Shown piece after piece: positions 1 through 42,800 of a stretch of 42,800 nucleotides of DNA. Source of the DNA: an uncultured Bacilli bacterium. Its GTDB lineage: Bacteria > Bacillota_I > Bacilli_A > RF39 > UBA660. Both the position numbers and the translations under genes were made by a program. Under the pieces are notes generated by a model. The model was not told the origin of the DNA. It ran no database searches and was given only the letters and a program-made list of their open reading frames with translations. Each line of letters starts with the position of its first letter. Within the stretch, counting starts at the first letter, position 1. The stretch lies in the NCBI GenBank assembly GCA_944358815.1, contig CALVRX010000014.1:1-42800 (forward strand). The letters are read 5' to 3'.

Positions 1-1
1 T

Positions 2-165
2 AAGACTCCGCCTCCAACTCCGCCTCCAACTCCACCTCCGACCCCAAATCCGACTCCAAATCCTACTCCAAAACCAACTCCGACTCCGGCTCCAACTCCG
101 ACTCCGACTCCGACTCCAACTCCGACTCCGACTCCAACTCCAACTCCGACTCCAACTCCAACCCA
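2..165 (+). repeat. Hexanucleotide Pro-Thr coding repeat
   Basis: Tandem six-base units of the form CCNACT (CCG/CCA/CCT then ACT) repeat about 27 times with some AAT, GCT and AAA replacements. Each unit encodes Pro-Thr, so copy-number changes keep the reading frame and only alter stalk length. The C-rich codons stand out against the strongly AT-rich codon use of all other genes here. Confidence 0.9.
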
Positions 166-460
166 AGAAGTGGTTCCTGAAACACCAACTTATAGTTCAA
201 TTCCAAGAACTGGTGATGCAGCGGCAGCTATGGCAGTGGCGAGTGGACTTGTCAGCGCTGGTCTTGTAGGTGCTGGTATTGCAGGTGAGAAAAAACGTAA
301 ACAAGTTAGTGAAATGAAAAATGATTCTAAGGATTTAAATAATGATGTAGATTATGAAGCTATTGCTGAGGCATGGGTTAATAGTCCTGAGAGACAACAA
401 TGGCTTGCAAATCATCAACAAGCACAACAACAAAATACTCAAATGGGTAGAAGACGTTAA
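2..460 (+). CDS. C-terminal part of a Pro/Thr-repeat surface protein with sortase-like signal (5' end outside window)
   Basis: The open frame runs in from the left edge, so only the last 152 codons are visible. Codons 1-54 or so encode an almost pure Pro-Thr repeat, a typical wall-spanning stalk. It is followed by IPRTG, which resembles an LPxTG sortase motif, then a stretch of about 23 Ala/Val/Leu/Gly residues, then the basic cluster KKRK. This order (motif, hydrophobic span, positive charge) is that of a cell-wall sorting signal. Unusually the protein continues for about 55 hydrophilic residues after the basic cluster, ending Gln-rich and with three Arg, whereas normal sorting signals end within a few residues. 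It may therefore remain a membrane protein with an internal tail. The stop is 17 bases before the next surface-protein gene, so the two are likely co-transcribed. Ligand or function is unknown. Confidence 0.75.
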   Translation, partial: KTPPPTPPPTPPPTPNPTPNPTPKPTPTPAPTPTPTPTPTPTPTPTPTPTPTPTQEVVPETPTYSSIPRTGDAAAAMAVASGLVSAGLVGAGIAGEKKRKQVSEMKNDSKDLNNDVDYEAIAEAWVNSPERQQWLANHQQAQQQNTQMGRRR

Positions 461-477
461 AGTAAGGGGGAATAGAT

Positions 478-1722
478 ATGAAAAAACTATATAATGTATT
501 TGTTGGATTATTAGTTGCTGTTATTTTGTCGATAACTTTGGTGCCTACAATAAGTGCTGCTCCTAAAACTACTACTATTAATAGAGAAGGAGTAATGGTA
601 TCTTATATTAGTACTAATTTTGATTGGGCAAAGTTTAGAACTGCTGATAATAAAGTTGCTTATTGTATGGATTTAACAAAGAAATGGCCTGAGAAGACAA
701 CAAATGTTTCTTTAGCTAAAGAAGGAGATGCTGGATTAACTTATATTCTTCAAAATGGTTATCCTTATAAGACTATTAAAGGTAACGGCGAGCAAGATAG
801 ATTTATTACACAGGCGGCTATTTGGTGGTATTTATCTGATACTGGTAAAACAGCTAAATTAAGTTCAGAATTTACAACAACGGCTGCTGATCCTTATGGA
901 ATTAGACCATATATTCAAAAATTAGTCAACGAGGCTAAAAATGCTAAAGCTAGTTCTAATGCGACTTTGAATGTTAATGTAAGTAATTCTAATATGAGTT
1001 TATCAAGTGACGGTGATTACTTTGTATCTAGTGAAATTGCTCCAACTTTAACTGGTGCTACTTCTTATAAAGTTGCAGTTAGTGGTGCTCCTAAGGGTAC
1101 GGTGGTTACTGATACAAAAGGTGCTACTAAAAATACATTTAATGCTGGTGATAAGTTTTTAGTAAAAGTTCCAGTTAATGCTTTAGGACAAACTACTACT
1201 ATTAAAGTAAATGTTTCTACTACTACTAGTACAGTAAAATCTTATATTTATCAGCCTTCTGATTCATCTTATCAACGTTTAACTACTTTATATACTGATA
1301 ATAATGAATTAACAAAAACTGTAAATTTGACTGCTAAAGTAGACAAACCAAAAGTTTGTGTGGATTATGTTATTGTAGGTGATGTAAAACCAGATCCAAG
1401 TTTAACAGATCCTACTCCTGGTAGAAATTGTTTTGACAAAGGAACTAGTTATAATCAAGAAAAAGGTTTAACTACTAGACAAGAAAATTGTAAATTTAAT
1501 GGTTGGTATACGAAAGAAGATTTAACTGGTAAGTGGATAGATGGTACAGCTTTGAATAACAATATGACATTATATGGTGCATGGGACTGTGGAACAGTTG
1601 TAAATGTACCTAATACAGCTTCTAAACTTTCACTTGTGATTGTTGGACTTGGTGTAGTTGTTATTATTGCTGGTGTTGCTATAATTATCTATCGTGATAA
1701 AAAAATGAATGCCAATAAATAA
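478..1722 (+). CDS. Thioester-domain (TED) wall-anchored adhesin
   Basis: The 414-residue protein starts with a signal peptide (KK, then a hydrophobic core ending near SAA, residues 1-28). Cys63 in the YCMD context and Gln112 in TQAAIWWYL are the hallmark pair of Gram-positive thioester domains, which form an internal Cys-Gln bond used to attach covalently to host or surface amines. The middle (about 165-300) is Thr/Ser-rich and beta-like. Residues about 300-372 look like one InlB B-type repeat (FNGWYTKEDLTGKWIDG then LYGAW). The C-terminus carries VPNTA (377-381), a hydrophobic helix and YRDKK, a sorting signal of the xPxTx type. A good ribosome binding site, AGGGGG, sits before the ATG. It probably acts with the preceding Pro/Thr stalk protein. 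The target of the thioester is unknown. Confidence 0.85.
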   Translation: MKKLYNVFVGLLVAVILSITLVPTISAAPKTTTINREGVMVSYISTNFDWAKFRTADNKVAYCMDLTKKWPEKTTNVSLAKEGDAGLTYILQNGYPYKTIKGNGEQDRFITQAAIWWYLSDTGKTAKLSSEFTTTAADPYGIRPYIQKLVNEAKNAKASSNATLNVNVSNSNMSLSSDGDYFVSSEIAPTLTGATSYKVAVSGAPKGTVVTDTKGATKNTFNAGDKFLVKVPVNALGQTTTIKVNVSTTTSTVKSYIYQPSDSSYQRLTTLYTDNNELTKTVNLTAKVDKPKVCVDYVIVGDVKPDPSLTDPTPGRNCFDKGTSYNQEKGLTTRQENCKFNGWYTKEDLTGKWIDGTALNNNMTLYGAWDCGTVVNVPNTASKLSLVIVGLGVVVIIAGVAIIIYRDKKMNANK

Positions 1723-1729
1723 TTAATTT

Positions 1730-1757
1730 AGCTTAGCAAGTGTTGCTAGGCTTTTTT
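1730..1757 (+). terminator. Intrinsic terminator after the adhesin gene
   Basis: A ten-base-pair stem (AGCTTAGCAA at 1730-1739 with TTGCTAGGCT at 1743-1752, one G-U) with a three-base loop is followed by a T-run. It closes the surface-protein operon. Confidence 0.9.
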
Positions 1758-1770
1758 AATGTTTAAATGT

Positions 1771-1800
1771 TTGTTCTTTAAAATTTTGTTAAAATATGAT
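1771..1800 (+). promoter_or_regulatory. Predicted promoter of dnaB-dnaI
   Basis: TTGTTC at 1771-1776 and TATGAT at 1795-1800 with an 18-base spacer lie just after the terminator and 25 bases before the dnaB start. Confidence 0.55.
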
Positions 1801-1824
1801 AAACTAATCAAAGAGGTGAGGTTC

Positions 1825-3087
1825 ATGAATTTATTACCAGCAGATACTTATATTGTGAAGAATGCTACTATTTTAAATGATGAATCTCGTTTTGTTTTAA
1901 TTAAATTATATCAGCCGATAATTGGTTCAGTGGCAATAAATTTATATTTTACTTTATGGTGTAATTTAGATGCAAGCAAAATTATTTCTACAGAGTATAC
2001 ACATCATAATTTAATGGCAGAAATGAGGATTAAGCTGGAGGATATTTTGGAAGCAAGAGAAAAATTAGAGGCGATTGGTCTTCTAAAGACATATTTAAAA
2101 AAAGGCAGTATTAATAGTTATATATATGAATTATATTCTCCATTAGAACCTAGTGAATTTATCGATAATCCTATATTAGCTACTACTTTGTCTAGTAATA
2201 TTGGTAAGGCTGAATATGAAAAAGTTTTAAATATTTTTAAGATTCCAAAGATTGATTTACGAGGATATAAAGATGTGAGTGCTACTTTTGCTAATACTTT
2301 TGAAGTTACAGATGGTTTAGAAATTTCGGATACTAAAAATATTCGAAAAGTACAACAAATTGAGTTGATTGTAGATGAAAAAATCGATTTAAATGAAATA
2401 TTGGAATTAATACCTAGTGAAATTTTAAATCATCGATCTATTAGCAAAGAGACAAGATCTTTGATATATAAATTAGCGTATATTTATAATTTGGATGATA
2501 AGGAACTTATAGAGTTGATTCGTAATTCTGTAGATGAAAGGAAAATGATTGATAAAAATTTATTACGTTTAAATTGTCATAATTATTATACTTTTGAACA
2601 TCAGAATGTTACGCCATCTTTAGTGTATAAAAAACAACCAGAGTATTTAAGAAAGACGGCAAGTGATGGTTCAAAGTTAGCAAAGCAAATATATACTTTT
2701 GAAACGACATCACCATATGATTTTTTATCTGGTAAGAATAAAGGAGTAAAACCTAGTAAGAAGGATTTATTATTAATTGAGAATTTAATGATTGATTATG
2801 ATTTACCTCCGGGAGTGGTCAATGTTCTTATCGATTATGTACTGAGAATTAACGATAATAAATTAACAAAAAATTTTGTTTTGACGATTGCTAATCAGTG
2901 GAAGAGAAGTAATATAAAAACAGTTGAAGAAGCAATGAAAATATGCAAAAAAGAAAATAAAAATAAGTCAAAATCAAAAGTTATAAAAAAGGAGATTAAA
3001 CCGGAATGGTTTGATAAAAAAGTGGAAGAAAATTTAGCTAGTAGTGATGATATTGCTGCTTTAGAGGCAAGTTTAAAGAATTTGTAG
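1825..3087 (+). CDS. dnaB: Replication initiation and membrane attachment protein DnaB (DnaD/DnaB family)
   Basis: This 420-residue protein is the Firmicutes DnaB, which with DnaD and DnaI loads the replicative helicase at oriC and restarts stalled forks. The start was taken at ATG 1825, which has AGAGGTGAG upstream; the longer in-frame extension to 1759 covers the promoter. The N-terminal 110 residues resemble the winged-helix DnaD-like part. The C-terminal third (around KKDLLLIENLMIDYDLPPG to NQWKRSNIKTVEEA) is the DnaD-domain repeat (DnaB_2), and the tail is Lys-rich. It lies 10 bases before dnaI, the same order as in Bacillus subtilis, where this pair also precedes thrS. Confidence 0.85.
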   Translation: MNLLPADTYIVKNATILNDESRFVLIKLYQPIIGSVAINLYFTLWCNLDASKIISTEYTHHNLMAEMRIKLEDILEAREKLEAIGLLKTYLKKGSINSYIYELYSPLEPSEFIDNPILATTLSSNIGKAEYEKVLNIFKIPKIDLRGYKDVSATFANTFEVTDGLEISDTKNIRKVQQIELIVDEKIDLNEILELIPSEILNHRSISKETRSLIYKLAYIYNLDDKELIELIRNSVDERKMIDKNLLRLNCHNYYTFEHQNVTPSLVYKKQPEYLRKTASDGSKLAKQIYTFETTSPYDFLSGKNKGVKPSKKDLLLIENLMIDYDLPPGVVNVLIDYVLRINDNKLTKNFVLTIANQWKRSNIKTVEEAMKICKKENKNKSKSKVIKKEIKPEWFDKKVEENLASSDDIAALEASLKNL

Positions 3088-3097
3088 AGGTGGTTGT

Positions 3098-4018
3098 ATG
3101 CAAAAGGTAGGAGATAGTTTAAAAACAAAGAATTTAAATTATTTATTAGATGAAGCATATGATGAAGCATTAGAGGATGAAAAATTTAAGCAGTTTGTTA
3201 GTATGCTTAAGATTAAAAGAGAAATTTTAAAAAAGTATACTTCACTTTTAGAAGAAAGTGCGGCAGAATATTATAATTGTAAAAATTGCCCTGGACTAGT
3301 AGCTTGTCAAAATAAGATTACTGGTTATGCAAAATTGCCTAAGTTAATAGATGATACTTTGGAATTTAGTTATAAGCCTTGTAAATACAAGAAAAAAGCG
3401 GATAAAGAGGAACAAGCTCATAGTAATACAATGCTTTTAAATGTACCTCGTGAAATTAGAGAGGCTTCTATTAGTAAAATATATAAAACTGATAAAAATC
3501 GCTATAAAACTATTTTATGGTTAACAGAATTTATTAAAAAATATAAGCAAAATGTACATCAAAAAGGTCTTTATTTATGTGGTAATTTTGGATGTGGAAA
3601 AACTTATTTGATTGCAGCAATTTTTAATGAACTTGGTAAGGAAGGAATAAAAAGTGCTATTGTTTTTTGGCCAGAGTTTTTAAATAGTTTAAAGGCATCA
3701 TTTAATTCAAATGTTAAAAGTGAATTTAATAGTAAATATAATTATGTAAAGAAAGTACCTTTACTTTTAATCGATGATTTAGGGGCTGAGGCAGTGACAC
3801 CTTGGGCACGTGATGAGGTTTTATGTCCACTTTTGCAATATAGGATGGATGAAAAGTTACCGACATTTTTTACATCTAATTTAGATTTAAAGGCTTTGGA
3901 AAATCATTTAGCAATTACATCTAAAGGTGATGAGATTATTAAAGCGGGAAGAATTATTTCAAGAATAAAACAATTAAGTGAATATCAAGAGATGATAAGT
4001 AAAAATTTACGTGATTAA
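3098..4018 (+). CDS. dnaI: Helicase loader DnaI
   Basis: AAA+ ATPase that delivers the replicative helicase to DNA together with DnaB. The N-terminal domain has a short Cys cluster (C61, C64, C70 in CKNCPGLVAC) matching the zinc-binding helicase-interaction domain of DnaI. Walker A is GNFGCGKT at about 162-169 and Walker B LLLIDDLGAE at about 223-232. A sensor-1 type segment FFTSNLD and an arginine-bearing IISRIKQL follow, as in the DnaC/DnaI group. Length, 306 residues, equals the family norm. ATG 3098 is preceded by AGAGGTGG that overlaps the dnaB stop region. A promoter and T-box leader for the next operon begin just after its stop. Confidence 0.9.
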   Translation: MQKVGDSLKTKNLNYLLDEAYDEALEDEKFKQFVSMLKIKREILKKYTSLLEESAAEYYNCKNCPGLVACQNKITGYAKLPKLIDDTLEFSYKPCKYKKKADKEEQAHSNTMLLNVPREIREASISKIYKTDKNRYKTILWLTEFIKKYKQNVHQKGLYLCGNFGCGKTYLIAAIFNELGKEGIKSAIVFWPEFLNSLKASFNSNVKSEFNSKYNYVKKVPLLLIDDLGAEAVTPWARDEVLCPLLQYRMDEKLPTFFTSNLDLKALENHLAITSKGDEIIKAGRIISRIKQLSEYQEMISKNLRD

Positions 4019-4022
4019 AGGG

Positions 4023-4050
4023 TTGACTTTGACTTTTAATGTGATAAAAT
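4023..4050 (+). promoter_or_regulatory. Predicted promoter of the thrS operon
   Basis: TTGACT at 4023-4028 and TAAAAT at 4045-4050 are 16 bases apart. Transcription from about 4057 would start exactly at the 5' edge of the T-box leader. Confidence 0.65.
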
Positions 4051-4056
4051 ATAAGT

Positions 4057-4267
4057 AAATGCGATGAAGAGGATACGATTATTAGAGGATAATTTAAAGA
4101 GAGTTTAGTATTTGGTGGAAGCTAGATAATTAAATTTAATAATTACTACCTTGAAGCAGGTTTTCGAAAGATTATTCCGGGTAATTACCGTTATCTAATA
4201 AATTAAGTTATAAGGTAGGATGGTACCGCGTATAGACGCTCCTGGCATTTTGTGCGAGGAGTTTTTT
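4057..4267 (+). promoter_or_regulatory. T-box leader (threonine), transcription-attenuating
   Basis: The T-box sequence AGGATGGTACCGCG at 4217-4230 is unmistakable. Stem I features are present upstream: GATGAAGAGGA at the 5' side, an AGAGAG/GGTGGAAGC distal segment at about 4098-4125. A specifier region contains adjacent threonine codons ACT (4145-4147) and ACC (4148-4150). I cannot decide which one is read. The leader ends in a terminator (CTCCT 4239-4243 with AGGAG 4257-4261, inner GCA/TGC, then six T). Uncharged tRNA-Thr would stabilise the antiterminator and allow read-through into the small orf and thrS. Confidence 0.92.
4239..4267 (+). terminator. T-box terminator whose 3' arm is the ribosome binding site of the next gene
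   Basis: CTCCT pairs with AGGAG, followed by six T. The AGGAG (4257-4261) is also the only good Shine-Dalgarno for the ATG at 4268, and the T-run is the spacer. Forming the terminator would therefore hide the ribosome binding site as well. Confidence 0.8.
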
Positions 4268-4672
4268 ATGGATAAAAAGGAAGTTAGAAAGTGTTATAAA
4301 ATGGATTTAAGACATTTTTTGACCAATTATTGTGGTATGAAGAATGAAAAGCTGTTATCAGAGTTTTGTAATTTATCTCATAAAGAATTAAAGGAAGTAG
4401 CAGCGTTTTATGGATTTAATTTAATTAGAACGAGTTTTGAGTATGTTTCGAAAGAACAAATTATGACAGGTTTGATTATTTTTGTCAGTGATGCTTTTGG
4501 TAATATTGCACCTTATGTTAATCCAAATAGGGTATTAGATGATCAAGAATTTAATAAAGATCTTGATTTATCGATGATAAGTGCTGTGTCTTTAGAGTAT
4601 AAATTCGATAAAAAGGGAAGACAGAAGAGTTTAAAGAAAAAAATGAAATTGAGAAGGGATGATAAAAAATGA
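4268..4672 (+). CDS. Conserved-looking protein of unknown function, first gene under the threonine T-box
   Basis: I do not recognise this 134-residue protein. The start is ATG 4268, with AGGAG six bases upstream inside the terminator arm; the in-frame extension to 4220 falls within the T-box itself and is not real. It is mixed alpha/beta in appearance with a central hydrophobic stretch (MTGLIIFVSDAFGNIAPYV) and a strongly basic end (Lys/Arg-rich last 25 residues), no signal peptide and no clear catalytic motif. Its stop overlaps the thrS start by four bases (ATGA), so it is translationally coupled to threonyl-tRNA synthetase. That coupling and T-box control suggest a link to threonine or tRNA metabolism, but this is inference only. 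Confidence 0.75.
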   Translation: MDKKEVRKCYKMDLRHFLTNYCGMKNEKLLSEFCNLSHKELKEVAAFYGFNLIRTSFEYVSKEQIMTGLIIFVSDAFGNIAPYVNPNRVLDDQEFNKDLDLSMISAVSLEYKFDKKGRQKSLKKKMKLRRDDKK

Positions 4673-6420
4673 TAGATATTAAAGAAGATGAAAGATTAAG
4701 TAAACTTAATCATAGCTGTGCTCATTTACTTGCACAAGCTGTAAAACATTTATATCCAAAAGCGAAGTTTTGGGTAGGACCAGTGATTTCTGAAGGTTTT
4801 TATTATGATGTTGATTTAGGAGACCATACGTTGACTGATGATGATTTAGAAAAAATTGCTAAAGAAATGAAGAAATTAGCTAAGGATGGTAAACGAATTT
4901 ACCGTGTGGAAATTTCTAGAGAAGAAGCCTTGGAAAAGTTTAAGGACGATCCTTATAAAATAGATTTAATCAATGAAATACCTGATGGAGAAGTTATTAG
5001 CTGTTATACTCAAGGTGATTTTACTGATTTATGCCGTGGACCACATGTAGATAGTGTGAAGGAATGTAAAAATTTTAAATTGCTTAAGGTATCTGGTGCT
5101 TATTATAAAGGTGATTCTAAGAATAAGATGCTTCAGAGAATTTATGGTGTATGTTTTGATAGTAAAGAAGATTTGGATAATTATTTGGCAGCACTTGAAG
5201 ATGCTAAAGAAAGAGATCACCGTAAAATTGGAAAAGAACTTGAACTTTTTATGGGTCATGAACTTGTAGGACCAGGACTACAAATGTGGCTTGCTAATGG
5301 TGCAACAGTGAGATATGAACTTGAAAAATATATTAAAGAAAAAGAGGTTAAATTAGGTTATGAACATGTATATACTCCTTATTTAGCTTCTACTGAGTTA
5401 TATAAGGTAAGTGGACATTGGGATCATTATAAAGATGATATGTTTCCTCCAATGAAAATCGATAATGAAGAATTAGTACTTAGACCAATGAATTGTCCAC
5501 ATCACATGCTTATTTATAAGAGTAAATTACATTCTTATCGTGATTTGCCAATTAGAATTGGTGAGTTAGCACCTGATTTTAGGTATGAAGCCAGTGGAGC
5601 AGTATGTGGATTAGAGAGAGTTAGACAAATGTGTCAAAATGATGCACACTTATTTGTAAGACCAGATCAAATAAAAGATGAGGTTTCTAAAGTGGTTAAT
5701 TTGATATTGGATGTTTACAAGGATTTTAATATTACAGATTATGCTTTTAGACTTTCACTTAGGGATAAAAATAATACTGAAAAGTATTTTGATGATGATG
5801 ATATGTGGGAAAAAGCAGAAAGTGAACTTAGGAGAGTTCTTACAGAGCTTGGTATTGATTTTTATGAAGCTCCAGGTGAAGCAGCTTTTTATGGTCCAAA
5901 ACTAGACGTGCAAATTAAATCAGCAATTGGTCATGATGTAACGCTTTCTACCTGTCAGTTAGATTTCTTACTCCCTGAGCGATTTGATTTGACTTATGTC
6001 GATGAAAATGGTAAGAAAGCGCGACCTGTAGTTATTCATAGAGCTATTTTAGGTACTTTTGATAGATTTATGGCGTTTTTGATTGAAGAGACTAAAGGTG
6101 TATTTCCTTTATGGCTTGCGCCTGTTCAAGTAAAAGTTATTCCAGTTAACAATGAGTATCATTTAGATTATGCTAAAGAGGTTACTGATCAATTAAAAGA
6201 TGCAGGATTTAGAGTAGAACTTGATGCTAGAGATGAAAAACTTGGTTATAGGCTTAGGGAGGCTACACTTAAAAAAGTTCCATATGTTTTGATTTTAGGT
6301 GATAAAGAGATGGCAGATAAGACTATAAGTTATAGATTGTTTGGTCATAAAGAGACAGAAACTGTATCATTGGATGATTTTGATAAAATGCTTTTAAAAC
6401 AAATAAAAGAAAGAAGATAG
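4669..6420 (+). CDS. thrS: Threonyl-tRNA synthetase lacking the N-terminal TGS domain
   Basis: Class II synthetase charging tRNA-Thr. The protein begins directly with the editing (SAD) domain: HSCAHLLAQ near residue 15 and CRGPH near 122 supply the editing-site His/Cys residues. The catalytic domain has MNCPHH (zinc Cys), the motif-2 stretch FRYEASGAVCGLERVR, NDAHLF and, near the end of the core, VIHRAILGTFDR, giving the Cys-His-His zinc set. The anticodon-binding domain (from about 480) includes LDARDEKLGYRLREA. Length is 583 residues versus about 640 in Bacillus; the missing 60 or so residues are the TGS domain. The motif-2 segment is diverged from the usual RNEPSGxLHGLxRVR. The ATG overlaps the previous stop. 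Confidence 0.95.
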   Translation: MIDIKEDERLSKLNHSCAHLLAQAVKHLYPKAKFWVGPVISEGFYYDVDLGDHTLTDDDLEKIAKEMKKLAKDGKRIYRVEISREEALEKFKDDPYKIDLINEIPDGEVISCYTQGDFTDLCRGPHVDSVKECKNFKLLKVSGAYYKGDSKNKMLQRIYGVCFDSKEDLDNYLAALEDAKERDHRKIGKELELFMGHELVGPGLQMWLANGATVRYELEKYIKEKEVKLGYEHVYTPYLASTELYKVSGHWDHYKDDMFPPMKIDNEELVLRPMNCPHHMLIYKSKLHSYRDLPIRIGELAPDFRYEASGAVCGLERVRQMCQNDAHLFVRPDQIKDEVSKVVNLILDVYKDFNITDYAFRLSLRDKNNTEKYFDDDDMWEKAESELRRVLTELGIDFYEAPGEAAFYGPKLDVQIKSAIGHDVTLSTCQLDFLLPERFDLTYVDENGKKARPVVIHRAILGTFDRFMAFLIEETKGVFPLWLAPVQVKVIPVNNEYHLDYAKEVTDQLKDAGFRVELDARDEKLGYRLREATLKKVPYVLILGDKEMADKTISYRLFGHKETETVSLDDFDKMLLKQIKERR

Positions 6421-6423
6421 AAA

Positions 6424-7239
6424 GTGTTAGGGACTATAATTGGTGATTTAGCAGGTTCTATCTATGAATATGATGAATTTAAAAGTAAAGAGATAAATTT
6501 AAATAGACGGTTAGAAGTGTTGACTAAGGATAATTTAATTGATGATGATTGTTTTTATAGCGATGATACTATTTTGACAATTGCAATATTAGATGCTATA
6601 TTAGACGGTAGGTCTTATGAAGAAGTACTAAGAGAATATGGTTTAAAATATTATAAAGATGAGCCTAATACTAAAGCTAGTCATTTTAAATATATGTTTT
6701 CACCTACGTTTATTAAATGGTGTAAAGGACAAAGAAAAGGTGATAGTGCTGGAAATGGAGCTTTGATGAGAGTTTCACCTATAGGATATTTATTTGATGA
6801 TTTGAATGATATTTTGAGGGAAACTAAAAAAGCGACTATTCCTTCACATAATTCAAAGTTGGCTATTAAGTCATCTTCAAATTTAAATACAATTATTTAT
6901 ATGATGAGAAAAGGCTATGCAGATAATGATTTAAGAGAAAAATTTTATCCAATTAGTAGGTCTATTGAAAAAGTAAGATTAACTAATAGCTTTGATAGTA
7001 CATGTTTAGTATTGGATAATTGTTTGATGGCATTATTTGAAAGTAGTTCATTTGAAGAAGCTGTGCGTATAGCAGTTTCTTTGGGTGGAGATACTGATAC
7101 AGTAGGTGCTATTACGGGTTCTTTGGCTGAGGCTTATTATGGCATTCCTTTAGATTTAAAAAGTCAGGCTTTAGAAAAGTTACCAGAAGTTTTTGTAAGA
7201 AAACTAGAAAGGGGTTATCAAAAGATAAAAAAATTATGA
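6424..7239 (+). CDS. ADP-ribosylglycohydrolase (DraG/ADPRH family)
   Basis: The 271-residue protein removes ADP-ribose from a protein, nucleic acid or small molecule; the substrate cannot be read from sequence. The N-terminal GTIIGDLAGSIYE, the metal-binding YSDDT near residue 43, the GNGALMRVSPIG block and the C-terminal SLGGDTDTVGAITGSLAEA are the diagnostic family motifs, including the Asp residues that hold the two Mg2+ ions. Translation starts at GTG 6424, three bases after the thrS stop, with GAAAGAAG inside the thrS end as weak ribosome binding site. It is thus the last gene of the T-box operon. It ends with TGA, one of the genes showing standard stop usage. Confidence 0.88.
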   Translation: MLGTIIGDLAGSIYEYDEFKSKEINLNRRLEVLTKDNLIDDDCFYSDDTILTIAILDAILDGRSYEEVLREYGLKYYKDEPNTKASHFKYMFSPTFIKWCKGQRKGDSAGNGALMRVSPIGYLFDDLNDILRETKKATIPSHNSKLAIKSSSNLNTIIYMMRKGYADNDLREKFYPISRSIEKVRLTNSFDSTCLVLDNCLMALFESSSFEEAVRIAVSLGGDTDTVGAITGSLAEAYYGIPLDLKSQALEKLPEVFVRKLERGYQKIKKL

Positions 7240-7254
7240 TATAATTATTAGTAG

Positions 7255-8779
<1,525 letters not shown>

Positions 8780-8819
8780 TATAGAAATTTGTAAAGTAAT
8801 ATTTTTTTCTTGAAAATAA

Positions 8820-8848
8820 TTGCTTTTTTAGAAAATATATGATATATT
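8820..8848 (+). promoter_or_regulatory. Predicted promoter of the structured RNA
   Basis: TTGCTT at 8820-8825 and TATATT at 8843-8848 with a 17-base spacer would start transcription near 8855, just before the first strong helix. Confidence 0.5.
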
Positions 8849-8854
8849 TAAATT

Positions 8855-9126
8855 GCTTAATAGGATGAGCTATATAAGCATTAATAGTTTTTAATTTATA
8901 TTGATTAAAAATTATTGATTTGTAAATTTATTAGAATTTACAATGCTTTAGCAAAGAATTATGATGTAAATGTAATTACTTTGTTTAAATGCCATCGTTT
9001 ATCAAGCTATTAAGTAATGTACGTACATGTGGAATCTTGATAATGCTATTAATGTATCTGTCAATATGTTAGTAGTAGTGAACCACAAAGAAATAAGCTA
9101 TTTGGCAGAATAGCTTGTTTTTTTTT
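8855..9126 (+). ncRNA. Candidate structured non-coding RNA, about 270 nt, ending in an intrinsic terminator
   Basis: This interval has no plausible reading frame but is dense in perfect helices. GCTA+AAGCATT (8869-8872, 8876-8882) pairs with AATGCTT+TAGC (8942-8952), enclosing two hairpins: 8883-8895 with 8904-8915 (13 pairs, one G-U) and GTAAATT 8922-8928 with AATTTAC 8935-8941. Together these make a closed three-way junction. A second domain has TTATCAAG 8999-9006 with CTTGATAA 9036-9043, enclosing ATGT-ACGT-ACAT at 9017-9028, and a long-range CTTTGT 8979-8984 with ACAAAG 9085-9090. It finishes with AAGCTATT 9095-9102 / AATAGCTT 9109-9116 and nine T. It lacks the signatures of 6S, tmRNA, RNase P or SRP RNA that I know. 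It could be a riboswitch-like leader or a free sRNA. Confidence 0.6.
9095..9126 (+). terminator. Terminator of the structured RNA
   Basis: AAGCTATT pairs with AATAGCTT around a six-base loop, followed by G and nine T. A second copy of the 5' arm, AAGCTATT at 9004-9011, could compete for the same 3' arm. Confidence 0.85.
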
Positions 9127-9152
9127 GTATATTTTTATGGTATTATTATAAT
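9125..9152 (+). promoter_or_regulatory. Predicted promoter of the toxin-antitoxin operon
   Basis: TTGTAT at 9125-9130 and a consensus TATAAT at 9147-9152, 16 bases apart. The -35 overlaps the tail of the preceding terminator. Confidence 0.6.
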
Positions 9153-9181
9153 TTTATCAAAGGGTAACCAAATGATATTGA

Positions 9182-9209
9182 TATATATTAACATATATGT
9201 TAATATATA
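9182..9209. promoter_or_regulatory. 28-bp perfect palindrome, probable operator of the toxin-antitoxin operon
   Basis: All 14 base pairs are symmetric about 9195/9196, with core TTAACATATATGTTAA. It lies between the promoter and the first gene, where an autorepressor with a helix-turn-helix domain, encoded by the second gene, would be expected to bind. As a DNA element in AT-rich sequence its perfect 28-base symmetry is unlikely by chance. Confidence 0.75.
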
Positions 9210-9237
9210 ATTATCAACAACTGAGAGGATTTGATAT

Positions 9238-9555
9238 ATGAAAATAGTGAGAGATGGTGTTAAAAATGAAGAAAAGAAATTAAAAAAGTATTTTAATGAA
9301 AAAAATAATTATGAAAAAATTCTGATTCATATAAGGATGGTTAATAATTATCGGGAACTTTGTATGCATCCTTTTTCTATTATGTATGGTTTTGAAAAGT
9401 TAAAATATTTTGATGATGAATATTATAGTTTTAATTTAGGAAAAAAAGGTGGAGTTATTAGGCTGATTTTTAAAATTGATAAAGTTAATAATGCAGTTAT
9501 ATTAAAATTTATAAGTATGAGTCATTATGATGATTTCAAAAGAAAAAATGGATAA
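9238..9555 (+). CDS. RelE/HigB-like toxin
   Basis: A 105-residue basic protein with the layout of RelE/ParE-fold toxins: alternating Lys-rich helices at the N-terminus, then a beta-rich half (YYSFNLGKKGGVIRLIFKID) ending in ISMSHYDDFKR, a C-terminal pattern seen in HigB-type toxins that cut mRNA on the ribosome. Which residues are catalytic cannot be assigned by eye. ATG 9238 has GAGAGG upstream. The next gene, a DNA-binding antitoxin candidate, starts 13 bases after its stop, and toxin-first order is typical of HigBA pairs. Family assignment rests on pattern and context. Confidence 0.7.
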   Translation: MKIVRDGVKNEEKKLKKYFNEKNNYEKILIHIRMVNNYRELCMHPFSIMYGFEKLKYFDDEYYSFNLGKKGGVIRLIFKIDKVNNAVILKFISMSHYDDFKRKNG

Positions 9556-9568
9556 TGAGGTGAAGAAT

Positions 9569-10600
9569 ATGGCAAAAGTTAAATTTAAAGATTTATTAAA
9601 GGATTATTTGGAATATTCACATATTTCTAATAAAGAGTTTGCTTTAAGGCTAGGAATTACACCTAAGCATTTAATCGATATTTTATCTGGTAAACAAGGT
9701 TTGTCAGCGGAGATTATAGAAAAAATCAGTATGATTACAAATATTTCCATGGAATATATTTATAAAATGGAAGCGGATAGTTTTTTAGAGGATGATATTG
9801 AAAATTATTTAAAAGTTCATAAATTAACACCAGCTGAATATTTAAAAAAATGGGATTATAAATTTTTAATTAAGAGTAATTATATTGATTTTAGTGATAC
9901 AGAAAATAAAATGAATATAATTAAGGATATTGTACTTTATCTAAGAGTGCCTACAATCGAACAGGTTTACGAAATAGATAAAGGGGCTTATTATAAAAGT
10001 AAAAATGATAAACCTGAGTTACTTTTGTTATGGCTTGAAAAATGTTATAGGAAGATGATTGGTGAAAAGGTTTTAAAATATAAAAAAGAAAATGTTAATA
10101 TTTTAGTTGATTATATTTTGAATAGTGCGAAAAATAATAAATTTGAGGAAGAAAATTTAATTAAAGTATTTAATCAAAATGGAGTTTATTTAGTTATAGA
10201 AGATGATATTCCTGGTTCTAAAATAAGAGGGGCTTTTAAAGTTCATAAAGATGTGCCAGCTATTTATATAACTAGAAAATATAAAAGAATTGCGGATGTT
10301 TATTTTGCTTTATTACATGAGCTTGCTCATTTAAAGAGTGATTTTAATAGTGCGAAGGCTAAAAATTTTGTGTCTTTTGAAGATGATGTAGAAAATAAAG
10401 CAGATATAGTGGCTTATAATTGGATGGTTGATGATGAATATTATAATGGTGTTTGTAAAAAAGTAGATTATTATATAGAAAATGAAGATAAATTTCCTCG
10501 GAGTTTTGTTGTATATAGATTGGCTAAAGATGGTGTTATATCTTATAAAAGTAAAATATATCAAAAATATAATTTCCTTTTAGGAAAAAATAGTATATAA
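9569..10600 (+). CDS. HTH antitoxin/repressor with ImmA/IrrE-type metallopeptidase domain
   Basis: Residues about 1-70 are an XRE-type helix-turn-helix (NKEFALRLGITPKHLIDILSGK), likely the part that binds the upstream palindrome. The C-terminal half has the zinc-peptidase signature HELAH (H250, E251, H254) in YFALLHELAHLKSDF, with a downstream EDDVENKADIVAYNWMV helix providing the third ligand Glu, as in ImmA/IrrE (COG2856). The start is ATG 9569 with GAGGTGA upstream; the longer frame begins inside the toxin gene. Single-chain HTH-ImmA proteins act as HigA-like antitoxins or as stress-cleaved regulators. It is co-transcribed with the toxin. No terminator separates it from the next gene, a prepilin. 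Confidence 0.8.
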   Translation: MAKVKFKDLLKDYLEYSHISNKEFALRLGITPKHLIDILSGKQGLSAEIIEKISMITNISMEYIYKMEADSFLEDDIENYLKVHKLTPAEYLKKWDYKFLIKSNYIDFSDTENKMNIIKDIVLYLRVPTIEQVYEIDKGAYYKSKNDKPELLLLWLEKCYRKMIGEKVLKYKKENVNILVDYILNSAKNNKFEEENLIKVFNQNGVYLVIEDDIPGSKIRGAFKVHKDVPAIYITRKYKRIADVYFALLHELAHLKSDFNSAKAKNFVSFEDDVENKADIVAYNWMVDDEYYNGVCKKVDYYIENEDKFPRSFVVYRLAKDGVISYKSKIYQKYNFLLGKNSI

Positions 10601-10625
10601 TTGATATAGGAAAGTAGGTAAAGGT

Positions 10626-11021
10626 ATGAAAAAAAATGGATTTACTTTAGTTGAACTTTTAGCAGTTATTGCTATTTTGGCTATTATTGCACTTATTACT
10701 ACGCCGATTATTATTGGAGTGATAGATAATTCTAGGATGAATACTTTTACGAGTAGTGTGAAAGAAATGCAGAATGTAGCTGTTATGGATTACAATGAGT
10801 ATGCTCGTGGTGGTGAGGTTACTTATAGTTATAGTAATAATAATTTAGTATGCAAAGGCTGTGATGCTGGCAAGGATTTAAGTCTTGATTTTACTGGCGA
10901 AATTGCTGATGGTAGTGGAACTATTAAGGTTAATGATGGTGAAGTTACGAGTGTGAGTATTGAAAATGGTCAATTTAAGGCTAGTTTAAATGATGGTAAA
11001 ATAGTAACAACTAAAAAATAG
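10626..11021 (+). CDS. Type IV prepilin-like protein
   Basis: The N-terminus KKNGFTLVELLAVIAILAIIALIT is a class III prepilin signal: a short basic leader, cleavage after Gly, Phe+1, Glu+5 and a continuous hydrophobic helix. The 131-residue protein has a small beta-rich C-terminal head with a CKGC pair that could form a disulphide. Such proteins build competence or type IV pilus-like fibres after processing by a PilD/ComC peptidase. No pilus assembly ATPase is in this window. ATG 10626 follows AGGTAAAGGT. A second prepilin lies at 39376. Confidence 0.85.
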   Translation: MKKNGFTLVELLAVIAILAIIALITTPIIIGVIDNSRMNTFTSSVKEMQNVAVMDYNEYARGGEVTYSYSNNNLVCKGCDAGKDLSLDFTGEIADGSGTIKVNDGEVTSVSIENGQFKASLNDGKIVTTKK

Positions 11022-11079
11022 TAATAAAAAAGTTATCCCTTAATATAATTAAATAGAAAATGTACTAGGAGGGATAATA

Positions 11080-11580
11080 ATGATTAATAAAAGAAGTTTA
11101 TGGTTTTTAACTTTATTTAGTTTGATTTTAGTACTGAGTGTTTATTATATTACGATGCCGAGTGAACTTTTAATGGCTACTAGTGGCGATGAAGAGGAGA
11201 CTCAAAAAGTTTCGGCAACGACGGAAAATGAAGAAAGTGCAGAGTTAGTAGCTTTAAGAGTAGAGTCTGAGGAAAAGATGCTTGATGAGATTACAGAGTT
11301 AAAGAAGGTACTAACGGATGCTAATTCAACTACAGAAGAAAAGAATGCAGCGTTTGATAAAATGCAAAAGTTAAATAAAAATCGAGGTACTGAAGAGTCA
11401 ATTGAGAATAAAATAAAAAATGAATTTAATTTGAAATCATTTGTCAGTATAGATGAAACTAGTGTTTCAGTGGTGATAGATAGTAAGAAACACGATAAGG
11501 AACTGGCTAATAAAATTATGAGGTCTGTACAAGAAGAATTTGAATCGCAAATAGCAATATCGGTTAAATTTCAAAAATAA
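11080..11580 (+). CDS. spoIIIAH: SpoIIIAH-like stage III sporulation protein
   Basis: 166 residues with one N-terminal membrane helix (LWFLTLFSLILVLSVYYIT), an acidic/coiled middle rich in Glu and Lys, and a C-terminal ring-building-motif-like domain (FNLKSFVSIDETSVSVVID ... ANKIMRSVQEEF). That arrangement is SpoIIIAH, the mother-cell half of the SpoIIQ-SpoIIIAH channel between mother cell and forespore. The usual spoIIIAA-AG genes do not precede it here, so it is separated from its normal operon. ATG 11080 has AGGAGGG nine bases upstream. Confidence 0.75.
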   Translation: MINKRSLWFLTLFSLILVLSVYYITMPSELLMATSGDEEETQKVSATTENEESAELVALRVESEEKMLDEITELKKVLTDANSTTEEKNAAFDKMQKLNKNRGTEESIENKIKNEFNLKSFVSIDETSVSVVIDSKKHDKELANKIMRSVQEEFESQIAISVKFQK

Positions 11581-11602
11581 CTTTCATATAGAAAGTTTTT
11601 TT
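11579..11602 (+). terminator. Terminator after spoIIIAH
   Basis: AACTTTC (11579-11585) pairs with GAAAGTT (11591-11597) around ATATA, followed by a T-run. Confidence 0.85.
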
Positions 11603-11616
11603 AGGCAGTTTTTTTC

Positions 11617-11643
11617 ACTTATATAGGTTTGGTGCATACAATA
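11617..11643 (+). promoter_or_regulatory. Candidate sigma-K promoter of gerE
   Basis: CATACAATA at 11635-11643 fits the sigma-K -10 pattern CATAnnnTA (and the related sigma-E CATACAnT). An AC dinucleotide, the sigma-K -35 core, lies at 11617-11618 with 16 bases between. In Bacillus subtilis gerE is sigma-K dependent, so the match is in the expected place, about 45 bases before the start codon. Confidence 0.5.
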
Positions 11644-11689
11644 ATATGAATAAATATAAACCATCCCGCCTTAGGAAAGTGAGGAAAAT

Positions 11690-11896
11690 ATGAAAAAGGG
11701 AATTTTAACGAAAAGAGAGCGTGAGATCTTTGAGTTGTTGATTCAAAATTATGGTACGAATGAGATTGCTGAAAAACTAAAAATAAGCGATAAAACAGTA
11801 AGAAATCATATTTCTAATGCGATGCAAAAATTAGGTGTCAAAGGTCGTGCGGGAGCTGTAATTGAGTTACTTAGGCTCGGTGAAATTTCATTATAG
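11690..11896 (+). CDS. gerE: GerE, late mother-cell transcription factor
   Basis: This 68-residue protein consists only of a LuxR/GerE-type helix-turn-helix: LTKREREIFELLIQNYGTNEIAEKLKISDKTVRNHISNAMQKLGV. Stand-alone domains of this size are GerE, the DNA-binding protein that tunes sigma-K genes for coat formation; B. subtilis GerE has 74 residues. Other short LuxR-type regulators cannot be excluded, but the neighbours SpoIIIAH and GerMN and the sigma-K-like promoter support GerE. AGTGAGG provides the ribosome binding site. Its stop overlaps a terminator. Confidence 0.8.
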   Translation: MKKGILTKREREIFELLIQNYGTNEIAEKLKISDKTVRNHISNAMQKLGVKGRAGAVIELLRLGEISL

Positions 11897-11918
11897 GTCA
11901 TATTCATGACCTATTTTT
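11893..11918 (+). terminator. Terminator of gerE, overlapping its stop
   Basis: ATAGGTCAT (11893-11901) pairs perfectly with ATGACCTAT (11906-11914) around a four-base loop, followed by T. Confidence 0.9.
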
Positions 11919-11942
11919 CATATCTTTAAAATGGGTGATGGT

Positions 11943-12887
11943 ATGCTTAAGAAATTATCGATAAGGAGGATTATTTTGTCTTCTTTGGCTCTTTTTGCGA
12001 TGTTTTTAATTTATATTATTCCAGCAAATAATAATAGTTTAAATATTAAGGAAGAGCTAGAATATGTTAATACAGATATTGAAAGTAGCCCAATATTTTT
12101 GATGGATAAAAATAGTTATGTGGCATTAACTAGTGTGGCAGTGAATGACGCTAGTATTGAAAATAAAGCTAGACAATTGATAAAGGTTTTAACTATTGGT
12201 GGTATGGACAGTAAGATACCTAGTGGTTTTAGTGCTATTATTCCGCCTAATACGGAAGTTTTAAGTTTAAGTTATGAAGATGGTTTAATTAAGGTGGATT
12301 TTTCTAAAGATTTACTCGATGTAGCGGAGGATTTGGAAGAAAAAATGGTTGAGGCAATAGTTTATACACTTACTTCAATTGATAAGGTGGATAGGGTTAT
12401 TATTTATGTAGAAGGTGATATATTAACTAAACTTCCGAAAACAAAGATTAATTTGCCTTCGACTTTAGATAAAACTTTTGGAATAAATAAGGAGTTTGAT
12501 TTAACTAGTACGAAGGATATTACAGATGTAACTATTTATTATATCAATCAGATAAGCGATAATTATTATTATGTACCGGTAACTAAGTATGTGAATGATT
12601 CGAGGGATAAGGCAAGCATTATTATCGATGAGCTTTCGGCAAATTTTGATTTTAATAAAAATTTAATGAGTTTTTTGAATGAGGGTACGCAACTGGTATC
12701 TAGTACAGTGAAAGATGGACAAATGCAACTTAATTTCAATGAAGATATTTTAAATAGTAGTGTGAGTGAAGAAATTTCTAAAGAAACTTTAGATACAATT
12801 TCTTTATCGATGGGGGCAAATTACGAAATTAAAGAAGTGGTTTTTAATGTTGGAGATAGGGAACTTTATAAAGTGGAAGTCAGATAA
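11943..12887 (+). CDS. gerM: GerM-domain (double GerMN) sporulation/germination protein
   Basis: The 314-residue protein has one N-terminal membrane helix (RRIILSSLALFAMFLIYII) and two similar extracytoplasmic domains of about 125 residues: one around IIPPNTEVLSLSYEDGLIKVDFSKDLLD and one around FLNEGTQLVSSTVKDGQMQLNFNEDIL. This pairing is the GerMN domain of GerM, which helps hold the SpoIIQ-SpoIIIAH channel in B. subtilis, consistent with spoIIIAH nearby. Unlike B. subtilis GerM there is no clear lipobox Cys after the hydrophobic stretch. ATG 11943 is preceded by GGTGAT; the ATG at 11931 is upstream of that site and less likely. Confidence 0.8.
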   Translation: MLKKLSIRRIILSSLALFAMFLIYIIPANNNSLNIKEELEYVNTDIESSPIFLMDKNSYVALTSVAVNDASIENKARQLIKVLTIGGMDSKIPSGFSAIIPPNTEVLSLSYEDGLIKVDFSKDLLDVAEDLEEKMVEAIVYTLTSIDKVDRVIIYVEGDILTKLPKTKINLPSTLDKTFGINKEFDLTSTKDITDVTIYYINQISDNYYYVPVTKYVNDSRDKASIIIDELSANFDFNKNLMSFLNEGTQLVSSTVKDGQMQLNFNEDILNSSVSEEISKETLDTISLSMGANYEIKEVVFNVGDRELYKVEVR

Positions 12888-12920
12888 AGTGTCAAAGTGG
12901 CACATTATGACTTCTTTTTT
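12876..12920 (+). terminator. Terminator of the GerM gene, overlapping its 3' end
   Basis: GAAGTCA (12876-12882) pairs with TGACTTC (12908-12914), with an inner GTGTC/GGCAC helix, followed by six T. Confidence 0.85.
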
Positions 12921-12958
12921 ATTATGGGTTATGTTAAAATGATTATAGGTGATAGTAA

Positions 12959-15532
12959 TTGAAAGCATATACGAAAACTTGGACGGATGTGGTCAAAAGT
13001 TTGAAATCTAGTGAAGATGGTTTAACACAAGCTGCGGCAATGGAAAGATTAAAATTAAACGGGAAAAATGAGATTAATAAACAGAAAAAAGTATCTATTG
13101 GGAAGATGATTTTGGAACAAGTTACTGATAAAATGATTATTATTTTGTTTATAGCATCTATTTTATCATTTGTGTTAGGTGAAGAGGCGGAAGGAATAGT
13201 TATATTAATTATTATTGTTATTAATGTTGTGATTAGTATTGTTCAAGAAAAGAAGGCTTCGGATGCGGTAGAAGCATTGAGAAATATGAATGCGCCTAAA
13301 GCTATTGTTATCAGAGATGGTAAAAAAAAGACAATAAATGCTAGTGAAGTTGTTAAAGGAGATATTGTTTATTTAGAAGCTGGAGGAATTGTACCGGCTG
13401 ATATTAGATTAATAGAGGAAAATGGTCTTTTGATTGATGAGTCGGCGTTGACTGGTGAAAGTGAACCGATTGCTAAGGATTCAACTTTAGTATTAAAAGA
13501 TGATGCTGTTTTAGGTGATAGGTTAAATATGGTGTTTTCTGGGACAATAATTAACTATGGCACAGGTATTGGTGTAGTTACTGGTACTGGTATGCAGACG
13601 GAAATGGGTAGGATTGCAAAGATGCTTTCTGATACCGATGAACTGCAAACACCACTTAAAAGAAAATTAGAAGTGGTTGGTAAATATTTAAGCATTGTAG
13701 GTATTATTGTTAGTGTTTTAATTTTTATAATTGGTTTTATTTATGGTAAAGACGTTATATCATTACTTATGGTTGCGATTTCATTAGCTATTTCAGTGAT
13801 TCCGGAAGGATTGCCAGCAACGGCAACAATTGTGATGGCACTTGGGGTGCAAAGAATGGCTCAAAAGAATGCTTTAGTTAAAAAACTTCCAGCGGTAGAA
13901 ACTTTAGGAAGTGCTAGTGTGATATGTAGTGATAAGACAGGGACACTGACACAAAATAAGATGACGGTAGTGGAAACTTTATGTTATGACGAATTGTTTT
14001 TAAATAAAAAGGGTAAAGTAGCAATTGAGTTTTTACTTGGATGTCTTTTTTGTAATAATGCTTCTTTGAATAATGGTGGTAGTGGTGATCCGACGGAAAT
14101 AGCTTTGTTAGAATATGTTAAAAAAGAAAATAAGACTATTTTTAATAAGAAATGTAAACGTTTATTTGAACAACCTTTTGATTCAGTACGTAAAAGGATG
14201 TCAGTTGTTTATAGTGTGGATGGTAAATATCAATGTTTTACTAAGGGTGCAATTGATGAACTGTTAGAATTATGTAATTATATTTTGAAGGATAATCAGA
14301 AAGTTAAATTAACTTCCGAGATGAAAATGCAGATTTTAAAGAAGAATGAAGAGTTATCTTTACAGGCTTATAGAGTTTTAGGTTTTGCTTTTAAAGAGAT
14401 AGAAAATATTCCTAGCGAAGGAGAGAATATAGAAAATGAATTAATTTTTATTGGTTTATCTTGTATGGTAGATCCACCTAGAGAAGATGTTAGTATGGCT
14501 ATTCAAACTTTAAAGAATGCAGGGGTTAAAGTTATAATGATTACTGGAGATCATAAATTAACAGCAATGGCAATTGCTAAACAGATTGGAATATATGATA
14601 AAGGTAATATTGTAATGACTGGAGAAGAACTTGATAAACTTAGTGATAAAAGGTTAGCGCTTAAAATGCCTAAGATTTCTGTGTTTGCAAGAGTGGCTCC
14701 AGAAGATAAAATGCGAATTATTAAGGCACTTAAAGCAAATGGGGAAGTTTGCGCAATGACTGGCGATGGTGTAAATGATGCTCCGGCTTTGAAAGCGGCG
14801 GATATTGGTGTTGCTATGGGAAAGGTTGGCACTGATGTAGCTAAAGATGCGGCTGATATGTTACTCTTAGATGATAATTTTACTACTATTGTGGTGGCAG
14901 TAAAAGAAGGAAGACGAGTATATAGTAATATTCAAAAAGTAATACAATTTTTACTTTCAGGAAATATTGCTGAGGTGTTAGTAGTATTTTGTTCAATTCT
15001 TTTTAATTTATCAGTACCAATATTGGCAGTACATATTTTGTTTATTAATTTGGTTACTGATACTTTACCGGCTTTAGCTTTGGGGGTTGATCCAGAAAAT
15101 CCAGATGATATGAGGAAAAAGCCAGTAAAAGAAGGAAGTTTATTTGAACATGGTTTAGTGGCTAGGGTAATTTTTTATGGAACTTTGATTGCTTTTATTT
15201 CATTAGCTGCATTTTTAATAGGTAGTAAAGTTAGTTATGATAAAGGAATGACAATGGCATTTTTAGTTTTATGTTTATCTCAAATTATACATGCGCTTAA
15301 TCAACATTCGGCTACTTTATCGGTATTTTCAAAGAAGCATCCTAAGAATAAATATTTATATTTAGCTATGTTTGCTTCATTTATTATTTTAATGGGTGTG
15401 GTGTTAATACCTCCGATTGCTAATTTCTTCTCATTGGTAAGTTTGAATTTTAATGAATGGGTAATCGTGATTTTACTTTCGATTTCACCATTAGTTTTTT
15501 TAGAAATTGTGAAACTAGTTAGAAATATTTGA
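12959..15532 (+). CDS. P-type Ca2+-transporting ATPase (PMR1/YloB type)
   Basis: 857 residues with ten predicted membrane helices and complete P-type motifs: TGES in the actuator domain (near 165), the PEGLPA calcium-site helix (near 283), the phosphorylated Asp325 in CSDKTGTLTQNKMT, MTGDGVNDAPALKAADIGVAMG in the P domain, and a C-terminal transporter module with NLVTDTLPALALG, whose Asn and Asp sit where type II calcium pumps hold the ion. It would export Ca2+ (possibly Mn2+). Translation starts at TTG 12959, with AGGTGATAG five bases before; no ATG is suitably placed. The gene ends in TGA. B. subtilis YloB is a similar pump made during sporulation, but here the function in spores is only suggested by neighbours. 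Confidence 0.92.
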   Translation: MKAYTKTWTDVVKSLKSSEDGLTQAAAMERLKLNGKNEINKQKKVSIGKMILEQVTDKMIIILFIASILSFVLGEEAEGIVILIIIVINVVISIVQEKKASDAVEALRNMNAPKAIVIRDGKKKTINASEVVKGDIVYLEAGGIVPADIRLIEENGLLIDESALTGESEPIAKDSTLVLKDDAVLGDRLNMVFSGTIINYGTGIGVVTGTGMQTEMGRIAKMLSDTDELQTPLKRKLEVVGKYLSIVGIIVSVLIFIIGFIYGKDVISLLMVAISLAISVIPEGLPATATIVMALGVQRMAQKNALVKKLPAVETLGSASVICSDKTGTLTQNKMTVVETLCYDELFLNKKGKVAIEFLLGCLFCNNASLNNGGSGDPTEIALLEYVKKENKTIFNKKCKRLFEQPFDSVRKRMSVVYSVDGKYQCFTKGAIDELLELCNYILKDNQKVKLTSEMKMQILKKNEELSLQAYRVLGFAFKEIENIPSEGENIENELIFIGLSCMVDPPREDVSMAIQTLKNAGVKVIMITGDHKLTAMAIAKQIGIYDKGNIVMTGEELDKLSDKRLALKMPKISVFARVAPEDKMRIIKALKANGEVCAMTGDGVNDAPALKAADIGVAMGKVGTDVAKDAADMLLLDDNFTTIVVAVKEGRRVYSNIQKVIQFLLSGNIAEVLVVFCSILFNLSVPILAVHILFINLVTDTLPALALGVDPENPDDMRKKPVKEGSLFEHGLVARVIFYGTLIAFISLAAFLIGSKVSYDKGMTMAFLVLCLSQIIHALNQHSATLSVFSKKHPKNKYLYLAMFASFIILMGVVLIPPIANFFSLVSLNFNEWVIVILLSISPLVFLEIVKLVRNI

Positions 15533-15582
15533 TAAGTTAAGTTAAAAAGGGTATAATGGACAAAAGAATAGGAGGAGTTTTG

Positions 15583-17895
15583 ATGGAGGATATAAATAGA
15601 AAGTTGGAGCTTATCGATAAATATTTTAGAGCGGCTAATTATTTATCAGCTGGACAGCTTTATTTGTTGGATAATCCATTAATGAAATGGAAATTACAAA
15701 AAAGTGATTTAAAAAGAAAAATAGTTGGTCATTGGGGTACAGTACCTTCACAGAATTTTATTTATGCGCATTTGAATAGATTAATTAAGGATAATAATTT
15801 AAATATGATTTATATTTCTGGCCCAGGTCATGGAGGAAATAGTCCGCTTGCTAATGTTTATTTGGAAGGAACTTATAGTGAGGTTTATCCAGAGATAACT
15901 AAAGATGAGATGGGAATGAAAAAGTTTTTTAGACAGTTTTCGTTTCCTGGTGGTGTACCTAGTCATGCAGCACCAGAAACTCCTGGTTCAATAAATGAAG
16001 GTGGAGAGCTCGGTTATTCTTTAGCACATGCTTTTGGAGCAGTTTTAGATAATCCAGATTTAATTGTGGCATGTGTGATTGGCGATGGTGAAGCAGAAAC
16101 TGGTCCTTTGGCAACTTCTTGGCACGGAAATAAGTTTATTAATCCAAAAACGGATGGAGTTGTTTTACCAATTCTTAATTTAAATGGATATAAAATAAGT
16201 AATCCGACGATACTCGGTAGAATGAGTGAAAAAGAATTAGGTAGTTATTTTTATGGACTTGGATGGCATCCTTATTTAGTGGAGGCTAGTGATATAAAAC
16301 TTTTGCATAAGAAGATGTATTATACTTTAGATCGAGTTTTAGAAGAAATTAAGGCTATTAAAAGCGGTAAGTATAAAGGTAAAGCTATATATCCGATGAT
16401 TATTTTAAAAACACCTAAGGGATTTACTGGTCCACAGGTGGTAGATGGTAAGCAAATTGCGGGAACTTTTAGAGCACATCAAGTTCCGGTACAAGTAGAT
16501 ACGGATGAGCATATCGAAATATTAGAAAGGTGGCTTCGCAGTTATAAACCGGAGGAGTTATTTGATAAAAATGGACATCTAAATGAGGAAATATATGAAA
16601 TTATTCCAACTGGTAGATATAGGATGGGAGCTAATCCAAATGCTAATGGGGGGTTACTTAGAAGAATAATAAAATTACCTGATTTGGCTGAATTTGAGGT
16701 AAAGTTTCATGAACGTGGAGCTTTGAAAACACAGGATATGCTTGAACTTAGTAAGTATATTAGGGAAGTTTATAAATTAAATGATAATTTTAGACTATTT
16801 TCACCTGATGAGGCGATGAGTAACCGTTTGTATGAAATTTTTAAAGCAACTGATAGAGATTGGCAGGAAGATATTAGGGATAATGATGAATATTTAAGTA
16901 AAGATGGACGAATTGTCGATAGTTTTTTATCAGAACATTTTTGTGAGGGATTGCTTGAAGGATATTTATTAACTGGTAGACATGGGGTTTTTGTCAGTTA
17001 TGAGGCATTTATTAGGGTAATTGACTCGATGGCAGGTCAGCATGCGAAGTGGTTAAAGGTGTGTCAAAATTTAAAATTTAGACGGGATATTTCTTCTTTA
17101 AATTATGTGCTTACTTCAAATGTTTGGCAGCAAGATCATAATGGATATACTCATCAAGATCCGGGATTTTTAAATCACATGGCAAATAAAAAAGATAGTA
17201 TTGTTAGAATGTATTTACCGGCTGATGCAAATATGCTTATGACTTGTTTTGATGCTTGTATGAGAAGTAAAAATCAAATTAATATTATGGTAGCATCTAA
17301 ACACCCAAGTATGCAGTGGCTTACTTTAAAAGAGGCGCAAGCAGAATTTAAGAAGGGATTAGCTATTTGGGCTTGGGCGGCTAATGATGATAATCCGGAT
17401 ATTGTATTAGTGTCAATTGGAGATTGTCCAACTTTAGAGATGTTAGCGGCGACAAAGATTTTGAAAGAAAATTTTCCTGATTTGAAGATAAGATTTATAA
17501 ATGTAGTTGATTTAATGTGTTTAAAGACTTCGTTAGATTATCCAAAATCACTTAGTGATGAAGAGTTTGATGAATTGTTTACTGTCGATAAGCCAGTATT
17601 GATTGCTTTCCATGGTTATCCTTCTTTAATTTATGAATTTACCTATTTTAGACATAATAGAAATTTGATTGTTCATGGATATGAGGAAGAGGGAACAATT
17701 ACGACGCCTTTTGATATGCGTGTTTTAAATGAAATTGATCGTTATCATTTGGTAATTGAAGCAATTAAACATCTAGATTTGGGTTTAGAAGGTGAAAGGG
17801 TTTCTGCAGATATGGAAAGACTTTTAAATAAACATCACAAGTATATTAGACAATATGGAGTGGATATGCCTGAGATTACTGAGTGGAAATGGTAA
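15583..17895 (+). CDS. xfp: Xylulose-5-phosphate/fructose-6-phosphate phosphoketolase
   Basis: TPP enzyme that splits xylulose-5-P (and often fructose-6-P) with phosphate to acetyl-P plus a shorter sugar phosphate, the key step of heterofermentation. GHWGTVPSQNFIYAHLNR and GPGHGG near residue 75, then GDGEAETGPLATSWH with an extended LNLNGYKISNPTI (diphosphate and Mg2+ binding), and later VWQQDHNGYTHQDPG mark the family over the whole 770 residues. I start at ATG 15583 because AGGAGG lies eight bases upstream; the frame open from 15556 puts the start inside the promoter region (TATAAT at 15551-15556). It stands alone between terminators, so it is probably monocistronic. Confidence 0.95.
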   Translation: MEDINRKLELIDKYFRAANYLSAGQLYLLDNPLMKWKLQKSDLKRKIVGHWGTVPSQNFIYAHLNRLIKDNNLNMIYISGPGHGGNSPLANVYLEGTYSEVYPEITKDEMGMKKFFRQFSFPGGVPSHAAPETPGSINEGGELGYSLAHAFGAVLDNPDLIVACVIGDGEAETGPLATSWHGNKFINPKTDGVVLPILNLNGYKISNPTILGRMSEKELGSYFYGLGWHPYLVEASDIKLLHKKMYYTLDRVLEEIKAIKSGKYKGKAIYPMIILKTPKGFTGPQVVDGKQIAGTFRAHQVPVQVDTDEHIEILERWLRSYKPEELFDKNGHLNEEIYEIIPTGRYRMGANPNANGGLLRRIIKLPDLAEFEVKFHERGALKTQDMLELSKYIREVYKLNDNFRLFSPDEAMSNRLYEIFKATDRDWQEDIRDNDEYLSKDGRIVDSFLSEHFCEGLLEGYLLTGRHGVFVSYEAFIRVIDSMAGQHAKWLKVCQNLKFRRDISSLNYVLTSNVWQQDHNGYTHQDPGFLNHMANKKDSIVRMYLPADANMLMTCFDACMRSKNQINIMVASKHPSMQWLTLKEAQAEFKKGLAIWAWAANDDNPDIVLVSIGDCPTLEMLAATKILKENFPDLKIRFINVVDLMCLKTSLDYPKSLSDEEFDELFTVDKPVLIAFHGYPSLIYEFTYFRHNRNLIVHGYEEEGTITTPFDMRVLNEIDRYHLVIEAIKHLDLGLEGERVSADMERLLNKHHKYIRQYGVDMPEITEWKW

Positions 17896-17901
17896 TTTTA
17901 A

Positions 17902-17930
17902 AATGTGCCTTTTAAAGGTACATTTTATTT
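17902..17930 (+). terminator. Terminator of the phosphoketolase gene
   Basis: AATGTGCC (17902-17909) pairs with GGTACATT (17917-17924), one G-U, followed by T-rich sequence. Confidence 0.8.
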
Positions 17931-17958
17931 TGTTATTTTAATGATTTTTAGGTATAAT
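17930..17958 (+). promoter_or_regulatory. Predicted promoter with very short leader
   Basis: TTGTTA (17930-17935), 17-base spacer, TATAAT (17953-17958). The start codon is only 17 bases after the -10, so the mRNA would begin at the GGTGAT ribosome binding site. Confidence 0.7.
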
Positions 17959-17974
17959 ATATTTGGTGATTAGT

Positions 17975-18742
17975 ATGGAAACTGTCAATAGATATAGATT
18001 AGTGTATCATTATTTTAAAGGTGGAGAAAAGTTATTTAGTGTTGATTATCAGGATGGAAGGCATCGTGATAGATTTATGCTTACGGAGATAGATGCTTTA
18101 ACTTCTAGATGTGCTGATGAAAAGCAATTAGCGCAAGTATTAAAGGTTGTTTCGGACGATTATAATAATGGTTATTTTGTAATTGAATATAATAGTCAGG
18201 GTAGTTTAAAGACAATGGAGTTAGTGTTTAACGATATGCCTTTACTTGGTCAGATTGCTTTTAATAATTGTGGTAAATCACGAATTTCTAAAGAAGATGC
18301 TTCAAAGTATGCAAGAGTTTTTTTGAAAGAAATTAATGAGGATGCGGATTTTTTAAAATTTGTTTTATCACGCAGGTATATTAATAGTTATTTTCACTCG
18401 GCTTTAAATTATTATTTGAGATTGAAAAATTCTGATGAAAAAGAAGCTCAAAATACGCTTTGGGAGGCTAAAGCTAATTTACTTAAGGAGTTTAGTCGTT
18501 ATAAAACAATTAGAGGAATTGAGATTGGTAGACGTAATTATAAGTTGTTTAAGCAAAAGAAAGAGGTTCCTTCAGATTCTAGACAATTAACAGTTTTACA
18601 ACGGGCAAAGATTGAATATGAATTAAATCATCCCAAAAAAGTAGATAAGCCTAAATTGCAAAGGAAAAAAGTAGTAGATGGACAAATGGCTTTATTTGAT
18701 GCGGATAATTATAGTAATACAAATAAAAGAACGAAAAAATAG
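17975..18742 (+). CDS. Protein of unknown function
   Basis: I do not recognise this 255-residue protein. It is soluble and charged, with a beta-rich N-terminal third (YRLVYHYFKGGEKLFSVDYQDG, then YFVIEYNSQGSLKTMELVFND), a helical centre containing many aromatic and basic residues (SRRYINSYFHSALNYYLRLKNS) and a disordered Lys-rich tail with PKKVDKPKLQRKK. Such a tail is common in nucleic-acid-associated proteins, but no known motif is visible. ATG 17975 has GGTGAT four bases before it; the open frame extends 12 bases further upstream without a better start. It has its own promoter and no obvious operon partner, being flanked by a terminator upstream and dapA's leader downstream. Confidence 0.75.
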   Translation: METVNRYRLVYHYFKGGEKLFSVDYQDGRHRDRFMLTEIDALTSRCADEKQLAQVLKVVSDDYNNGYFVIEYNSQGSLKTMELVFNDMPLLGQIAFNNCGKSRISKEDASKYARVFLKEINEDADFLKFVLSRRYINSYFHSALNYYLRLKNSDEKEAQNTLWEAKANLLKEFSRYKTIRGIEIGRRNYKLFKQKKEVPSDSRQLTVLQRAKIEYELNHPKKVDKPKLQRKKVVDGQMALFDADNYSNTNKRTKK

Positions 18743-18854
18743 TTCTGTTTGTATTTTGTGAGGATTTTTACTTTTTGATGTGTATTTTGGGTAAATGGCT
18801 TGGTAGTTATTTTATGATATACTTAAAAAGTAACTGAAAATAAGAGGTGAAATA

Positions 18855-19739
18855 ATGAAAAAAGAATTATTTAAAGGTGTTGGAACAGCAATAGCCACAC
18901 CATTTACAGAAAACGATGTTAATTATAAAGAATTTGGAAGATTACTTGAAGATCAAATTAAAGGTGGAGTTAGTTCTGTGATTGTGTGCGGTACTACTGG
19001 GGAGTCAGCAACAATGAGTGAAAAAGAGAAGAAAAAGTTAGTTAAGTATGCGATAGATAAGACTGATCATAGAATTAAAGTAATTATCGGTACTGGCAGT
19101 AATAACACTATGCAGGCAATTAAAATGAGTCAGTATGCTTATGAAGCTGGTGCAGATGGGTTACTTATAGTTACTCCTTATTATAATAAAGCAACTCAAA
19201 ATGGACTCGTAGCTCATTATAAAGCTATTGCGAGTGCAGTGGATTTACCAATTATTTTGTATAATGTGCCATCAAGAACGGGAGTTAATATAAAACCAGA
19301 GACTTGTCAAAAATTATCTGAGATTGATAATATTGTTGGTATTAAAGAGGCTAGTGGTGATATATCACAAGTAGCTAAAATTGCCAGCTTATGTGGTGAT
19401 GATTTGGCTATTTATTCCGGTAACGATGATCAAGTTATTCCTATTTTATCTTTAGGCGGAAAAGGTGTTATATCAGTACTTTCTAATGTGATGCCTGAAT
19501 ATACTGTAGAGATGTTAGATAGTTTTTGGAAAGGTGATTATAATAAGGCAGCTAAGATGCAGGTAGATGCGGTTGAGATGATTGATGCTTTATTTTGTGA
19601 AGTTAATCCAATTCCAGTTAAATATGCTTTAAATAAAGTTGGTTATGATTTTGGAATTCCTAGATTACCACTTACTGAGCTTTCTGATGCTGGTAAAGAA
19701 AAAGTAGATAAAGCAATAAAAAGGTATATTAAAAAGTAA
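18855..19739 (+). CDS. dapA: 4-hydroxy-tetrahydrodipicolinate synthase
   Basis: Condenses pyruvate with aspartate semialdehyde in the diaminopimelate/lysine pathway. The TIM-barrel family residues are present: GTTGESATMS at about 45-54, Tyr136 in ILYNVPSRTG and the Schiff-base Lys164 in VGIKEASGD, with the late SNVMPE and NPIPVKYAL. Length of 294 residues is standard. The ATG follows AAGAGGTGAAATA. No other dap or asd gene is adjacent, and no lysine riboswitch is visible upstream in the 112-base gap. In a spore former the product line also supplies dipicolinic acid. Confidence 0.95.
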   Translation: MKKELFKGVGTAIATPFTENDVNYKEFGRLLEDQIKGGVSSVIVCGTTGESATMSEKEKKKLVKYAIDKTDHRIKVIIGTGSNNTMQAIKMSQYAYEAGADGLLIVTPYYNKATQNGLVAHYKAIASAVDLPIILYNVPSRTGVNIKPETCQKLSEIDNIVGIKEASGDISQVAKIASLCGDDLAIYSGNDDQVIPILSLGGKGVISVLSNVMPEYTVEMLDSFWKGDYNKAAKMQVDAVEMIDALFCEVNPIPVKYALNKVGYDFGIPRLPLTELSDAGKEKVDKAIKRYIKK

Positions 19740-19764
19740 ATGATTTGGTTCATTTACTTTTTTT
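19734..19764 (+). terminator. Terminator of dapA
   Basis: AAGTAAATG (19734-19742) pairs with CATTTACTT (19751-19759) followed by seven T; it overlaps the dapA stop. Confidence 0.88.
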
Positions 19765-19880
19765 CATCAATTTCGTCGAATAATTTACTGATGTCAAGGT
19801 TTAAAGCATCAGCTATTCTACCAATGATAACTAGTGTAATATTTGTAAGGCTTAGCTGATTCTATTTGAGAGATTAGGAA
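19754..19880 (-). pseudogene. Remnant of an XRE-type helix-turn-helix regulator
   Basis: Read on the minus strand, 19877 down to about 19851 gives LISQIESAK, the recognition-helix end of an XRE domain. After a one-base frame change the sequence continues LTNITLVIIGRIADALNLD and then ISKLFDEIDEKK followed by TAA at 19754. Joined, this is the second half of a Cro/CI-type HTH (IxxIADALNLDISKLF). The first half is absent: the next bases belong to another decayed gene. There is one frameshift plus truncation, so this is a dead fragment. Confidence 0.75.
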
Positions 19881-19882
19881 AT

Positions 19883-20410
19883 ATGCCGTGGCATAATGAG
19901 TGTCAATATAGTAGTAGTGAATGTCATAATTGGACTATACCGGCAAGTTTAAATACTTATTTAAATAATGATTATTATAATAGTTTGATGAAAACAGCTC
20001 AAGAACAAATCGTTAGCAAAGATTGGTCTGTATTGTATACTCAGTGGTCTATTAATAAATATGTGACATGGAATGGTAAAATAGCTTTAGCTACTACGGA
20101 CGATATTTTTGATACTTCTCGTTATTATATGACAAAATGTGAAGATATTAATCATTCTAGTGAATGTGCCGATGTGTGGATGAATGATAAAACTAATTGG
20201 TGGTTATTAAGTGTTCCTCCAGGAGGGTCAAATAATTCTAATAATAGTAAAGTTTATGTATTTGCTGGTGAGTAACCTTCTTATAGGTCACAAATAGGTT
20301 ATGATTCTGTTACTACTAGTTATGGTGTAAAGCCTGTACTTTATCTTTCCTCTGATGTTCAAATCACTGGAGGTACAGGAACTAAGTCTAATCCATATAC
20401 TATTCAATAG
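19883..20410 (+). pseudogene. Decayed C-terminal fragment of a surface/prepilin-like protein
   Basis: The frame from 19883 encodes 130 residues to TAA at 20273-20275. The same frame then carries on without a further stop for 44 more codons (PSYRSQIGYDSVTTSYGVKP, then LYLSSDVQITGGTGTKSNPY) to TAG 20408-20410. That last block is a familiar ending of long Trp/Gly-rich extracellular domains in low-GC Firmicutes surface and prepilin-like proteins, preceded here by a typical WWLLSVPPGGSN segment. So a single nonsense mutation splits the domain. There is no ribosome binding site before 19883 and no signal sequence or prepilin leader, so the 5' part is also lost, cut at the junction with the HTH remnant. 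Confidence 0.75.
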
Positions 20411-20418
20411 CAAAAAAT

Positions 20419-20447
20419 GTGTTTCATTAATTTGAAACATTTTTTTT
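20419..20447 (+). terminator. Terminator after the decayed gene
   Basis: GTTTCA (20421-20426) pairs with TGAAAC (20433-20438), extended by T-A and G-U pairs, then a long T-run. It is probably the original terminator of the decayed gene. Confidence 0.7.
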
Positions 20448-20733
20448 ATAAAATCTAAAATCAAAAAACTAAAAATTTTGGACATTTGAATAAAAAAATT
20501 AACTTAGGTAAATTGTACTAAAGCAAAATAGGAATTTTTAGACTATAAAGCTATGATTAAAAAAGATAAAGTTCAGAAGGCTAATTTTTTAAATAATTAA
20601 AATTATTAAAATAGCTATCTTTTTGAGTATATTGTTATGAAAAATATGGTTAATGATGTTTAAAATATGCTTATTTTAGTTTAATTTTACAGGTGATTTA
20701 CAAAAAAACAAAGTTTTTCATAAAAAAATGTGG
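20448..20733. other. AT-rich intergenic stretch without gene
   Basis: I see no coding frame, tRNA, repeat or convincing hairpin series here. It is very AT-rich with scattered short frames and looks like decayed sequence between the pseudogenes and xerD. Confidence 0.6.
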
Positions 20734-20756
20734 TATACTTAATAATAGGTGATGGT

Positions 20757-21614
20757 ATGAAAAGTGCTCACAAATTTTTAGATTATTTAAGATTTGAAAG
20801 AGGTTTTTCAGATTATACAGTTAAAAGTTATGAAATTGATTTAAGAGAGTTTTATGATTTTGCCGGTGATAATAAGATTGATATTGAACTTGTAAGAGAT
20901 TACTTAAGAAATTTATATAATAAAAAATACAGTAATAGTTCAATTTCGAGAAAGGTGAGTTCACTTAAGAGTTATTTTAAATATTTAGAAAGTGAAGGAA
21001 TTATTAAGGATAATTTTATGAGATTAATTAGTAATCCTAAGACTGAAAAAACATTACCTAATTATTTGAATTATGAAGATTTGGATAAATTGCTTAATTA
21101 TCCTGATAGAAGTAATAAATATGGACTTAGAGATGCTTTAATTTTAGAAATGTTATACTCAAGTGGTGTACGTGTTAGTGAACTTGCTAATATGAAGTTA
21201 TCTGATATTGACTTTAAGGAGAGAAAGATACTTATTTTTGGTAAGGGTTCTAAGGAAAGATATGTTTATTATGGAAGTAAGTGTGCAGAATTACTTGATT
21301 TATATTTAAAAATTGATCATAGAAATAGTCCTTATTTGCTTATTGGTAAAAGAAAAGAAAAGTTAAATGAAAGAGAAATACGAGATATTGTAACGGGTAT
21401 TGCAAAAAAAGCGGGTATTGCTGTTCATGTGACTCCTCATACTTTAAGACATACTTATGCAACACATATGCTTAATGAAGGAGCTGATTTAAAGAGTGTT
21501 GGTGATTTGCTTGGACATGAAAGTTTATCAACGACACAGATATATACACATGTATCTAATGAAAGATTAAGACAAGTTTATTTAAGTGCTCATCCTAGAG
21601 CTCATAAGAATTAA
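20757..21614 (+). CDS. xerD: Tyrosine recombinase XerD/XerC
   Basis: Site-specific recombinase that resolves chromosome dimers at dif. The N-terminal SAM-like core-binding domain (FLDYLRFERGFSDYTVKSYEIDL) is followed by the catalytic domain with all active residues: Arg139 (SGVRVSEL), Lys163 (GKGSKER), His228-x-x-Arg231 (HTLRHTYATH), His254 (LGHESLSTTQ) and the nucleophile Tyr263 (QIYTH). At 285 residues it is of typical XerC/D length rather than phage integrase size. I start at ATG 20757, which has GGTGAT three bases upstream and an extended -10 (TGGTATACT) just before. ppdK follows 14 bases later. XerC versus XerD cannot be settled by eye. Confidence 0.9.
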   Translation: MKSAHKFLDYLRFERGFSDYTVKSYEIDLREFYDFAGDNKIDIELVRDYLRNLYNKKYSNSSISRKVSSLKSYFKYLESEGIIKDNFMRLISNPKTEKTLPNYLNYEDLDKLLNYPDRSNKYGLRDALILEMLYSSGVRVSELANMKLSDIDFKERKILIFGKGSKERYVYYGSKCAELLDLYLKIDHRNSPYLLIGKRKEKLNEREIRDIVTGIAKKAGIAVHVTPHTLRHTYATHMLNEGADLKSVGDLLGHESLSTTQIYTHVSNERLRQVYLSAHPRAHKN

Positions 21615-21628
21615 AGGAGGCTATGTAA

Positions 21629-24247
21629 ATGGAAAAATATGTTTATTTATTCGATGAAGGTAATAAAGATTTAAGAAGTTTGCTTGGTGGTAAGGGAGCT
21701 AATTTAGCAGAGATGACTAATATGGGACTTCCAGTTCCTTATGGACTTACGGTGACAACGGAAGCATGTAGGTTGTATTTTAAAGAAGATGAGTGTTTAA
21801 ATGAAGATGTTCAAAAACAGATTTTAAAAGGTGTCAAAAAGATAGAAGAAAAAACTGGAAAAACTTTAGGGGATGCCGAAAATCCGCTTTTACTGTCTGT
21901 AAGAAGTGGTTCGCCTATTAGTATGCCAGGTATGATGGATACGATTTTAAATTTAGGTTTGAACGATAAAATTGCTTCTGCTTTATCTAAAGATGAAGAT
22001 AGTAAGCGGTTTATATATGATTCTTATAGAAGACTTATTATGATGTTTGCTGATGTTGTTAAAGGTAAGGGTAAGGATGAGTTTGAAAATTATTTAACGG
22101 ATTTTAAGAATAAAAAAGGTTATAATAATGATTTAGATCTAACAGCTGATGATATGGCGTTATTAACAGAACATTTTAAGAAAATTTATAAGAAATTGGT
22201 TGGTGAGGATTTTCCGGATGAACCATTACTTCAGCTTATGCAGGCAATAACAGCAGTCTTTAGATCTTGGAATAATAAAAGAGCTATTGTTTATAGGCAA
22301 ATGAATAATATTTCTGACAGCTTGGGAACGGCTGTTAATGTCCAAGAAATGGTATATGGTAATTTGAGTGAGTCATCTTTAACTGGTGTAGCATTTTCAC
22401 GAAATCCAGCGGATGGTAGTGATAAATTATATGGTGAGTATTTGGTAAAAGCTCAAGGTGAAGATATAGTGGCAGGAGTTAGAACTCCACTTTCTATCGA
22501 TAGATTAGAGACTGAAAGGCCAAATATATATAAGGAATTAAATGGTTATAGCAAATTACTTGAAAAGCATTATAAGGATATGCAGGATATGGAATTTACT
22601 GTTGAGAATGGTAAACTTTATATGTTACAAACAAGAAACGGAAAAAGAACGCCGCTCGCAGCTTTAAATATTGCGGTAGATATGGTAAATGAGGGATTAA
22701 TTACGGAAAAGGAAGCTATTATGCGTATTGATCCTAACGAAATTAGTTTAATGCTTCATCAGAGTTTTGATGATAAGGCTTTGGCTAGAAAAAGACCAAT
22801 TACTAGAGGCCTTCCAGCTTCACCAGGAGCAGTATCTGGACAGATTTGTTTTAATACAGATGAAGTTAAGGAAAAATATAATAAGAAAATTCCAAATATT
22901 TTAGTTAGAGAAGAGACTTCGCCTGAGGATATTGAGGCAATGAAGTATGCTAATGGTATTTTGACGGTGCGTGGTGGTATGACGTCACATGCTGCGGTGG
23001 TGGCTCGTGGTATTGGTAAATGCTGTATAAGTGGCTGTGATAATGTTTCTGTCGATGAGGATAATAGAATTATAATGATTAATGGTATGAAATATATTGG
23101 TGATAGTTATTTATCTTTAGATGGTACCACAGGTAATGTGTATGAAGGTGTTATTGAAACTGTCGACAGTGGTTTAACTGATAATTTTGTGACTATGTTA
23201 AATTGGGCAAAGAAGTATAAAAAAATAGGGGTTAGAGCAAATGCCGATATAGCTAAGGATGCTAAGGTAGCTTTAGATTTTGGAGCTGAAGGTATTGGTT
23301 TATGTAGAACTGAGCATATGTTTTTTGAAAAGGATAAAATATTTGCTATTAGAAAGATGATAGTAGCACCTAATGAAAAAGATAGAATGGAAGCGTTGGG
23401 CGTACTTTTAAAAATGCAGGCTAGAGATTTTGAAGAGTTATTTAAAGTTGCTAATGGTGAAATACTTACTATTAGGTATTTGGATCCACCATTACATGAA
23501 TTTTTACCGAAGACTGATGATGAAGTTCGGGAATTAGCTAAAAGTTTAAAAATTGATGTAGATGATCTTTATAAAAAAATTGATTCTTTAAAAGAGTTTA
23601 ATCCGATGATGGGACTTCGTGGATGCCGGCTTTCTATTGTATATCCGGAAATTGCGGTCATGCAAACAACGGCAATATTTAAAGCAGCTATGAAAGTGAT
23701 GAGACATGGTATTAAAGTGAAGCCAGAGATTATGATTCCTTTAGTCGGTGATGTTAATGAGCTTAAATATTTAAAAAATATTATTTTAGATGTTGCTAGC
23801 AAAGTGGATAAAAATCATGAAATTGATTATAAGATTGGAACAATGATAGAAGTTCCACGTAGTACGACACAGGCAGATAAGATTGCCCGGGAAGCTGATT
23901 TTTTCAGTTTTGGTACTAATGATTTGACACAAATGACTTTTGGCTTTTCGAGGGATGATGCTGGAGCATTTATAAATAGTTATTATGATAAGGGAATATT
24001 AAAGTTTGATCCATTTAAAACTATTGATAAAGATGGTGTCGGTAAGCTGATGATGGTTGCTATTAAATTAGCTAAAAATGCTAATGAAAAGATTGAACTA
24101 GGAGTATGCGGGGAACATGGTGGAGATGCAGATAGTGTGAAGTTTTTTAGCAAGATTGGCATCGATTATGTTTCATGTTCACCTTATAGAGTGCCAGTAG
24201 CTATTATGGCAGCGGCACAAGCAGAGATTAGCAAAAATGACAATTAA
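21629..24247 (+). CDS. ppdK: Pyruvate, phosphate dikinase
   Basis: Interconverts pyruvate + ATP + Pi with phosphoenolpyruvate + AMP + PPi, a glycolytic or gluconeogenic step of many anaerobes. The ATP-grasp domain starts at GGKGANLAEMTNMGLPVP (residue 20). The swivelling phosphohistidine domain has GGMTSHAAVVARG near 450. The PEP/pyruvate barrel contains GLCRTEHMFF, MIEVPRS, SFGTNDLTQMTFG and the catalytic Cys in GVCGEHGGD near 830. The 872-residue length is normal. A strong AGGAGG precedes the ATG. It is downstream of xerD in an apparent operon, and its last 11 bases overlap the Smr gene. Confidence 0.97.
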   Translation: MEKYVYLFDEGNKDLRSLLGGKGANLAEMTNMGLPVPYGLTVTTEACRLYFKEDECLNEDVQKQILKGVKKIEEKTGKTLGDAENPLLLSVRSGSPISMPGMMDTILNLGLNDKIASALSKDEDSKRFIYDSYRRLIMMFADVVKGKGKDEFENYLTDFKNKKGYNNDLDLTADDMALLTEHFKKIYKKLVGEDFPDEPLLQLMQAITAVFRSWNNKRAIVYRQMNNISDSLGTAVNVQEMVYGNLSESSLTGVAFSRNPADGSDKLYGEYLVKAQGEDIVAGVRTPLSIDRLETERPNIYKELNGYSKLLEKHYKDMQDMEFTVENGKLYMLQTRNGKRTPLAALNIAVDMVNEGLITEKEAIMRIDPNEISLMLHQSFDDKALARKRPITRGLPASPGAVSGQICFNTDEVKEKYNKKIPNILVREETSPEDIEAMKYANGILTVRGGMTSHAAVVARGIGKCCISGCDNVSVDEDNRIIMINGMKYIGDSYLSLDGTTGNVYEGVIETVDSGLTDNFVTMLNWAKKYKKIGVRANADIAKDAKVALDFGAEGIGLCRTEHMFFEKDKIFAIRKMIVAPNEKDRMEALGVLLKMQARDFEELFKVANGEILTIRYLDPPLHEFLPKTDDEVRELAKSLKIDVDDLYKKIDSLKEFNPMMGLRGCRLSIVYPEIAVMQTTAIFKAAMKVMRHGIKVKPEIMIPLVGDVNELKYLKNIILDVASKVDKNHEIDYKIGTMIEVPRSTTQADKIAREADFFSFGTNDLTQMTFGFSRDDAGAFINSYYDKGILKFDPFKTIDKDGVGKLMMVAIKLAKNANEKIELGVCGEHGGDADSVKFFSKIGIDYVSCSPYRVPVAIMAAAQAEISKNDN

Positions 24248-24503
24248 TGAGGTAGTTTTTGTAGATAGTTTACCTAAGCTAGATTTACATGGTTTTGATA
24301 GAGATAGTGCAAGAGTAGCTATTAATGATTTTGTTAGAGATAATAAAAAAATGGGTAATGAGGTAGTAGTAATTGTACATGGAATTGGCGCTGGAATTAT
24401 GCGGGAGACTTGTTTAGTGACTTTAAAACATAACAAGGATGTTATAGAATTTAAAAGTGTTTATGATAATAGGGGATGTATGCTTGTCCAAATTAAGATA
24501 TAA
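24237..24503 (+). CDS. Stand-alone Smr-domain protein
   Basis: At 88 residues it is essentially one Smr domain, as found at the C-terminus of MutS2: LDLHG at about 16-20, the long helix (ARVAINDFVRDNK), VVVIVHGIGAGIMRE (the HGxGxG motif) and a final strand around GCMLVQIKI. Smr domains nick or bind branched DNA or act on RNA at collided ribosomes. No MutS core is attached, and the ATG lies inside the end of ppdK in another frame, so this is a genuine small gene translated by coupling. The partner process is unknown. Confidence 0.82.
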   Translation: MTINEVVFVDSLPKLDLHGFDRDSARVAINDFVRDNKKMGNEVVVIVHGIGAGIMRETCLVTLKHNKDVIEFKSVYDNRGCMLVQIKI

Positions 24504-24524
24504 GGTTTTCTTGTATCTTTTTTT
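24495..24524 (+). terminator. Terminator of the xerD-ppdK-smr unit
   Basis: AAGATATAAG (24495-24504) pairs with CTTGTATCTT (24510-24519) around GTTTT, followed by T. Confidence 0.8.
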
Positions 24525-24549
24525 GTTATAATTTAATGCTTTTGACAGT

Positions 24550-24578
24550 TTGACTTTTATGGGTATTTGTGCTATTAT
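24550..24578 (+). promoter_or_regulatory. Predicted promoter of the membrane-protein gene at 24609
   Basis: TTGACT (24550-24555), 17-base spacer, TATTAT (24573-24578). Confidence 0.7.
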
Positions 24579-24608
24579 ATTTTCCATATCTGAAAGGGGG
24601 AAGTGGGT

Positions 24609-25505
24609 ATGTACGATGAGGAAGATAATAAACGTGAGACATTAAAAGGCGTTTTTATAAAAATTGTTTTAGTGGTACTTTTAATATTTGTGCTTATGAT
24701 GTTATTTCCAACTAAAGGTTTTGTAACAAATTATGTCGATGAAAAAGTAGCCGAAAACAGTAATAATGGTGTTGATAATTTCAATAATAATTTACTTGCA
24801 ATGGCAACAGCTGGAAGTGGTTATTTTACTTCATCTAGGTTACCTAAAGAAACTGGTGAGAAAGTAAGAATGACTTTAGGTGATATGTATGATGATAAGT
24901 TATTAGTTAAGTTTTCTGATAGTAATAATAGGACATGTAATACAAAAGAATCATATTTAGAAGTTACTAGGGAAGAGTCAGAATATACAATGAAAGTTAA
25001 TTTATCTTGTTCTGACAAAGAAGATTATATAATGCTTCATATGGGACTTGATGGCACATCATTTCCCAGTACCAGCACCGCAAGGTGCGAGTTCGTAAAA
25101 AATCTTGACGAGACTTGGGCATATGGAAATTGGTCAAGTTGGAGTACTAAGAGAGTTAGTTCTAATAGTACTAGGCAAGTACAGACGAAAGTAAGCAAAG
25201 TTCAATCTGGAACAAAAAAGGTTCCGCGTACAACAACTTATGAAGGTGGGGCAACGAAAGTACTTTATAATGGTTATGTAAAGTATGTTTGTCCTTCTGA
25301 TTATGATAATGCAGGTGTGTATGACAGTGCGGTAAGTTGTAAGAGAAGTGTTACTACTTATGTAACAGAGCCAGTTTATAAGAATGTTACTTATTATAGA
25401 TATAGAACGAAAACTTTAAGTAGCAAAGTTGATACTAAGTGGTCAAGTTGTGATGATACAGCATTAATTGATCAAGGTTATGTTAAAACTGGAAAAGAGG
25501 ACTAG
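24609..25505 (+). CDS. Membrane-anchored extracellular protein of unknown function
   Basis: 298 residues. After 13 charged residues a single membrane helix (FIKIVLVVLLIFVLMMLF, about 15-34) anchors the protein with its bulk outside. The outer part has Cys residues scattered as possible disulphide pairs (RTCNTKE, NLSCSDKED, VCPSDYD, VSCKRS, WSSCDD). A Trp-rich segment WAYGNWSSWSTK and a later WSSC resemble the WxxW spacing of thrombospondin type-1 repeats, though I see no full repeat. Tyr/Val/Thr-rich strands with TYVTEPVYKNVTYYRYRTKT follow. ATG 24609 is preferred since AGGGGG lies nine bases before it; the GTG at 24603 would be too close. It has its own promoter and terminator, so it is monocistronic. 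Confidence 0.75.
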   Translation: MYDEEDNKRETLKGVFIKIVLVVLLIFVLMMLFPTKGFVTNYVDEKVAENSNNGVDNFNNNLLAMATAGSGYFTSSRLPKETGEKVRMTLGDMYDDKLLVKFSDSNNRTCNTKESYLEVTREESEYTMKVNLSCSDKEDYIMLHMGLDGTSFPSTSTARCEFVKNLDETWAYGNWSSWSTKRVSSNSTRQVQTKVSKVQSGTKKVPRTTTYEGGATKVLYNGYVKYVCPSDYDNAGVYDSAVSCKRSVTTYVTEPVYKNVTYYRYRTKTLSSKVDTKWSSCDDTALIDQGYVKTGKED

Positions 25506-25525
25506 GTGATTGCCTAGTTTTCTTT
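25501..25525 (+). terminator. Terminator after the 24609 gene
   Basis: ACTAGG (25501-25506) pairs with CCTAGT (25513-25518), followed by a T-rich tail; it overlaps the stop codon. Confidence 0.8.
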
Positions 25526-25582
25526 GACTATATATGTCAAAGGAGATGTCAAATTTTAGCTAATATAGTGTAGTTATTTGAT

Positions 25583-25609
25583 TTGCACTTTAATATGTGC
25601 TATTATAAT
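25583..25609 (+). promoter_or_regulatory. Predicted promoter of the 25646 gene
   Basis: TTGCAC (25583-25588) and TATAAT (25604-25609) with a short 15-base spacer. Confidence 0.5.
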
Positions 25610-25645
25610 ACTAGTATAGTACGCCACTAGGAAGGAATGACAGCC

Positions 25646-26059
25646 ATGGAAAAATATATTTTTGGTTATCAAAATGAGAATGAATTTAAGAAGTTAGAAA
25701 GTGCTTTGAAAAAGTATAATATGCTAGCTTTTAAAAAATTATATTTTGAGTATTACCCTAAGATTAAAGCTGGGGAATTTTTAGGTACAGTAGTGGCAGA
25801 AGATGGAAATGTAAGACAGTATGAAGTAAAACTTCCTACCGATGCTTTATTTGCTAAAGTACATGGAGAGGTAAAATTGCATTATGAGGTTAATGATGAA
25901 ACAAAGAGTGTGACTTTAGTTACTTTATCTCCAGAAGAAATTTTAAGTGAGGGGCATCAATCAGAACTTGTTACTTATAAAGGAGTTATGCTTTCTAAAG
26001 ACCATTCAGATAAAGATAAATTTAAAATAAATTTATTAAATATGATAAATAAGGTATAA
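25646..26059 (+). CDS. Small protein of unknown function
   Basis: 137 residues, soluble, with a helical N-terminus (NENEFKKLESALKKYNMLAFKKLYFEYYPKI) and a beta-rich C-terminal half (YEVKLPTDALFAKVHGEVKLHYEVNDETKSVTLVTLSPEE). No membrane segment, signal or known motif is seen. ATG 25646 is chosen because AGGAAGG ends ten bases upstream; the ATG at 25637 would leave only one base. It precedes two tRNA genes, which have their own promoter. Confidence 0.7.
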   Translation: MEKYIFGYQNENEFKKLESALKKYNMLAFKKLYFEYYPKIKAGEFLGTVVAEDGNVRQYEVKLPTDALFAKVHGEVKLHYEVNDETKSVTLVTLSPEEILSEGHQSELVTYKGVMLSKDHSDKDKFKINLLNMINKV

Positions 26060-26074
26060 ATTTTAACTTACTTC

Positions 26075-26103
26075 TTGCATATTATTTAGTAATGTGGTAT
26101 TAT
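26075..26103 (+). promoter_or_regulatory. Predicted promoter of the tRNA pair
   Basis: TTGCAT (26075-26080), 17-base spacer, TATTAT (26098-26103), 18 bases before the first tRNA. Confidence 0.7.
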
Positions 26104-26121
26104 ATAGGAGTCAGTTAAGTT

Positions 26122-26198
26122 GGACCCTTAGCTCAGTTGGTTAGAGCATCCGGCTCATAACCGGGCGGTCGATGGTTCGAGTCCATCAGGGTCCACCA
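26122..26198 (+). tRNA. tRNA with CAT anticodon, probably tRNA-Ile2 (lysidine type)
   Basis: A full 77-nt cloverleaf with encoded CCA. Acceptor GGACCCT pairs with AGGGTCC; the anticodon loop CTCATAA gives CAT; the T arm has GGTTCGAGTCC. G1-C72 pairing rules out initiator tRNA-fMet. C4-G69 and C5-G68 pairs and the GGACCxTTAGCTCAGTTGG start resemble the isoleucine tRNA whose C34 is turned to lysidine by TilS, rather than elongator Met. This Ile/Met choice is inference. Confidence 0.95.
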
Positions 26199-26206
26199 TT
26201 TAAGAT

Positions 26207-26291
26207 GCGGGCGTGGCGAAATTGGTAGACGCACTAGACTTAGGATCTAGCGCCTTACGGCATGGGGGTTCAAGTCCCTTCGCCCGCACCA
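26207..26291 (+). tRNA. tRNA-Leu (TAG)
   Basis: An 85-nt class II tRNA with a long variable arm (CGCCTTACGGCAT region) and encoded CCA. Acceptor GCGGGCG pairs with CGCCCGC; the anticodon stem CTAGA/TCTAG holds loop CTTAGGA, anticodon TAG. It lies eight bases after the CAT tRNA, so both are on one transcript. Confidence 0.96.
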
Positions 26292-26328
26292 AATGAAATT
26301 TGGTTCGTGGTTGACGGACTTTATATAG

Positions 26329-26352
26329 AGAACTTTTATAAGTTCTTTTTTT
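26329..26352 (+). terminator. Terminator of the tRNA transcript
   Basis: AGAACTT (26329-26335) pairs with AAGTTCT (26340-26346) around TTAT, followed by seven T. Confidence 0.88.
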
Positions 26353-26436
26353 GATATACTAGGAAATTTGTTTGGCAGAAAAAATAGAAGTTGATATTAT
26401 TATAAATAATGATGCTTTAGAAAAATAGTATTTATA

Positions 26437-26464
26437 AAAAGCTTGTTTTTTTTGACAAGCTTTT
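26437..26464. terminator. Bidirectional hairpin terminator
   Basis: AAAAGCTTGT (26437-26446) pairs with ACAAGCTTTT (26455-26464). It overlaps the end of the minus-strand membrane gene and could also stop transcription from the left. Confidence 0.75.
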
Positions 26465-27261
26465 AAGTTTCTCTTTTTTTAATGATGAAATTTTTAATAA
26501 ATTTATCTTGGTTTCGATTTTTAAGATATATATATCCAAAGATGTTGAATATTATGGCGCCGATAAAGTTTACAATTAAATCTTTTATGGTATCATTTAG
26601 ACCAATATCTAAATAGTTATCTATTTTGGCGATAGGTTTATTATTTTTATCATATATAATGGTGTAATCGATATTATCAATAGTGATAACTTTGTTGCTT
26701 TGAGCCGGGTCTAGAGTTACGGTATTTATTTTACTAACATATTCGTCTTTCTGCATGTCATAGCCTAATATTTTATCCATTCCGTATTCGAAGAATTCCC
26801 AAATTATGCCGATGGTCATAGAAAAACAAAAAGAAAATAGACATAAAAATATTGGAGATAGGTGTATACTTTTTAAATATTTATTTAAGATGTCGAATAG
26901 GGAAAAACCAATAGCGGAAATTTTAGGAACCATTTAAGGTGTGTAAGATTGTATCCCAAAAGGGGATGATACCGTAGAAATTATTGATTTCCCCTAGTAT
27001 TTCAGCGAAAAAGACAAAAAGCATAATAATAATTTCTATGGCGTTGGGCAGATCTACTTTTAGACGACGCTCGATTATAAATGGTAAAAATAGTAATATT
27101 AATGAGAGAATACATAGAGCCGCATTTTCGTATTCTTTTCTAATTAACTGTAGAATTAAGCATAATATAATTAATCCTCTAAGTAATAGATATACTGCAA
27201 ATTTAGATTTGTTTTTTTTGATTTCTTCTTTTATTTCTTTGATATGATTATGTTTTTTCAT
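26463..27261 (-). pseudogene. Frameshifted multi-spanning membrane protein (YjdF/DUF2238-like)
   Basis: Two overlapping minus-strand frames together make one protein. The first (27261-26923, 112 residues) has helices around LLLRGLIILCLILQLI, ALCILSLILLFLPF and IEIIIMLFVFFAEIL and stops right after FWDTILHTLNG. The second (26933-26463, 156 residues) resumes with AIGFSLFDILNKY, then SMTIGIIWEFFEYGMDKILG, YDMQKDEYV, LDIGLNDTIKDLIVNFIGA and a last helix. In the intact family these parts are continuous through HTLNGxxxxAIGFSL. The frame changes in the 11-base overlap around 26923-26933, so this is a frameshift mutation, a sequencing error, or less likely two coupled half-proteins. GAGGT precedes the first ATG (27261). 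Confidence 0.7.
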
Positions 27262-27338
27262 TGTTTACCTCGCTTATTTTTCTTATTACAATTATACCAT
27301 ATTTATTGATGCTTTTGTCCTTTAAAGCGTTGTTTCGT

Positions 27339-27367
27339 TTGATATAACTAGTTTTTTTTGCTATAAT
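27339..27367 (+). promoter_or_regulatory. Strong predicted promoter of the orphan gene at 27464
   Basis: TTGATA (27339-27344), 17-base spacer, TATAAT (27362-27367). It gives a leader of about 90 nt. Confidence 0.75.
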
Positions 27368-27405
27368 AGCTATAATATATATTGGAGGAGATAATCTGAA
27401 AAAAA

Positions 27406-27457
27406 GTTCAAGGTTTTCATTCCTATGTGTGCCTTGAACGTAGAGAAAGGAATGAAA
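27406..27457 (+). promoter_or_regulatory. Leader with two interleaved helices covering the ribosome binding site
   Basis: GTTCAAGG (27406-27413) is perfectly complementary to CCTTGAAC (27432-27439). TTTCATTCCT (27415-27424), in the loop of that hairpin, is perfectly complementary to AGGAATGAAA (27448-27457), which contains the ribosome binding site GGA and an ATG. The order a-b-a'-b' is that of an H-type pseudoknot, or of two competing hairpins. Either would control ribosome access to the gene downstream. Confidence 0.6.
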
Positions 27458-27463
27458 TTTAAT

Positions 27464-28495
27464 ATGGAAACAAAAAAGGCAAGTGTCAATGATTTAATTG
27501 CACTTTGTTATATAATTGATAGTTTTGCTGAATTTAGTAGTGATTTTCATGAACTTATGAAGATGAATTGTGAGATTGATGTGGTTATAAAGTTATGTAA
27601 TGTAGGTGTTACTATACAAGATAATAAGAAGTTTTTTGATTCTAAAAATATGAAAATAATTAAGGATTTTTATCAAAAACATAAAGATGAAATAAATATT
27701 ATTAATAAACATTCTAGTTTATGGAGTTTTTTACATTATAATTATGATGGTAAGGGAAATCTTACTACCGGTGAATGGACGAATTTTGTGTTTTTCTATC
27801 AATACTTTTTAAATCATAAAAATCAATTAGGTCAAACACTTTTAACTTTAGAAAAAATAAAAAGCTTGGGAATTATTGATTTAGAATTTAATGAACTGGA
27901 AAATTTTACAGAGCAGGTGTTTCAGGCTTACACTGAATTTTCTTTGAATGGTAATTTTGAATATTTAGAAAATATGAAAGTGGTATCTAATTATGATAAA
28001 GAAAAAGTGAGATATAAGAGTTTAGGGTCTAATTATAAGATTGATGTTAAGAAAGTGATGCGTTTTGATTATTTAAATAGTAAACATAAAATTGTAGTTA
28101 ATAATTTACTTTTTGATTCTTCAAGACTTCCAGAAAACTTATCTGAAGAAGTTATTTTTGCAGATATTAGAAAATTTTTAGATGAACATGGAGAAGAGTG
28201 GGCAAGAGTACGTGGGGTTATTGAAAATTCTGTTTGTTTAAGTATAGCAACTGATGATTTAAACGGAACGTTTTATGATGTGAATAATGTTGTTCAACGC
28301 TTAGAAAATATTGAAAAAAAGGAGGAAGTACTTGCAATATTATATGAAATAAAAGAAAGATTAGAAAAACTTAAAGAAATCAATGAAGAAATTAGTGATA
28401 GTATTTGTGATGATTTAATTACTAAAGATGAGATAAAAAGAGTTAAATTGAAACATATACAAAGAAGAGTTTTTCAGCGTCGGCGTTGGAATTAA
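27464..28495 (+). CDS. Orphan protein of unknown function, paralogous to the 32173-33153 gene
   Basis: I do not recognise the family. The 343-residue protein is soluble, Asn/Lys/Glu-rich, largely helical, and ends with a probable coiled coil (NNVVQRLENIEKKEEVLAILYEIKERLEKLKEINEEI) and a very basic tail (KRVKLKHIQRRVFQRRRWN). A central block, YKSLGSNYKIDVKKVMRFDY then VVNNLLFDSSRLPE, resembles YKKINGPYCYINVKEAKYIL and IVSNLMFDTSTLPS in the minus-strand gene at 32173. ATG 27464 lies 12 bases after AAAGGA; ATG 27452 touches that site and is less likely, and an upstream frame to 27425 is probably untranslated. It has its own strong promoter and a structured leader. Confidence 0.7.
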   Translation: METKKASVNDLIALCYIIDSFAEFSSDFHELMKMNCEIDVVIKLCNVGVTIQDNKKFFDSKNMKIIKDFYQKHKDEINIINKHSSLWSFLHYNYDGKGNLTTGEWTNFVFFYQYFLNHKNQLGQTLLTLEKIKSLGIIDLEFNELENFTEQVFQAYTEFSLNGNFEYLENMKVVSNYDKEKVRYKSLGSNYKIDVKKVMRFDYLNSKHKIVVNNLLFDSSRLPENLSEEVIFADIRKFLDEHGEEWARVRGVIENSVCLSIATDDLNGTFYDVNNVVQRLENIEKKEEVLAILYEIKERLEKLKEINEEISDSICDDLITKDEIKRVKLKHIQRRVFQRRRWN

Positions 28496-28501
28496 TAATA
28501 A

Positions 28502-28535
28502 AAACCTATAAAGTTACAGTTTACTTTATAGGTTT
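28502..28535. terminator. Bidirectional terminator between convergent genes
   Basis: Thirteen perfect pairs (28502-28514 with 28523-28535) around an eight-base loop, A-rich on the left and T-rich on the right, so it serves both the plus-strand orphan and the minus-strand pair. Confidence 0.88.
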
Positions 28536-29106
28536 ATTTTCTTTTTTGAAAACTTTTAATATAAGTATCCATATCATCATGGGCATAATATGGAAAACTA
28601 CTTAAGACAATACATTTAGCTGTCGGAATATTAGATTCTACTAGTATACCTAAGATATTATTAGCAGCATTTTCATCGATGACAAATTTTTCTCCTGAAT
28701 TAGTTAGATAACTATATATAGTAGGGAATCTATGAGCAGCTGTTGGGGTAAATTCTCTTTCTGTGTTATATTTACTTAACCAGTTACCATTTTCTCTAAC
28801 TTGAGCAGTAGTTTTTAGGATGTTTTCTAAGCTTCCATTATAGAAAGTGTTTGAAAATTTTTTAATAGTAACTATTTGTTGATTATTTATAAATTCACCA
28901 ATAATATGGGCTAGTTTTTCATTTTGAATTGTATAGTTTTGAGCTAAATAATCATATAATTCTGTGAGGTCTTCAGGATTTCCTGTCCAATATTTATAGG
29001 CAAAATCTATTTGCTGTTTACGGTTAAGTTTTTTGCTTCTTGGGATAGCTGATTGATTAATTAAGTCACAAACTTGTTTTATTCTTGTAATTTTATTTTC
29101 TTCCAT
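28534..29106 (-). CDS. Unknown protein, second of two tandem paralogues
   Basis: 190 residues with no recognised family. The layout matches its upstream neighbour: an N-terminal helical domain with a KQQIDFAYKYW motif, then WLSKYNTEREF, AHRFPTIYSYLTNSGEKFVIDENAANNILGIL, NIPTAKCIVLSS and a closing MDTYIKSFQKRK. The neighbour has IQEKIVFAYQYHE, WLEPFDENAIF, AKYPSITSYQDKDGNIISFDKENA, IFPARRIVESAYS and FDKYVKALKNI at matching positions. It is soluble with no signal peptide. The ATG at 29106 is preceded (minus strand) by GGAGTGA lying in the end of the upstream gene; one base separates the two frames, so they are co-translated. Confidence 0.75.
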   Translation of the reverse strand: MEENKITRIKQVCDLINQSAIPRSKKLNRKQQIDFAYKYWTGNPEDLTELYDYLAQNYTIQNEKLAHIIGEFINNQQIVTIKKFSNTFYNGSLENILKTTAQVRENGNWLSKYNTEREFTPTAAHRFPTIYSYLTNSGEKFVIDENAANNILGILVESNIPTAKCIVLSSFPYYAHDDMDTYIKSFQKRK

Positions 29107-29107
29107 T

Positions 29108-29728
29108 TTATTTCACTCCTTTTATGTTTTTTAATGCTTTAACATATTTATCAAATGTCCCTTTGGCTACATGACTATAGGCGCTTTCTACGATACGCCT
29201 AGCTGGGAAGATGCCTTGTTCAATGATTGCTAGTTTAACTTTTGTTGCGTTTTCTTTATCAAAAGAAATTATATTTCCATCTTTATCTTGGTAAGAAGTT
29301 ATTGATGGATATTTGGCTGAAAAAATTGCATTTTCATCAAATGGTTCGAGCCAATTTTGATGGTCGTATTCACGAACTATTTCTTTAGTACCTAATCCCA
29401 TTCCTCTTTCCATAAGGATAGATATTTTTGGTGTTGATTGGATATATTCATAACGTGAGTCTGGATAAGGCTTAAGCATATTATTATGAATAATAAATTT
29501 AGATATTATTTTTCTTGACTCTGGATTAGTTTCATTTACTTGTTTTAGAATGTCAATGATGCTGGTGCCATGCATTAATTCGTGATATTGATAGGCAAAA
29601 ACAATTTTTTCTTGGATACTTAAAGTATATTTTAAATTTGGTACTGTTGTTTGTACTTTGTGTCTTTGTTGTGTTTCATTTATTAAGTCTTGTAATGTTT
29701 GAATAGATTGTTCATTTATTTTTAACAT
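29108..29728 (-). CDS. Unknown protein, first of two tandem paralogues
   Basis: 206 residues, unrecognised. The N-terminal segment SIQEKIVFAYQYHELMHGTS and the C-terminal region from AKYPSITSYQDKDGNIISFD to FDKYVKALKNIKGVK are shared in pattern with the following gene, indicating an old duplication. The start is ATG 29728 (minus strand), with AAAGGA eight bases before; the TTG at 29734 is not needed. A near-perfect promoter lies upstream with an inverted repeat against its -35, so the pair is probably a regulated operon. The C-terminal region could be a DNA- or protein-binding fold, but this is a guess. Confidence 0.75.
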   Translation of the reverse strand: MLKINEQSIQTLQDLINETQQRHKVQTTVPNLKYTLSIQEKIVFAYQYHELMHGTSIIDILKQVNETNPESRKIISKFIIHNNMLKPYPDSRYEYIQSTPKISILMERGMGLGTKEIVREYDHQNWLEPFDENAIFSAKYPSITSYQDKDGNIISFDKENATKVKLAIIEQGIFPARRIVESAYSHVAKGTFDKYVKALKNIKGVK

Positions 29729-29767
29729 AAGCAAATTCCTTTCTTTTCCATAAAAAACACAAGTGAT

Positions 29768-29795
29768 ATTATATCATGGTTTGTTAAAATGTCAA
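29768..29795 (-). promoter_or_regulatory. Near-consensus promoter of the tandem paralogue pair
   Basis: On the minus strand TTGACA (29795-29790), 16-base spacer, TATAAT (29773-29768). Both hexamers are perfect consensus. Confidence 0.8.
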
Positions 29796-29796
29796 C

Positions 29797-29832
29797 TTTA
29801 CGTTTATTATTAATATTAAAAATAAACGTAAA
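29797..29832. promoter_or_regulatory. Inverted repeat between divergent operons, probable operator
   Basis: TTTACGTTTATT (29797-29808) and AATAAACGTAAA (29821-29832) are perfect 12-base arms around 12 AT-only bases. One arm lies one base from the minus-strand -35, and the other upstream of cysS. The lack of a T-run and the placement speak for a protein-binding site rather than a terminator. Confidence 0.65.
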
Positions 29833-29891
29833 TTTTCGAAAAAATAAAGATATATGTGATATAATTTTATATAAGGTTATGAGGTGAGAGA

Positions 29892-31289
29892 ATGCAATTA
29901 TATAATACACTTACAAAGAAGGTAGAGGAATTTATTCCTTATAATAAAGATTTAGTTACTATGTATACATGTGGACCAACAGTTTATTATTATGCACATA
30001 TTGGTAATTTACGAACTTATATTTCTGAGGATATTTTAGAAAAGGGCTTAAAATATTTAGGATATAATGTGAAAAGATGTATGAATATTACGGATGTTGG
30101 TCATTTGACTGGCGATGGTGATACTGGTGAAGATAAGTTAATGACAGCTGCTAAGAAAGAACATAAATCGGTTTTAGATATAGCTAAATTTTATACAGAT
30201 GCTTTTTTTAAGGATTTAGATAGACTTAATATTAAAAGACCAGAGATAGTTAGTCCAGCAACAGAAAATATTTCCTTTTATATTAAAATGATTAGTAAGT
30301 TACTCGATGAAGGCTATGCTTATGAGTCAGGTGGTAATATTTATTTTGATACTTCTAAATATCCAAATTATTATGAACTATCTGGAAGAAGTAGAGAAGA
30401 TTTAATGCTTGCTGTTCGTGATGATGTGGATGTTGATGAAAACAAACGTAATCCATTTGATTTTGGCCTTTGGTTTACGAATTCTAAATTTAAAGATCAA
30501 GAACTTAAATGGGATAGTCCGTTTGGCTATGGGTATCCTGGCTGGCATATTGAGTGTTCCGCGATTGCTATTCAAAATTTAGGAGAACATTTGGATATTC
30601 ATTGTGGTGGAGTGGATAATATATTTCCACATCATACTAATGAAATCGCACAATCCGAATGTTATTTAGGTCATAAGTGGTGTAATTATTGGGTACATAT
30701 GGAATTTTTGAATGATAAATCGGGTAAGATGAGTAAGTCTAAAGGAGATTCTAAGGATTTAAATAGTTTAATTGAAAAAGGTTATGATCCTATAGTATAT
30801 AGATATTTTTGTTTACAGTCACATTATCGAAAAGTGCTTGTTTATAGTTTAGAGAGTTTAGATATGGCAACTAATGCTTATAATAAATTAAAAGGAAAAA
30901 TTAGACAAATTAAGAGTAATGCTGAAGGTGAGATAAATTATAAAGAAGCATTATCTTATCAAGAAAGTTTTAAAAAGGCTTTTTCTAATGATATGAACAC
31001 TTCTATGATGCTTACTACTTTATATGATGTTATTAAAAGTGATTTAAATAATAATACAAAACTTTATCTAATTAATGATTTTGAGAATGTTTTGTCGCTT
31101 TCTTTATTAGAAGATGATAAAATATCAGATGAAATCAGAAGCTATGTATTAAAGAAAATTGATGAAAGAAATCAGGCTAAAAAAGATAAAAATTATGAAC
31201 TTGCTGATAAAATTAGAAGCGAATTACTAGAAAAGAATATCATTATTAAAGATACGAGAGAGGGTACTGTGTTTGAAATTAAAAAATAA
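29892..31289 (+). CDS. cysS: Cysteinyl-tRNA synthetase
   Basis: Class I synthetase charging tRNA-Cys. TMYTCGPTVYYYAHIGNLRTY near the N-terminus holds the zinc Cys and the HIGN version of the HIGH signature. FGYGYPGWHIECSAIA, HCGGVDNIFPHHTNEIAQSE and the KMSKSKGD loop (about 276) follow. Length of 465 residues is standard. The ATG has GAGGTGAGAG upstream, and an extended -10 (TGATATAAT, 29857-29865) lies about 26 bases earlier. In Bacillus cysS is T-box regulated with cysE; here there is no T-box and the partner is truB, whose start overlaps the cysS end by 17 bases. Confidence 0.96.
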   Translation: MQLYNTLTKKVEEFIPYNKDLVTMYTCGPTVYYYAHIGNLRTYISEDILEKGLKYLGYNVKRCMNITDVGHLTGDGDTGEDKLMTAAKKEHKSVLDIAKFYTDAFFKDLDRLNIKRPEIVSPATENISFYIKMISKLLDEGYAYESGGNIYFDTSKYPNYYELSGRSREDLMLAVRDDVDVDENKRNPFDFGLWFTNSKFKDQELKWDSPFGYGYPGWHIECSAIAIQNLGEHLDIHCGGVDNIFPHHTNEIAQSECYLGHKWCNYWVHMEFLNDKSGKMSKSKGDSKDLNSLIEKGYDPIVYRYFCLQSHYRKVLVYSLESLDMATNAYNKLKGKIRQIKSNAEGEINYKEALSYQESFKKAFSNDMNTSMMLTTLYDVIKSDLNNNTKLYLINDFENVLSLSLLEDDKISDEIRSYVLKKIDERNQAKKDKNYELADKIRSELLEKNIIIKDTREGTVFEIKK

Positions 31290-32121
31290 CGGAATAATTA
31301 TAATTAATAAAGAAAAAGGTTATACAAGTAGGGATATTGTTAATATAATAAGTAAAATATTTGAAACGAAAAAAGTAGGACATAATGGTACTTTAGATCC
31401 TCTAGCTACTGGAGTTTTAGTGATTTGTTTAAATAGATATACTAAGTTAAATAGTTTACTGATGGCTGATGAGAAGGAGTATGTGGCGGAAGTTACTTTA
31501 GGCGTTAAAACGGATACTTTGGATGTTTCTGGTAAAGTTTTAGATAGAAGTAATGATGTTATTAGTAAAGATCAGCTTTTGTTTACTTTAAATAAATTTT
31601 GCATGACTTATATGCAGGAGGTTCCAATTTATTCGGCTGTTAAAGTGCATGGAAAGAAACTTTATGAGTATGCACGAATGGGTGAGCAAGTAGAACTACC
31701 TAAAAAGAAAGTAACTATCAAGAGTATTGAACTTTTAGATTTTAATCCAGATAAATTTACATTTAAGTGTGTAGTTAGTAAGGGTACTTATATTAGAAGT
31801 TTAATTCGGGATATTTTAAATGATTTGGGAGTAATTGGTGTGATGAGTAATTTAACTAGAACTCGTCAAGGAAAATTTGATATTAAAGATGCATATACTA
31901 TCGGTAATGTGCGTATGGGAAAATATAAATTACTAAAAATTCAAGATGTTTTAGATATACCGGTAATAAAAGTATCTGATGAGGTTAAATTTAAACTAGT
32001 AAATGGCAATAAAATAAAGGGTGATTATCCTGATAGAGTGTTATTTGTGGATAAAAATGGAGTGGAACTTGCAATATATGTTAAGGATAATGATGATATG
32101 AAAGTGGAGTTAATGCTTTAA
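31273..32121 (+). CDS. truB: tRNA pseudouridine(55) synthase TruB
   Basis: Makes pseudouridine 55 in the T loop of tRNAs. NGIIIINKEKGYTSRDIV is the typical N-terminus, GHNGTLDPLATGVL contains the catalytic Asp42, and the later YSAVKVHGKKLYEYAR and SKGTYIRSLIRDI are the other family motifs. The length is 282 residues. Translation starts at TTG 31273 within cysS; the recognisable N-terminal motif begins a few codons later and leaves no room for another start. In most Firmicutes truB is in the nusA-infB-rbfA-truB-ribF-rpsO-pnp series; here rpsO-pnp still follows, with ribF absent and an orphan gene inserted on the opposite strand. Confidence 0.94.
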   Translation: MKLKNNGIIIINKEKGYTSRDIVNIISKIFETKKVGHNGTLDPLATGVLVICLNRYTKLNSLLMADEKEYVAEVTLGVKTDTLDVSGKVLDRSNDVISKDQLLFTLNKFCMTYMQEVPIYSAVKVHGKKLYEYARMGEQVELPKKKVTIKSIELLDFNPDKFTFKCVVSKGTYIRSLIRDILNDLGVIGVMSNLTRTRQGKFDIKDAYTIGNVRMGKYKLLKIQDVLDIPVIKVSDEVKFKLVNGNKIKGDYPDRVLFVDKNGVELAIYVKDNDDMKVELML

Positions 32122-32131
32122 GTTTTAGATT

Positions 32132-32160
32132 AACAAAAATAGCTTGCTGTTAGGCAAGCT
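32132..32160 (-). terminator. Terminator of the minus-strand orphan gene
   Basis: AGCTTGC (32141-32147) pairs with GCAAGCT (32154-32160). The A-run at 32135-32139 is a U-run on the minus strand, so it mainly ends the gene at 32173; for truB the downstream T content is weaker. Confidence 0.75.
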
Positions 32161-32172
32161 CGTTTGTTATAA

Positions 32173-33153
32173 TTAATTTTTATGATGTTTTTTTCTTTCT
32201 AGTTTTTTGATTTTAATAGTGTTTCTAATTTCATTTTCTTCTATAGCATTATGATCTGAATACTGACTAATTAATTGATTTTGATAGGTTAAAATAGAAG
32301 CATATATTTCTTTTAATTTTTGTAAATTATTTTCGGGAAGACTGTTAGGATTATTTATTAAATATTGAAGGCGTTTTTCTAAATTTTGGATAATATTTAG
32401 AGTATCATCAATATTTATTATATAATCGATAAATTGTTGTTTTTTTCTATGTATTTGATCTTGGTGTCTAGCTTCTTCATAATTGATGTTTGGTTTTATG
32501 TCAAAATTATTTAATTGGGTATATGATGGTAGAGTAGAGGTATCAAACATTAAATTACTAACTATCATGGTGTAATCAGTTGATAGCCAATTATATCGAA
32601 GTTCTTTTTTATATTCTAATATATATTTAGCTTCTTTAACGTTTATGTAACAGTATGGACCATTAATTTTTTTATAAGTAATTTTGCCGTCTGTGGCAAC
32701 ATCGATGTTTAAAGTGTTTGAGTCACATTTTAAAAGATTATCATTTAAGCTGTTTTCAAATATATATTGAAAATTATATATTTTAAGGCTAAGCAATTTA
32801 TTTATTCTGTCTAAAATGGCTTTTTTATTTTTATAAGTGTTTTTTAAAAGTAGATATGTATCATCAAGACTGTGATAATTGGAAGTATAGGAAAATAGTG
32901 GTATAAAGTTTTTATATTTGGTAATAAAATTTCGATAAATTTTTTTATGTAATTTTAGCTTATTTTTGGTAGTATTAAATTCTTCGCAGATTTGCTTAAA
33001 TTCTAAGTAATCATAATTTTTATTATTTTTTAATAGCTGAAAATCGTTTTTAAATTGGTCATATTGATAGAATATTTCTTCTGGAAGTTCAAGTAAAATT
33101 TTAGCAATTTTAGTATTAACATCAATTTTTTCTTTTAGATTATATGATTTCAT
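32173..33153 (-). CDS. Orphan protein of unknown function, paralogous to the 27464 gene
   Basis: 326 residues, soluble, helical, very rich in Asn, Lys, Tyr and Leu, ending in a coiled-coil-like segment (INIDDTLNIIQNLEKRLQYLINNPN) and the basic tail KIKKLERKKHHKN. The block YKKINGPYCYINVKEAKYIL then IVSNLMFDTSTLPS corresponds to a block in the plus-strand orphan at 27464, with the coiled coil and basic end at the same relative position. Function is unknown. ATG (33153, minus strand) follows GGAGAG. It interrupts the otherwise conserved truB-rpsO-pnp order, pointing to a later insertion. Confidence 0.7.
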   Translation of the reverse strand: MKSYNLKEKIDVNTKIAKILLELPEEIFYQYDQFKNDFQLLKNNKNYDYLEFKQICEEFNTTKNKLKLHKKIYRNFITKYKNFIPLFSYTSNYHSLDDTYLLLKNTYKNKKAILDRINKLLSLKIYNFQYIFENSLNDNLLKCDSNTLNIDVATDGKITYKKINGPYCYINVKEAKYILEYKKELRYNWLSTDYTMIVSNLMFDTSTLPSYTQLNNFDIKPNINYEEARHQDQIHRKKQQFIDYIINIDDTLNIIQNLEKRLQYLINNPNSLPENNLQKLKEIYASILTYQNQLISQYSDHNAIEENEIRNTIKIKKLERKKHHKN

Positions 33154-33304
33154 TATTATCTCTCCAAACGCCTATATTATAGCATGATTTATTTTTATAG
33201 TCTATATGGAATTATATCTATTATTTTGTTATCAAAATATTGACTATATTATGGGTAATTAGTTAAAAGAATATAATATATTTTAAATTTTTATTTTTTA
33301 TTTC

Positions 33305-33333
33305 TTGCATTTTTAGTGCATTTCATGTATATT
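33305..33333 (+). promoter_or_regulatory. Predicted promoter of rpsO
   Basis: TTGCAT (33305-33310), 17-base spacer, TATATT (33328-33333). Confidence 0.65.
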
Positions 33334-33339
33334 ATTAGT

Positions 33340-33418
33340 GGTACTTATTTCTAGGACTTAAAGAACTCCATCTTTATTTCTTAGATTTAAGCGAATTATT
33401 TATAAAGGAGGAGAGAAT
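33340..33418 (+). promoter_or_regulatory. Structured rpsO leader, possible S15 autoregulatory site
   Basis: The 80-nt leader contains CTTAAA pairing with TTTAAG, enclosing AAGAA/TTCTT. It also has a CTCC...TTTA segment that could pair with TAAAGGAG of the ribosome binding site. Leaders of rpsO are often bound by free S15 in diverse structures; no known class is identified here. Confidence 0.4.
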
Positions 33419-33688
33419 ATGGCTTTAAGTAAAGAAGAAAAAGCAAAGTTAGTTAAAAAGTATGCCAGAAAAGATGGTGATACTGGTTCAGCTGAAGTAC
33501 AAATTGCTATTTTAACTGAAGAAATTAAAGAATTAACTGAGCATTTAAAAACACATATTCACGATTATCATTCACGTCGTGGCTTACTTAAAAAAGTTGG
33601 AAGACGTAGAAGTATGCTTCAATATTTAAAGAAAAAAGATGTGACAAGGTATCGTGAAATTATTAAAAGTTTAGGACTTAGAAAATAG
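33419..33688 (+). CDS. rpsO: Ribosomal protein S15
   Basis: Small-subunit protein binding 16S rRNA at the platform. The 89 residues are collinear with S15: [53 protein letters not shown] and [14 protein letters not shown] strong AAAGGAGGAG precedes the ATG. pnp follows after a weak terminator, the classical rpsO-pnp pairing. Confidence 0.97.
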
Positions 33689-33690
33689 TA

Positions 33691-33715
33691 GACACTCTTT
33701 TTAGAGTGTCTTTTC
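33691..33715 (+). terminator. Attenuating terminator between rpsO and pnp
   Basis: GACACTCT (33691-33698) pairs with AGAGTGTC (33703-33710), followed by only four T. Partial read-through into pnp is expected, as no promoter for pnp is visible. Confidence 0.75.
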
Positions 33716-33734
33716 GTAGAAAGGGACATAGAAC

Positions 33735-35900
33735 ATGAAAAAAACATTTGAAATGGATTTTTATGGTAGAAAGATAATTATTGAAAATGGCGAGGTAGCT
33801 AAACAAGCGGATGGTGCGGTTTTAGTTAGATATGGTGATACAGTTGTTTTATCGACGGTTGTGGTATCTAAAGAAGCGAGATTGCTTTCGGATTTTTTTC
33901 CTCTTATGGTTCTTTATCAAGAAAAATTATATTCAGTAGGTAAAATACCTGGTGGATTTATCAAAAGAGAAGGTCGACCTAGTGAGGCGGCAACTTTAGC
34001 GGCACGAATGATCGATAGACCAATGCGTCCACTTTTTCCGGATGATTTTAGAAATGAAGTGCAGATTGTCAATACTATTTTGTCAGTAGATCCAGATAAT
34101 TCACCAGAACTAGCGGCATTACTTGGTTCATCTATTGCGACATCTATTAGTAAAGTGCCTTTTAATGGGCCGGTGGCTGGAGTTAAAGTTGGTAGGGTAA
34201 ATGGCGAGCTGGTAATTAATCCAACGACAGCACAGGCAGAAGTTTCTGATATTGATTTAACGGTAGCTGGTACTTTAGAGGCTATTAATATGGTTGAATC
34301 TTCAGCTAAAGAGGTTAAAGAAGAAGATATGTTAGAGGCTTTGATGTTTGGACATGAAGCTGTTAAGAAATTAGTTGAATTTGAAAATAAAATTGTGGCA
34401 GAAATTGGTCAGCCTAAAATGGATTATGAAAAATTGGAAATTGCTGATGATTTGAAAGATGAGGTGACCAATTTAATTCGTGATGATATTGATAAAGCAC
34501 TTAGAATTAAAGAAAAATTGGAAAAATATAATAAACTTGATGAAATTAAAGATAATTTAATTGCTAAGTATGAATCTTTAAATAAAGAGATGGATACCGA
34601 AGAGTTAGAAAAGTTAAAAGCTAAATTGGTTATTATTTATAATGAAGTAGAATACGAGTTATTTAGACAGATTGTGGTGAAAGAAGGTATTCGTGCTGAT
34701 GGAAGAGCGATGGATGAGATTAGACCACTTTCAGCTTGTGTGGATTTTTTACCGAGAACGCATGGTTCAGCTTTATTTACTAGAGGCGAGACACAAAGTT
34801 TGTCTGTAACAACTTTAGGTGCTTTGGGAGAACATCAAATATTAGATGGTTTAGGTTTAGAGGATTCTAAGAGGTTTATGTTTCATTATAATTTTCCACA
34901 ATTTTCGGTTGGGGAAACTGGAAGATATGGGGCACCAGGCAGAAGAGAAATTGGGCATGGTGCACTTGGTGAAAAGGCTTTGCTTCAAGTTATTCCATCA
35001 GAAGAAGAATTTCCTTATACAATAAGAGTAGTATCTGAGATTTTAGAGAGTAATGGTTCATCATCCCAGGCAAGTATATGTGCGGGCTGTATGAGTTTGA
35101 TGGCAGCTGGTGTACCAATTAAAGCTCCGGTGGCTGGTATTGCAATGGGTTTAATTACTCATGGTGATGATTATACAATTTTAACAGATATTCAAGGTAT
35201 GGAAGATCATTTAGGTGATATGGATTTTAAAGTTGCTGGAACAAAAGGTGGTGTATGTGCACTGCAGATGGATATTAAGATTAAGGGTATTACTAAAGAT
35301 ATTTTGAAAGAGGCTTTAGAACAAGCTAAGAAAGCTAGACTTCAAGTTTTAAATGTGATGCTTAAGACTATACCAGAGCCTAGAAAAGAAGTTAGTAAGT
35401 ATGCTCCTAAAGTAATGACATTTATGATTAACCCAGATAAGATTAAGGATGTTATTGGCAAAGGCGGAGATATGATTACCAAAATTATATTGGAGTCTAG
35501 TCATGTTAATTCGGTTAATGATGTAAATGCTGTTAAGGTTGATTTGGAAGATGATGGTCAAGTAGTAATTTATCATACTGATAAAGAGGTAATTGATGAG
35601 ACAGCAAGAAGAATTAAAGATATAGTTCGTGAAGTTGAGATGGATAAAGTATATACTGGTAAAGTTGTTAAAGTTGAAGATTTTGGATGCTTTGTAGAGC
35701 TTTGGCCTGGTTGTGAAGGTTTAGTGCATGTTTCACAGCTTGATATTAAAAGAGTAGAAAAACCTAGTGATATGGTTAAAGTAGGGGATGAGATTTTAGT
35801 CAAATCTTTAGGCTATGATAAAAAAGGACGTCTTAATTTATCTAGAAAAGAAGTTTTGAAAGAAAAAAGTTTAAAAAAAGATGTCAATAAAGAAGAATAA
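33735..35900 (+). CDS. pnp: Polyribonucleotide nucleotidyltransferase (PNPase)
   Basis: 3'-5' phosphorolytic exoribonuclease of the degradosome. Two RNase PH domains are present: the first with [25 protein letters not shown] near 80, the second with [12 protein letters not shown] and [26 protein letters not shown] plus the [15 protein letters not shown] catalytic stretch. A linking helical domain separates them. KH ([12 protein letters not shown]) and S1 ([21 protein letters not shown]) domains complete the C-terminus. 721 residues is normal. AGAAAGGGA lies before the ATG. Confidence 0.97.
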
Positions 35901-35906
35901 TTGAAT

Positions 35907-35939
35907 AAAACTTCGTTTCGTAAAAGAAATGAAGTTTTT
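35907..35939 (+). terminator. Terminator of pnp
   Basis: Thirteen pairs, 35907-35919 with 35926-35938 (one G-U), followed by T-rich sequence. Confidence 0.88.
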
Positions 35940-36072
35940 ATATTAGTAAAAAATTGAATATGTGAAAATATCTAAAAGTTTACTTATGTGTAAAATCGTG
36001 TTAAACGTCTTTGTTTTCTTTTGTTTTTATTCTAAAAATGATATAATTGTTATGTAATAATGGGAGGATAAC

Positions 36073-38256
36073 ATGGCGAAAAAGAAAAGTAGAAAGCAAA
36101 AAAAAGAAAAACCTTCTTATAGTATTGAATTAAAAGGCATTGTCCTTATTTTAATTATGATTATAGGGTGCTGCCCTTTTGGAGTTACTGCCGATGTAAT
36201 TAAAGGCTTTGCTGGCTTTTTAGCTGGTGGATGGTATATTGTACCGCTTATTGCTACTGGTGCCGCTGGTATATATATGATGGTAAAAAGAGAAAGACCA
36301 GATTTTTTGACATCGAGATTGGTAGGACTTTATATTTTAATTTTAGGAGTGCTTATTTTATCACATACTAGATATATACAGGAGCTTGGTAGTGATGTTT
36401 CAGCTTGGGAAATTATTACGGCAACTGTGGACAATTTGATGGCATTTGTCAATCATACAGCTGATATTCAAGGTGGCGGTATGTTAGGGGCTATTTTTGC
36501 TGTTATAGGTGTTAAACTTTTGACTTTAGAAGGAACTGAGGTTGTATGTATCGCACTTATTATTTGCGGTCTTATTATGTTTACTGGTATTTCTATTTAT
36601 GATGCAGTTAATATGGCTAGAGATAAGATGAAGAAAGCTAAGGAAACAAAGATTAATAAAAAAGCGGAAAAAGCTGCTAAAGAAGCAGAAGAAGAGTATG
36701 AAAATGAAGATAAAAAGGTGGTTATTTCTTCAATTGATGAACTTCCAAAAGAACCAGTTAAAGAAGAAAGTGCGGAACCTAAAGAAGAGGTTCATATAGA
36801 TAGTAAAGGGTATAATAAGCCACCAATTAGTTTACTTGTAAAGCCTAAAATTAAGAAAGAGGCAATTAAGGCTAATCAGGATGCAATTAAAGAAAATGTT
36901 ACTGAGCTTGAGAAAGTTATTAAAGATTTTGGAGTTGAAGGTAAGGTTGTTGCTGCTAATATAGGTCCTTCGGTTACACAGTATGAATTAGAGATAAAGT
37001 CTGGTACTAGACTTTCTAAAATTACGGCTTTAAATAAAGAAATTGCTTTGGAACTTGGAGCTAGGGATGTCCGTATACAGGCACCAATTCCTGGTAAAAA
37101 AACAGTTGGTATTGAATTGCCTAATAAATCAATTATGTCTGTTTCGATTAGAGAAATTTTAGAGGCTGTACCAAAAAGCAAAGATTCTTCTAAATTATTA
37201 TTAGCTTTAGGTAAGAGTATTATGGGAAATCCAGTATGGTGTGAAATTGATAAGACACCACATTTACTAGTAGCTGGTTCAACTGGTAGTGGTAAATCAG
37301 TATGTATTAATAGTATGATTACATCTATTTTAATGAGGACAAAACCTGATGAGGTTAAATTGGTGTTAGTGGATCCGAAAAAGGTAGAACTTTCAATGTA
37401 TAATGGAGTTCCACATTTACTTACGCCAGTGGTTACAGATCCAAAGAAAGCTAATATTGTGTTACAGAAAATTGTTAAAATCATGGAAGATAGATATGAT
37501 TTGTTTGAAGGTAGTAAAACTAAAAATATTGCTGGGTATAATGCTTATGTCGATAAGAAAAATGAAAGTTTACCCGATGATGAGAAAATAAATAGATTAC
37601 CTTATATAGTGGTTATTATCGACGAGCTTGCTGATTTGATGTTAGTGGCAGCTAAAGAAGTTGAGGATTCAATTATGCGAATTACGCAAATGGCAAGAGC
37701 AGCAGGTATTCATTTGATTGTAGCAACGCAAAGACCAAGTACGGATGTTATTACTGGTGTTGTTAAGGCTAATATTCCATCACGTATTTCATTTGCGGTA
37801 TCTTCTAGTATTGATTCTAGGACAATACTAGATATGAGTGGAGCTGAGAAGTTACTTGGTAAAGGTGATATGCTTTTCTTACCACAAGGTGAGAGTATTC
37901 CAACTCGTGTACAGGGTACTTTTGTGAGTGATGATGAAATTAAAGCAGTTGTCGATTATACAATATCTCAACAAAAAGCGATGTATGACACATCACTTAC
38001 AGTTTCAGATGAAGATAGGGGAGCGACGACGATGACCGAAAATGATGATTATGAGGAACCTTTATATAATGAGATTAGAGAGTTTGTAATAACACAAGGT
38101 AAGGCTAGTGCTTCGCTTTTACAACGGAGGTTTAGATTAGGTTATAATAGAGCAGCTAGATGTATTGATTTACTTGAAGAGCGAGGTATTGTGGGACCAC
38201 CTAATGGTTCTAAGCCACGTGAGGTACTTGTTAAATTAGAGAAGAAGGATGAATAA
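36073..38256 (+). CDS. ftsK: DNA translocase FtsK/SpoIIIE
   Basis: Hexameric motor that pumps chromosomal DNA through the septum; in spore formers SpoIIIE fills the forespore. Four membrane helices occupy about 20-180 (LKGIVLILIMIIGCC ... VCIALIICGLIMFTG), followed by an acidic/Lys linker. The motor has AGSTGSGKSVCINSM (Walker A, near 403), VVIIDELADLM (Walker B), and ITQMARAAGIHLIVATQRPS. The C-terminal gamma winged helix (EIREFVITQGKASASLLQRRFRLGYNRAARCIDLLEERG) reads KOPS/SRS sequences. 727 residues. An extended -10 (TGATATAAT at 36039-36047) and GGGAGG precede the ATG. The pnp-to-spoIIIE order recalls Bacillus. Whether this copy serves vegetative division, sporulation or both is unknown. 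Confidence 0.95.
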   Translation: MAKKKSRKQKKEKPSYSIELKGIVLILIMIIGCCPFGVTADVIKGFAGFLAGGWYIVPLIATGAAGIYMMVKRERPDFLTSRLVGLYILILGVLILSHTRYIQELGSDVSAWEIITATVDNLMAFVNHTADIQGGGMLGAIFAVIGVKLLTLEGTEVVCIALIICGLIMFTGISIYDAVNMARDKMKKAKETKINKKAEKAAKEAEEEYENEDKKVVISSIDELPKEPVKEESAEPKEEVHIDSKGYNKPPISLLVKPKIKKEAIKANQDAIKENVTELEKVIKDFGVEGKVVAANIGPSVTQYELEIKSGTRLSKITALNKEIALELGARDVRIQAPIPGKKTVGIELPNKSIMSVSIREILEAVPKSKDSSKLLLALGKSIMGNPVWCEIDKTPHLLVAGSTGSGKSVCINSMITSILMRTKPDEVKLVLVDPKKVELSMYNGVPHLLTPVVTDPKKANIVLQKIVKIMEDRYDLFEGSKTKNIAGYNAYVDKKNESLPDDEKINRLPYIVVIIDELADLMLVAAKEVEDSIMRITQMARAAGIHLIVATQRPSTDVITGVVKANIPSRISFAVSSSIDSRTILDMSGAEKLLGKGDMLFLPQGESIPTRVQGTFVSDDEIKAVVDYTISQQKAMYDTSLTVSDEDRGATTMTENDDYEEPLYNEIREFVITQGKASASLLQRRFRLGYNRAARCIDLLEERGIVGPPNGSKPREVLVKLEKKDE

Positions 38257-38287
38257 AATACGTGAGTAAGGCGTATTTTTTCTTTTT
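38255..38287 (+). terminator. Terminator of ftsK
   Basis: AAAATACG (38255-38262) pairs with CGTATTTT (38272-38279), followed by T-rich sequence; it overlaps the stop codon. Confidence 0.8.
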
Positions 38288-38353
38288 ATGTCTAGTTTTG
38301 ACGGATTTATTTTTTTAGATGATAAAAAGTGTTAAAGTATTGATGGTGATGAT

Positions 38354-38680
38354 ATGCTAGAGATAGATATGGACTCAAAATATGGAATTTTGTTCGTGAG
38401 GTTTTTTGGAGAAATAAGTAAGAAAACTAGAAAAAAATTAAATAAGGAAGTTGGTGAGTTTATTAAAAACGTGGGAATACGCAATGTAGTTTTTAATTTA
38501 GAAAATGTCAATTATATAGATAATGATGGCTTTAAGACTTTGGTAAAATATTATAATTTATGTAATCAAAACGGTGGATGTAGTATGATTTGTTTAAGTA
38601 AGAATAAGTTTAATTTTGATTTAGATAGGTTTAATTTGGTTTCCGATGAACTTTCTGCTTGTCATTTAGTCAATATATAG
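38354..38680 (+). CDS. spoIIAA: SpoIIAA-like STAS protein with altered phosphorylation site
   Basis: 108 residues forming one STAS domain (FVRFFGEISKKTRKKLNKEV, then NVVFNLENVNYIDNDGFKTLV). Its place directly before a SigF-like gene and upstream of spoVA genes identifies it as the anti-anti-sigma factor of the spoIIA operon. In SpoIIAA and RsbV the loop reads DSSG or DSTG and the first Ser is phosphorylated by the partner kinase. Here the loop is Asp56-Asn57-Asp58-Gly59, with no Ser or Thr. The SpoIIAB kinase gene that normally follows is absent. ATG 38354 has GGTGAT three bases upstream. It may act without a phospho-switch, or have acquired another partner. Confidence 0.8.
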   Translation: MLEIDMDSKYGILFVRFFGEISKKTRKKLNKEVGEFIKNVGIRNVVFNLENVNYIDNDGFKTLVKYYNLCNQNGGCSMICLSKNKFNFDLDRFNLVSDELSACHLVNI

Positions 38681-38688
38681 GAGGGAAA

Positions 38689-39333
38689 ATGAAAGATTTA
38701 AAGGAGGTTATTTTAGAAAATAGTAAGTTAATTTATAGTATTGCGAGTAAATTTGGCGGTAATGATATAGATGATTTATTTCAAGCAGGATGTATAGGAA
38801 TGATGGAGGCTTATAAAAAGTTTGATGTTTCTAAGGGGGTAAAGTTTACGACGTATGCTTATCCTTTTATTTTAGGTAGAATTTCTGAATATGTTAGAGA
38901 AAATCATACTGTTCGTATTAGTAAAGATATGATGCGTATGAAAAGTAAAGTAGGGAAGGTTAAAGAGTATTTGACACAAGAGTTAATGCGTGAACCAACT
39001 GATTCAGAACTTAGTGAATATTTAAATGTGGATGTTAAGAATTTAAATATGGTGTTAAATTACCAAGGTGATGGAGTTAGTTTAGATGAGTATTATTTGG
39101 ATGATTTGTCACTTTACGATGTAATAAGTGATGGCAATTGGGATTATAATAATTTAATTTTTGTGAAACAGGCAATTGAAAATTTAGAGGAGCCAGAGAG
39201 AACGATTATGATTAAAAGGTATTTTGAGGATATGACGCAAAGTGAGATTGCTGATAGTTTAGGTTTAAGTCAAGTTGATATTTCTAGACGAGAAAAGAAG
39301 GTTTTAATAAAACTTAGAGCGAACGGCAATTGA
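38689..39333 (+). CDS. sigF: Sporulation sigma factor, SigF-like
   Basis: 214 residues of the sigma-70 group 3 type. Region 2 is DIDDLFQAGCIGMMEAYKKFD and KFTTYAYPFILGRISEYVREN; a short region 3 follows (ELMREPTDSELSEYLNV); region 4 is LEEPERTIMIKRYFEDMTQSEIADSLGLSQVDISRREKKVL, very close to the TQSEVAERLGISQVQVSRLEKK end of B. subtilis sigma-F. It is about 40 residues shorter than that protein, mostly at the N-terminus. ATG 38689 has AGGAGGG four bases before, immediately after the SpoIIAA-like stop; the upstream frame to 38659 lies inside that gene. SigG is an alternative, but operon position favours SigF. It ends in TGA. Confidence 0.85.
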   Translation: MKDLKEVILENSKLIYSIASKFGGNDIDDLFQAGCIGMMEAYKKFDVSKGVKFTTYAYPFILGRISEYVRENHTVRISKDMMRMKSKVGKVKEYLTQELMREPTDSELSEYLNVDVKNLNMVLNYQGDGVSLDEYYLDDLSLYDVISDGNWDYNNLIFVKQAIENLEEPERTIMIKRYFEDMTQSEIADSLGLSQVDISRREKKVLIKLRANGN

Positions 39334-39358
39334 CAATTATGATTCATTAAATTATAAT
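39330..39358 (+). promoter_or_regulatory. Perfect consensus promoter before the prepilin gene
   Basis: TTGACA (39330-39335), 17-base spacer, TATAAT (39353-39358): all 12 bases match the vegetative consensus. It starts at the sigF stop codon and lies 17 bases from the next ATG, so the leader would be about 11-13 nt. Confidence 0.85.
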
Positions 39359-39375
39359 TAATTATAGGTGATAGT

Positions 39376-39780
39376 ATGAAAAAGGGTTTTACTTTAGTGG
39401 AGTTACTTGGAGTTATTGTTATTTTAGGTTTAATTGCGATGATTGCGATTCCAACAATAAATAGTGCACTTAATTCTTCTAGGGACAAGGCTTATGATGA
39501 ACAAATAAATACAATTGAACGGACAGCGAGAACATATATGTCTGATAATTCGTTAAAATTGCCTAGTATGACTGATGGAAGTAAGTGTTGTTTAGATGTA
39601 TCTACCTTAAAGCAAGATGGTTTATTAAAAGCTGAAGATATTAAAAATCCAAAGTACAAAAAAGATAGTACTGAGGATGAAGAGGAATTTGAAAATTTTA
39701 ACGGATCAGTGGTCATTACCTATACGAATAATAAATATAAATACGAGTATACAAATACTGCTTGCACGCCTAAGTGCTAG
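39376..39780 (+). CDS. Type IV prepilin-like protein inside the sporulation cluster
   Basis: The 134-residue protein begins KKGFTLVELLGVIVILGLIAMIAIPTI, a clear class III prepilin leader (cleavage after Gly, Phe+1, Glu+5). The small head contains CCLD and a closing CTPKC, candidates for disulphides. It resembles ComGC-type pseudopilins but no com or pil genes are nearby. It sits between sigF and spoVAC, a position held by spoVAA/spoVAB in Bacillus, and has its own perfect vegetative promoter, so it is probably expressed independently of sporulation. Confidence 0.85.
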   Translation: MKKGFTLVELLGVIVILGLIAMIAIPTINSALNSSRDKAYDEQINTIERTARTYMSDNSLKLPSMTDGSKCCLDVSTLKQDGLLKAEDIKNPKYKKDSTEDEEEFENFNGSVVITYTNNKYKYEYTNTACTPKC

Positions 39781-39840
39781 TGGTATTTTTTGGTATAGGT
39801 AATTTTTTTTTGTTCATAATAGTTTTAGGAGGAAATTGTT

Positions 39841-40278
39841 ATGAAGAAGAGTTATCAAAAGATTGTTCAGGAGCATAGTCCTAAAGAAAATATTTTAATG
39901 AATGCAATTGTTGCTTTTATTTCTGGTGGAATTATGGGAATTATTGGGCAGTTTTTAATTGACGGATATACGGTGTGGCTTGATATTCCTACTAAGGAAG
40001 CTACGGTATGTATGTTAGTAACGCTGATATTTTTTAGTTGTTTATTTACTTCTTTGGGCTTTTTTGATAAATGGGTTAATTTTTGTAAGTGTGGTTTGAT
40101 TATTCCGATTACCGGTTTTGCGCATGCGACGATGAGTGCGGCTTTAGAATTTAGAAAAGAAGGTTTAGTTACAGGTATCGGTATGAATATGCTTAAATTG
40201 TCAGGAGCGGTGATTATTTTTGGAGTAGTGAGTAGTTTTGTATTTAGTTTACTTAGGATGGTGGTGGGACTTATATGA
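39841..40278 (+). CDS. spoVAC: Stage V sporulation protein SpoVAC
   Basis: Membrane channel component for dipicolinic acid uptake into the spore and release at germination. The 145 residues contain about four membrane helices (NAIVAFISGGIMGIIGQFLID, TVCMLVTLIFFSCLFTSLGFF, CGLIIPITGFAHATMSAALEF, LSGAVIIFGVVSSFVFSLL). The PITGFAHATMSAALE stretch is characteristic. AGGAGG precedes the ATG. Its stop overlaps the spoVAD start by four bases. Confidence 0.93.
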   Translation: MKKSYQKIVQEHSPKENILMNAIVAFISGGIMGIIGQFLIDGYTVWLDIPTKEATVCMLVTLIFFSCLFTSLGFFDKWVNFCKCGLIIPITGFAHATMSAALEFRKEGLVTGIGMNMLKLSGAVIIFGVVSSFVFSLLRMVVGLI

Positions 40279-41264
40279 CGTTTAGGTTTAATGAGGTTTA
40301 TATAAATGAGACGGCGACAATAACCGGTCCTTATGAAAGTGATGGTCCGCTTGGAAAGTATTTTGATTTATGTCATAAAGATTTATATTTTGGTGAGAAA
40401 AATTGGGAAGAGGCTGAAGTTAAATTAATTAAAGAGGCAATTAATACACTTATGCGAAAAGGTAAATTTAGTTTAGATGAGGTAGACGGTTTTATTGGTG
40501 GTGATTTGCTGAATCAAATTGTGGCTTCTAATTATGCGATGAAGGATTATCATAAGAGTTTCATTGGTATTTATGCGGCTTGTTCGACATCGACTTTAGG
40601 TCTTATTTTGGGTAGTTTTTTAATTGATAGTGGTTATATGCAGAAGGTGATTACTTTTACATCTTCGCACAATACGGCAGCGGAAAAACAATATCGTTAT
40701 CCAGTAGAGTATGGTGGCCCTAAACCAAAGAGTACGACATTTACAGCGACTGGTGGTGTAGCGGCTTTACTTTCTTCTTTAAAAGGTCAAATTAAATTAG
40801 AAAGTGGTACTTTGGGAGAAGTTGTGGATTCAGGAGTAAAGGATGTGTTTAATATGGGGGCAGTTATGGCTAAAGCGGCAGCAGATACGATAGTTAAACA
40901 TTTAAAAGATACTAACCGAGATATTGATTATTATGATTTGATTTTGACTGGAGATTTAGGAATATACGGTAAAGAGATATTGAAAGATTATATGAAATCA
41001 GAATATAAAATTGATTTAAATAATTACAATGATACTGGAGTGATGCTTTACGATTTAAAAAATCAACCAGTATATGCTGGAGCGAGTGGTCCTGCTTGTG
41101 CACCGTTAGTGACATATGGTTATATTTTTAATGAAATGAAAAAAGGAAAATATAAAAGGGTTTTACTGGCAGCCACTGGTGCTTTGATGAGCCCTGTTAT
41201 GGTAAATCATAAACTTAGTATTCCAACTATTTGTCATGCGGTTAGTTTGGAGGTAATAGAATGA
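40275..41264 (+). CDS. spoVAD: Stage V sporulation protein SpoVAD
   Basis: 329 residues with a thiolase/ketoacyl-synthase fold (IGIYAACSTSTLGLILGSFLIDSGY in the position of the thiolase active-site helix; SSHNTAAEKQYRYPVEYGGPKP; GATGALMSP-like ATGALMSPVMVNHK). SpoVAD binds dipicolinic acid at the inner spore membrane rather than acting as a thiolase. It is coupled to spoVAC upstream and spoVAE downstream by four-base ATGA overlaps. Confidence 0.94.
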   Translation: MTFRFNEVYINETATITGPYESDGPLGKYFDLCHKDLYFGEKNWEEAEVKLIKEAINTLMRKGKFSLDEVDGFIGGDLLNQIVASNYAMKDYHKSFIGIYAACSTSTLGLILGSFLIDSGYMQKVITFTSSHNTAAEKQYRYPVEYGGPKPKSTTFTATGGVAALLSSLKGQIKLESGTLGEVVDSGVKDVFNMGAVMAKAAADTIVKHLKDTNRDIDYYDLILTGDLGIYGKEILKDYMKSEYKIDLNNYNDTGVMLYDLKNQPVYAGASGPACAPLVTYGYIFNEMKKGKYKRVLLAATGALMSPVMVNHKLSIPTICHAVSLEVIE

Positions 41265-41611
41265 TCTATTTAAATTCCTTTTTATTTGCAGGTTTTGTAT
41301 GTGCTTTGGCGCAAGTAATTTTGGATAAGACGAAGTTAACTCCTGGGCATATTACAGTTATATTTGTAGTAATTGGAGCTTTTTTGGATATTTTTAATAT
41401 ATATGATCAAATTATTTTATGGGCTGGTGGTGGTGCTTTAGTACCTATAACTAGTTTTGGGCATAATTTGATACATGGGGCAATTCATGGTTATAATACG
41501 GAAGGAATATTAGGGCTTTTTAGTGGAACTTTGGATTTGACGGCAGCAGGCATTAGTGCAGCGATTATTTTTGCCTTTTTTATGGCACTTATTTTTGAAC
41601 CTAAGGATTAA
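41261..41611 (+). CDS. spoVAE: Stage V sporulation protein SpoVAE (AEb type)
   Basis: 116 residues with about three membrane helices: SFLFAGFVCALAQVILDKT, ITVIFVVIGAFLDIF, GISAAIIFAFFMALIF, plus the PITSFGHNLIHGAIHG segment that mirrors SpoVAC. It completes the minimal SpoVAC-AD-AE channel set. SpoVAA, AB, AEa and AF are not present here. Confidence 0.92.
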   Translation: MIYLNSFLFAGFVCALAQVILDKTKLTPGHITVIFVVIGAFLDIFNIYDQIILWAGGGALVPITSFGHNLIHGAIHGYNTEGILGLFSGTLDLTAAGISAAIIFAFFMALIFEPKD

Positions 41612-41722
41612 AATATAGATAAAAAATTATAATTAGTTTTCGATAAAATATCTTTACAAGAACATGTGTTTGTGATAATGTGAATATACATAATTGCAGT
41701 ATTTTTAAAGGCGGTGATATTT

Positions 41723-42800
41723 TTGGAAACTAATTCGACAGCTAAATTAATCAAGAATCTTGAACGAAAAGGGATAACTTTTGACTTTGGAGAAAAACAA
41801 TTATTTAAGAAATATGATTATTATCAAGTGATTAATGCTTATAAAAATTTGTTTGTAATTGATGTTGAAAATATTGATAAGATAAGAAAAAATATTCACA
41901 ACAATATTGATATTGATAGATATAAAAAATATTATGGTATTAATTCAAATTGTTTTGGAGATGATTTGTTTAAGGAAATTTGTAAAAGAATAATAAAGAA
42001 ATATGGTTTAGAATATGATAAAAATATGTCAGTAAAGACTTTAGTGGCTGAAATAAAAAGAATCGATTATATTCATCATATTTATGCAGAAGGTACTAAA
42101 TATGGTGATTTTGTCAGGATGTATAAATTTGAGCACGAACTTCGTTTACTTTTACTAAGATATACTTTAATTATAGAGGAAAATATGAAAAATTTATTTG
42201 TATCAACACTTAATGATACCGAAAAGATAAATGCTAATTTTCTTTCTGATATTAATAACTATAATACATCTGATGCTAGTAGCAATAAATCTTTAGAGAC
42301 TTTAAAGTTGATTATTGATAAGCAGGGAAATAAGCATTCTAAACCAATTCAAAGAAAAAGAAAACAAAATATTACTGTTCCGTATTGGATATTAATTAAC
42401 GAGTTGGCTATGAATCAAACTTATAAAGCAATAAATAATCTTAATCTAGAATTTGAAAGAAAAGTTTTTCAAAAATGTGTTAATCATTTTACAAAATTAA
42501 ATTTAGATATTTTCGATAGTAATAAATCTGAAAGAAATTTTAAAAAAGAACATAGATTAATTAATAGTTTTAAAATTATACTTTATTATATTGGTGAATT
42601 TAGAAATATGCTTGCCCATAATCAACCAATTTATAGTTATAATATTAAGGATTGTAGCATGTGTAATTTTCCTAAAATAAATTATGAGTATCCTTCTAGT
42701 TCTAAAAAGGAATTAACTCGTGATGAACAGTATAAAATAAATGCAAGCATGATGTATAATTTACAAAAATTTTTTGGTGTAGATAAATTTAACAGTCGTA
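41723..42800 (+). CDS. Abi_2-family (AbiD/AbiF-like) HEPN protein, 3' end outside window
   Basis: The frame stays open from TTG 41723 to the right edge (359 codons visible), with GGTGAT four bases upstream. The N-terminus, TAKLIKNLERKGITFDFGEK then YDYYQVINAY, matches the start of Abi_2 proteins (IxxLxxRGLxIxD...YYR). The conserved C-terminal HEPN motif is present as FRNMLAHNQPIY with Arg294 and His299 (R-x4-H), the RNase active-site pair. Family members act in abortive phage infection by cutting RNA, sometimes guarded by an antitoxin. The centre (about 150-260) is diverged and Asn-rich. No integrase or phage gene is nearby. Role as a defence gene is inferred from the family. Confidence 0.75.
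   Translation, partial: METNSTAKLIKNLERKGITFDFGEKQLFKKYDYYQVINAYKNLFVIDVENIDKIRKNIHNNIDIDRYKKYYGINSNCFGDDLFKEICKRIIKKYGLEYDKNMSVKTLVAEIKRIDYIHHIYAEGTKYGDFVRMYKFEHELRLLLLRYTLIIEENMKNLFVSTLNDTEKINANFLSDINNYNTSDASSNKSLETLKLIIDKQGNKHSKPIQRKRKQNITVPYWILINELAMNQTYKAINNLNLEFERKVFQKCVNHFTKLNLDIFDSNKSERNFKKEHRLINSFKIILYYIGEFRNMLAHNQPIYSYNIKDCSMCNFPKINYEYPSSSKKELTRDEQYKINASMMYNLQKFFGVDKFNSR

Follow-up and report, generated by a model that had tools for sequence, protein, structure and literature searches.

The DNA between lysS and a small ORF in an uncultured Bacilli genome holds a structured RNA of a family absent from Rfam, which occurs in uncultured gut Bacilli, in about 20 genera of one taxonomic family. 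Comparison of 65 distinct sequences suggests that it is a stand-alone, probably trans-acting, noncoding RNA that likely forms a homodimer through a palindrome. We put the probability of this reading at roughly 0.72; it rests on comparative evidence only, without transcript, structure-probing, or dimer data.

The RNA gene and its conserved core

The window is the whole 42,800-nt stretch of DNA analyzed, and all coordinates refer to it. The RNA follows lysS (7270-8766) and precedes a small ORF (9238-9555), and no ORF of ≥60 aa was found from the end of lysS (8766) to 9238. The features, all on the + strand, are as follows:

8820..8825, + strand: -35 element TTGCTT, with a 17-nt spacer to the -10; TTGA/TTGC at equal spacing in homologues
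8840..8848, + strand: extended -10 element TGATATATT (TGnTAnnnT), nearly always ~8 nt ahead of the RNA start in homologues
8855..9126, + strand: RNA gene, transcript ~270 nt with predicted ends; homologues over its full length
8855..8863, + strand: P1, 5' strand GCTTAATAG, pairs with 9007-9015
8864..9000, + strand: variable 5' domain, including the three-way junction at 8869-8952; conserved only within sub-family A
9001..9006, + strand: helix c, 5' strand ATCAAG, pairs with 9036-9041
9007..9015, + strand: P1, 3' strand CTATTAAGT, within the helix c loop (pseudoknot 1)
9017..9028, + strand: 12-nt palindrome ATGTACGTACAT, the proposed dimer helix; self-complementary in homologues except two odd-length variants, with covarying adjacent central bases
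9029..9032, + strand: pseudoknot 2, 5' strand GTGG, pairs with 9083-9086; own-partner beats cross-partner pairing
9036..9041, + strand: helix c, 3' strand CTTGAT; covariation
9044..9077, + strand: hairpin e, two-sided changes in 12/13 pairs; loop carries CTGTCA (9058-9063)
9058..9063, + strand: kissing partner 1, CTGTCA, pairs with 9103-9108; covaries
9083..9086, + strand: pseudoknot 2, 3' strand CCAC; covariation and own-versus-cross pairing
9091..9126, + strand: intrinsic terminator, present in the sequence; stem covaries and loop carries kissing partner 2, TGGCAG (9103-9108)

The segment 8855-9126 folds at -74.6 kcal/mol, compared with -48.2 ± 4.35 kcal/mol for dinucleotide shuffles (z = -6.1), and 0 of 200 shuffles folded as well. 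An earlier note, written from the sequence alone, had described a structured ~270-nt RNA with its own terminator in a region without a reading frame, and these claims held, the terminator being conserved. So did its promoter candidate, at the position it had given, and its statement that the RNA is not assignable to a known class. The three-way junction that it emphasized is real, since a bulged stem (GCTA/AAGCAT with ATGCTT/TAGC) closes two hairpins, both of which are found again in the type A alignment of the nearest homologues. The weight placed on it was nevertheless misplaced, as the junction lies in the fast-changing 5' domain, outside the conserved core. The pseudoknots, the palindrome, and a second copy in the same genome had been missed.

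Comparative evidence shows that the copies are self-contained genes, with a sigma-A-type promoter (TTG-17-TGnTAnnnT), a start ~8 nt past the -10, and an intrinsic terminator, although no transcript has been measured. A CTTAATAG-like 5' motif follows the extended -10 at a fixed distance in 41 of the 42 first-set copies, with TTGA/TTGC 17 nt further upstream; the remaining copy is truncated by a contig end. Most second-set copies share this arrangement, which is unclear in L129 and L131; for L118 and the second copy of L117, the promoter view was cut by the limits of the examined stretch. Since its -35 fits the consensus at only three of six positions, the window promoter was absent from the list produced by a generic promoter scan; nearly all homologues are preceded by the same 17-nt spacing and extended -10. 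All copies finish with a terminator hairpin and U-tract.

The conserved part that defines the family comprises 8855-8863 and 9001-9126, i.e., the 5' end and the last ~125 nt. Its components, P1, helix c, the 12-nt palindrome, the GUGG/CCAC pseudoknot, hairpin e, and a kissing contact between the loops of that hairpin and the terminator, all show compensatory changes. At one pair of P1, 56 copies have C-G and 11 have G-C, with no mixed cases. Helix c appears in relatives as TTCAAG/CTTGAA, GCCAAA/TTTGGC, and ATCGT/ACGAT. The first pair of pseudoknot 2 is G-C in 23 and A-U in 13, and the helix also occurs as AUGGG/CCCAU, AUGAG/CUCAU, GCGG/CCGC, AAGUAC/GUACUU, and CAAGUA/UACUUG. The kissing contact CUGUCA/UGACAG is replaced by CUAUCA/UGAUAG, CUGAC/GUCAG, UUGUCA/UGACAA, or AUGUCGA/UCGACAU; comparative evidence shows the contact, but pairing within one molecule and pairing between two cannot be told apart in this way. 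Because the loop of hairpin e kisses that of the terminator, the terminator hairpin belongs to the fold. Similarly, since the palindrome and one strand of pseudoknot 2 also fall in the ~30-nt loop of helix c, nearly every base of that loop is paired. The 5' end, the helix c loop, pseudoknot 2, and the terminator contact are in this way shown, by comparison and without structure probing, to form a compact knot.

The full model, pseudoknots included, was evaluated on 39 distinct sequences. Paired cells amounted to 93.4%, two-sided compensatory changes were present in 27 of 46 pairs, and compensated cells numbered 214, compared with 74 in shuffles. The covariation score was 0.372, versus 0.189 for shuffled and ≤0.108 for slid controls. 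The earlier note had held that a lack of covariation or a significant Rfam match would refute it, and neither occurred. The alignment was fitted to a model that held some of the tested helices, which favors those, but did not include the pseudoknot and kissing helices. For these, in 26 later-found sequences, pairing with the own partner beat pairing with partners from other sequences, with 1 of 5000 permutations for pseudoknot 2 and 3 of 5000 for the kissing contact. In the first set alone, the same test of the kissing contact was weaker (231/5000) because its sequence hardly varies there.

Distribution and neighboring genes

A DNA-level search of relatives with the window RNA recovered full-length or near-full-length copies (71-77% identity) from ten genomes of the genus and one 3'-half copy; many genomes also showed a second RNA matching only ~43 nt (window 9001-9043). 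A covariance model built on the 3' half (R1) was positive in 23 of 44 genus genomes; across the taxonomic family, a second model (R2) detected the RNA in 34 of 386 genomes, representing 19 of 150 genera. Scanning 84,980 species genomes for the core pattern yielded 32 stretches, nearly all from MAGs labeled uncultured Bacilli, Firmicutes, Mycoplasmatota, or Erysipelotrichaceae. One copy (L072) lies in a MAG labeled Ruminococcus sp., which may be misbinned. Class-wide and phylum-wide model searches of samples, which score only a few candidates per genome, gave no acceptable member outside the taxonomic family. Two matches from beyond it were discarded, L137 because it looks protein-coding (phoU-like by eye) and L136 because it lacks the pseudoknots. 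Weak opposite-strand matches beside the terminator (E ~1e-3) were the terminator hairpin read in reverse.

No copies were found in viral contigs by pattern scan or in phages and plasmids by blastn, and there is therefore no sign of a mobile element. Nothing convincing emerged when the 21 genus genomes lacking a match were searched with a looser model; since 21 of 44 have no detectable copy, the RNA is dispensable. The genomes compared are mostly incomplete MAGs. Carriers within the genus tend toward lower completeness scores, with only 3 of 14 genomes ≥90% complete carrying the RNA, and may represent a clade that lost marker genes.

Four sub-families were distinguished, whose neighboring genes (acpS-, desulfoferrodoxin-, mutL-, and cation-efflux-like) were named by eye from their sequences. 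Sub-family A lies beside acpS/ACP-like genes at 12 distinct loci, the next gene being acpS-like, convergent, and 48-68 nt away. Sub-family B precedes a desulfoferrodoxin-like gene on the same strand by 22-93 nt (14 distinct loci), three loci of sub-family C are near mutL-like genes, and sub-family D lies 42-50 nt before a co-directional cation-efflux-like gene. A conserved neighbor was sought as a possible partner, but different sub-families have no gene family in common in their neighborhoods. The window copy is of type A by sequence, yet its locus follows lysS. A distant relative from a distant genus (L132) occupies the same acpS-ACP locus as sub-family A although its sequence has diverged strongly, which suggests that the RNA was inherited vertically from long ago.

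The window genome (G000) holds two RNA genes of the family. The second (L002; G000:C38:6076-6207, minus strand) is divergent, being one of those matched only over ~43 nt, and lies upstream of a desulfoferrodoxin-like gene. Type B copies (L002, L018, L027, and others) carry an extra conserved hairpin in the 5' domain, CUUACCUUAUAUGUGGAAG...UAGUAUAGGGGAAG, whose loop repeats the core motif AUGUGGAA. Two genomes have tandem pairs of the gene, L112 (1501-2021) and L117 (1501-2088), ~392 and ~457 nt apart.

In the window (9238-10600), the ORF that the earlier note had labeled a toxin (9238-9555) has no Pfam match. The next ORF encodes both an HTH_3 domain and a metal-protease-like motif, HELAHLKSDF, like proteins of the IrrE/ImmA type. 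Further on (11080-12887), genes for SpoIIIAH-like, GerE-like, and Germane-domain proteins form a sporulation/germination cluster; the genome is ~1 Mb. A link to sporulation through Spo0A proved uninformative, since most genomes have Spo0A whether or not they carry the RNA, and its presence does not track the RNA.

The palindrome and the proposed homodimer

Twelve-nucleotide palindromes are not rare in the window, where 21 occur by chance in the 42,800 bases, so the palindrome of the window copy by itself proves nothing and conservation is the evidence. Across homologues, the palindrome centers vary freely (ACGU, GUAC, GCGC, AAUU, GAUC, and CAUG among about ten) while self-complementarity is kept. 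Among the 38 first-set sequences without an insertion in the palindrome, complementarity holds for the next-to-central columns in all 38 (A-U 16, G-C 22); for the central pair of adjacent columns it holds in 36 (CG 19, UA 17), the exceptions being a wobble and a shifted palindrome. Shuffle means for these column pairs were 0.51 and 0.50, and none of 5000 shuffles reached the observed value of either. On a tree built without those columns, the central four bases changed at least 12 times. In the second set, 29 of 30 copies (26 of them new) had even-length palindromes, compared with 3-13% of shuffled segments, and new centers appeared (AATT, GATC, CATG, ATAT, TATA). Since the search model includes the four outer palindrome pairs and omits the central one, ascertainment bias could touch only the outer pairs.

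Because adjacent central bases cannot pair within one hairpin, pairing between molecules is the simplest reading, and a symmetric RNA homodimer through the 12-nt palindrome is likely, although this is inferred from comparative sequence and no dimer has been measured. The energy of a 12-mer duplex lies at -12 to -15 kcal/mol, versus ~0 for most of the isolated hairpins. In the proposed mechanism, with the 5' end paired into the loop of helix c, two RNA molecules would join at the palindrome, as a self-complementary duplex or as a kissing loop extendable into a duplex. More weakly, we infer that the dimer may act as a protein-bound folded RNA, either scaffold or regulator, for which no partner or phenotype has been identified, and that the RNA would be neither an antisense RNA nor the leader of a single gene. 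Since the promoter is sigma-A-like, expression through most of growth may also be weakly inferred. In most genomes with two paralogues, including the window genome (ATATGTACATAT in L002 versus ATGTACGTACAT in the window copy), the palindrome centers differ, G032 being an exception; it is possible that each RNA pairs only with its own kind. A bolder reading, toward which we lean only slightly, is that this is a compact new class of natural homodimer, a multiply knotted RNA of ~270 nt with a freely evolving self-complementary palindrome.

The most serious rival is that the same structured RNA acts as a monomer and the palindrome is merely a small hairpin of 3-4 bp with a loop of 3-4 nt. The outer palindrome pairs do covary as a hairpin would, and the variants with an unpaired central base, L009 and near relatives (GTAC-T-GTAC) and L131 (AGTG-T-CACT), can be explained by a hairpin with a 3-nt loop. 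Against this, the two innermost pairs are impossible in a hairpin and yet covary, with the counts and repeated tree changes given above, and their covariation was seen again in the second set; we therefore regard the monomer as unlikely. It is still less plausible that the palindrome is a DNA site, the target of a regulator or recombinase, inside an RNA gene that is otherwise ordinary. Dimeric DNA-binding proteins do typically recognize palindromes, but such a site keeps its sequence, whereas here only self-complementarity is kept through some ten centers.

A cis-acting leader, i.e., a riboswitch or attenuator of the next gene with the terminator as its switch, also appears very improbable. 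For sub-families B and D a cis role stays conceivable, since a gene on the same strand follows closely, and a co-directional ORF begins at 9238 downstream of the RNA gene in the window. In sub-family A, however, the next gene is convergent (12 distinct loci), the genes vary among sub-families, there was no sign of a conserved antiterminator, and the kissing contact ties the terminator into the fold. Finally, the order of RNA, terminator, and a small ORF termed a toxin in the earlier note could recall the RNA antitoxin of a type III (ToxIN-like) system. This can be all but ruled out: the tandem-repeat antitoxin is absent, with no repeat unit in the alignments, the adjoining ORF, after which an HTH protein is encoded, lacks a Pfam match, and other copies have different neighbors. 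The homodimeric, stand-alone RNA thus remains our preferred reading.

Comparison with known RNAs

Rfam gave no family at gathering score for the window copy, and relaxing the threshold to E ≤ 10 added only a microRNA match attributable to chance. Rfam 15 covariance models did not match the RNA in eight other loci, and a divergent member had nothing at gathering score (best E = 2). A small search of the open-access literature found no description of this RNA. 6S RNA is likewise a small stand-alone RNA, sometimes with two copies per genome in Bacillota; its model (RF00013) had no match in the region, and relatives carrying the new RNA have separate 6S genes (e.g., G002, G003, G004, G009, G012, and G014). 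The raiA motif, or ModT (RF03072), is a stand-alone ncRNA of Bacillota, ~200 nt long, that contains two pseudoknots and is conserved in the bacteria that carry it (PMC11706538). Its model was above cut-off in none of the 39 genomes around the window genome and did not match the region, and the new RNA differs from it in helix order and locus. The raiA motif is located between raiA and comFC, whereas the window copy is flanked by lysS and the HTH-linked small ORF, and other copies lie by acpS-, desulfoferrodoxin-, and mutL-like genes.

Homodimerization, the likely mode of working of the new RNA, would be of a kind already known among RNAs. Functional RNA oligomers are rarely observed in nature (PMC7357161). 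Palindromic segments join two identical RNAs in crystals of the hatchet ribozyme and guanidine-II riboswitch (PMC7357161), and the coronavirus s2m forms an RNA dimer in the same manner (PMC12291111). These RNAs are unrelated to the new family, which keeps self-complementarity while its sequence changes. The bacterial structured ncRNAs OLE, ROOL, and GOLLD form RNA-only homo-oligomers (a dimer for OLE) through kissing loops and other contacts; covariation supports their intermolecular contacts, and their cellular function is largely open (PMC12286853). The new RNA would resemble them as an RNA-only homo-oligomer, predicted here from palindrome covariation only. It is unrelated to them, their Rfam models being absent among window matches up to E = 10, and smaller (~270-300 nt versus roughly 600 nt and more), and the contact proposed for its dimer is palindromic. 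Natural RNAs known as homo-oligomers are few, and the most familiar bacterial examples are large. If our reading is correct, the new family would add a small one with a plain contact open to test at the palindrome center, and its 65 distinct sequences and clear helices make it a good structural target.
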